A stretch of 64,000 nucleotides of DNA from Pegea sp. RAD2-039 (lineage: Eukaryota > Chordata > Thaliacea > Salpida > Salpidae), in the NCBI GenBank assembly GCA_034620365.1, contig JAQGEQ010000380.1, positions 4,154,001-4,218,000 on the forward strand, given 5' to 3'. The stretch's first letter is position 1, and each line of letters opens with the position of its first letter. The position numbers and the translations under genes were made by a program. Of the stretch, positions 1 through 64,000 are shown piece by piece. Under the pieces are notes generated by a model. It was not told the DNA's origin and did no database searches. It saw only the letters and a program-made list of their open reading frames with translations.

Positions 1-323
1 TTGATTTCAACAAAAAATCATAAATATTTGTCGTTTTATTTTATGTTGAAAAAGTCAACAGCAAAATAAAAATCTTGCAGAATCCGTTTGACAATATATA
101 AAAGAAGAAGAAAGAAGTAAGAAGTCTCTAGAACTAAAGCAATTGATGAAGAGTTAAAGACTTTAAATAACTCTCTTGTTTCTTTTTAACATAATGTCAT
201 ATTACGACAAACGAAAAACTGGAACAAGCAGCTTAAATTGAAAAAAGACTTCAGAAGACACACGAAACGATTATTTTAGTAACATTGAGAAGAAAATTCG
301 AAAGAACGTGAAGGCAAAAACTA
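1..323. other. Left-edge non-coding stretch
   Basis: AT-rich and purine-rich sequence with no supportable gene. It directly follows, in minus-strand order, the reverse transcriptase fragment at 324-756 and may be decayed downstream sequence of that element, but I see no further reverse transcriptase motif here. Confidence 0.3.
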
Positions 324-756
324 CCTCTGTTTTACTCCGCTTTTGATGGTGAATGGTTCAGAGCAGCTTTCATCAAACTGGACTATTGCCTTAATGTCCA
401 CGTGAAACGATTTTACCATGTTAAAGTTCATTGTTAAAGAGGTTTGGTATATCTTTAACAGTGTCGATAACAGACCTTTCTTACTGACGTTGTCGAAAGC
501 TATGGTAAGGTCAATGAAGACGATGTATAAAATCCTGTATAATTCATTGCAAGTTTCCTGTAGTTGACATAAAAAGAATCATGTCTGTAATAGAGCGTTT
601 TGATCTGAAACCACATTGTAACTTAGAATATCCTTTCAGCCAATATTTGCAGCCGAGTAAGTAACATATGAGTTTTGTCCACGATGACAAGGATATTCCT
701 CTGTGATTATTACAATTGGACCAAGCTCCTTTTTCTTATTGCCACGCTCCACGCCT
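324..756 (-). mobile_element. Decayed non-LTR retrotransposon (LINE) reverse transcriptase fragment
   Basis: Read on the minus strand, this stretch gives successive motifs of a non-LTR reverse transcriptase. They are a CNNHRGIS block (about 691-717), a CGFRSKRSITDMI block (about 590-630), QLQETCNELY followed by FIDLTIAFDNVS (about 490-565), and SEPFTIKSGVKQ ahead of a stop (about 321-360). The order and spacing match the central fingers and palm of jockey/CR1/RTE-like reverse transcriptases, whose usual forms are CNNYRGIS, QCGFRPGRGTxDMI, DLTKAFDTV and SEPFPVTNGVKQG. One frame change lies between the DMI and QLQ blocks and a stop follows GVKQR. The catalytic YADD region and the endonuclease are not seen. 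It is a dead, truncated copy; clade assignment is not possible from memory. Confidence 0.8.
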
Positions 757-2330
757 GCTTAAACTAATGTACGCTTCTTATGTGTACTCTGTATTTTTCT
801 ATTGTTTTAAAGAGATTTTCATTGGTTGCAGTCAGCCACTTAAGAAAGAAAGAGACCAGATGCTGAAGATATTTTATCTTTCTCGTTTTGAAGGAAGCAG
901 TGCTCACTTATAGGGCTGCTTGGTTGTCCGGATGCTACTGCCGTTTCCATGTCAGATTCAAAATGGCCTATACCTTTGATCCGCTCATATGCAAGATCAA
1001 AATTGTGGCTTTCAGTGCCATCTTCTACCTACCAACTACATCCCCTTTTCATCACTTAGTAAACTTTTATTGTAATCTTTGCATCAAAGCTGCCTACCAG
1101 GGCTGATAAGACTCTGATTTTTTAGCTGCGTAGCTTTTACTACGATTTAGATTTTTTATCTTGGTTTACTCACACAGCCTTTGCTTCTACCAAAGTAACC
1201 GTAAGGCAGTGGGACTATTTGCTAGTAGTTATGTTTCCTACCTACAACTTTCATAAGCTAAAAGTTGAGCAAATTCTCTTTTCTAAAATAATAACTCGAA
1301 TGTGTATTGAGAGAGTTTAAATCAACTAGAATTTGAACAAACACTATAGTCATCTTTTTACTATTATTTAAAAAATGATAATTTGCTAACGATTTAATTC
1401 TTTACCTTATATCTTACTATCAAAGATAAATAATTTTTCGTAGAATTGAACTTTATACATTTCTTAGGATTATTTATCCTTGATATTTATATATTATGAG
1501 AAAATTAATATATTGATGACAGCAATTTTACTTATTGATCATAATTCAGATTACCTGGAACTAGAAATCACAAGTACATCTTTTAACTGAAAAAATATTG
1601 CGACATCAACTACTTACCAAAGTTCCAATTTTAAAACAACAAACTTGTAGATGAATATAAAACTTATTTTTAGATCAAAGTATATTTTGCGGCAAGTTTT
1701 TAAGTATGAAAATATCACGATTATTTATTCATAGAATCTTCTATACATTATTGATTCAGTAAATTGTTTTCGATCTGAGCAGAGACATTTGCAACTTTTC
1801 ATTTTTTTTTGTATTACTAAAACTCAAGGCAAAACAATAACTATCAAGCTAAAGAAAATACATAAAAGTTTGTATTTGAATGTAATTTTGCTGCTGGTAA
1901 ACAAAATATCAGAATATGAACTAATGTAAAAAGTAAAGAAGTATTTTAACATTATTCCATCTGATCAAATGCTGAGGACTTGACAACGTGATTCAAGTCA
2001 ATACAAGCTTATAAGAGTATTGAAACAAACTAAGACTATTTCTGTTATGTTTGCAAACCTATCTAAGCCCTGTTCGATTTTTGTAGATATCGGACTAAAA
2101 CACGAAAATTATGGGGACAAAATTGAGTTACGGGCAATTTGACATCAAGCAAAACAAATTTGGTGTCTACCAAATCGAAATTGGAATTCAAATAATGATC
2201 TTAAAAATTGACAAAAAGACATAAATAAACAAAAAAAGATCTTTGTTCATTCTCAGAAAATAAAAACTAATAAGGTGCCATTGAAGACAGAAAAGGACAG
2301 AAGACTGTTGAGCATTCTGAAAAGCTAGTC
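757..2330. other. Intergenic / Ral 3' flank, no gene seen
   Basis: No convincing coding sequence. The short open frames around 716-1106 lack codon character and partly mirror the LINE fragment. The part next to 2330 should contain the 3' UTR of the distal Ral terminal exon. A minus-strand AATAAA (TTTATT on the plus strand at 1724-1729) is the first good poly(A) signal candidate, about 600 bases after the stop. Confidence 0.4.
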
Positions 2331-2438
2331 TCAAGAGATGACGCATGTACAACCGGTTTTCTTGCTTTCTTCTTGTTCATTATTCCCATTTTCTTTCTCT
2401 TTTTGTTGAGTTATCATTCTCATCAAATCAAAGAAGAC
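2331..2438 (-). other. ral: Ral alternative terminal exon 5b (distal), CAAX = CVIS
   Basis: On the minus strand, an AG acceptor (plus-strand 2439-2440) opens onto [12 protein letters not shown], the expected Ral continuation after NVDK (family: VFFDLMREI). The exon continues for 35 residues, ending [10 protein letters not shown] and a stop. CVIS is a CAAX prenylation box. Serine at the last position is known to favour farnesyltransferase, whereas canonical Ral ends in leucine and is geranylgeranylated. The cysteine two residues upstream is a possible palmitoylation site. The tail is Glu/Lys/Asn-rich rather than strongly basic. This exon is the closer of the two to the family consensus at its start. 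Confidence 0.88.
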
Positions 2439-5400
2439 CTGAATGACGAAGATATCTGAATTTGTCATGCAGATGAGATAAAACTGGGAACAAACATCAA
2501 CTAAAACACATGCAAACGAAGCTGCAGCTGCAAATGCTCATCATCTTACTACAAGACCTTCTTTTCTTATTCTACTTTTATTAGGATTCGTAAAAAAAGT
2601 AGAATTAAAATAAAAAGAAAGAATTTTTACAAAAAGCAACAAAAATAAAGAAATTAAACTTGCTGCTTTCAATTAACATTCGTTGGAAATTAAAAAATGA
2701 TCTAACTAAAATGAAAATTACAATTGGAATGGTTCTAGATTCAAATGATCAGTTTAAAAAAAGATGAGAAAATATTTGAGAAGGTGACAGAAAGTCAATT
2801 AGAATAAAACTGAATTTTAACAGAGATGAAGAAAACAAGTATTTAATAAATAGAAATGAAAGTGGATTAATGAAAAAAAATTGGATTAAAACTTCTATCT
2901 AAATTTGTAAATAAAGAAATTCAGGATTAAAAGAAAACTCAGAAGTTGAAAGTAACCCGATTGGTGGATGCCGTTGAAAAGATTCGGATTGAATGTAAGA
3001 AGTTCACATGACTATACAACGTTTTTTACACAGAGAAAAACATCCTGTTTTCTGATTGCTATTGTCTGTTGTGTCTTGTTCTATAGTCTTGTTCTTTTCA
3101 TTTTTGATGAGGTTGAGTAAATCAAAGAAAGCCTGAAGATGGTGACATGAACGAATTCAATGAGAGAGCATGCAAAAAAAAAGTGATAAAACATCGCATG
3201 CAAACACTGAATAACAAAATTGTATTTTTAACTATTTTATCTAAAGGAGTTTTTTTTGAAATGTATTAAATTTTATTACTAGGAGTTTAAAACCCACATT
3301 AGATTTCTAACTCACAACAAAGTAAGTTGAAAGTTGTATAAAAATAATTAAAGTTTATTGATGTCAATTATAAATCGAATAAATGCTGTATTGAGTTGAG
3401 ATTTTAACATTAAACTAAACAACTTATTGCAACATACAAATGAGCTTTTGAATAATTATGGATTTTTTAAAATTGCAACAATAAATTATTTTTAATTAAA
3501 GAAGTAATTTTAAGGCCGGATATAGATGGAACGAAAAAAAAATTACTTCTTCAGTTGTAAGAACACTTGCTTAAAAAGATGAAAATTAATAGAAATTACA
3601 TATAGAGACTTTTAAATCTTTATTTTAATTTTTTTAGCAAATATTTTAAAGAATTAAAAAAAATGAATAATTTATAAGACTATCCTAAAATCAGAATTAA
3701 ATTTTTATAAATGTTAAAACTAGTTTTCAAGTGTAGAGTATAAATTAGATTTAATCAGACTTAATAAGAAAATAGTTTTTATAATTTAATGTAAACATCA
3801 CAAGAGAAAAAGTGTTCACAGACACGAAAAAACAAATTTTGAACAATAAATAAAAAAATTAAATATTAATAAGAGCTTTTAAATCATTGGTTAAGGTAGA
3901 AGTGAATCTTCTATTTTATAGATTTTAATTTTATTTATAAGTTCTATGATATTAAATCTTAGAAAAATAAACCTATTTTATTACAGGCCTCATTTCACAA
4001 AGAATCTATCGGGATGTAGTCTAAAAAAAGTTAAATTTATAAATTGGATAAAAAGGACCCTCAGTAAGACCCAAACACAAAGAAAGTCTAAAAACCACTA
4101 GCTTAGACTTTGATTGAACTAAATTGTTGGGATACAACTGAAGTTGTAATAATAAAGTAACAAAACTTGAAATCATGCATTCAATTTGAAGCATGCAACA
4201 AACCTTGTCAACATTATTCCGTGTTTTTGCTGAAGTTTCCACGTACTGAACGTTCATACGATCAGCAACCGATTGCGCCTCTGCTTGAGTGACCTGATCG
4301 TTAATATATCAGAGTTAAATATGAACCACAATTGTTTAGTTAGATTGATTTTACAACCAGCTTAAAAACCAACCAACAAAAAGTTTTTAAAAATTAAAGA
4401 AATTTGAAAATAGAAAGTTTTGAATTTCAACAATTTTTTAAAACCACAGACATCTTTCTATTCTGTTGAATATGAAAAATCTGGCAAATATCCCAGATTA
4501 TATTTTGCAAGCAAACCTGTTCCCTAGGTTATATAACAATCTCTTATTTTTGTAATTTAAATGGATCAACATCTAAACTATTTCGTGGTATTATGTTGTA
4601 TTATTTTAAACATCAGTTTGGTGGTAGTTTAACTTGTTAATCAGACTATAAGAAACTTTCTAGATACAAAAGAAGCATCTTTTCACCAAACATCTTGTCC
4701 TTTCCTCATTTAGATGACATAAATTCTTCGAGATAAATATCATCGCCTTGATGTTTGGTGAGGAGTTTTTATAGATTATCTAAATTCTAATTTAATTTAT
4801 CAAATTGGTGTGCTCTAAACGTTGAAATAGAACTAGGCTCACTGATCCAAAAATCAGTTTCCATTTCAGATGAGCTAATATGAATATTTTTAGCATTTTT
4901 TTCAATCGGTAGAGTAGGAATTTGTGTCTTACTGCCAGACAGGCGCCTAAGAGTAAAATACTCATTGTTGTCAAGCGATATCTTAAGAAGATTTAGTTTA
5001 TAAACACACTGAAAAGAAAAAGATGTTTACAAGTTTGAGAGTGGGTTATAAATCAAACTTCATAACAGTGAATAATAGTAAAGAGCAGAAAACGGTCTTT
5101 CTCTAACAGAGAGAAAATAAAATTAAATAGATAATCGTCAAAGTCAACAAAATATTGATCCAACAAAAGTTGAAATATATTCCTCTCACAAATTAATCTT
5201 AAATCTTTGAAATTAAAAGCAATTTGATTGAGATTCAAAAGATATAATCTTACCTGTCTGTTCTCTTCAAGATCAGATTTGTTACCAACTAATAGGAAAG
5301 GAATAGAACCGGCAGTTGTAGAATCAACACCCTTTACCCGCAGTATCTGATCTCTAGAGGATTATATGATAAACTAAATGTATGTTACATAACTATTCAT

Positions 5401-6247
5401 ACAAGATCTTAATTTTACTTGAGCTGAAATAATAGTTAGGTTTTTGATAGAAGAAACAGAAAGATTAACCAACTCTGTGGCAAAAGAAATAATCAAATAA
5501 AACTACTATAAAAGTAAACAAATTTACAGAAATTTTTATTGGCTTCATCTTTAGATAACTAAACAAACAATTTTACAAGATTTTTAAAAACCTGAAATCT
5601 TGAGTATCATCAAAAGAAGCTCTATCAGTTATAGAGAAGACACAAAGAAAACCCTCTCCACTACGGAAGTAGTTATCACGAATAGCAGCATAATCTTCTT
5701 GCCCAGCAGTATCAAGAATATCTATTTGAGAGTCTTGACCGTCTAGAACAACCTTTTTTCGATAGCTATCAGCTTTAGTGGGCTCATAATCTTCAACAAA
5801 CTGTGAGAGACAAATAATTTGATTTTAGGCAACTACTAATATTTTATGACTAGATGAAATGATGTTTACAATAGGTTTGTACTTTGAGTGATGATTAAAT
5901 AATTTATTATTTTTCAAATATTTACTTTTTGGTTTGCTATTTTCATCAAAAATTTAAAACTTCAGAAAAGTTTAATATTTAGTACAAAAAATATTTAATA
6001 AAAAGTAATTTAAGAAACTAGTTTAAAAGTGAAAACCAGAACTAATTCATAATTATGTCTTGAATAAAATCAATCACTAATTGAAACTGTTATATAAATT
6101 TGTTATCATTTTATATTTTTCATTTATCTTTACCTCATCATACATAAACTGTAAAGTAAGGGCTGACTTGCCAACACCACCACTTCCAACCATAATCACC
6201 TTATGAAGACTTGCCTGGGTTTGACTTTTGAGTTTAGGAGTTGCCAT
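2331..6247 (-). CDS. ral: Ral small GTPase, four common exons plus two alternative last exons
   Basis: Ras-superfamily GTPase of the Ral branch, which in other animals drives exocyst assembly, vesicle traffic and RalBP1 signalling at membranes. Coding exons in gene order are 6134-6247, 5592-5800, 5254-5353 and 4204-4293, then either 3004-3132 (5a) or 2331-2438 (5b). All junctions have GT-AG and keep frame. The start is the first ATG of exon 1 and gives MATPKLK. Seen motifs are the P-loop GSGGVGKS (residues 21-28), the Ral effector loop [16 protein letters not shown] (68-74), NKSD (132-135) and ETSAK (160-164). The core is near-identical to animal Ral through the switch regions. The common part is 171 residues; isoforms are 213 (5a) or 206 (5b) residues, against 206 for human RalA. 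There is an insertion of about five residues (GVDSTTAGS region, exon 3) before NKSD. The hypervariable tails are unlike the usual Ral tail ending in two cysteines, I and L. The promoter and 5' UTR were not located. Confidence 0.95.
2466..4197 (-). promoter_or_regulatory. Cluster of six RBFOX-type TGCATG splicing motifs around the Ral alternative exons
   Basis: In the sense (minus) strand, TGCATG occurs at plus coordinates 2466-2471 and 2509-2514, about 28 and 71 bases upstream of exon 5b. It occurs at 3169-3174 and 3197-3202, about 37 and 65 bases upstream of exon 5a. It occurs at 4174-4179 and 4192-4197, 7-30 bases downstream of the exon 4 donor. UGCAUG is the known binding site of RBFOX RRM proteins, which repress from upstream of an exon and activate from downstream. 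Two copies flank each splice site involved in the choice. The motif should occur roughly once per 3 kb per strand by chance in sequence this AT-rich, so six in under 2 kb, all near the splice sites, is unlikely to be random. Confidence 0.7.
3004..3132 (-). other. ral: Ral alternative terminal exon 5a (proximal), CAAX = CIVM
   Basis: On the minus strand, an AG acceptor (plus-strand 3133-3134) in the same phase as exon 5b opens onto [15 protein letters not shown]. It runs 42 residues to [16 protein letters not shown] and a stop. The FFDL start, the KTGC junction and the CAAX end align with exon 5b, so the two are duplicates and can only be used alternatively because each has its own stop. The tail has a KKR basic patch, two further cysteines (possible palmitoylation sites) and a CIVM prenylation box, recalling KRAS4A and NRAS tails. 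A minus-strand AATAAA at 2577-2582, between the two exons, could end this isoform. Confidence 0.85.
4683..4761. repeat. Inverted repeat inside the Ral intron
   Basis: A perfect 12-base inverted repeat (arms starting TCACCAAACATC) at 4683-4694 and 4750-4761 is separated by about 55 bases, within the intron between exons 3 and 4. The middle contains a second, imperfect inverted match (GATGACAT / ATATCATC). It has no coding sense. It could be a remnant of a small transposon or an RNA structure; asymmetry makes a miRNA precursor unlikely. Confidence 0.5.
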
Positions 6248-9200
6248 ATCATAAATTTTAATCAAATAAAACTTTAGAAAAATAATTTCTAAAAAAAAAT
6301 ATTTAATAAAGTTGTTATAAAAAATAATAAAAGTCATAATACTTGTAGCTACTTAATATCAAATTTAGAACAATTCTTACTAAGCTTAGAAAAATATATT
6401 TTAAAAGTAACTTTAAAAATTGTTTTTCAAATAAATAACTCTGAAGTTTGGTCTTTAAAACTAAAAGTTTATTTGAAAGGATTTATTATTCAGTACTTTT
6501 AACTAAAATTTAACAACTAAAAATCCTAATAAGACTTAAAAAAACAAATATTAAATATATTTTTGAAGCTTGATATAAGTACTTTGATAGTTAATTCAAT
6601 TTCAATAAAGTCTAATTAAGAAGAAAAAAATAAATAAAAATAACAAAGCTATTTTTAACATTAACTTAAAAAAAGAAATTAATTTCAGTTGATTAAACCT
6701 TATTTATTTATTAAATAGAGATATTCTCTAAAAAAAAGTTTCAAATTTAATTTCTTATTCTAATTGTGATAAATATTTATTAAAAATTTGAACACATATA
6801 TTCTGGAAGAATTATCAAAAATTCATCCTTATGACCAAAAAGTTTTTTTTTACAAATATTGTATAAATTAACCAAATATTATGATAATAAATAGATGAAC
6901 AAACAACAATTAATGTATACAAATAAAAATATTATGACATATATAAAATAAATAATAATTTCAAAAATTTAATCAAAAATTATTATTTTAGTATCAACTG
7001 TAATAATTTAATATAAATTGTTAAACCTACAAAATAGTAATAATATCTGAACTCTAAAATGAATAATTATATTCATTAATATTTTTAAAAAATATTGCAA
7101 TCAGTTTAAATATTATTCAATTCAGACTTGTTAATATAAAAATATGAAATATTATTCAGTTGCTAAATTTATTACACAATTAAAATTTTTATCATAAACA
7201 TAACAAAAAAGCTAAAATACAACTTTGAGGCGTGGTCAATAGCACGACTAACAACATTAAATCCTAAATGCTGCATGGTTTAGTTACCAGGATATAAACT
7301 AATTTTAGAAGAAAATACTAAAATTTAATACATGCGTACCAATAGTGATAAGTGCAAATAAAAGTTTTATAAATTCATTTAATTAATTTTTTTCTATAAA
7401 AAGTGGACAATTTTAAAACATTACTAAGCTCGGTATAAAGGTATCAACTGTATAGTATATAATCTATAAATACTTAATTGAAGTTATATTTTCAATGATA
7501 TTATACTTTTTAATTATTACTAAACTTCTAATGAGAGCAAATATAACGTTTTCTGGAAACAACGGAAACACTGCCAACGTCGTTAGTAGAAATTTTTACT
7601 TTTAAATTTTGAGCACTTTTGCTCTAAAGTGATAAGAACTTTGATTTGAAAAACAATAAAGCTGGCGCACAGACCACACATAATACAATGTATAGTAAAA
7701 GTACGTTAAGTCTTTTAGCATATATACAAGTAGAAATTATTATGCCAAGAACACTAAAAAGTGTCCAAAACAAATGTGACACGGTTGCTTATGAATTATG
7801 TACTTATACTACTTATCCTAATGACATCCTGTGTGCTTCCATATAAAAAATGTTCATCTTTCTCATGACTTAACATTTAGATTATCATTACAACTCAAAA
7901 AATTGTTCAACACTTGTTAATTGCTCAACATTTTATATGACCTAGTTTGACTATTAAGTACAGTTTATAGCTTTTTTTCCCTTTTATCGAATTAGTTTTC
8001 AACCAATTTTTTATCAAATAATAATAGTTTTATTTTTTGAAAACATTTTTTGTTTTATTTTATTTCTCCATGATTCTACCAGGACAGTAAAATTTTACAA
8101 CCAACTACATCAGCATAAATATTTAATTTTATTTAAACATAAAATTAAAATGATATTTAGTAGCCTAAGAAATAATTTTCAGTACTCATTTATTTCAAAC
8201 ATTAAAAAAACATTTGCTGCAACTTTTAATCTCAAATTTTACATATGTAGAAATTTTCAGTAGTTATTGGAACAGAACAATAACTTGTTAAGTTTCTGCT
8301 TAAAATTAATAAATATAATAGATTACTAAAGTTAACTTTTATTGTGGATAGAATGAATCTTTTTAAGACTTTGTAGATTTACAATTCGATAAAATAAATC
8401 TTTAAGCATTTTAAAGTATACTTCATAGAAAAATTAAATTAATCACATATGTGTATAGGCTTTAATAAAGTTTCCGGTTACCACGTCAAGTTTTTGTTAA
8501 TTTTAAAGTATTCTGCTTTCCTCCTAATCTAAGCTTTTTATAGATTGTTATAATTAACTGTAATTAATCTTTTTTCATTTGCAATGCAAAGCAAGCTAGG
8601 ATAAAGTTGGGATTTTAGAGTTTAGTCTTTAAAAGTCGGGCTTAATGGAAAATACAAATTGGTTGTATTCTTAAATAAGTGGATATCTTTTTAAGATGCA
8701 CTGGTAAATTTGTCAACATTTTTTTATGCACCAGACTGACAATTTGTTTTATGGCAACTGTTTTCTTATAATAGTTCATATCAAATAAATAAATGGTTTT
8801 ATTCCACTTAAACAGTGAAAAAAATATTTTACTCTGAGCTTGTTCTTTTGCTGAAAATAAAATAATTTTTGTAATCACTTTGAAAAACAATTTTATTTAT
8901 TTACTTGTATCATAAAAATAGAACTTTATTTGTAAAAGTATGTTGAATATCAAGTATACACAATCTTTAATTTACGAAATTAAATATTTATGAAAATATA
9001 AATATTTTTGATGTGATAAAATAAGAATCATTTTCAATTTTAAGTCATTCTTATATAAGTTGTTACCATTTTTAATAGCTAAGGTTTTGTACAAACTATA
9101 AGAAGTTATCTAAATTAAGTAAGATTATTTGTTAATTTTTACTAACAAGTTTTACTTTATAACTTTTAATTTCGTTACAAAATTACTTTTACAAGTATTA

Positions 9201-10271
9201 AAAGATAGATTTGATTTAGAGCTATTTTTATCTGGCTAATATTTTGATTTAGTAAAAATGATCTTAATTTTATTATGAAATGTTTTAGATCTAGTTGTGT
9301 TTGACAATAGAAAGAATCATTGATTAAATATAAAAGTTATTGAAAAAACTCACAATTAATCTATTTAAATAGGAACGGAAAAAATCTTTTAGGTAAATAT
9401 AACTAATTTAAAGATTTTACTACTAATTATATGCACAACTATTTAAGAATAAAGTTTTGTTTAAATTACATCATTGTCAATATTACATAATCTTAATTAC
9501 AGTCACTTAATATTTACAAACATATATATATCATAAACATAAAGTAATTAATTCATTTTCAATTTTCATCTTTGATATAAAGGCAAATGATTTTTTGTTT
9601 TCAAAAGGTTTATACTTTTTTTCTTTTTTATCAATTAGGGAAAAACTTTCACAAAATTGTCTAGTTGTTATTCTTATATATGTTTATCTATAATTTTAGA
9701 TATATTTTGTGTTTATTTTAAATAAAATGTAAGAGAAAAATAGTAATTTCAAAAAAATGTTAAGATTATATCATTAAATATTAATTGAAATAAGCTAACA
9801 TGTATAGACTAATATACACAGCTAACGTTTATATGTGTTTTTCATTTATAACCTAAATATTTTCAAAAAATTAATTTCTGTTTATTTCAGTTTTATATTT
9901 GATCAGTTTCGAAACAAAACATAATATTTGTAAATAATGTAACTTTAAAAATAGAAGAACAGTTAAAACTTTGCAAATTAAAAAAGCTGTTGGAATTCAA
10001 AAAATATTCATTTCAAAATTGATCAATTGAGTTTAGAGTATGTTAGAAATCTAATAATTAACTATAAATTGATATCTTTTTCACAAATAGTAACAGAACA
10101 ATTTTTTGTTAAAATTTGTTAATATTTCATTGATTTTAGCACTATGTAATAACAAGTTTACTAAAATATCAAAAAAATCGTAATTGTGTGTGGAAATCTG
10201 TAAACAACGTATAATGGTTTACAAAAAGTAGGAAATAGTCAGATTAAAATGGATTACTTAAGTTAACTAAG
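6248..10271. other. Ral 5' flank / intergenic, no gene seen
   Basis: About 4 kb of extremely AT-rich DNA between the Ral start codon and the promoter of the next gene. Ral 5' UTR, a possible upstream non-coding exon and its promoter must lie here, but no exon boundary is clear. Slightly GC-richer patches near 7220-7290 and 7550-7680 are candidate promoter positions. Short frames such as 8642-8890 (-) and 7646-7846 (+) look random. Confidence 0.35.
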
Positions 10272-10424
10272 TGACGTAATTGGCCGATTATGATTCTATT
10301 GATGATGTTTTGACAATTTACAGAGTAGCAATTCCACACCTATTATTACGTCACAACTAATTATCTTGTATTTTAACCTGAGTTGGTTTTTGAGTAACTT
10401 TTTACTTATTTTTTGCTTTACAAT
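10272..10424 (+). promoter_or_regulatory. Probable promoter with two inverted CRE/ATF-like sites
   Basis: TGACGTAA at 10272-10279, followed directly by an inverted CCAAT box (ATTGGC), and its reverse complement TTACGTCA at 10346-10353 face each other, about 70 and 150 bases before the ATG at 10425. These octamers are known bZIP (CREB/ATF/C-EBP-type) sites. A weak TATA-like TATTTTA is near 10370. The arrangement immediately upstream of an intronless frame supports a real promoter; no transcription start can be read from sequence alone. Confidence 0.55.
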
Positions 10425-11210
10425 ATGGACAGTCTCGATGATTTTTATCTGGGTTTTAATTTTGAAGAATATGAAGACAAACACATCTTGAATCGAGATG
10501 TAGTAGAAAGACCTCTTTCTGCTCCTCCGATTGAAATCGTTGGAGGATTTCGGTGGGTCAACCTTTTGAGAAAATCGAAATCTGAAAAGGATTTGGTTTG
10601 TGGTCGATATCTTTCATTTCAACTCAACGACGACTTTTGTCTTCCGTGGCTTCGATATCGAGAAAAACCGAAAAAGGACCCTCATCTTGCTCGACTAAGG
10701 GATAATTCGTTTCCTAATGAAAAAGAGCAAGATATTATTTATTTTTGGATGCAAAGTAACCAAAAAAGAAGATGGTTTTTTAAGAATAAAATTTTATGTG
10801 TTGATATACTTCCACCAATTTTTGAGGTTAATGAAACCATGTGTGAATGTGATGATGATGAAGTACCTCTTATACCGAGTATACTCGTTGGCGGTGGTGA
10901 TGGCGATCAGATCGATGATGAATCTGTTGGAATCGAAAAAGTGATTGAAGAAAGCAAAAAACTGTTTGAAAAGAAATTTGAAGAACACGATTCTAATCCT
11001 TCTGATGCTTATATGCAGATCGAACCACAACGAAAGTTGAGTCTGAGAAGCTTATATAAACGTTTTAAAAATAGAAACCGTGTTGCTCCAATGGAGTTAA
11101 TTCCTCAGCAACTTTTGGTTTCAACTTCAGCTAAAAGAGAAAAAACAAGTTTATTCAAACGAATCAGGAACCTTTTTTCATGCAAAAGAGCTTCTTCGGT
11201 TCTAAAGTGA
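10425..11210 (+). CDS. Intronless gene, 261-residue protein of unknown function
   Basis: A single open frame from the first ATG gives 261 residues with balanced codon and amino-acid use, far longer than chance in this AT-rich DNA. I do not recognise the family. No signal peptide or membrane segment is seen. The N-terminus is acidic and aromatic (MDSLDDFYLGFNFEEYED). The middle has tryptophan-rich basic segments (FRWVNLLRKSKS, FWMQSNQKRRWFFK). Next comes an acidic run (CECDDDE) and a glycine/aspartate patch, then a charged helical stretch around KKLFEKKFEEHD. The C-terminal part repeats a basic amphipathic motif: SLYKRFKNRN, then SLFKRIRNLF. It ends SCKRASSVLK. Serine next to basic residues suggests phosphorylation sites. 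A CRE-bearing promoter lies upstream and an AATAAA follows about 117 bases after the stop. It could be a fast-evolving, lineage-restricted nuclear or adaptor protein; that is a guess. Confidence 0.8.
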   Translation: MDSLDDFYLGFNFEEYEDKHILNRDVVERPLSAPPIEIVGGFRWVNLLRKSKSEKDLVCGRYLSFQLNDDFCLPWLRYREKPKKDPHLARLRDNSFPNEKEQDIIYFWMQSNQKRRWFFKNKILCVDILPPIFEVNETMCECDDDEVPLIPSILVGGGDGDQIDDESVGIEKVIEESKKLFEKKFEEHDSNPSDAYMQIEPQRKLSLRSLYKRFKNRNRVAPMELIPQQLLVSTSAKREKTSLFKRIRNLFSCKRASSVLK

Positions 11211-11327
11211 ACTTGTTATCGCACTAGAATCTTGATGTGATTAATTTATTTACTTTTGATCTCAGTATGAAGATCCCAGATGTGAGAGATCTAATTTTTA
11301 TTTCATTCCTTTTCGTAACTGAGTTGT

Positions 11328-11333
11328 AATAAA
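11328..11333 (+). terminator. AATAAA poly(A) signal of the 261-residue gene
   Basis: Canonical AATAAA about 117 bases downstream of the stop at 11210, the first one in the 3' flank, consistent with a short 3' UTR. Confidence 0.6.
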
Positions 11334-13679
11334 ACATTTTTAAAGAAAATCATTTTTGCGTGATATCACCAAATAATAAGTACGTTTATAGTAAAAGTAT
11401 TTGATTTATAATATGTACAAGTAATGACATTGTATTTGTTTGAAAACCTTTAAAAACATTAAAATTTAGTTCCAACTTGCTTTGATTTTTAATGAATGAT
11501 GCTTTTGTTAATATAATCTAATTAATAACAGTTTAATATGACAACTGCATTTACATATTTCTAAAAAATTGTCCAAAGCAAATATTAATATAAGAAAGTT
11601 TTAATGTAGTGTTTTCAGAAATCTTTAGATTAGTCAAAAAATTGTTGCAATTGTACAACTCTTGAAAAAGAGTAGTTAACTAATAAATGGTTAAGTTTTA
11701 ATTTGAAAATTTTTCAGTTAAAAAAGATAAATATTATAGATCTTAAAAATTTACTGTTAAAACTAAAAGGAAGTTACCTGATTTAAAACTGAAAGAATTT
11801 ATTTACTTATAAAATTTAAATTACAAATTCTGAAAATATACTTTTAGAAAATTTAAAGACGACTTGAAAACTAGGAGTGAATCTACAGCAATCTTGATCT
11901 CCAGGCAAAGGATTTGTTTGTATATAAAAAAAATCTTAGTTTGTTTTGTTAATCTTTTTTAGCGTTTTTCATAAATCACAGTGCCAAATTGGTGTTCTTA
12001 TTCGAAATCTGTTCTTAAAGACATGATGATTAGTAAGCCCCAAAAAATTCTTAAAAATTAATAACCTAATATGACCTAATCAATAATAAAGAATGTAAAA
12101 GTGCTTTCAATGATGTCATTTGTATCTTTGATAACTATATGGGAAGTTCAGTTATATCAAATCTTGAACCAAACTCTATCTTACTTTTGTAGAAACTTTT
12201 TATTTTCTGTTGGAAATATCATAAACGAAAAACTTGTTATTGAACAAGTTAATAACAAGAGTTAATTCGAAGCGAAATCTCTTACAAAAGATAAAATACT
12301 AAAAGAGTCATCGACATTTTATCCTTTAGGTGATGTTAGCAGAAATAGTCTAATTTATTTTGATTGTAAACAATTTCATCATTATAATGTGATTAAAACT
12401 AATTTTCAGTTTACTCATTTTGTAAAAGATTACAAATGCTTCTTCTGTTATGATTTGATTTTCGCTTTAGATAATTTAAGGTAAGTTGAAATGTTTTGAA
12501 CAAATTTGAGCTGCACAATTTTCGAGGATGCAAGTCAATTTTTGGTTTGACGTTTTTATATACTTTTTTGTTTTTAAATATTTTCTGGGGATAATTCTGA
12601 TGTGAAAATAATAAGTTTCTTCAAACTCTTTAATTGGCTTTGTTTGATTCCAAATTGACTTCTAGATACCTTAAGAAGAGTGCTTTTTCAGAAATCTTAT
12701 TCTCTTTACACTACACCTTTTTAATGAGTTTTCTAAAAGTTTTTGAAAGTTGGATCTTTTAATATGAGAGAAGATGTAATTATTAAAGAAAATGTAAGCA
12801 GCTTCACAACAGTACATCTGCAGAAGAGTGAATTAAAAAGTTTTGAAGCATTTTAAAAAGTTGAAATAACATTATTCAATTTGTGTTGAGGATGCCACTA
12901 TCTAAGATTCATAGAAAAATCTGTAAAACAAACCCTTCCATCTTCCAGCCTGTGTTTCATATCATACAATAACTTCTTGGTTTAACTTGCAGATACTAGA
13001 TCTTGTTACACTTTAAAACTATTTTAGATTAAAATACTCTTTTACTTTTCACTTTTAAGGATTTTTTATGCTTCCAGATAGCAGATGTAACTTTTATGAT
13101 TATTGAATCCCATGAAAAGTACACTTTCAAATTATTTAGATAATATATCAAGAGTAAAAATATTTTGTAACAAGCATAACAACTTTTCTTTAATACTTTG
13201 TGATAACTTTTTGTAATTTACAAAAGCATCAATCATTTTAAAGAAGATTTGGGCAGAAATAGGTCTTAAAAGTTACAAATTTCTTTACGTTGTTTTATTT
13301 TTTATCCATTTATAAGCATAAAATCATAAAGTAATCTTTTTAAACCTACTTTGAAATTAGCAATTATATTTATTTTATACAAGAGATAATTTATAGCAGT
13401 TTCTTATTTGATGTAGTTTTCTTTCTTACTTTTTTGGTCAAGTAAATAATCTTAAAAAATAGATTAAAATTTGTATTGTTGTTAATCTAAAAAATAATCT
13501 TTTAGATATAGTTATGATTTTTTATCTTAAAGCAACAGACTTTGGTAGAAAGCGAAAACTTTTGTAATTCAATCAAAAAAATTATTTTGAAAAATTTTAT
13601 TATCAAGTCTCTGTGTTGCTTTTTATTTACTTAAAAGTTAATGTTTAAGGTTGAAGAAGCGGACACAAAAGTTTCTCTG

Positions 13680-13830
13680 TTTCCATTTTCGCAGTAAGCA
13701 TCAAATTTACATTTCATTGTCATGACGAGAACGTTTTCCAGATGGTAATGATGACGTAATCATACCGTGTGTATACATTGAAAGAAGCAGCACTTATATG
13801 CAAGCGGTCAAAAGCTTTTGCAAACAATTG
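13680..13830. promoter_or_regulatory. Possible regulatory island with a CRE/ATF-like site
   Basis: Locally GC-richer, with TGACGTAA at 13752-13759, the same octamer as in the promoter at 10272, and a weak TATA-like CTTATATG about 40 bases downstream. No long open frame with coding character follows (the frame at 13916-14173 does not begin with ATG). It could be an enhancer or the promoter of an unrecognised transcript. Confidence 0.25.
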
Positions 13831-15664
13831 TCTAGTTTCTTATGAACATGGATCCAAAATAATACAAACAGTTTGTTGAATAGAAATGGTAATGAAATTA
13901 CCAGACTAATGCCTTGTGCTGGCCAAAAAAAAAACAGAAATCTCTTTGTGTCCGCACAAGTCTTGTGTCAATCACAAAGTGGTTACAGTCAGCAGCCCTC
14001 TGTTCTTTTGTAACAGTTGTTGCTTACATATGGTCTTTGCCTATTTGAGCGTCTGCTATTCTAGTTCACTTCTGGCTTTTGACATCATTGGCCTGTGTAT
14101 GCGTGCCACCGTCATGCTATTTCTTCTATGTAACAAAGGTAAAGTTATCATATGTGTTGAAACAACTCTTTGAAATTGGAAGTAGTGAATAAAAGCAGAA
14201 AACACGGTTAAGTGAACGGCTTTGCTGATCAGTAGTGTAAAGATCTTTAAAATAATGTTATTAACCCGTTTTAGGAAAAGGCAAAACGTTTTTAAGCTAA
14301 TGGCTAGCTTCTGGCGTATCAAAATACTTTTTTATGCAACGTATGCTGCTAACTACTACCTAAAAGATGAACATCTGGAAAGATTCTAGAATTTTACACT
14401 TCTTATTGCTTCTAATTCTTTAATGAAGTTTAAATTTCATACTTTGAATGTTTATCTTATTTGTAATCAACTGAAAAGTAAACAAACTCTCTTTGTTGCT
14501 TTGTTTTATGTTTATCTACAAAATGAATTAACTGTAAGTTTGTCAATACATATGTGGCATGAATAATATTTGTTTTGGATAAGAACATTAAAAGAGACAT
14601 ATTGGTGTATAAAGAATTAGATCACAATGTAAAGGTTCAAAATTAGGGTTTCCACAAAATAAATTTTCTGTGAAGTTTTTTTAAATGACAGTTGGAGTTA
14701 AAGCATATGGAAATGTTTAGTTCTTACACAAATTTTTCAAATAATCATGATAATTCATTTTCATAGCATACGAAACTAAAAAACATATTTTGGTGAATCA
14801 GTATTAAATGAACCAAAAACTTATTTTGTTCATTAATAACAGTTTGAAGCTTTTAATTTCTGAATAAACTTAAAAAACGATAGTGTAATTAAACTATGAA
14901 TATAAATTTTAAATTAAAACAAGCAATACCTAAAGCACGAAATATCAAGCAGTTTTGACTAATGAAACACATTTAACACCTAAAAATATCTTGCATCTCT
15001 AAGGTCCAGTTATTTTAATTTGGTTTAGTTAGTCTCAGTAAAAATTCAGTTATCCATACATACTTAAAATTACTTTATACTCGATAAAAATATACATCTG
15101 TAGAAATAGTCTATATCAGTTGATTGAAACTATTAAACACTAAATCTAGTTAGAAGTTAGAATTAAAACGATATCATTAAGAAGACCGTTTAGCTTAAAG
15201 AAATTTTAAAACATTACTTAAAGACAAAAGAAATAAAAGTAATGAGGATTTATTGTGAAAAATGAGCTTTTTTGAGTATCTTCCTATGTTTACAAGAATA
15301 ATATAAATTTCAAGACAAATATAGGTTTTAGATACTTTTTAAATACAAAAAACTTAGTTAAATAAGCCAACATAGCTAAAACTTGAAATTCAAGTTTTGT
15401 TATTATTAGATAATTAGCTGAAAGTAAACTTAATAGAAGTTTTAAGAAATACAATAAATTGATTTGTCCATTTAAAATTAAATCTCTTATTTCTAAAGTT
15501 ATAAATAAAATTGAGATACTCGAACAGTATGAATTTAAATAAATGTGAATCACGGATCGATTAATCTTCAAGTTTTGATCAATGCGAGCACAAAAATGAT
15601 CACTATATGATTGTGTACAAAAGTACAGAAGACAGACGATCATGTGATGTAGGCTCGCTTATAG

Positions 15665-15696
15665 TGTTTGATGATGATTACAAATCATCATAAACC
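15665..15696. repeat. Short near-perfect palindrome (ATGATGATT-ACA-AATCATCAT)
   Basis: Nine-base perfect arms at 15671-15679 and 15683-15691 around a three-base centre. Four more paired bases (GTTT/AAAC) lie beyond a single bulge. It lies in a non-coding, slightly GC-richer patch. It could be a dimeric protein-binding site or a small RNA stem; function unknown. Confidence 0.5.
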
Positions 15697-18600
15697 AAAT
15701 GTTACGTACGACTCATCCCAAAGATAAGAAGCCTACAACGAAAAAAAAGTCTGCAGTAAGGCCTTTCACCTCTTTGAAAGGGTATTCTAATGTATATATT
15801 AATAACAAACTTAGTTGAAAATCTGCAAAACAAGCAATAACATTAGAAGAATCTTGTTGAAGATAGTGAAGTTACTGTTTTAAACTTTCACTACACTGTA
15901 TCAAATCATAACATTTAAAGACGTGCGCTTTGATTTTAAATCGTCGATAAATATTCTTACTTCAACAGTTTTTTCCTTACCCTAAAGATAGCTGATATGG
16001 TGATCTGACTTCTTACAAATCACCTTACAGGGGTATTTTTTGTTCAACTATTTTGTAAGTTCATAAAAGAACATGCTTTACTTGAAATTTGCATATTGTT
16101 AGGTACAAGCAACCTTAGTAGTAACTTGGAATAAAACATTGACTTAAAAGCAAGTTAGAAAATACTTTGTTGGTTGTTCATAACAAAAATATATACAAGA
16201 ACTTGCATAGAAAAAATTGATTACTTTGTATGAAATAATTTAAACTATCAAGAACTAAATAAGTTAATCTATCAATGTACCTTTCTTTATAACAATTCTA
16301 ACAACATTTAAATTTTTATAATTTATTTCAGGACTTGCTGAGATATTCACTAAACTTTTAATCATAATTCTCTATATAAAAATACTTTATTGAATGATGC
16401 AATAAAACCCAACTTGACAAAAAATTATTTTCTCCAATAAAAGAATTGTTCAAGTAGAAGCATAGATAAAAACTTCTTTTTGTTATTTGGCTTTTTTGTT
16501 GATTTAACTTGATTTTGACAGTTTAGCTGAAAGCATGCCAAAGTCTTTATCTTCCACAAATATGGTACACATTTTTTTCGTTATATGTAGCAGAAGTATT
16601 ATAGGTTCTTAGCTTTTTTAAAGTTCTTTTGTATAACATTTTAGAATTTATGTAGACTTTAAAAATAGCACTTTATTTTTAATTTCATAAATGAAATATG
16701 AGTTTTAAATCGACTACAAGCAAAGCTCATAAAATTAAAATGATAAAATTATCAATCTACACAAGTACTACTTCAAAAATAATTAATTAACTTTCATTAA
16801 TAAACTTTATAAGACTAAAATCTAAAAGTTTTCTAAAAAGTGTTTGTTGAAATTTTGTGACAAGTAATGAAATATTTTTGAATTCGTTTAAGCTCATATG
16901 TCTAGCTGGAGAATTTGAGTTACGCTAATTTTATATTTACTTGATCATGTGAAAATACTGTAAAATGTAAAGGTCAATATGAAAATATGCCACACAAAAG
17001 ACAAAAATGTAGTTTTCATCTCCATATAAATAGTTATCAAAAGACTCATAAGACACAAGAATATTATCTCTAGAGAAAAAGGCAACTTTAAAGAAGCATT
17101 TTTAGATTGTAACTTAGTGCTATAACTGGTTGTGAGTTTGAATATCATTCTAACATGCAAATAATATTTGCTCGAGGTTGTAGTGTGGGAAAAACATTTG
17201 AAATATGCCAGGGAAATAATTCTGCAAGTTCTACTAATACAAACAAATTGTATGGTTTCACTTAATTGCTTTGAAATGAATAGCTGCATCTGTTGTAAGT
17301 ATCTCTTACAACACAGATTTTTGACATATTTTATGTGGCAAGGAAGAGGTTAACTTCTAAACAAGTCAAAACAACTCACTTTGAAACATTGATAGCTAAT
17401 GGCACATGGATTAAGAAAGTGAATACAAATAGCATAATTTAGTCTCCACCATGACCTTTGAAAATTTGTTTGAATTAGCATCGTAATACTTTTGTAAAAG
17501 GCCCAAGTTCTCCATATGTCATTCGAATGATGATATTTATATTTTTGATAAACTTTACAATTTTCAGCAAATGGAAAACTGTTTTATCCTCATTAATTTC
17601 ATTTAATGTTTTCTATGTTTACAACAGTTTTGCTTTTGCATCTATTACGAAAAGGAATGAAAGCCTAATATGAACATATGCTCTTGATCAGGCGGTCAGC
17701 ATATGTGAATTGTATCAGACGAATAACTACATTCTATACCATCATGTCTACCCACAGTATGACAGGTTTTCTATTTGAAAGAATGCATTGAATGACCTTT
17801 TTATATCAGCTTTAAAGTCTGAAAATCATTTCATCATCGCCATTAACTACACATCGACGTTGAAGTCCTTTTTATTTGAACTCCGTAACTCTGTAACTAT
17901 GACAGCAACGAATATACTTTTACTAGAACAAGTAATTACTATTTCAAAATTTTTCAAAGTTTTTTTTTGGCTTCAAGGCCTTAATAAAAATGTTAATATA
18001 ATGGAACCTAGCTTCAAATGTTTAAACAAAAAAAGAAATAAAAATAGATAATAATCTTATTGGTTGAACATTTTAACAAATAAATAAAAACCATTTTCAA
18101 TGAAAACAAGAAACACAAATTTTACTTCGACTTTTATTAGTGGAATTAGTAAATGTTCTTGAAACTTACAGAAAAAGTGCTTACACTAGTGTAAAGAAGT
18201 TAATCTAAACTATAATTATAATAAAACTAAAATATGTTTTTAATCCAATAAAATCGATTACGAGTTTTAAAAAGTTATTTAACTTATCTAAAATATTAAA
18301 AGTTCAAATATAATTTGAAGCTAAAAATTGTTTTATATTAAAAATTGATTTATTGGTTGAAACTTATCAAAATAGTTAAATGTAAATGTTAAATCAAGCA
18401 TTTTGAAAAGGAGAGTTTGTGATTTTTTGATATTCTTGTCGAAACAATTTATTGCTGAGTTCAGTGACAATAAAAAGTTTAAATTATGCCGACTTTACAA
18501 TATTGTTTCAACAAAAAGACTAACAAATGTAAAAAACTTTTGATAAATTTGCATTTATATAGAAATTAATATACTAAAAATCACCACAATAAACTCAGAA

Positions 18601-21224
18601 ATTTATATTAACAACTAACTACCTACAAATTATGATTAAAAAGTTTTCAAAAATTTTGTAAAAGTTTTCACCAAAGTTGTAATATTTCTAGAATTTAATG
18701 CGCTGAAGTTATTCTTAATTTGTTTAAATATTAATTTAGTTGAGTTTGAAAGTAAAAGTTAGCAAGATATTTTTATTTATACAATACTACATAAAGGCAA
18801 CTATCAATTTATCTGTCAGAAAGTTTATATCAAAAGATTTATCATTGATCTAGAAAAGAATATTTTTAACAAATATAGAAATAATTTAGAATTTTTGAAG
18901 ATTTTTTGATAAAAAACAATCTTTACAAGGCTTACAAGTAAATATCTAACTTAAATCTTTTTAAATAGTTATTCAAATTGGAAAATTTTGCGATTTTTAT
19001 TATAAATTCTGATTTCTTTAACGTTTAACCAGTCTGTCATGCTTTTTCTCAATCTGTTTTAAAATAAAATTCCTGATTAAGTGTATTTTTATATTTATGG
19101 TAAGTTACCTATATATATCGGAGTTACATCTGTACAACTACGTACATTTCAACTTTAATGTGATCCATGTTTAGTGAATTTTAGTGTTTTCAAGCTAATT
19201 TTTTTGTTGCATCGGTTAAAAAAGATTAAAAATCATTGCTTGCTTAAATCGATGTAACAAACAAAGTGCTAAAGTAGTTATTAACAGAAAAACATTTCAA
19301 TCTTGCCAAAATTATTTCACCCTTTCAAATGTAGGTTTACTAAATGAAAAAAAAACTTGAATTTATTTGTGTTTCAAATTAGATTTTCGAAAATTTTAAT
19401 CTACACAGTGTTTCCAAAAACCATATTTTTAAAAATTTCAGGATTTTATTATATTTATGATTTATATCAAATTTACATTATATTTAAATTTTTAATTTAA
19501 AATGAGCATCAACTAAAAATTAAAACATTTAAACTTTTAATAATTTTATAAAACTTTTTATTCAATTATTATCGGTGATAAAAACTAAATATTGATATAA
19601 TAATGCTGCAGTTCAGGAAAAAAAAACAAATTTCAGAATTTCGTGTGTTACAAGAAGATAAATAAAGAGCTTACTAATAGTAAAGTAGATTGGATAAAGA
19701 TCAGTCAAAGATTGTATAAGAAGGAAAACTAGATTTGATCCTCTTCAGCAAAAAGTCATTTCAAAGACATCAGAGGTCAAAAGAACCTTTTAAAGACCTA
19801 AAAAATAAGTGCTGATCATTGGTAAGAAATAATAGTCTTCTTAAAATGACATGTTTATAATAAATAGTAAAAAGGTTTTTAAAAAATCATAATTCCTTTT
19901 TAAAAGGACCTTTCTATGGTCAAGATATGAAATAATTCGTCCTTAAAAACACCAACTGAAAAAAAACGTTTTGGTGAAAAGTGACAATAATTTTAGTGAG
20001 AAAACATTTTCGAATGAAATCCAATCAAAGAAGAATCTAAAATGCTTTAAATGGCATAAGATGAGCATAAGTTGATAATTTAAATAATATTAGGTTGTTT
20101 GTATAACTAAACCTAAAATTGTAAAACTAATGTTACTTTGGTTTTTATTTTTTACTTACTATTGTTGGAATAAAGAAATAAATTTCATCTTTGAATACTT
20201 GACAATCAAAACATATTTTACGACAAAATGAAGTTTGTTTAACATCTGTTAGTCACTTATTGAAAAACAACATAGAACGACCTCTTTGCACTTCTCACAA
20301 ACCAAACCCTGAATAACAACTCAAATCCAATATTATAAAGTTTATAAAACCTCTTAAATACTTGCTTATTGATAAAAATGACATTTACATAGCGACTGGA
20401 TTGAAAAAAATAAATTATGCAACAGTTAGTAGATGTAAGCAAACTTTCCAAAAAGTTGAAAGTTTATCAACTAGTATGTTAATTAGATTACCAAAAAAAT
20501 CGCAGCCAGTTTAAAATAATTTATTGAAATATGTAAAACAAAAGTAAAACTAGATTTGTTTTAAATTTTACTGAATCGAAAAATCCCATATAAAATTATA
20601 TAAAACTTTTTCTAGGGTAATTAATTGATTTATACTCTGTTTGGCTTTAAAACTTTTTGCTAATTTTTTTAAATAAGTGTTCTGGCAATTATTCAGAAAG
20701 GTAAATTAAGTACAAAAGTATATAAACAAATTTCAGTAAAATAATGAAACTTATTTAAAGTTTTTAAACGATTAATATAATTAACTTCTTTTCAACAAAA
20801 ACTGTTTTATTTATTAAAATAGAAGTGCAAAAATAAGTTGAACAGCTTTAAAAAAAAGTAAAATAATTTTTTGTAATGTTATTTACTGGCAACTCAAATA
20901 AGATTAAACAATTTTGAAATACTTGTTTTTGCAGTTTTTATAATGGAATTAGATAAAGGTATTTTTTTAATTTTTATGAAATTATGGGTTGAAATAAATT
21001 TTGACAATTTGCTTTGTCGGCACCTAAACGAAAAAACTAAACTATTTACTGCAAGTAAAACCTACAAAAATGCCTGTAAATATGAAATAAGAAAAAAGAA
21101 AATCAAAACAAAAATTCAAAAGAAACTATTTGAATTTTTTTCTTTTCAAACTTATCTACTGCAGTAACACAGCAGGATTTCATTTAATAAATTATTAATT
21201 GGTTGGGATTTCTGATTGATATTT

Positions 21225-21360
21225 CGCCATTTATATTCCTTCAGCATCAACTCGGAACGAGCGACTAAACGCACACACACTATGTCAGTTTGCACGCTCG
21301 TGCATGTGCAATGCACACACCTACAAATGTGGCAAGCACATTGTATTATCATTTTTATAA
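21225..21360. promoter_or_regulatory. GC-richer island with GT/AC-rich nested inverted repeats
   Basis: A sharp compositional island in AT-rich DNA, containing ACACACAC tracts and overlapping inverted pieces such as GCACGCTCGTGC and TGTGCAATGCACA. Both strands have short open frames (about 66-81 residues) but no recognisable protein. Candidate regulatory element; no specific factor assigned. Confidence 0.25.
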
Positions 21361-21595
21361 GTAACGAAAACTTTTGCTGTTTTCTGTTAGAAAATAGTTT
21401 TATAACATTGTCAAGTTCCGACTTTATTTTATTAATGCTAGCGGCACAAAATGATTTTTAAACCACAAACTTTTATATAAAGTTATTAAAAAAACTTTTA
21501 TTTTTTAAATATCTTTTTTTGCTGCTCTGATTTAAATATATATTTAAAAAAAATTTTATCTCGAGAAACCAAATTTTCTTATATATAAAATATTT

Positions 21596-21611
21596 TATAT
21601 ATATATATATT
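21596..21611. repeat. Short (TA)n tract
   Basis: A run of alternating T and A about 16 bases long inside a larger T/A-only region; a simple low-complexity repeat. Confidence 0.7.
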
Positions 21612-24409
21612 TGTAAAATTTTAGTATTCAAAAAACTAGCTAGATGTTTGAACTCAAAATAAGATCTAATTATTAAGAATTTAAACTGCCGTTAATATAA
21701 AATTACATTAAAAAATTAAAATGAAGTATATTAATATGTAAGTATGAAATAATTTCAGGCAAATAAAAGTTTTTATTGTCATTTTTGACAAAATAAAAAG
21801 TTTAATACAAAATATCTGGCTTTAAAATATTGTAAAAAAACATACAAAGTTTTTTGAGTTTTATTGATCACTTGTTTTAAAGTAAAAATAAAGTACACAG
21901 TTTACATAGAACAAGAAATTTGTAGAACAATTTTTGTTCTTCAAATGATTTTATCTTAATAAATCTTTACAAACTTTGCATAATCGAAATTAACAAAAAA
22001 TTAAATCAATAATCAAAAAAGTGTAAAAGCATAAAAGATTAATAGCAAAAAAATTAGATATAATTTCAAAAATGTTAATTTATCTTACAAAAGTTTTGTT
22101 TTCATGTACTTTGCCCAAATTACCTTTATATACACAAATAACAACTTTCATTTTGGAATTCAATTAATATTTAATACAATTTTGCTCTATTTTCTACATT
22201 TTAACAATTTTTAATCGACTGAAATTAGTCTGATAATTATTGTTTTAATTTGTTCGTTTTATTTTTATTTGTCATTTTTAATGAGCTTGAATTTTAAGCC
22301 TACATCACAGCTTTAAAAAAGAGTTGTTTGAAGAACCAAACATTTAAATCAATATGTTATTACAAACCTCTTAAATGAATATTCTACTAAAACATGATAA
22401 AGTATACCTACGTCATTTCAGTATTATCAGTATAATGATCATGTATACATATACAGACAAAGCTTTGATAAATTAATGGTTTTGATAATTTTGTCAGTAC
22501 TGTTGTCAGTCCCTTGGGACTTTGATTCTCTAAAATGTTTTCACCTTTCTAAATCAACATCCAATATTTTAGTTAATAACAAAAAGAAAACATTCTAACT
22601 GTTTTCGTAGCAACTCTTAATAAAATAAAATAATATGAGTATTTAGAATTATAAGCAGTAAGTGTGAGTTATTTATTATTTTAGTGAGCTATTATAAGTT
22701 TTTAAAATAACTTTATAATATCGCCGACTAATTGACATTCACATTCAAAACTTTCTTACTGTAACTTTTGTTTAGAATATTGAAGGTCTGATCGTTGAAA
22801 ATGTAGTTGAATGGACAAAAGATCAAACTCTAATTATCAATATAAATCATATGCTTATATTGGCATATAATTCAATTGTGTCTGAGATCTGTTAAAAGAA
22901 GAAATTTAATACAACTACAAAAATTTTGTGTGATAGAAATCTTTCAGATGGTTAAATAGATACATCAATTACTCTGTTACATTTGATTTATTTCTCTATA
23001 AATTGATTGGTGACTATAGATTGATTAATCAAGTTTAAGACATTTTCTTAAAATGATGACCTCAATTTTACAGTTGGATTTTTATTCTTGTGACACATTT
23101 CAATCTTCTTAATATAAATTACTTGTAATACATGATTCATCAGCATATATCATGTTATTGAACAAAATTTCGATTATTTCATTGCTTTAATACATTACAT
23201 TGAAAACTTTTGTATTTCATTTAAATTTGTACTAATGAAATAATCTATTTTGTTCCCCACTAATACGTATCTTTAGTATAAAGACATTTTTCTTGTATCT
23301 CTCAATCAAATCTCTATAATGAAATGTGAAAGCTTCAGATTATTGGATGGGTATAAAGTAATGCCAAAACTAGGCTGTAAAGTTTCGATACATACCTCTT
23401 TGAAAAGTACGCGAATACTTCCATCATGAAAGTTACTTTGCTGTCCACCAGACAACATAGACCGGTCGTAAACACCTTATACTACTACTAAGTGTAACCT
23501 TGTTTGTGAAATTGGTGTATATGAGATATATTTTTCTTTAAATCATCGTTTGATTGTAATTCTTTAGATATTCAGATGCTTTATCGATCCAACTTAATTT
23601 TAAACTTGCTTTCTACACAGAGCTTGAAGCAACCTTAGCTACAACGTCAGTCTTTTGTACTTATCGAACAACTAAGCGAGAATATAAAGAGATTTAGTCG
23701 CATGCTTTTAATAAGTAATTATAGAAAAGGTAATTGAAAATGAAAACGATTTTTTAAATTAGCAGAAGCATGTTAAACTTACTATTTATTTAATGCGTTT
23801 TGTAAATCAATTGTAATATCTCATTTAAATTTAACTTGAAGTCTTTTAAAGTAAGTTGATAATTTCCTTTACTGTCTTTTAAATCTTATATGATGGATAG
23901 ATGAATGAAATTTTGAGAATTACGGAAGAATAAAATATTTCTTCAAAAGAATCTTCAAATGCTAAAGATGAAAGTTGTAAAAAATCCAAAAAAGATTTAA
24001 AAAGGTTTTTGTAACAAAACTTAAAACAAAACAACAAACCAATTATGAATATTTGAATCTATATCATTTTTCAAACTAATTATGTTTGTTACATTTTTGC
24101 TTATTTCAATTTTTTCATAAATCTATTTTGTTAAAACAAAACAAAGTTTAAATGACAAAAGTTATAGTTGTTCAGGAAAAATAACGGATAGAATCTTGAA
24201 TTATTATATAAAGTTGCTCTTAATGTATTACAGTTACGATTAAAGAAAATAAGTAGTTTTTCAAAGTTTATTTGAAATCATCAAGTTTTATATCAGCGCT
24301 AACTTTTGCTGATTGCAAATACGCTATCCTTCAAATTGATAATATATTCTCTAAATTTTTTTTGTTGGAACTGTTTGCTTCTACTTAAATTATAGAAACA
24401 AGTCTTGGA

Positions 24410-24545
24410 TTGATAGGTACGTACGTGCAGTGTCACTGTGAACAATTTTGCAACAAAAAATGCTTTTTGCCTCAATTAATCAACAGCACTGAAATTGTGT
24501 CATTTTTACTGCGTGTAGCTGAGGCGGGTGAAAGGGGTTTTGCTG
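24410..24545. promoter_or_regulatory. GC-richer non-coding island
   Basis: Contains GTACGTACGTGCAGTG and GTAGCTGAGGCGGGTG-like segments in an otherwise AT-rich region, with stops in all frames. Compositionally like the other islands upstream of Onecut. A conserved non-coding element is possible; this rests on composition only. Confidence 0.2.
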
Positions 24546-26389
24546 AAAAATTGAGTTTTTGTTGGATGAGATTACTCTGACAGATATTTTGTAGAAGAGA
24601 TGCTAATATACGTGAAAGACTTTTATCAATTTAAGCTATATAACTTTTCAAATCATTTAAGTGATTCGTATTTTTATGTCAATTAACTATTTAGCCTTAA
24701 AATTTTGATTTATTCAAGACTTAAAAAGATTGAATTGAAATGGAATTATTGTTGAAATTACTTTCCAAGTTATTATGCGGTATGAAATTCTATTAAAATT
24801 TACTTTAAACTCAAATATAACTTAATTGTTACTCTAATTTACTTTATGTAAAGGTTGTTGTATATTTATAAACACACCAAACTTCCTTTGAATTCTACTG
24901 AGCAGCATTTCAATGATATTTTTGAATCTAATAACGAGCCTTTAAGTTTTGTAATTACTCTAATTTTTCACCTTTCTCGAATAACTAAATAAAGATTGGT
25001 TAGCGACCGCAATGTAGAATTTCGTTTGTATTTTCATTCATATGTAACATCTGTCATCGTGACGACAGTTGAATTCTTGTTTAACGTAAAAAGTAAAATC
25101 AATAAAAATACTACCAACATACAAATATTTTAGCCAATATTTACTCGTATAAGACTATAATTACGATAATATTACATCTTTAACAAAATCATAAACTTTA
25201 CTTACTGACTAAACATACAATAAAATACAAAGTTGTTTCACAAAAGTAAACTTTTTTTACATTCTATATTACTAGGTAATTTTTAATATTCATTTCATTT
25301 CTGTTTGTAATATTTACTTGTATCAAACAAAAGTTCATTTAATATCGCAGTGAAATGGAAATAATCTATATAAAGTAACAAAAGTTTTAATATCTTTATA
25401 TCATTTCTACTACAAGCTAAAGCAATATACTATAAGCCACCTTAGCAAGAATTTTCAGGCAAGTAAAAACAATTTTTAGTTTGAAAATAATTCCTGAAGC
25501 TTTAATAAAAGATTTTAAAATCTCAATTCAACTTCACATCAGGTTTCTGCTTTTGCAGTTTCTCAGCTTTCATTGAACTTTATTTCTTATGAAATATAAA
25601 TAGTTCATCAAAATCTATTAGATTATAATTTCTTGGTATGTTTTAACGCCAAAAACCTATATTCGTTGCCTTTATCGGCTTGAAAGACCAATCAATGTTA
25701 TAGTTAAAACACTAAATAAATTTAAAGCTCTAAATAAAAGCAATGTCAATTCAAACACTAACTAACTAATCAGCTTGTTGGTTTAAAACAGCAGATCAAA
25801 ATAACTGTGTTATTCATCAAACATTAATTAATTAATTAGTCGATAATTAGAATTCGATTACAATAAATTTAATAGTGGAATAACTGTTTTCTTAATATTA
25901 GGCCTCTTAGAGGAAAATTATCAATTTAGCATCTATAATATTGTAGTTTATCTTTATTCTAAATCAAATTGTAAGCTGATAATGCATATTCAGAAGTAAA
26001 AGTGTTTAAGTGATAACTTAAAATTATCGAAATAAGTTTTGATTAATGTGATTTAATCCAATGAAGTCAAAGGAATTACTTGAAAGTATTCTTCAAACTT
26101 TTATTACATTTCTTTTTTTTAACATTTAAAAACAGTTACTACTAATTATGGAATAAACATAATTAAGTAAATAAAAACTTTTTATGTACAAACTTTCATT
26201 TAAACAAGAAACACTTTGATTTTTACCAAATTCTTACGATAAAAGCCCAATCAATCTTTTCACAGTAAGTTGAATTTCCCAAAAAATTGTTTTTCATCAA
26301 ACTTTAGCTGATGTTCATCATTTTCAGGAAAAATTTTTTTTACTAAAAATAAATTAAGACTCTGCCACGGTTGATTCTGATTTTGAATC

Positions 26390-26760
26390 AGTAATTTTCG
26401 TCAAATTACAATGAACGTATAGACAAGACAATATCCCCGGTTCTTTAGGTCGATAACGCCAAAGAAATAGATCTAACAGGCAAACTTGCAACATATGGTA
26501 ACAGATACAAAAGTACTTGTAGCATTTATCTACTCTTCAAATACTAGGTAGTGACGCAGAGTGCTGTCGGAATGATAAGAATTGTTGTAGAAAAACGAAC
26601 AGTTTTCAGTTATATATATTAGATGTCACATTCACAACTCAGGAAGAAAAATTCAAGTTTACTGCCACGTGGTGGTGGTAGAGAGAAGTTGATTGGCTGA
26701 AAGAAATGTTTAAAGATGAAAATGTGGAGAAGAAAGAAAGTCTATTGAGCAGATGCTGCA
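26390..26760. promoter_or_regulatory. GC-richer non-coding island
   Basis: A block of mixed composition with an E-box-like CCACGTGG near 26662 and no coding frame. It may be a regulatory element or a decayed repeat; neither can be decided here. Confidence 0.2.
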
Positions 26761-28379
26761 GGGAACACAAGAGCAATATTTTGCTGAAATCAACACAGAT
26801 AGTTAAGGTACATTGATCAGTAAGGAGCTGGAAAGAAATCGAAAAGCAAAAAGATTTTTTTGAGCTGTTATAGTAAAAGATACTTTGATTATTGATCAGA
26901 TAGTTGTTGAGAACATTTTAATCTAGATAAGCATTGTAGGGTTTGTAAAAGTTTTTCTGGCTCAAACATTTAGTGAATCTGAACTGACATTTAAACTGTT
27001 TAAAGAAATACTTTCTAGAATATCCTAGTTCTAAAACTTGTTTATAAGACTTTGACATATACCTTGACACTAATGTAGTCATATTGATTTTCAACAAAAT
27101 ATTTTGACTGTTAAGAGCAAATATAATGATTAAGAAAATAGAGAAATGTTTATAAATAAAATGAAAGTCAGAATAAAGTGAACATAAGAAGTTGGAACTG
27201 TTTTATATTTATATCAATTCTTAGAATATAATCTTTGTACACTTTTTCAGCCTTTTAAACAGATTGAAAACCTAAATTTATAGCAAACCTTGTTTGTTTG
27301 TACAGAATTCATCCTTAAAACATTGCTTTTAAAAGTTTTTCTAGAGCTTTAAATGGAAAATCTGCTAATGCCAAAAAATTCTTCTACAAAAATAAGTCCT
27401 TTTGTATGTCATAAGCTGTTTATTTCTTTTTTCTTATATATATCGGTATATATTGGTCTGAAATGTATTCTAAATAACCATAAAAAGTTTGTAAGCATTC
27501 ACTTTGTTAATAAAGAGCTTGATGCGTCTTGCAAACAAGCACTAAAAATTCTTGCAAAACAAAATCTGTTTGCATTTTTTTATTTAATCAAACAGTTTTT
27601 AAAATGAAACAAATATAAATAGAAGACAAATATCACACGATTTAAAGACTTCTTTTAAACACCGCTTACCACTTGACTTCCAGTACCCAATAATCCTTCA
27701 GTAGTTTTTACTCTAACAACCCTCTTATGCTGATAGTGTTGGTTTGCCAACTAAAGCGGCAAAAACCACGAAATTAGAAAGTATGTTTGTATGTGCACAT
27801 GTGTTAGTTAGATGGATAATCGTTCAATATTCTTTTACTTTTTTTACGTCGACCTCTTTTTCTTTCTTTTGTTTTTTGTTTTTAACACTTAAGAATCATG
27901 CAAACACCTGAGTTTCTTTATTCAAACTGTCGACTATTTTCAAGCACTCTGCCGCTACGCATTCCGTCACTTACTTCAAGCAGTTGTGACTTTGCGAAAA
28001 AATGGCTGAAGCATTGAAACAATTAGTTGAATTAGTTTTAAGATTTTTTCTGCTGCAAAAGATTTCTTTTAACTATTATTTGCTGCTTCATACCAAAATT
28101 GTGATTTCAGTGTGTAGGCAAATGAATATTTCTTTAAATTATAAAAAGCATTAGAAACTAATTTGAGCTAAATTGAACTTCCAAATAAGCCATAAAGATA
28201 TTTTTTTAGTCTTCTAATTGTAATTTTATGCTTAAATTTTAACAGATAAAATTGTTCAGCAAGTTTTTTTCATTCCGACAAAAAAATGTTCGGTTCTTTA
28301 AGGCAAACAAAGTTACGTCTTAAAGTTTCTAAATACTTTTTATGTAGAAAAACCAAAAGCCGTAGGTGAAAATCCACAT

Positions 28380-28520
28380 TTCTTATAGTTTCTTTGCTTA
28401 AGATAGAAACTGGTTTGGAAACATATGCCACCTTTAGCTCGAGCTTATGGCAGCCGTTGAAAGATAACTAAGCAAACGAGTCACAGCATATGGAATGAGG
28501 TCATGATGCAGCCAAATGAA
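28380..28520. promoter_or_regulatory. GC-richer non-coding island about 2 kb upstream of Onecut
   Basis: Contains AGCTCGAGCT and GGCAGCCGTTG-type segments and GAGTCACAG, with no open frame. Its position about 2.1 kb before the Onecut ATG makes it a candidate proximal enhancer or upstream promoter. Confidence 0.25.
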
Positions 28521-29080
28521 AACTAGTTGTTTTTCTCTTAGACTTTTAGCTTATGTTAGTAAAGTTATGCAGGTAGCAGTGGTATTTGCTTGAAGTTAAT
28601 AAATCAACAGCTCTATTGTAAGTTAATTAGTCTAAAGCATCTGCTTTTAGAGAAGCAGACAAGGTTTGAAGTTTGGTAGTTAATCCAACCGTGTACTCGA
28701 TCTGGGTTTGTAACTCTTTGGACTCTAAGGTATATTTCAAGTTTATATATTAAAGTCTTATGGTTACTTTTAGATAGTGTGAGCTGTAGGAAAAAGTTAT
28801 CAAATAAATAATTTTAGTTTAGAACTTGTTATCATCCTATTTTACAACTATTTTGAATTTAAACTAAAATTTGTCTAAGACTATATTTAGATGTAATAAT
28901 TTGTGTCATTTTTATAAATTGATATTGTTTCTGAATATTTTTATCATCTAAAAATAGTTTAACAAATACTAGAAGTTAATTTGGTGCATATCGCAATCTA
29001 GAACTGATTTTTAAGAATATACGAGTTTACTAAAAACAGTTATTCTAAAAGAAAAATTGTTAGTACATAAAACCGAAATA

Positions 29081-29140
29081 CACACCGTCAGTTTCCTGGC
29101 TGTATGCTTTGTAACTTAATTTGGTTAACTTTACGGTGTG
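29081..29140. repeat. Inverted repeat CACACCGT...ACGGTGTG
   Basis: Perfect 8-base inverted arms at 29081-29088 and 29133-29140, with a second overlapping pair (GGCTGTATG / CATACAAGCC). Non-coding. Possibly a remnant of a small mobile element or a structured regulatory site about 1.5 kb upstream of Onecut. Confidence 0.4.
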
Positions 29141-30625
29141 CAGACATACAAGCCAAATATAGCTAACTAGTTACTTAAAAAAGGCGTGTAAACAAAGGAT
29201 AGAAAAACACTTATTATTGAGATTAGATTGAAGTCTTTCTTTTGATTTCTTTAATTTTTTAACAGTTTTTAATAAAGCTATTCACGTTTATAAAATGAAC
29301 AAATGAAATAACAATAAATACATCCATCCAGTCATTGAAACATATATGATGGAATTAGAATGAAATATTTTATGTAGAATCTACAAACATCATGCAGGCT
29401 TGTATATGTATAGAATACTGATAATGAACAGTATTTACTTGTTATGTCTTAAAGATAATTCTCAGAAACAATTTATTTTTTGCTTTTACAACTAATCGTT
29501 GTAGTAATTTAGGTTATTAACGATCGACAATTAAGTATTTAATTAAGAAAGTCAAATTATACTCAAAGCATTACCTTATATTTGCAGTGAAGTAATGCAA
29601 ATTCCTTCTTCTTATTCTAAAAATAAAAAAAAAAAACTTAATTTAAACTGAAGTTGATTAGAAAATATAATAATTTATTTGCAGTGCCCAATTAAAACCT
29701 TTATAAATAATTATTGAAATGATATAAATGAAAATATAAAATTATATTCATAAAATTAGTAATGATCAAAAATTGAACAAAAAGATTATAATCTGTAACC
29801 AACTGAGTTTAGAAGCTCAGGGTAATAAAACGCACTTAGCAAGTCAAGCACCTAAAAGATCTTTTTATTCATTGTTGTCTATTATTTCTATAAGTACCTT
29901 AGATAATACTGATGTATATTTTATTGAATGAAATACTATATGTTTTTGTTTTTGAAACTTTAAGTAAAAATATTTTATTAACTTTATTAAAAACTCCAGG
30001 AATTATATGTTCGAATATTACCATGAATAGTTTTAAAAAGATATTATAAAAAAACAAATCTGTCGCTGATAAATATGAATTAAGTGCAATAGAAAAAAGT
30101 TCAATTTTTTTAAATTTTATGTAAGCAATTTTTCACTTATAAGTTTATAATGATTATTGATAATTATTTTTAGAAATGCAATATGGAAACTTATTTATTT
30201 GTTGCTTATATTTTGGTGGTTTACTTTTTTTGTTTAAAGTTTTTTTAACGTAATTTTGTGTAACGGTATAATCTAAAAGGGTTTGAACGCATTATTCTTA
30301 AAAAACAAGCTTGAAACATAATTAAATTTAAAATATCTACCTTAAACTAAAATTTAAAAGAGTTGAATTTTCAAGCGTAATTTTGAGAACTTCTTTTGCA
30401 GTGGCCTTTCATCAACAAGATTGATCTTTAATTAAATCAACTTTTAAAGAAAAAAAACTTCTTCTTCCGTTCTTTTGCATCTGTAATCACGTGATACAAG
30501 CAGAAGCCACAAGCAAGCCAGCTTTTCATCACATGAAATCATAACAGGGGAAAACCCACAAAATCGTCATTAGTTCTTTGAACAATTCAACAATTAGAGT
30601 GAACGACAGAAAATCTCCTGTGAGA

Positions 30626-33600
30626 ATGGCGACTACAGCTTCTGGGGAGCTAACTGGATTTCATCACCTACATCATGATCAGTACTACCCATCACTTCAT
30701 GATGCATATCATCAACACCACGCATTCCAGCCTCCTAATGTATCTTCATACCACGATGTCCTTGCAAGTGGATCAGGTGTAGGAGCACACGGAGTATCAA
30801 GTGGTTATGGGATGTTTGGTGATCAGCGAAACACAGTCACGCCATCTCCACCGGATAGTGAAATTAACACCAACCAGCATCATCATCATAGTGGCTTTGA
30901 TATCAAAAATCTTGGTCTTGTTTCATCTACTTCATCAGCTTCTACTTCTGCAGCTTCTGCTATTAGTATCTCAATTTGTAGTAATGATGAAGTTAAAAGT
31001 AATATTGATAAATCACCCAACTTTTATTTACCTCCTATCGGTGATGCACTGTCTCGTCGCGGAGATAAGACGTCTTCATCCCGGCAAAATGTAGATGATG
31101 ATTCTGTTGCTGAAAAATGCCGTGACAGCAACAATGAGAAGTTTTCAGGACTGTGCAAGCTTGCAAGCCTATCACAAACATCTTCAAATCGAAGCAAGAC
31201 TTCAGAAAGTCGACAAAATAACAAACTGAACAATTCAAGTCCTCAACGTAGCACTGAATTCACTAGCAACAATTCAACAAACATCAAAAACGAAGATAAC
31301 ACCGCGATGCTCTACGATCTTCGAAACTTTGCGCAACAATTTGGACACGCTCTCCGCGATTCCCCCCACGAATCAGGAAGCGAAATGAATCTGTTGCCAA
31401 GCAACAACAACACTTCCAACCACGGGGACTGTACTTCTTCTGCATCGGTAGAGCTGTTCTTTCGATCTGAAGCAACTCAGTCAAACTGTGACAACCGCAC
31501 AGCTAATGACGTCACAGCAATTACTGAAGTCACTCAATGTCCGACTGATGTGCCGAGCTACGCGACTCTCACGCCATTGCAATCGCTACCGCCCATAACT
31601 TCTGGTGTTGCCATGTCCGCAGGAAATAACAGCTACGCGACTTTAATTGGAGGCCCTGATATAGGATGTGATCAAGGGTACTCAAAGATGGGTGGAATGG
31701 GACATGCTCTTCCTCCGCTATCAAATCGGATGCTTTTAAACGGATTTGCAGCTCAATCTGGACGAGGATCAGCTCCTACAATGCAGACACAAGCAACTGC
31801 GATGGATGTCGTGAATCATGCAGCAGCAGCTGCAGCAGTTGCCTCCTTTTCACCTTACACGAAAGCAGCAGGCCAACCGGTGATTGGTTCAAATATCATC
31901 TCTCAGCAAGTTGGAAGCAATCCATATGAAACTGGGATGTTTGGAGGAGAAGTGGCAGCTTTTCAAGGGCACCATCATCCACATATGTTCCCTCCTCCAC
32001 CTCATAGAGCTGCAGCGTTTGTTCCTCAGTATCAACCTTCTGCGTTTCCAACTGATCTAGCTTCATCCATACACTCCAGTGGTACTGTGCCCTCAACGAC
32101 CACTTTAGTAGGTAGACGAAGCTCAAGACCAGCACAATCACAGCATCAGAAATCTTGTGGTGAGCAAGCAATGAAGCAGCATAAAAATAATGTTGGAAAC
32201 TCTGGTGTGAATCTTGCTTGCATGGATCTAAGTGATCGAGCCGGATCAGGAGCTTCACAAAGTATTGAAGAAGTGAATACAAAAGCTGTAGCTGCAAAAG
32301 TGACAGCTGAATTGAAGCGATATAGCATACCACAAGCTGTATTTGCTCAGAAAATCTTACACCGAAGTCAAGGGACCTTATCTGATCTTTTACGCAATCC
32401 AAAACCTTGGTCCAAGTTGAAAAGTGGGCGAGAGACATTTCGAAGGATGTTTAAATGGTTGCAGATACCTGAAGAGACTCGTATGCCGGATCTACGCCTC
32501 GCAGGTGAGATTTAATTCATATTTTAGACTATATTTTGATAGGTGTTAAAAGTAAAGTTGATTTATGTGAGTCGAGTTCGATTCAATACAGGAAAAATTC
32601 AAATTTCTAAGTTTAGAATTACTTTAAAACCGAAGAGATTTTTGTAGTATTGATTGTTTTATGATCGATTTTATTGAAACGAATTAGTTTTTGGCTCTTC
32701 AGAAGTTTCACCTGGTAGGTTTATTTGAAAAAAAATCTGTTTTATAAACGCATCTGACCTTCGATTGTCTATTCATCAAATTTTCTATCTACACTACACT
32801 CCAAATCTCTCTCTAGTTTCTTATTCTTTTGCTTCTTTACTCTTTACAAGAGGAGCTTTCTGGCATTATGAGAAGTTGAAATCGATCAACAGTCAACAGT
32901 AGCACAACAAACATGCCCCTAGTAAAAAACTCCATCTGAAATCAATGTTTCTCTGTTACTTAGAAGTTTGTTACTTTTAGAAAAACTGATGCTAGTACAC
33001 TGGCCAATATTACTAAATTGCCAAACAAGTTTCGGTTATTATGAGCAAACTGTTTCTTAGTTATCTACAGTTTCCGAACCAATCTTTCTATATTTTGCTG
33101 ATTATCAGCCACTTCAGAAATTGTGTTTCAAATTGAAAGTAGAAGAATTCTTGAGTAGACTACTATAGATCTAAAATAGAAGATACTACTTCAGGGTTTG
33201 TTTTTTAAACAAAACACAAATTGTGTTTATATTAGCTTTTTATTTTTTTATTTATTAGATTAAAAACGAACACTATACCAACACGACTTATTAAATTTTT
33301 GTTATTTATTTGTCCTTTAAAGTGAGTTTAAACTTAAAAAATAAAGTAAACCGTAAACATCCGATTTTATTAATAAACTGATATTCAAAATAACATTAAA
33401 AAGCAATTTTTAAATCGGTTGAAAAACAATTTGATTCAATGTCTTCTTAGCTCTTACAAGTTTTCTCTTCTTGAAATTCTGATAAAGTCATATAATATCA
33501 GAAAAGAGAGCACCTGACTTTTGAATGAGAGACCAAACAACAGTTGCTGATAGCACAGCACTATTTGCTATCAAGCGCAGCTTTGCCAGTTTGCAAGTTT

Positions 33601-36600
33601 TTACTATTCTTGACACTTAGTGGTAACAGTAAAAAGACACACACAAGTGCGTCAGTAGCGCGCGTGGCTCCAGCGTTCGCTCGAATCCCCTAGGGTGTTG
33701 GGTTGCAACTGGTCGTGGTCGTAATGAACGCCTGGGATTATCTGTCGACTATGAACGAAAATCTGACCCGAAAATACGCCATCGATAACGGCAGTGTATA
33801 GCGTTGATGCTGCTAGCAAAATACTGAACTTTGTTTAGTGAAAAGATCTTTTTTCTTTTTGTAATCATCAATGGTTTAGAAGAGCGGTATTTGTGCAAAG
33901 GATAAATGTGAAAATAGTCGCCGATTTTGAACAGGTTGCTTGAAAAACTTCTTTTTGAAAATTTCTTAAAACTTAATTGAGTTATATGAATAATTAGCAA
34001 AAAATAGTTAAAGTTTTTACAAACTTTTTTTAGGTTTATAAATTCTATCAAGATCAATTGAAAAACTCACTAAAATTTTACAACAACAAAGATGTCTGTA
34101 AGAAAGATAAAATATTGATAAAAACCTAAATTTGATAAATTGAAAAAAAACAATTTTTATTTAATATTTAGCTTATAATTTAATAAACTTCTATATATAT
34201 GAGATAAGTTTTTAAAGTTAAACTTATATCTATTTTATGTGAGATGACATTTGAATAAACAACAACTGTGCAGTTTAATAAACTTTAAAACATTTAAAAA
34301 ATGTTTCTAACCAAATACTCTCATATTTGTAGTTCTTTAATATCTAAAATAAATCCAGAACCGTTCAGGTTATATTTTTGAGTATTTAACTTAATAGAAA
34401 TCTTTTTTTATAACTCGATTATTTTAAAACAATTTTTAGTATTGTAAAAAGTTGGTTTTCAAGATTAACTGTTATTTTAGAAACAAAAACTTATTAAGTA
34501 TTAGTTAATATTTTTTTAAATTTTAATGATAAACTTTATTGAACGTATTATAAATTTTTAGAATACTTTATAAAATCTATGTAAACATAGAATTTGTGAT
34601 TACAACATAATTTTGTTTATGTCTGAGTAAAAAGAATTCCCAAATAGTTCAGATTTCATTTTGATAAAGGTTTTATACAAAAAAGAAACTAAACTGATTT
34701 TGAAAGTGACAATTTTTTATTAAGAATATGAGAAAGTTATCTTTAGTAAATAAAAGCTAAAATTAAATATTATTTAATGGTCTGCAGAATTTAAGATAGA
34801 TATAAAACTTTAAGTTTTTGAAAAACTGACAAGTACATAGTTAATCAGTTCAAATATTATATTTATTATAGTTTGAAAATAAACTGTTTGTAAAGCTTGT
34901 TTTAAGCCTAATTATAAGTTGACACTTTGTGAAATAACTAGTTTATCATAATAATTGAGAAAGGTTTTTTTATTTTCAACAGTTTTTAGAAAAAAAAGTA
35001 GTCGAAATTTTAATCAGTTTTGCCAAGTCCTAGAAATAGAAAGAAATAATTTTAAGCTATATCTACAAAAACTAAACCCATAAATCTTTAACCTTGTAAT
35101 TTAAACAAATGTTTTAAAAGGTATTAAAACATAAAGTAAAATATAAGTGGTTAAAAAGTAGTTCGAATCGAATATGTGTTTTGAAAACAATTTCTAATCT
35201 ACAGTAAGTTCTTTGTATAAGCTTGAACATCGCCAGTTCTTTTCTCTTGTAATGGCACCTCTAAGCCAGTTGCGTTTCTTCAATTTTGCATTAGAAAATC
35301 GATGCACAAGATGCTTAAGTATTGAGAGAAAGAGTAAAACCGATCGATATTGCTCTTGTTCTATCTTCCTCGGTTTCTCCTGTTCACTAAAATAGCTGTC
35401 CAGGTTGCATCTTAAAGGTCTTTCTTGCTTCTCTAACTCTAGCACAAAATTGAGCATGAACAAATTTTGTACAGAATGTGTTGTTGTAGGTAAAGCAAAA
35501 CGAACAAAATTTTGACGGGAACTTGTCATCGGCTTCTTCAGTTACTACTTTTACTAGTTTTGTAATTACACTTACATGAAAATGTTGTTTGCTCTTTTAG
35601 CTAGATATCCTTTTATTTTCTTTCATCTAAATTGAAGTAATTTTTTTCTATCATTCAATACCTATTTAAGTTTCTATGATATAATCTTTAATACTCCAGT
35701 TTTTCTTTTGACTTTATCAAATCTAAATTATTATAACATTTTCAAATGCTTCTAGGTTTTTTTCACCTAATAAAACTGAAATTTTTTGATTTTTATTAAA
35801 TCATTGAAACACATTAAAATAAACTGTTCCTAAATTAGTACAAGTGGAAATTTTTCCTTAGTTCTTTTCATCTGTTTTATTATAGTATTATTCTGTTTGC
35901 TCATTTAATAGTTACCAGCAATAAGTTCAAACTAAAGTTGCAAGCTGTAAATTATAAAAATTAATCTAAGATAAAAGTTCTTCATATTTTTAGAATTATG
36001 AACATATGAATATTACACAGGGTAAATATTTCAATAGTTTTTTGTGCTAAATGTAAATATTTTCATTGATTTTATTTATTACTATAATCAGTGTTTCAAC
36101 AGTACACCATGTACGAAACACTTAGATAAATGAAAGATCATTGATTAATAACTACTTTTTTTAAAGTGCGTAAAAACTTTATATTTATCTTTTAAAATAC
36201 ATTTTGTTTTTTTCACGAGGATACTTTATTTTTATTTGTTGCAATTAAATGCAAGAGATAATCATGAATTTCTCAATTTGATATGTAATTAAGTTATTTT
36301 GAAATTTAGAGCTCATTGAAAAGGTAATTTTGATGAATAAATCATTCTATGAATAGTCACTAGGCTAAAAAATAAATTAATGAAGCTGCTTTTTGTACAT
36401 TTTCACCTACTATTTATTTGGCCTATATATTTCCCTCTAAAAGAAGTTTATTTATCAAAAAACAAAATTTAATAGTTTATCTTTTTAACTCAAATGTTTT
36501 AAAAAGATATCAAATTTAAAGTGACAATTCTTGATTGATACTAAATTAATTAAGTGCTAAACTAAGATCGGTAAATAACACCTAAGTTTTGATAATTTAG

Positions 36601-39600
36601 AAATAATTATGACTATTTCTAGTTGTAGTCTTACAAAATGAAGTAAAATAAGTTCTATAAAATGGTTGATGAATAAATTAACATTTAAAGTTTCTCTGTG
36701 TTCAATTAATTAAACATTTTTTTTCAAATTCTGAATTTATAGATAAATCATAAGACTTTATTAAGTAGACAGAGCTTTTTGAATTGTTAAAAAGCTTCAG
36801 CTTTTTATTTGTTTTTATTATATTATAGTTTAAACTGTTCTAAATACTAAATATATATTTTTGAGTGCCGAAATATTTTATAAATTGTAATACTTTTGAG
36901 CTGTTTGATAAGAAAGTTTGAAATTTTTCCTCGATTAATATTTCATCAGTAATTACTACTTAGTAAGAACTTTGTGAATTCTATAATTGATGCCACTTTG
37001 TATCTTACATAGAGAGCTTAGATTTTGTTTTTTTAAACATAAAATGAAATGTTTAGGAACTTAAAGTTTGTTAACTTGTTTAATGTTAGATATTAGGTAA
37101 AGGTATTTAACTTATCATTGCACTTTTTCTTTTGCAAGCTTAGTTTGTTATCAATCTACATTTAACAAACCATGAGCAGTATCTTGAAATTTTTGATTAA
37201 CATGGTACAGCAAATATATATTCAGTTATTTGATAAAACACCTAATCAAGTTTTTTTCTTTGGTGTACTTTTGCTTTCTAATAAATGAAAAATCTTTTAA
37301 CATGATACTTAATTTTCTAATGTGTCTGTAAATACATCTACAGTTACTTATAATGTATTGTAATAAAACATAATTACTGTATAATATACTTAAAACGTTA
37401 TGCAGAAAAAAGTTCAGACAAAATATATGTTGTTTACATAACCTATATCATATAGAGTTTTAATTGTCTCTGAATGTTTTTACACCACTACAAAAGTAAT
37501 TAAGCAAATAATTGATATAGTTAATGAAATATCTCTATAAATATTAATGATTTTTATCAAAATGCTCAAAAAAGGTAATATTTAAATGCTACATAATATT
37601 ATAGTGCATATATGAAAAAAACTAAACAGTAGATATATTCAATGAAAAATTGTTTCTGCTTATTATTGATATTATTTTATATTTTTTAGTTAAAAACAGA
37701 TTCTTTAAAACTTTTATAGTAAACCAAATACAGCAATTACTGTATATACTTATGACCATTTTTAAGAAACACTAATTCTATTAATCAAATGAAAGATAAG
37801 TTTTAAAATTTTCAACGTTTAGTTCAGCTTTTCATGTCTGTGTGACTAGCTATAAGTAGTTTGTGCTGTTTGCTTATATCTAACAATGATATGATATTAG
37901 AATCAAGCTAAAACTTTTTTGTTTTGGCTTCTAAAGTTTTGATAATCTATTTAAATTTATTTTCACTCACTTTTGTTTTTGAGAGCGTAAAATATATTTA
38001 ATAGTTTAGTTTTCATATAAAAGTTATAAAGTCGGTCTGAAAGTATTAAATTATTTTTAAACTTATACTTGCACTTTGCTTTCTTTTACCTGATATAAAG
38101 CATTAGTGAGTTAGGGTTAGTGTCACCTATCTCACTTATAAACATGAAATAAGTTTGAAAATATTAGCAGCAGTGTAAATTATTCAATAGCTACAATTTT
38201 AATTAAAACTTTTGGATAAAACTAATCATAAAATAATGATGAAGTTTTACGATTAAAGCACTTTACGGTTTTTCTTTCATTTAACGTCATTTAAAACAAT
38301 ACAAAATTTGCACTAAAACTGTAAACTTGAAGAAAATTACCGAATGACTACTTATCTTTTTGCTCAATTTACAAGCATACACAAAATTTCACCAAGTTAA
38401 AACCAATGATAACAATTGCAGACAATAAATGAGATAATTAAAGAGTTTTATTTATTGAAAGTGGTTAATATATTCACCTATAAGTTAAAAGAATTTCTTC
38501 AGCTTGCTAAGGCTTCTTCAGCTCAAAACTGTTTAAAGTCTTGCCAAAAGTTTAGAACTTTTTTCTTTGATGTGTTTAATAATTTTATTAGAAGTGTTTT
38601 AAGTTTGATTTATATTTGATACATCTTAAGTTTTTTATTACAACTTTACATTGATTAATCTTAAAACTCTAAAAAAATCTTTAGTGAATCAACTTTTTAT
38701 GAAATTGTTGAAGATTTCTGAATGAATGCTACTATAAGAAAAAAGTAAAACTATTTAATTAAAAAACAGCAACGTTAGAATTTTTATTACATTGAAAAAC
38801 ACTAGACTCATTATTTTAATCATTTTTCATTACTATAGATTAAAGATTCAAATTCGTCTTTTGATTACTAGTATACAGAATTTATTACTTTTATAGAAAA
38901 GGTTCTTTAATTAGGAGCTTAAAATCGAGAGCATGGAAAATATTATTAATGTATTTAGTGATTATAACCTTAAATAGAAATAATGTAAAACTATCCAAAT
39001 ACAAGTACTTGTTGTCAGCAATTGTTGCTTCATTTTAAGTATTTGAACAAATTCTTTTACGAGTGGACTTGTTATTCAAAGTCCTTTTCAAAGCTCTATT
39101 GATACAAGTTTTTTTTTGGTGTAATTTTATACTTTAAAAATAAATAAAATGGGAAATTTACTTTTTGTTAAATGTAATTTTTAACTTAAATAAACTTAGC
39201 TAACTGTATATTTACTTGTTAGCTGTTTAAAATTATTTATAATCTTGTCTTTAAATAGAATTATTTTTATCTTAGAAAGAATTATTTTATCCAATATATT
39301 GTTCGTCTCAATATTTTCAGCAGATATTTTTGTAAAAATATTTTTGTAGTTGAAAGTAGTTACTTATAGACTTGTAATTGTATAAAGTTACATAACACTT
39401 GAAGAGATCACTCATCAATTCTGCAAAATACATCGTATATAGTAAATGCTCTTCATTTTTCATATACAGAATAATAATCACAAATGCAGATAGTTCACGA
39501 ATAACTTTATTACTTTAACTATTTTTCATGAACATTCTTGAAAACATAAAGCAAATGTCAGATAACTTAGAATGAAATCGTCTACAAGCTTCTAATTGAC

Positions 39601-42600
39601 TAAATATAGAAGTTATTGTTAGAAAAGTCATCTTAAAAATATCTTAGTCCAAACAACATTTACACAAACGACTTTATTTAAACAATAAACTTCGTCACAA
39701 TCCTTTTCTATCAAAGCTTGACCCTTTTCCACCTGCCTTCAGGCATTATCACTAAGTTATAAGAAAAGCTTGCCGCCTGCAGCTCGACCCACAATCATAT
39801 CAAAGAATAAATGAGCTTATTACAAGAATATCGCGTGCCCAGCATTTAATTTAGTTAGCGAGAATGGAACTATTCTCTTGTTCAGATAACCGCAATTCAA
39901 ACACTAACCATCAGTCGCTGTCCATCTGGCCTGTTCTCCACAAGCCAGTGACGTCATCATATACGTCTGTATAAAGCGGTGATTCCAAAGTCTGATATTT
40001 TTCGTACTTTCGTATTGTTTGAATCCTCATTTACATAGAAATCTAAATATAATTTAAAATGAGATAAATAGCTTTGTTTTTAATCTTGGCTATGTAGAAA
40101 GTTTAACTTGAATTTGATGTTGAGTGACTCACCAACTTTGTACCCTATTGTTCTCTTAAAATTTTAACATGTTTATATGACATGAAAAAATAGATATTAA
40201 AAGTCCGTAGTCTGTAAGATATAGTTGCTATAATTATATCAACATGAAATTCATCTTTTAGTTATATGTATGGTATATTTTATAAATTATATAGTTTGAA
40301 AACCTTTAGCATTATACAAAGTTATTTAATTTCTCTTACATTAAGTTATCCTGTTTATCATTTGTCATGCTGTTTTAGAATTCAGAATTGACATTTTTAC
40401 GCTTGCAAGTCAAAACTTCTTTTTTAAAATGGTTTGTGAGTAAAATTAGCTTTATGAAATTGAAATATACTGGGAATATTTTATTGCATTTTAGAAATAA
40501 AGTCAGAAAGTTTAGAATTGTTCGAAAAAGTTTATAATAAAAATTTCTTACTTCACTTTGAAAAAGTTTAAGTTTTTTGTCTAAGAATAGCTTTTAAGCT
40601 TTACCAAACGGATATGAGATTTTAACAAATGAAATTTTAACTAATGTAAGTTTTGATAAAAAAAATTACTGTACAGTTACTAATCGATAGCTTAAATATA
40701 CTGCTCTTACTCGGTGTAATTTAATAAATTGTAAGATGGACTGTGTTAACAAAAATAATGATCATATCACATTGTATTTTTTGTTATTCCTAAATAATTG
40801 TTGCTGGTTTTATGATTACTAGAAAGTTTGAAAATATATAAATATCAACTGTAAAAACTTCAAAAAGTTTTCTTCAATTTGTTATAATCAGTAGATTAAT
40901 CAGGAGTAAAAGAATAAAAGACTTACAAAAAGACTTATTTCGTCTCTGAATAAGTTTTGAAATTAAATTAAGAAAGTTTGATGAAAGAAACTGTTTAAAA
41001 TGAAGTAGTCTTAACAGCTTGAATTACAAAGTAATATTTACAAGGTAGAAACGTAATAGACAAGTTAAACACTTCAAATATATTACAAGACTCTTATTGA
41101 CATCTCCAAACTACATGCTCATTTTTAGATCTTTCCGAGTTTCTACAAACAGGTGATTGGTAATGATAGAATGAAAAAAAAGATTTAAACCATCTGCTTC
41201 TCAAAAACTTAAGTTGAAGCACTCATTATTATATACAATGACATAACATTTGGCGGTTAAAATATGATAACAAACAATTGTGAAATCAGTAAATGATGAA
41301 AATGTGCTTGATTTATCTACTTTCAACTAGTTTTAAGTGTTTTGCGTCATCTTATTTAACTTCATTTTTCAAGCTGTCTTTTCTTTAGATAGATGTTTGT
41401 ATTTTTAAACTCAGTAAAAAAAAGTAAGTAAAATAGGTTTTGTAGATTCAAGTTATGCTATTTGCTGTATGGTTCAGATTCAAATCTTTTTTATAATAGT
41501 TTGCTTTAATTAACTTGAAGATTTAAGCAAAGAGTTATAAATCTTTTAAGTATTTCAATATAATGAAAATAAAATTAAAGTTAATTATCAATTTAACTTA
41601 AGGTTTTGTTAATTTTTCAAATTTTCATAATTCAATTAATGTTAAAAAACAAATATTAAAAGAATTAGGTTTTAGTTTTGACAATACAAATGTAATTCTT
41701 ATTTAAATTTTGAAAAAAAGTTTACAGCCAATTTATTTGATCTAAATATAAACTAAATGAAGAGATTATCGTAGAAATATAAGCGCGTAGTACAAATAAA
41801 CCAAAAAAAGAGTTCAATTAAAAAAATAGAAACAAAAAAGACTTAAAAAAGAAAGTGATCAAAGAAAGAAGCGCATTTAAAAGAATTGTAAGAATTCTAA
41901 AAGAATAACAGAAGAGAAAAAAAGAGATGAAGAAAAACTAGTGTAAAAGAAGAAAGAGTTGGTGAAAAAGTAAAATTTCACATTTAAATTTCTCGTCATT
42001 TCAAATAACCTAACATATTAAGCTCTTCTGGGTTTTTAATTTCCAAAAACGACCACCCCCCAAGTTGCTACCTGTGACAGCATTTTTGCAAATTATTTTC
42101 ATTCTTCATTCGATCGCAAGACCGGAGGCTCACTTGTCTACCAAGCTAGCGTTCGAGTAGTCGAAAACAGAACACAGGAGTAAAGCACGTGGTAGTAGGC
42201 AAAGTAATTCGATTAGACTTCCTTATTTTGTCTACTACGCCACCCTGTGGCAGGTCGTATGTGCTGGTGAGTCATTGAATTGACGGATTTTATTGAAAAT
42301 GGAAGAAAAAAATAAGGTAGACTTTTTGTACGTTGGTCGAACCAACAAAAGTAAATCTTCGGACAAATTTATTCTTTTTTTTTTACTTGTTATTACCTTC
42401 AGTAATGAAGAGGAGCATTTTGACAGAAGACCTGATTGAAGGATTTTGTAATTGAGTAAGAAGAAAAATGTAGTGAACTGCACTATTCTCATTCTTCTCA
42501 AATATTATGAAATAAATTAAATTTAAATTACAACTCTTATAAAGTCATTTATTAAAGTCAAACTACCAATTTATCTTTTAAAGATAAGATATGCAGGGAA

Positions 42601-44384
42601 TTAATCTTACAAAATTAAAATCCTTTTTCAAATTGACTCAATGAAGTTATCATTTCAATTAATTAATTTGTTTGAAACATCATTTAGTCACAACTTGATT
42701 CATAGTTTATTTCCAATTAATAAGTTAGATGATTAAGTTAAGCCCACATTTTATATTTCAATTATTTCAAAGATTGAATTTGATAGAATTTATAGAATTA
42801 TCTTTTTTGTTACAGAATATTCTAAACGTTGTTAGTTCAGTTTAAATACAGTGAGTGTCATTTTTAGAAATCTTATATAATTTGAAGAAAAATGCTTTGT
42901 ATTAAGATTTCCAAACTCATTGTTTTGTTGATACAAAAACTTAATAGTTTACTACTTGTTGTATTTTACTTTTGTTGTCTGAAGAAATTTATTAAGAAAC
43001 TGACTAAGGACAAAATTATTTTTCGTGTTAACCGCACAAGCTGTTAGTCTAATAGTTTCCAGTCATTTGGGACGTTATGTGGTGTATTGAACCATCTGTC
43101 TAGGCCAATGCGGTGAAAAAGATGAGGATAGGTAGTAGTGAAGAGAGACTGTTTCTAATGTTTAAAGTACTGTAAGTCATCTACATTAAATTCAACGACA
43201 TTTTGATTTGAGCGTGAAGCTTTGGTTGCAAAGAAAATGCTTAATGGTTCAGCAACATGAGTATTTTTACCACTTTCTCTAAAAGTAAAAAGTTTCAAAA
43301 AAATTTCGAATAGACCCATCAGTTAGCGTATTGTCATTTGAAAGCGTCTGTAAGGACTTTAGTAGATTATTTTTATATTGCAATCTTACTCTGTTGCATA
43401 ATTAAATGAATTTTTCTTAAAAAATTATCCATATCTCGACACCAGTAAATAAAAATCAGATTTAATATTTTGACTTATCTAATATTGCTCTAATAAACAG
43501 CATGTAAACGCAAAGAGGAAGAAAAACTTCCTGATAACGAAGCTCAAGGTCCTAAGAAACCGAGACTTGTATTTACTGATAAACAGCGAAAAAATTTACA
43601 TGAGATTTTCAAACAAAATAAACGACCAAGCAAAGAAATGCAGGTAAGAAAATCTATTTTAATTTGTTACTTCTTGCTTGAAAAAAAGGTTTTAAAGATC
43701 TTGTCCCTTTGATAATTTTTCGGCTGATTTATTATTCATAAACTCGCAGAAATTGGTTTTTTGTAAATTAACAAAACTGTTTTAATCAGCTCACTTTTGC
43801 GTATCACTGAATACCAACTTTTCATTTTTCCTTTTTTTGTTGTCATGACATTTTAGCTAATCATATCGCGCGATCTCGGCCTTGAAGTAACGACCGTCAG
43901 CAACTTTTTCATGAACGCCAGGCGTCGGAGTCTAGACAAATGGAAAGACGAAGCGGAGTTGAGATCGCACGGCAGTGGAACTGTAAAGAAGGAAGGATCA
44001 TCAATGGGTCCGACTGGGGAGAACAGGAACGCGGAGAACTTCTTTGGAAGTCGCACTATTGTGGCACCGACCACATCAGTTACTACCAGACATCAGGTCA
44101 CCAATCAGGGCTTTGATTCTCCTGTATCTCAGCAACAAGCAACTACAGATCGTTCTTCACGCTTCTCATACAATAACTCAGTGAACAACGGAGATGATAG
44201 AAGCACTGGAGATTCGTCTCCTCTTGCTCATCACCTTCAATCGGCTAACAATCATTATGGAAGTGTGAGTTTGGAACACCATCACCATCATCATCACCAT
44301 CATCACCATCATACTCCACTTCCTCAGCCTTCTGTGCCGATTCCACATCTTGGATCTTCATCCTTGATCCACTCCTACCGCTGA
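30626..44384 (+). CDS. onecut: Onecut (HNF6-type) CUT-homeodomain transcription factor
   Basis: Exons 30626-32504, 43501-43643 and 43857-44384 join in frame to 849 residues. GT-AG borders interrupt the protein just after the CUT domain, at the junction of LRLA and CKRK where vertebrate Onecut genes also split. The ATG has a good context (AGAATGG) and is the first in a frame closed by a stop at 30542. The N-terminus is His/Ser/Asn-rich. An STP-box motif YATLTPLQSLPPI is at residues 312-324. An alanine run comes before the CUT domain (about 546-626), which has KRYSIPQ, FAQKIL, RSQGTLSDLLRNPKPW and SGRETFRRM. The homeodomain (about 643-702) has VSNFFMNARRRS in helix 3, with the family-specific F48 and M50. 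A His run of about 13 lies in the C-terminal tail. Onecut proteins bind ATCGAT/ATTGAT-type sites in the nucleus and act in neural, photoreceptor and endodermal fates. The intron between exons 1 and 2 is 11 kb and holds possible regulatory islands. Confidence 0.96.
33640..33800. promoter_or_regulatory. GC-richer island in the Onecut intron with an ATCGAT site
   Basis: A sharply GC-richer stretch containing CAGTAGCGCGCGTGG and CGCTCGAATCCCC-type sequence and an ATCGAT at 33781-33786, a hexamer known to be bound by CUT-homeodomain factors. No open frame. Position about 1.1 kb into the intron fits an intronic enhancer, possibly self-regulated; this is inference. Confidence 0.3.
39680..39990 (+). 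promoter_or_regulatory. Possible internal promoter or enhancer in the Onecut intron (CRE + TATA)
   Basis: A 300-base island of raised GC ends with a full CRE, TGACGTCA, at 39949-39956 and a TATAAAG at 39970-39976, 13 bases further on. That order and spacing are typical of a core promoter reading to the right, with a start expected near 40000. No coding exon is seen directly after it, so it could drive a shortened Onecut transcript, a non-coding RNA, or be an enhancer. Confidence 0.35.
42030..42250. promoter_or_regulatory. GC-richer island 1.3 kb before the Onecut homeodomain exon
   Basis: Contains a C-run, a CACGTG E-box at 42186-42191 and a hairpin-forming inverted repeat (listed separately). 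Stops occur in all frames. Candidate conserved non-coding element in the large intron. Confidence 0.3.
42189..42243 (+). ncRNA. Hairpin resembling a small pre-miRNA, 5' arm shares GGTAGTAGG with let-7
   Basis: Arms at 42189-42207 and 42223-42243 pair over 15 contiguous positions (two G-U wobbles when read on the plus strand), then a two-base bulge and four more pairs, around a loop of about 15 bases. The wobble positions favour the plus strand as the RNA. The 5' arm contains GGTAGTAGG, nine bases identical to the start of let-7, but the preceding bases differ (GTGG instead of TGAGG), so the let-7 seed is not preserved. The stem is shorter than a usual miRNA precursor. It could equally be a decayed inverted-repeat element. 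Confidence 0.25.
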
Positions 44385-44615
44385 TCTAAGAGATGTTGTT
44401 ATGACAACGACACGACATCGATTTCAACTTGTTTGTACACTCCGTTATGTTGCAACCAAAAAAAGTTTACTTTTGTTTAAATTTTGTTTTTATTAGTTTT
44501 CTATTTCACCACCAGCCAAGTTGCTAGCTCGGGTTTGAATGCATGTTGATGTAATTGGTGTAAATGTATTCCGTCAGCCGACCAATTACAAGCGGTACTG
44601 GTAGCGATGCTGACC

Positions 44616-44621
44616 AATAAA
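44616..44621 (+). terminator. Proximal AATAAA poly(A) signal of Onecut
   Basis: AATAAA about 230 bases after the stop, in the context CCAATAAAACTTG. Confidence 0.5.
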
Positions 44622-45352
44622 ACTTGAACTTTTCCTGCTGATGAAGAGTGTAAGTGAAATGGTTTATGTCTGAATGTTCTTCATTTTATTTGTTGCTAGT
44701 GGCAACCAAAGATATTTTTCAAACTTTTTTTTTCTCTGTCTTGTTGATGATTGCAACTCTAAACTTGTTCATTTTTCCATAAACCCTCATATTGCGTCTA
44801 TAAAAGACTCATTGATCTATAATAGGTTCACAACTTCTCTTTTATTTTCAATTATTTTTTGCTTTTTGTGTTACTATAACATCGATATAAAAACAGTTCT
44901 GCAAGCTTTTATACCTCCTACAAAGTTATATAAGTGTATAGGGAAACCTATAGATCCATATGAAACAACGCTTGTATTATTGTCGATGTGCCCAGCGTGA
45001 CTTTCCACGGTGGCTTCAATTCGTATGACCCTCTTACTACCGGGTGATACACATATGTCTGAAGATACAACAAAAGTTAAAAAGATAAGCAACCTTCAAG
45101 ATGAGGTCGGGTGTCATACGTATTTCTTCGACCAAAGAATCACTATTTTGTTGTCTTTTGTGTCTGTATTTGTTCGTTTTAGAACTCTGCCTACAACTAA
45201 GTGTTCCGGATTTAGGTTTGAATTCTTTTCTAACATACTAGGTCTCTTTTAACCTTTTTCATGCTTCAGTCTGTGCTTGTAACCTGTGTATGTGATCATA
45301 TTATTGTTGTTAATGTTATTTTTCTAGAGATTTTCACTTTCAAAGAACACCA

Positions 45353-45358
45353 AATAAA
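45353..45358 (+). terminator. Distal AATAAA poly(A) signal of Onecut
   Basis: AATAAA about 970 bases after the stop, just where the GC-richer 3' region ends, so alternative 3' UTR lengths are plausible. Confidence 0.45.
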
Positions 45359-48300
45359 TACCTTTATTTCTATCTCGTGTGGTCATGCTATATGATCAAA
45401 TTAAGTATATTGTTGCTGCATTTAAACATTTGTCTTTCTGCTTTTATCGTTTTTTTTTTCAATATTTTTCACTTTTACATCAAACTTTAAAAACATTTTC
45501 AAAATAATTTTAAAAGCAAAAAATTAGACTTATACTAAAATCAACTGCAAGATTTTCGTCAAACACTTGATACTTGTTAAGAATTCAGACTAAATCGAAT
45601 CTCAACATTAAACAATTTAGATAAAAAGCACTTTGCATAGTTCTATTAATTAAATCAATTTATTTGGCCAGATAATTTTTATTTCCTGTTTTTTTTGTCT
45701 GTTTACTAATGTGAATGTTTAACTGTCTGTAATTGTTTTGTGAGTAAAACAGATTCTAATTTTGATTCTAACATTCAAGTACATCGGATTTTTACAAGAA
45801 TTAATGTTTAAGTTTAACAACATGTCTTCAATTTTTTCTTAAAATGTTTAACTTAACTTTTTAGAATCACTTTTTTTGAAGATTAATGATTAAAATATAT
45901 GTTTTATGATATCATTTATGTACGAAGAATTCTGTATTAAAAAAGAAAGAAAAATGTAGCTACACGTATCATTGTCCTATCTTAACTTATAAATAATAAT
46001 AAAACTTATTGTTTTTACTTTTTTAGTTTTTGAATAAAATTTTAATTTTGAAATGAAAAAAAAAATCATATTTTAGATCAGTGAAATTGATAATTTGATT
46101 GTATTCTGTAGATAAAATAGTTAAAGTTAGGCTTTTACAGAAAATAAATTATAATCCTTTATCTAAAGACTCATTGTGCTCAAAATATTTAAGATAAAGT
46201 TGCATATTTTACTTTAAAATTCAATATTCATAATTCATAGAAACAGAAGTTCAAACAAGATTTGCTTTTAAAAAAATGCAAAATGTAAAAATGCACTTAG
46301 TTCATATTTTCACAAAGCTTATATTACAACTTTTTTACCAAAAACATTAAAACAAGATTACTGCTTTCAACTGAAATCATTAACCTAAAAAATCACTTAC
46401 TCTAACAAAAGATAAAGTTTGAGTAATCTAACTTTAAAATGATGAATAAACTTAATCACTACAATAAGTAGTTAACTTAGTCACAATAATTCTCTATACT
46501 TTTGATCTTACTTTTAAAACCCAAAGAGTTGGTATTTAAAAACTATTTAAATAGTATCATCTAAACTAAAAATAATGTTTATCAATTTGTTCATAAGTCT
46601 GTAAACTAACAAATTGACGTTTAATCATTGCTGAGAATACAATAAAATAATCTCAGAGTTGTAATATTGTTTAGGGAGTGTAAAAACTAGAAAGTTTTGA
46701 AAGTATTTAAGCATTCAAATCATGGTTTTAGCAGCTTTGGTATATTTTGCTTTATTAAACGTCCAAAAAGTAGTTATTAGAATAAACTTAATTCTAGTCT
46801 GAGCTCTATTTATAAAGTTTAATTATTTGTACCTCATTTATTGCTAACATAAACAAATATGTTTTGTGTTTTATAACGAAAGGTACAAAATGCCTGCTTC
46901 TTATAGCGCGCTTTAAAGTACTTTGCTAATACTATATAAATTTCTCAGCAATCTTTATATAACTGTTGAAATAAAAACTTTAAAAGTTTTGTAATTTTTA
47001 TTATTCATATGCAGAACTCGGAAAAAATAATTGATTGAACCGAACAGCTTTCAATAAAAATAGTTTGGTTTAATTATGAGAAAAAAGAAATGCTTTCAAA
47101 AACATTTGAATACATTCCAAAGATTTGTCGTAAATATTTGCATTAATAATGACATCAACAAAATCTGAGAGCTAGTTTGAATATAGGGATAGTTTCTAAA
47201 AGAATCACAAATTGATCAGTGGCGCTTAATTTCAGCGTCGTTGACAAACCATTTTGTTTGAGCATCGAGTCTTCCATCAACCCAAGCTTCCTCAAATATT
47301 TAATGTTGATTCTTAAAACTCTCAAGAAAATTTTGTTTACTTTCTTAGTTGAAGATATCAAAAGCAATTACTGAAAAAAAAAGAATTTAAGTAATTTATA
47401 GGCAAAAAAGTATAGAATAAATTGCAAGATAACGACGGAAAGTCAATTGTTGTTCGTATACGTCACATTTACCGTTCTTCTTTGTAATGTAATTGCACTA
47501 GCCTCAATTGTGTCTTTTATTATCAATCATATTTTCTAAGAATCAATTAGTTGTTGTGTATCTTGTAGTGGGTACATACAGCTTGTGTTAGATTATAAAT
47601 AAAATGTTATTAAAAAGTTAATCTAAAGTTTCTATCAATCGAAAAAGTTATTAGAAATATTAGTTTGTCTTTACTTGTGAAACAATCAACAAAAGTTGAA
47701 TGAAATATTATTTGAATAACCAACTTTTATACTTAAGACATTTATAGAGAGTTTTAAGTAAATGTTATTTAAATTCAAGATGGTTTAAAGTTTTAATAAA
47801 TAATATTAAATCTAGACACTTTTATAATTATAGCAAACTTTGTTTGAATATATTAAGCTTTTATTTTCTTAGGAAAAGGCTTACAAACTAAGTAAATAAA
47901 AAATGAATAAAAATAAATAAGTAAATAGAATAATAATATTCAAATTTCACTAGTCGTTAGAATTACAGCTAGAATTGATTAAGGTATTTATAAATATATT
48001 CTTTATTTTGCAACAAATAATTTTACAAAAATCCTGTTATTGATAAAGTACAAGCAAAAATGTTTTAGAATAATATTTAAGTTCTTTAATTAGAATGAAA
48101 AAAACATAATGGTTTAAATACTCATACGTATATTTCACTTTTTATCTTTTTATATTTCTTTCACCAACTTAACTAGCATTGAAGTTTTAAAAAGGGATAA
48201 TTATAGGAATATCAAAGCAAATAAAACTGTATTTTATTCCACTTTATTTGACATAAACTTATTCAAAATCAATTAATTTTACCATGTTAAGTAAATTTGT

Positions 48301-51300
48301 CTGAGTAATTTAGTTGAACAGCTAATAATAAAAATAAATTTTCTCAAAAAGTTTAATGTTTTACTTTTTTTCAAATTTAAAACTTTCTTGTCATAAATAT
48401 TGATTTAAATTAATAATTTTGACTGATTTTCAACTACAGAACATTTAAAATGAATCGATCAACTTTTCATAGTGTCAAGATATATTTTAGAATAAAAGAT
48501 ATATTATAACTAAAATTTAAATCAAGAAGCTTAAAACTCCAACTTAAAAAATTTTTGATTGCAGAAATTTAATTTAGTTTTAGTTCAAAGTTATAAATTG
48601 TCAAACAAACATGATTATAAATTCTAATGACTAAAATTAATACAACTTAATTTATATCAAGTGCTTCAGAAAAATATGATTGTAATTATAAGAGGAAAAC
48701 CATATAGATTGTTTTCATTATTATAATTAAAATCATAAACCCTACTAAGTCCATAGTAAACTAGTCGAAAATATTTCATTTAGGGTTTAAACTAAATTAC
48801 CTGTTTTCTAAAGAAACTCACAAAACGCACATACAATCAGTTCAAGTGAACTCTGAGGACTTAGGTGAGTCCATAAATATGAAATGGAGAAAACTATTTC
48901 ATTTACTATATAAAAAAATTAATAAGAGTTTATCTTCTTGTTTAAATTTCAGCTTTATTAAGTATATAGGATTTAATTTGTAACACTCTGATGATCCAGA
49001 AATAAATTACAGGTGAAACCCGGTAAAAGCAAAATGATGTTTATAAAATATCCCTTTTTTTTCTCATGTTGACGTTAAACTAAAAACTTTAAATTTTCAT
49101 CTTGACATACAAGACTGAGCAGTACAAAACCAAGACTTAATAAAAGGAAAGATTGTTTAGAAATATCTTTATATAAAGTGTGTGTCTGCTTATCCATACA
49201 ACGCGCAGTAAGGCTATTGTATTGATGTAGAAAATGCTCCTCAGAAAGCTCTTTGCTAAAAAAGTAATAATTTAAATACTACAAAATTTTTACTAATCAC
49301 TTCTGACTGGTGTTCGATCTATAAAGGAATTTTATTAGCAAATAATCTAAAACTACTGAGTTCAATTTTACTTAACGCCTAGCTCATACCATCAATAACT
49401 TATTACAAATTATAGTAAGAATGAAAATAAGAATAAAAGATTTAAAAGTATAAAAATTTACCTTCAACTATTTATAAAAGTTTATTGAAAGATTAAATAA
49501 TTTTTTTATGTTAAATTTTAGAACGATTGTTAACTTATCAAATTAATAATATAGTTATTTAAGAAACATAATATATCTTTTAGCTTCTCTGCATTTCACT
49601 GTATTTTGCTTTGTTCTTAACTACACCTCTTGAGCACAACCAGCACAGTCTTTCTCAACCGAAGCAGGCTATTTATTATTATTTAAGAAAGTATTTCAGA
49701 TATTTAAATAAATGATGGAAACATCAAGGCCCTTTTGAGTATAATTTAGAAGATTTAAATAAAAAATATATAAGGAGGCAAGTCATTTTACATTGATACT
49801 AGAATAAGAAACTTTAAATTTAAATTTTTTGGTTGGAATTTATTAATATTATAAAAAAGAGTTCAAAAATAATATTCCATTTCTGGATCAACTTTATTAT
49901 CAGCAAACAAATTTATTTAAAAGTTGAATTAACTCTTAGTATTCGACAGACGCCATTTTTTATTAGCTTTTTATTTCAAATTACTTTGAAAACTGATTTT
50001 ATTTTTCATTTAGTGACGATATACTTTGATTATTATAATAGATTATTTTATATAAAAAATAAAATAAAAAGCAAATATCTAATTGTTTTTTTTTAACTTC
50101 ATTTGCTTTTATTTGCATGCTCAGTATCGTATTATCTATATTTCTTAATATTGATATCGCTTTCAATTATAAAACGTTCTTCAAGTATTACTCAGGTGTT
50201 TTTTTTATTAAAATATTGAAATAATAGAAATATATATATGTTTATGTAGATACTTACTTATATACTTCAAAAGTTTGAAGTTTACTAAAGCTTTGCAGGT
50301 CTCTGAAGTTTTGATTATACCAAATTTTATTGTTAAACATTTTTGAAATCATTATCACCTGAATTTGACGTAAGTGTAGAAAATTAGTTTATAATTCACA
50401 AAGAAAATTTGAAAAAAAAACTTAACTTTTTATTTTATTATAAACTATTTTTCTCTAAGCTGAACTAAACAAACATTTCCAAATTCAGTTAGTAGAAGCT
50501 TATATTCAAATAGTATTGATTATTGCGGTTGGTCGATCTTTTTAAACTACTAATTAATTTTAATTTCATGAAAGGATTGTGATGATTAATCACGTTCTTA
50601 AAATATTCTTCTATCAAACCTGTTGGTTCTTTAAAATCTTTTGTTTCCAGTATCCAAGTGTTGATCAAAGATTAGCGATAGGAGACACATATCTCTACTA
50701 GACTATTTTTTATTGAGTCTTAACCGCCTATTTTAAAGAATGACTTTTTAGTTGGAAAATTTTAGCAGTTTATATACCAGTTAGGAGATTATTTGTAAAG
50801 CATACACGCTACTAATGAGGTATCTACTTTGCTGGTGGTAATTAAGCGCGTCTGTGCCATAAATATATAATTTGTTCATCAAAACATGCTTGTTATTTTC
50901 CTGGCTTAGTCTTGTCGACGGTTCTTTACAAAGTGCCAGTTTAACTCAACCAGCTTCATGATAATTGTTTTACTTTGTGTGTGATTTGAGCAGATCAAAG
51001 TTCAATGATTTCCAAATTTAGTAATTCTTAAAATAAAGAAGCAATTTTTTTGTTTAGTCTGTTTTGAATGTTTACATTATATAACATTTTTTCAATGAAG
51101 CAAATAGTTGATTGTGTTCTCTACTGCTAATATTTACTAAGAGATGTTTACTCTACATCACAAACAAACATGTAAAAGAATAAACGCACTTGGCCTATTA
51201 GTGAGTAAAAACTTTGTTGTTGTCGCACAAAGAATGAGTGTTTGCAAAAGGATAAAATGTGTTTAAAAACGGAAAATAATTAACTTTATTTTGAGCTCTA

Positions 51301-52360
51301 ATTTTCAAAACCAAATTTAAAATTTTATCAACAATTTATCAATCTTTATAAGAAGTAATATTACTTTTATCCAAAATTTAGGACTATTGTAATATTCCAA
51401 CAGATATAGCAGTAAACAAGAACACATTTGTTATTAGTTTATTTGCATAAAACGAGCCTCTTTCAATACAGCAAGTCGATAAAATTTGCTCAAATATATT
51501 TCTTTCTTTTTTGCTTTTACTCTTAGGGGGCGCTCATAACCTTGCAATCAAATAAAAGAAGAAAAAAGAAGCAAGAAATCACCGATGTGGCAATCCTTAG
51601 TGTTAATACTAGGCAATCTTCTGGTCATTGAATTTCCGCTAATTTTTCATTATCATAAAAAACGTTTAGTAAAACTGTTTTAATATCCAGTTGGTCTAGA
51701 AAAGTTTTAGATAGACAAAAGACTGGAGTTTGAATAATTTTTGTTGTTTTGTTGGTTTTATTTACCTTTTGCTGTGTGCTTTATACTTTTTTGATTAAAG
51801 TTTTTGAAATTAAGATTTTTTTGAAGTGTTGTCAATAAAGTTTGGAGAATAGGAAAAATATGAAATTAGATGCTTATTTTGATGCTTATTAATAAAACAA
51901 AAACAAGAAAGTTTTAGATTAATAAACGAGACTAAATAATCTAATTAAGTTTTAAAATCATAGCTTTTCGTGCAAGGTCTATTTGAAAATATTAGTTTGG
52001 TGGACTGAGCAACTTCTAGTAAAACTTTTTGCAAAATTTGGCTCTGTAAGAATTTTTTTAAACATAATTTGTACTGGTTGATAAAAAGCGATATCAATTT
52101 AACTGCTGCAGTTTAGAGCAAATAAACAAATTTAATGAACAGTTTTAAAGTTCCTAGCATTAGTTTGAATTCTTGTCTTTGTGTTGATATAAAACAAAAG
52201 GTTTTCTGTCATAAAACCTTTTACTAGTATGTCTATATCTTTAAAGGAATACTTTTGGTAAACAACTTAAATTATAAAACATTTATCACTTTATTTGTTA
52301 AACGTTAAATAGAAAAAAGCTTTCAACTTGATTTTGAGAAACAATGAAGAATCTACGACC
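45359..52360. other. Onecut-NR5A intergenic region
   Basis: About 7 kb without a supportable gene. The stretch at about 50640-50980 is less AT-biased and contains CGATAGGAGACAC, AAGCGCGTCTGTG and CATAAATATATAA, so it may hold the NR5A promoter or a 5' exon. A GGGGGCGCTC patch lies near 51528. The frame upstream of the NR5A ATG is closed by a stop at 52310-52312. The 5' UTR or an upstream exon joined by one of the AG dinucleotides after 52312 should lie here. Confidence 0.35.
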
Positions 52361-55300
52361 ATGCAAAAATCATTAAGCTCAAAGAAGAAGCTCATATCTT
52401 TATATGTTGATGAAATATGTCCTGTTTGTGGTGATGAGGTATATCGATTTTATCTATATTTTAAATATTTCCTTATTTTATCACTTACTGATTATCTATT
52501 TAAATTAACTGCAGTTCTATTTAATGTAATATTCTCAAAACTTCAAAGGTATTTATAAAACAAAATTGAAATCATTGTTTTACCTTATTTAGGTATGTTA
52601 TTAATATGTGTTTGTAAAATTGGTAACTTTAAAAGCTACTTGTCAATCAAAACTTTTGTATCTTAATAATCTTTTGAAAAAGGTTTGCAAAAACTCATAA
52701 ACTTTTTAAAGTATATATTTTTATAATGTTCTTAATGTTTCCAAGAACTTTATTTCCTATTTTATTATATTGATGTTTATTTCTTCTTACCAAGAAATTA
52801 TTTCTAGTGATTCTACATTGCAGTTATTCAAAAATTTAATTGGAAATAATTATATAAAAGTTTTATTAAAAACTTTTCAAACCTTTCTGTGTTTCTGTTT
52901 TTTGAAATTTAAGAAGTATATCTAAATATAAAATCAATTAAAGCTCATAAGCTGATATTACCATTAATACAAAATTCTTAAGAATAGTTGTATTAAATAG
53001 TTGGTTTATTTATGAAATTAAAGCAATTTTTAGAATTCCTTTCATTAAAAATATTTTAACAGGTAAGTGAAAGATATGTTTGTTCTCAAATGTAACTAAA
53101 TCTTCTTAACACTTTTACTAAATTACTTTGTCAATATTTTATAATCTAACTTTGGCACAATTCAATTTAAGTATTTAAATGAGATTTATTTTTCTATCGT
53201 TCAATGTAAGCTTAAAAATAAACAATATTTCAGCTTAATAAATTGTAATGATGATGACTCTTTATATCGAGCTTTATTCACATTTGTAATAAACCAACTA
53301 ATAACAATGATAATCATACCAATGGTACACGATACCCACAGCACAGTGTATTACCGAATAACCCAGGACATAAGATAATGACAAATACCATATTTACGTC
53401 AGCGGCAAAATACCACACAGCCCCTGTACGAGCTTTACACAGGATTGAAATTAGATTATTCTATCATTGATACTTTAATGACAACAATAAATGGAATTTG
53501 ATTAGAACTTTTTAATACACAATTGAAGCACTTTCTAATCGGAAAAAAAAAGTTTGTTTATGCGATCAACATACAAATATAATTTAGATGATTCAATTGA
53601 GAATTAAAGATTTGTTGTAAAAATAGTTCTTTCACTGGTTGATGTAGATTTATATAAAAATGATAATGAAATGTCTAATAAGATGCTTAGTTCTAAAATC
53701 TTAATTTAAAAATCTTAGTTTTAAAACTTTTAAATTGTTTTTTTATTATTTGAAAATTTGACATTCATTTGAGATATGCAACTAATAGTTTTTGATAACA
53801 ACAGATTACTGTAATTACTAAAATCAATTATCTCACGAAAAAATGAAGGTAATTGTTAAGAACTAGTTTCCAGCTTTAATTCAAATCTACTAAATGTTTT
53901 ATTAATTTCACAAATACTCAGAATTTAATCAAATTGAATTACTTGATAATAAAAGCAAACTTAATCTAATTATGGACTGCAACAAAAATTAGGCTTTAAT
54001 AGCTCTTTGCAAATATCTAAATTACACTCTGAAGCATAACAAGCCTGGAGCATTTGCAAGAATTCTGATTTTTTTATCTTTTAATTATTTTCTTATCAAG
54101 TCCCGTTTTAGCTAAAGATCTGCAAAAAAATGATGGTTTTTATTGTAAGTTACTTGCAATTGATTTTATTTTCATTATAGGTTTCAGGATACCACTACGG
54201 ACTCTTGACATGTGAAAGTTGTAAAGGATTTTTCAAGAGAACTGTTCAAAGTAATAAGCAATACTTTTGTACCTTTGAAAGCCGCTGTCATATTGATAAA
54301 ACTTGTCGAAGATGTTGTCAATATTGCAGATATAAGAAATGCATTGAGGTTGGAATGAAAGTTCAAGGTAAAGCTTGATTTATACAAGTTTGTTTTAACT
54401 TTTTATAATAAATTCCATCTATCTGCAGTAGCTTATAGAAATTAATTTATTAAATAACTTTTAGCATTACAAAAAGTTGCTCCGATAAAAATCACTAAAA
54501 TTACTTGAAAAAAAAGTTTAGCAGTGAGATACAAGATTTATAATATTTTAAGTATCGAAACCTTTTCGATTTCAACGAAGATGATAATATTCACAAAAAA
54601 AGAGTTGATATACTATCTTCAATCAAATAAATCATCTTAAAACAATAATTCAAGAAAATTTGTCTTACACACAAATTAAGTTGCCCCTAAGACAAAATCC
54701 TGCTCCATTAGTAAGCGACAAGATAATTGTTAGCATATTTTCTGCAAATTCACACAAGACAAAATCCTTTGTATCCAACATTTCAAACTTTCAATATCTG
54801 ATTGATTACTTAAAAACAAAATAAATTTTATAGATTATTTCTATCAGAGTTTTTGTTTAGCATATAAACTAAATTTGATTAACTTTTTCCTATATTTGAA
54901 GATTACAAGCTGTTTCTAGGAATTAATATTTGAGGTAAACTCTGTCTGGTTTCTGAAAAACATTTTTCAAGGAAATATTGTCAATTATCTTGTATGTTGC
55001 ATCATAAGCCCCCCAACTTTAGAATATAATATTTTTAGTGTTTATACTTTGTTTTTTAATATTTCTTTATTTCATAAATCAACTTAAAAACAACTTTATG
55101 TTAACCAATTTAATTTAAGTTTATTTTAACATATTTCAAGTCATATAGTTGATTGTTAGAACAAAACTTTGCAAGTATTTTCAGCACTTATTTCAGATTC
55201 CTATAAACTTGTAAATCCAGTTTGAACCGTGCAAAACAACTTTGAGCGTTTGAGTTTTTTTCTTGTTTTGTAAAAAAGCTTTGCTCAATAATAAACTAGC

Positions 55301-58300
55301 TTAGACTCTAAAACTTTCATGTTTACGAAATAATAAGTAATTTTTCTTTGAGTATAAGATTACATTATTTTCAAGTATTTTTATTAAAAAAGGTTTTGCA
55401 TAATTTTTCAAATATAATGTTTGTAATTAAAACGTTTTTAAAAACTTTATACATATTATTTACAATTATGATTTCATTATAATCTGATTCATTTTGCTAA
55501 AAATCTAATTTTAAACAATAAACTACTAACTATATGTACCAAATTTGATTTTAATACTATTTCGCATATAAAAGAAAGAAATAGTTTAAACAAGTAGAAT
55601 AAAAAGTTTTGGTGGAAAGTAAATATGTTTTAAATTTCTTCTAGAAGCTTATAAGCAATATTTTGTTCAAACTATTTTGAGCTTGCTGAGTTTTCAACAT
55701 AACACCAGCTCCATAATAAAAACACATATCAAATTTAATAGCTGTAAGAAGAGATAGAGTTAGAGGAGGCCGCAATTCACTGGGACCTTATTACAAAAAG
55801 GATCGAGAAAAGAAGAGACTTTTATTGTCAAAACGTCTAAGTCATGCAAACAACGGCTTAGATTCATATCATAGAAATATTTGTCAGTTTTCAAAACTAA
55901 AGGTAAGTTTCTAGAAAAAATGTCTATAGTAGGTTAACATTTTACATTTTTTTATTATTAGATTTAAACAAAAAAAATAGAACTTGATTGAAAATTAGAT
56001 TTTCTTAAAAAGTTTTTTCAGCTTTCAACCCAAATAATGAAGCTTCATAATCTGAAAGCTCTGTATTATAAAGTTTTCTTTTTGCCTAAAAATACAAGGA
56101 ATCTGCAATTTGATATTTACAAAGTCGCCACAGAATGACTGCTTTAAAACAGCTGTAATTGTCAATTAACTTTATAATTTAATTCTAAAAAATTAAACGC
56201 AATTTTGAGATATTAGTAAAGGTTAAATCGTTTCTATTGTTTAGCAACCAATTTTTAAAAAGTGTTTAAAGATAAGAATGCTATCACGTTTTTAGCTTTG
56301 CATTTTTACTTTATCTATACCTGCCAATTTTCAACTTTTAGTTACAATGGTTTGATATTTTAGTAATAGTTTGATATCTTAGTAGTTGTTTGTTGAAACT
56401 TAAACATTCTTTGCATATACTGCATTTTAAGATTTATAAAACTTCTTACTTAAGAAACGCTACAAGCAAAATACCAACAATTATTCACTTTACAAATTTT
56501 ATTTTCCTTTGAAATCATAGAATGACAAATGGTGTAAAGTTCTTTTAATTATTGTTAATTTAATGATTTGCTTTAATTTTTTGCAAGTTTTTAATTTCAA
56601 AGTTATCAAAAATAAACAAATCTTTAACAAAATTAAAGTAATTTCCATAAATTTTCAATTTTCTTTACAATTATACTTTGTAACTTTTAACTATTCTTTA
56701 TTGTACTTTTGTAGCAAATCAGTCACCAAAAAACACAAGGCTCTGCATCACTTCAAGAAGAGCTGCCAAATTGCTACAGTAAACAACAAACTTTCTCATC
56801 AAATGCATCTCCAACCATGACCAAGGCATTATCTTCATTCACCCAAAACATCAAGCCTGTGTTTCCAACAATTCCGTTAAACAACAAAGTCATTACTTGC
56901 CCCAATCATGAGGGCCTAGAAAATACTTCTTACATAGAAACACCAATTGCAATTAATATCAAAACAGGGAAACATTTTTGTAAAGAACCTGAAAAGAGCT
57001 GTAAAACAAATCAATTTACAATTGATTGCTTAGATGTTTACTTGAAAGCTTTAGAGATGGAAACTAATAAAAGAGTAGTATTGCATTATAATAGAGAAAA
57101 TAAAAACTCTATGGATGATTACCCTCTTTTAAGTGAACTTTCGAACTTTGCTTTATTGGAAAATGAAGTCAAGGTAAAATTATTTTTTTCTTATTTTCAG
57201 TTTTTTTTTTCAGAAAACCTCAAATTAGTTTATTTTTTGTCTCTTGTCGAACTTATTTGCGTTATTTTTGTTAAAATTAATAAAAGTAGATAAATATTAG
57301 GCTAACTGAAAAGTTCTTAGAAAACAATTGTAATAGTGATAATATTCACGCTTTTTTAATAGTTAAGACTTTGTTTATCATTTAAGCAGCCTTTATTGGA
57401 ATAAACATATACTTAAACAATTTTGTTAAGCTAATTTGATTTGAAAAATTAATAGATTGGCAATTTCTACTACCGCCGTATATGCATAAGTAAACATGAC
57501 TAGTAAATGTCAAAAATTTCTAATTTTTTAGTCACTACCAAACGATATAAGCTTGTCAAAGAGCGCTATTTCGCTAAATATTCATTTTCAAACTTTACGT
57601 TTAATAAATAATTAGATTTATAAAGTATTACATTTAAGTTGCTGATTTTTAAAATTTCTTAAAATGGGATAATGTAATAGATGAACTCAACATTTCAAAT
57701 TGGTAATCCAAATATCAAGTAAAATATTAAAACAGAAAATAAATAATTTGTTATTTAGATATAAGCAGATCATCCACAAAATACAGCATTGTACGAAACA
57801 ATCTTTTGTAGATTGACATATAAGTGAAATTTTATAACATTAAGATATTCGAAGATTTCTGCCTCATAAAGTTATTTCTTAAACTAAACTCTGTATTTAA
57901 CCTCTGAGTATAAATAAAAGATTATTCTATAAAAATGTATTTTAGAAGTACGTCATTAAAATTAAGCTGATTATTTATCAAACGTAGTATTATTTTTACA
58001 ACGCCTTACATTTATAATATCTGATTAAAATAAATGATCTCTAATATTTGATCATTGATTGTAAAGTAATTTTAAGAGCAATTATAAGTTGTTTAACAGT
58101 TACATAGTGTTGAAAAGTTAAATCATTCACTCACAGTATCTGAATAACCTTTGAAAGCTCAGTTATAGAGCTACTTCAAATGGTTTATAGTAATAGCAAA
58201 AATTGTAGTCAGTTAAAGAAACTCAAAATGTAAATGATATTTAAATTCTATTTTCGATTAATAACTGTTTTTTAGAAGCATACAAGCTTTTCTTTCCAAC

Positions 58301-61300
58301 AACCGATGATTCCACAACCTTTGATTCGACTTTACCAATTAGCAGATCATTCACTTTATACAATTGTAGGAAGAGCAAAAAAGTTGAAGATGTTTTCACA
58401 GCTACAAGTAGGTTGAACAGTTTCCTGACTTTCCCTCTGAAATTCGTGAAATGACAACTTCTATTTTTATACCGTCATCAGATGATGTGATCAAATAGAT
58501 TAAAGTTTACTTGACCATAAAAAAATTTCTTTGTAGTAAAAAATTTAAGTGCGTGCTAACGATAAATCAATTTAAAGCTTGACTATTTGAGAGTCTAACT
58601 CTTTAGATAATCAGTAAAAAAGTCATAGTTCTTACAAAATTTTGAAGAAAAACTTCTTTTGTATTGATTAAAGCTTAAAGTTCTTATTAGAAATAATGTA
58701 AAGCTTTGAAAAGTAGTTAGTCGTTCAGAATACTAAAAGGATAAAAGTTTTACTTCAGATGTGTCTTTTGGTTTGGTTCTTAACATCGGAGTTAAAAATG
58801 ATAATGATGAATATTTTCTATATTAACTTTAATTAAAAATGAATAGGACTCCATGTATTAAGAGATCAACACTTTTAGATCAAAAGCTAGAGAAGCCTTG
58901 AACCATAGAATTTCGAAACAATTTAAGTCAGATTTTTAAATTTTTTGAAACTGTTTTAAAATAAAAATGAACTTTTATTAAAAACCGATAAGTCGAAATA
59001 CGGTTAAGGAATTCTTTATTAATCTAAATTAACTTTCTTTGTTCGATATTATAAAACTTTAAAACTAAAGTTCATATTTTCTATTTTAGATAAACCAACA
59101 GATGCTTTTACTCTACGATTCATGGATTGACAGTTTGATTTTTGATCATTTACAACGACAGGTTATTTCAACATTTATAATTTTACATCTTCATCTTTCT
59201 GTATTGTTTTATATCAAGCAAATATTTGTATTATTATTATTATTCTTTTACAGTTTAATTTATTTTTTTTTAAATCGTTTGTAAAGTTAATTAACTATAT
59301 TTTTAGCTTTTGTATAATGATGGAAGTCAATATCTTTATCTTCCAAATGGAGAAAAATTACCAAAAAGTCTTTCATTACTTCCAGTGGATTTACTTCCGG
59401 TCGTAGATATATTTAACAAAACAGCTGAGCTTGAAATGAATCTTCGATTAATGAAAATGGACCGATTTGAACGAGGAGCTATGGCCAGTCTAATTCTATT
59501 TTGCTCAGGTAAAATGCTAAGAAACTTTCAACAATTTCAAAATCATATTAAAACTTTTAAAAAACTTGTTTTTCTACTTAACGTTGAAATTTTGAGTAAA
59601 TTACGATTCTAGAGTGGATGTCAAACAGTAACTTTAAAGTTGGTGGTTTTTAGAGGTTCTATATTTAAATTTGTTGATCACGCTATTAGGATTTCCCGTC
59701 CAAATTGTAGCGCAAACTATTTACAGATTAGTTTTAAAACTCATTTTTTTTCAAGCATTGTGGAAGAATCAATATTAAGAAAACATTAATCTTTAAAAAC
59801 CCAAAAACATGTTTTGATTAATTTTGTTTATTTTTGTGACTAATTTTTAACGAATGAATTAGTATATTAAATGGTTGAAAATTTGGACTATAATTAAAAA
59901 TAAGAACAAAATTAATGTTAACAAATTTTAAACAAAATTTTTTAAAACAAAATATTTTAAGCTGTAACACATTATGAATATAACAGATCATAAGATAAAG
60001 CTGGTACGAATTGTTTGAACTCCTTTAAGTCAAAAGTAATTTGTTTTATCTTAATTATAACAAAATATATTAAAATCAGTTTTTTCGATCATTTTTTATC
60101 GCTATAATCAAGTTATTTTACTTAAAACGTTTTTGTATCTTATCTAATTTCAGCTAAACACTCACTTAATGTTTTTAATGACTTTTAAAAAGTGTTTAAA
60201 CTGTCATAAGTTGTTATTATGATAATTTGTTTCATATTTTAAAACTCGGCTATTTTTTTATTGCTTTAAATTCTTGAAATATTTAATTAACCAATGAAAA
60301 ATTGCTATATTTAATAAAAATATTTTGCTCATATTTATAAAATAGATAATGATTTAACTAAAAATAAACATAAAAAGCTGATCAGTTAAATATAAACAAC
60401 TAAATTAAGTAAACATGCTTTTTACTATCGAATATTACCAGGCTTTAGTTTTTGATAAACAAATAACTGAAATAGAAAGTCATTAACTATCAATTAACTT
60501 TGTTATCATTTGAACATAAAAAAGCAATTCAATAAAATTATAACTTAGAAATTATATTGTAAGTCAAGCCGATAAAACTATCCATGAAATGTATTAATAC
60601 CATTTTTAGAATTACTTTTAGCTTCACTTAATAATATTTTATATTAACATAAATTCTGCTTCATACTTTTAATTGTGATTATCAAATAGTACAATCTAAA
60701 CATTGACACAAAATCAAATTGTTTATTAATTTTCCAATTGGTAATTACTGGTATCGGATAATAGGTCTCTTTTATAACAACCGTTTGTATAAATATTTTT
60801 CATTTTATTTTTAAATTGTATTTTAATTACTTCCAAAAATGAACAAATTTATATCTTCCATAGAATTCTAAAAGACTTTGTAGCCACTAATTTTATGTAA
60901 TATTTAATGTAACTTGGGAAATTAAATTTAACTTTTTCTTATTACTGACTGCCAAAACGTTCACTGAATGTTTGAAATTTTATTTAAAGTTTTATTTCAA
61001 ATCAAAATATGTCTGGACAAAATTGTCATTACTTTCATCCTTTTATTGCTAATGATTATTTATTATTTCTAATAAACTGTTTTATGTGCAAAACTAATAG
61101 TAGAATTCTATTCAATAAAAGTTTGATTTGATTTAAATTATCTTTTAGTTAAATAAGTTAGCATTGAAAGCATTTAAAAACTTTTATTAATTTTTAAGTT
61201 TTTTTACCGTTTCTTTTTTCCAAAAACTTTTCAAGTCAGCTGTTAGATACAACTGGTAGATAGTTTAACTTTTAAATACTTGAATCTTTTAGATGTGAAC

Positions 61301-61969
61301 TTGAAGAATTGTCACCAAACTAATCAACAAATTAAAAATAGTTTACAACAATATGAGCTCACTAGGCACGGATCGCAACCTCAAAGGTTTGAATACACTT
61401 TCCTAAATCAAACACAATATGTAGCAGTAAAAATATTCCTAGATATTCATAAGTATATTTATACAAATTTATTTTCTTAACTTTTCTTAATGCTCAAGCT
61501 TAAGTTAAACATGTTTGATTTTAATTTTGAAGTAATTTTACCAAAATAAGTTATGTTAAAGCTCAACCGTTTAAGATGTTTGTCTAATTTTCAATCTGTA
61601 CTGCATGTTTTGAATTTTTTGTATTCTTGTTTTGTTACAGCTTTAATAAAACAGATGGTATTTAATCATAACTAACTTAACTTTATCAATATTTTCATAG
61701 CAGTATGAGCGTGAATAAGAAATTAAGTTGGATATTTATTTTACTTTTTCAGATTAAATAAGATCTTATTGCATATACAAGATATTCAAGAAATTGGTCA
61801 ACAACTGCTAACATTTCTGAAAAAATTAGATGAAAACAACGAAATACCTCATGATACCTTATTGGCTGAAATGCATAGATCTATAAGATATAACTCTTCA
61901 AACGATGCTTCAATCATTCAATCAAACACTTGTTGCTCTAACTACATGAATGAGTTTGAAAATATGTAA
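52361..61969 (+). CDS. nr5a: NR5A (FTZ-F1/SF-1/LRH-1-type) nuclear receptor
   Basis: Nine exons: 52361-52438, 54181-54367, 55742-55902, 56715-57173, 58276-58407, 59090-59161, 59307-59508, 61293-61386 and 61753-61969. All have GT-AG borders and consistent phase, giving 533 residues. NR5A receptors bind extended AGGTCA half-sites as monomers. The DNA-binding domain (20-about 88) has CPVCGDE, P-box [10 protein letters not shown] and zinc cysteines 20, 23, 37, 40, 56, 62, 72 and 75. The FTZ-F1 box follows at once ([12 protein letters not shown]), which fixes the subfamily. After a hinge of about 130 residues, the ligand-binding domain starts near LDVYLKALE and has [43 protein letters not shown] and an AF-2 helix LLAEM (498-502). 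Oddities are two extra cysteines (68 and 71) in finger 2 and a tail of about 31 residues after AF-2. The start is the first in-frame ATG after a stop at 52310; an upstream exon cannot be excluded. It lies in tandem with Onecut. Confidence 0.94.
53230..53480 (-). pseudogene. Possible decayed coding fragment in NR5A intron 1
   Basis: A GC-richer island inside the intron. On the minus strand, one frame reads [20 protein letters not shown] and a neighbouring frame reads [20 protein letters not shown] followed by ARYKES. That is a Trp/Cys-containing, membrane-like composition unlike the surrounding random frames, but it switches frame and has stops. I cannot name a family. It may be an old gene or transposon piece, or only a regulatory island that happens to read well. 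Confidence 0.2.
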
Positions 61970-62295
61970 CCAGGATAGAACACTACTTAAAATGTCACTT
62001 TTAAATTTTGAGTGACATCCAGTACCAACAACAATTATAACATAGATTTAAATTTATTATCAATGTTTTAACTGATGTCTTACATTTTATAAGTTGTTAA
62101 ATGATGAAAATTGAAGTAATAAGCAATTTATATTTATTTGTGGATAGATAATTCTGAATTAAACTGATTGATTGGTTGATTAGAAAACTTAAGTTACAAG
62201 AAAAGCAATTACAAAATTTCGGTTCGTTTAAATTTATTTTCTGATATAATTCTTTTTTTAATCTCTGCTTTCAAATTTCTTGCAAACAGGCTACA

Positions 62296-62301
62296 AATAA
62301 A
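62296..62301 (+). terminator. AATAAA poly(A) signal of NR5A
   Basis: First clear AATAAA after the stop codon at 61967-61969, about 330 bases downstream. Confidence 0.5.
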
Positions 62302-64000
62302 ACATCTAAATGCTTACTTTAACTTGTTTATGAGTTCATTACTCATAAAAAAGATTTGTAACTTTAAAAATTCAACTGAATATATATGAATTATATATTT
62401 TTTCATCACATCATTATTAAGAAGTTTTAGTTATTAAACAGAATTGTTTAAATCTAAATTCCCTATTTTACAAACTCTGATAGCTACAACTTTAAAGGAA
62501 AATTTGTATACTGCTAATAATCAATTATGGTCTTACGAAAGCAAAGAAATATATTTAGTAACATCATTTAAACACTGTTTAATATTTTATTGTAATAAAC
62601 TAGGAACAAAATTCTTAATATTAGAACTAGTAGGTTTACTTGACTAAACATTTAATGTTAGTTTTCATTCTGTTTTTTGTGTAAATATTTAATTTCTCTT
62701 TAATTAGTAATTCAAACCATTATATATAAAATAGCACAAAAAAAACTAATTGTAAAAGGCAGATATTAAGTCAAACTGATCAAAGGAATTTTTAATTGGA
62801 ATTTATTTATGTTAAATAATATAATATGATAAGGCAAACGACTTTAGCTCATTCATTGCTTACAAAAAAATCATGTAAGCCATCTAAAGAATTAAAATGG
62901 TTCTAGTGATGCTTTGTTCTAAGCTAACTAGTAACATGCAACTTCAAACAGTCTGTTAAAAACAATCATATTGGTAAAATTGATTTTATAAAAATATGTT
63001 ATTAGAAAAAATTTATATTTAGCAAATTTAAAATAGTATTCAAACAGACATATTATGCTTAAAACATAGAAATTTATTTAAGTGACTTAACATCTTTTCT
63101 TAATTTATTTTACTGTGCAAACACAATAGAATTTCAGTTTAAAGATAAAGCATAATTTTTCATAGTTTGTTCTCAATTCTCATTAACGATAGCAAAAAAT
63201 AAGAAATAAAAAGCATCTTCACTTATTATGTAACACTTAATAGAACAATTATTTACTTTGATGATAATATTTAACTTTGGTGGTCACAATTTTTGTCACT
63301 TATAAAACTATTTTAACTAAAACCTTTCATGATGTTAGTAATCAAACTTATTAACTAATTTAAAAACTAATCATGAAGACATATATACTGTTGCTATAAA
63401 TTTAAGTATCATTAAGCTCAATTAAAAATGGATCTATTATTATTCTTTATTAGAAGCATAACTGAAACAATTATGTGAAATAGTATAATGTTAAGTTTTT
63501 TTAACGGTCGTCTGTCCAGTAAATTAATTAAATCAAAATAGTTTCAATGAAATAAAATTTTTATATATTTTCAAAAAATGAAACAAATTTTGAGTCAAAG
63601 TTTTACTAGTAAGTAGTTTTTTTCGAAAATTAATTTTTTAAAATCGATAACTTGCTTTATTGACCTGTTAAAGATTTTAGGCATAAATCTAAACAGAATA
63701 GATAATGGAAAAATCCTTATCTTAGATCCTCAACAAATAATAAAAGCTTACTTTTGAATTTTCAAAAGTTACTTATTGTTCCTAAAACTAGAAAATAAAG
63801 CTAAATTATTGAGTTAACATTGTAATGTTGTTTCTAAGTGTTATTCAAATCAAGGTTTTAATATTTCTTCTGTGATTTACAGCTTAACTTAATCTAATTT
63901 AATATGGTTTATCGCCGAGTATTGTATTGATTAAGCAAATAAAAGCAAAACTGTCTTTGTTTTTGTTTACTTTTATTAAAATATAATATTTTAAGCTGAT
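62302..64000. other. Right-edge intergenic stretch, nothing seen
   Basis: Uniformly AT-rich. The frame at 62444-62647 lacks an ATG start and recognisable content. No repeats or RNA genes noted. Confidence 0.4.

Follow-up and report, generated by a model that had tools for sequence, protein, structure and literature searches.

A Ral gene with two tandem alternative last exons, a probable membrane-anchor switch with paired Rbfox motifs at its competing splice sites

A survey of 167 members of the RAS superfamily indicates that nine members besides KRAS show C-terminal alternative splicing, and Ral is absent from the nine as they are presented there (PMC9882654). According to the same account, CDC42 is the only surveyed member in which the membrane-targeting tail is changed in a KRAS-like way. 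KRAS exons 4A and 4B are tandem alternative last exons behind a phase-0 intron, with different membrane-targeting tails, and it was suggested that 4A derives from exon 4 of NRAS (PMC9882654). In the case of CDC42, exons 6 and 7 are alternative last exons that change both the lipid anchor and the 3′ UTR, the brain isoform being palmitoylated and the ubiquitous one prenylated (PMC6411841). The gene described here resembles both systems: the analogy with KRAS4A/4B, drawn in the original prediction, is apt, and CDC42 provides an equally good one. The differences are that this is a Ral locus, not vertebrate KRAS, and has no KRAS4B-type polylysine tail, whereas CDC42 belongs to the Rho family and has PTBP1/2 and QKI as its described regulators (PMC6411841). 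Moreover, the last 10 residues alone are described as differing between CDC42 isoforms, in contrast to the 42 and 35 residues contributed by the two last exons of Ral.

Alternative exons under Rbfox control offer another set of comparisons. Unlike 5a and 5b of Ral, which are last exons, the alternative exons of egl-15 are internal, and calcitonin/CGRP is a peptide hormone gene whose alternative exons are not homologous. Rbfox proteins bind the hexamer TGCATG (PMC3585155, PMC3126832). In C. elegans, RBFOX acts on the mutually exclusive exons 5A/5B of egl-15 and 7a/7b of unc-32 through UGCAUG in a flanking intron, represses egl-15 exon 5B from the upstream intron, and is accompanied by the partner factors UNC-75 in unc-32 and SUP-12 in egl-15 (PMC3585155). 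As described there, these two genes have one UGCAUG stretch in one intron each, not three pairs as in Ral. Calcitonin/CGRP resembles Ral in that the choice between terminal exons is under Fox-1/Fox-2 (PMC3647115, PMC3126832). Human RALA also has an alternative 3′ end, but this is an intronic polyadenylation site, and the account of that event, as far as it describes it, mentions no duplicated CAAX exon (PMC10960005).

We analysed a window of 64 kb, which is the whole stretch of DNA presented here, together with the genome that contains it (105.7 Mb in 387 contigs; about 29% G+C in 200,907 sampled bases). On the minus strand of the window, five coding exons joined in frame make up a Ral gene, the last exon of which is present in two versions, 5a and 5b (Table 1). 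Among proteins with solved structures, the top match of the spliced protein in the Protein Data Bank is RalA (2bov, E 1e-84); RalA and RalB provide the ten best distinct sequences (E 1e-84 to 1.1e-79), followed by KRAS at 3.3e-56. The protein also matches the Pfam Ras family (1e-55). Its G-domain is nearer to RalA/RalB than to other Ras-family proteins, and a C-terminal CAAX box is present with either last exon.

Table 1. Coding exons of the Ral gene and TGCATG motifs at its competing splice sites, in window coordinates
Feature	Position	Strand	Description and evidence
Ral coding exon 1	6134..6247	-	Start codon, P-loop GSGGVGKS; splice sites and frame; RalA match E 1e-84
Ral coding exon 2	5592..5800	-	Switch regions; splice sites and frame, RalA match
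Ral coding exon 3	5254..5353	-	NKSD motif; splice sites and frame, RalA match
Ral coding exon 4	4204..4293	-	ETSAK motif, ends NVDK; common splice donor AAG/GTTTGT (exon/intron)
Alternative last exon 5a	3004..3132	-	129 nt, 42 aa; helix AFFDLL; two Cys and KKR before CAAX box CIVM
Alternative last exon 5b	2331..2438	-	108 nt, 35 aa; helix VFFDLM; one Cys before CAAX box CVIS, without a basic run
TGCATG	4192..4197	-	+7 from exon 4 donor
TGCATG	4174..4179	-	+25 from exon 4 donor
TGCATG	3197..3202	-	-70 from 5a acceptor
TGCATG	3169..3174	-	-42 from 5a acceptor; between T run and CTCTCT tract
TGCATG	2509..2514	-	-76 from 5b acceptor
TGCATG	2466..2471	-	-33 from 5b acceptor; overlaps branch-point-like TGAC

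The genome reads as one of animal type, encoding Ral, Rbfox and, in the window, an apparent Onecut-type gene of the cut-homeodomain kind. A search for COX1 gave no match in this assembly, in which the mitochondrion may be missing. The open frames of this putative gene lie on the plus strand at 30545-44384: the frame 30545-32515 has a cut-domain-like end, and the frame 43857-44384 has a homeodomain-like start followed by a long His run. On the minus strand, positions 1-700 of the window hold a broken reverse-transcriptase-like fragment that reads FIDLTIAFDNVSKKGLLSTLLK and is surrounded by stops; lying downstream of Ral, it is probably what is left of an old retroelement. An additional open stretch was found in intron 3 (5008-4787, minus strand), with a good pyrimidine tract and an AG; it would continue exon 3 in phase 0 for 73 codons before a stop. 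Its use would truncate Ral after NRQ, and it may be a third terminal exon or a product of chance. It is single copy in the genome, a Pfam comparison gave no match with E of 1 or below, and codon usage gave it no support. In 15 background loci, 3.7% of the start positions are covered by open stretches as long as this one.

The two last exons are alike in their organisation. Each is preceded by an AG, each frame joins exon 4 in phase 0, and in each one residue precedes FFDL, followed by KTGC, the CAAX box and a TGA stop. When the DNA of 5a and 5b was aligned, none of 2000 dinucleotide shuffles scored as well. A hand alignment took in 29 codons and set aside those that cannot be aligned, 14 out of 43 in 5a and seven out of 36 in 5b. 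Six of the 29 are identical, seven show synonymous differences only and 16 encode a different residue; at the base level, 49 of the 87 aligned positions agree. The helix of 5a is further from that of RalA than is the helix of 5b, and a search of the whole genome with 5a returned 5a itself as the sole match. The one donor is thus followed by two homologous last exons of the same phase that each bring a stop and an anchor of their own, an arrangement of the KRAS and CDC42 kind. The coordinates, AG acceptors, shared phase, junctions with exon 4, FFDL helices, KTGC, CAAX boxes and stops given in the original prediction all proved exact. The exon homology, the shared phase and the intact frames and CAAX boxes also bear out its central proposal, so that there is good sequence support for the view that the last exon of Ral was duplicated in tandem and that alternative use of the copies would give two membrane anchors. 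This pair is apparently of independent origin from that of KRAS, given that both exons carry the Ral-type FFDL. Exon shuffling from another Ras gene was also considered and is unlikely, since both exons carry the FFDL of RalA; other Ras-family fragments in the genome that extend to this place read, for example, VFHDL, LFAEI and AFDTI (12 loci searched, compared by eye).

The two tails appear to differ in the anchor that they would provide. A CAAX box ending in M or S points to farnesylation, and a cysteine nearby to palmitoylation. The last 15 residues of 5a have a net charge of +4, those of 5b a net charge of -1. The tail of human KRAS4A resembles that of 5a, which would be a KRAS4A-like anchor (CIVM with basic residues and two further cysteines), and 5b would be an HRAS/NRAS-like one (CVIS, a single cysteine close to it, and no run of basic residues). 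Either exon would supply a last helix to complete the G-domain and a tail to go with it, and the lipidation and localisation predicted from these tails would place the Ral switch on different membranes in different cells. RALA and RALB are described as geranylgeranylated proteins whose tails contain seven and eight lysines (PMC9139244). Measured in the tail only and against these two human paralogues, both 5a and 5b look Ras-like, not Ral-like: the lysine-rich tail of geranylgeranyl type is found in neither, as the tails end in M and S and 5b is without a basic run. The genome also encodes a second Ral, intronless and 56% identical (C121:201556-202092), whose tail ends KKKKKISLMELQRCQII, with the CAAX box CQII, and is lysine-rich like the human Ral tails. 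This second gene looks like an old retrocopy.

The most conspicuous feature of the introns is the hexamer TGCATG. The original prediction had pointed to CATGCA, read on the plus strand, upstream of both last exons, which is TGCATG on the transcript strand, and had taken it as part of a set of flanking words kept through the duplication. The words are real and their occurrence is not random, but they do not testify to flank homology. The upstream flanks of 5a and 5b are not significantly alike overall (414 of 2000 shuffles were as good), nor did they become so once TGCATG was masked and the acceptor end trimmed away (81 of 2000); likewise, the 300 nt downstream of the two exons show no significant likeness (152 of 500). 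The idea that the intron flanks are related through the duplication is therefore not upheld, and what the flanks share is the paired TGCATG. A further pair, beyond those originally reported, is located at the exon 4 donor.

At this locus, 1.73 kb of the minus strand contain six TGCATG, out of 14 on that strand in the 64 kb window. In the three 90-nt flanks, six are seen against 0.035 expected (Poisson p 2.6e-12 without correction for the 4096 possible hexamers). No other hexamer is as enriched there, and none of 20,000 Markov simulations reaches six. The background consisted of 22 loci with 200,907 bases (seven with Ras-family or Rbfox genes, two beside the window and 13 at arbitrary coordinates); in it the rate of TGCATG equals the expectation from base composition, and the densest stretch as long as the cluster at Ral has three copies. 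The other seven splice sites tested, namely the donors of exons 1-3 and the acceptors of exons 2, 3, 4 and the extra open stretch, have no TGCATG in the adjacent 100 nt. In the whole genome, pairs of the form TGCATG-N12-38-TGCATG number 280 (130 forward, 150 reverse), some of them in tandem repeats, and three of the 280 fall here, one at each competing splice site. The backward word gave 14 pairs, a weak control given that the reversed word contains CG, itself rare (16 versus 55 copies). Among the matches listed, and judged by eye, the only other group of at least three pairs within 2 kb on one strand and outside obvious repeats is at C3:4415629-4416138 on the plus strand, with three pairs; it is possibly another Rbfox-controlled gene. 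UGCAUG is therefore present near the competing splice sites of Ral beyond chance, as would be expected of exons regulated by Rbfox.

A candidate protein for reading these sites is encoded in the genome. A query with the human RBFOX1 RRM matched contig C11 in two pieces. Once joined, the exons of the one RRM at that locus gave E 6e-36 with RBFOX1 structures and 6e-32 with C. elegans ASD-1. The Rbfox region itself (C11:1824000-1833900, minus strand) has three TGCATG within 1.73 kb on the transcript strand. This would fit the self-regulation that is mentioned for Fox pre-mRNA (PMC3126832), although the fit is weak, as another locus has as many on one strand.

Taken together, it is likely that this is a single Ral gene with a tandem-duplicated last exon, in which Rbfox controls a mutually exclusive choice between 5a and 5b and thereby switches the membrane anchor. 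The common donor of exon 4 can pair with the acceptor of 5a or with that of 5b, and one protein cannot contain both exons, since each ends in a stop. From the motifs we infer that Rbfox would bind the UGCAUG pair that closely follows the donor, as well as the pair that precedes each acceptor by about 75 and 40 nt, and the direction of its effect is inferred likewise. Bound near -40 and -75, it may hinder recognition of the branch point, the pyrimidine tract or the acceptor by U2AF; the -33 site of 5b coincides in part with the sole branch-point-like word recognised in the 60 nt before that exon, the pattern used being simple and a weak guide that found none for 5a and exon 2. Alternatively, Rbfox could bridge the donor to an acceptor. 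At +7 and +25 it could strengthen the exon 4 donor, and strengthening of a weak 5′ splice site by Rbfox was reported in MYH9 (PMC13158602). As both acceptors carry TGCATG pairs, Rbfox alone need not decide the direction and a partner factor is likely; the winning exon might be set by such a second factor or by unequal strength of the two acceptors.

Use of both exons, as predicted from their sequence, has to be weighed against a quite unlikely reading in which only one last exon is used, the other being either the relic of a recent loss or an exon spliced in rarely and without function. In its favour, codon usage marks neither exon as coding: with a training set of five stretches (Ral exons 1-4, the second Ral, the open frame beside it and two Onecut open frames), the score per codon is -0.13 for 5a and -0.06 for 5b, compared with +0.31 for exon 4, whose good score is partly circular because exon 4 is itself in this small set. 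Moreover, 5b has a competing AG, out of frame, 17 nt upstream of its acceptor (exon 3 likewise has an extra AG, at -20), and 5a is the exon that departs more from the RalA helix. Neutral decay was simulated in 1500 runs with substitutions only and no indels, scoring the open frame, the stop, the CAAX Cys and the AG. At 0.1 substitutions per site these features are all kept in 28% (5a) and 30% (5b) of the runs, a proportion that a recent relic could still fit, but they are kept in 6.5% and 5.5% at 0.25, in 0.7% and 1.0% at 0.5, and in 0.07% and 0% at 1.0. Since the features seldom survive at the higher divergences, it is unlikely that either exon is long dead. At a divergence where simulated decay seldom spares such features, neither exon has lost its frame, stop, CAAX box, AG acceptor or FFDL helix, and the two TGCATG of one acceptor correspond in position to those of the other, in flanks that are no more alike than shuffles. 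As for the 3′ ends, there is an ATTAAA at 2847 and an AATAAA at 2582 after 5a, and the nearest AATAAA after 5b is at 1729; no poly(A) signal stands out after either exon, AATAAA being expected about every 480 nt at this base composition.

Another reading, unlikely but deserving some weight, overlaps with the preferred one in that it keeps both exons in use; here the choice would not be made by Rbfox, and the TGCATG pairs would be incidental, serve another protein or have a role at the DNA level. Hexamer matches alone are no proof of binding, and the genome-wide count of pairs, tandem repeats included, speaks for this caution. Yet two TGCATG stand at exactly each of the three competing sites and at none of the seven others, and the Rbfox RRM is encoded in the same genome. 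The near-palindromic TGCATGC also brings to mind RNA pairing of the Dscam type, with a docking site after exon 4 and selectors before 5a and 5b, as TGCATG is nearly self-complementary when C follows and is present at all three sites. However, the duplexes predicted between the first 80 nt of the intron and the 110 nt before each acceptor do not surpass those of shuffles, of which 152 in 1000 did as well for 5a and 527 in 1000 for 5b. Pairing of this type is very improbable. The choice between 5a and 5b by Rbfox is the reading that we prefer.

The original prediction held that such an arrangement was undescribed for Ral. This fits the open-licence literature, in which no Ral counterpart was recognised among the matches listed (titles and starts of abstracts); the papers considered include accounts of C. 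elegans ral-1 (PMC6534338) and fly Ral (PMC5307359), together with PMC7279237. A wider interpretation, to which we would give an even chance, is that this is the third independently evolved switch of a GTPase anchor by tandem last exons, after KRAS and CDC42, with Ral linked to Rbfox through UGCAUG pairs at both acceptors as well as at the donor, and cells that express Rbfox, typically neurons or muscle, carrying Ral on a different membrane. Under this interpretation, both tails would have left the lysine-rich anchor of geranylgeranyl type for a Ras-like one of farnesyl plus cysteine, and the intronless second Ral would be the one that keeps a lysine-rich tail. The presence of Rbfox sites at every competing splice site leads to a direct prediction of which cells make which tail. 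If true, the case of Ral would suggest that the last-exon solution to changing a membrane anchor has evolved at least a third time.
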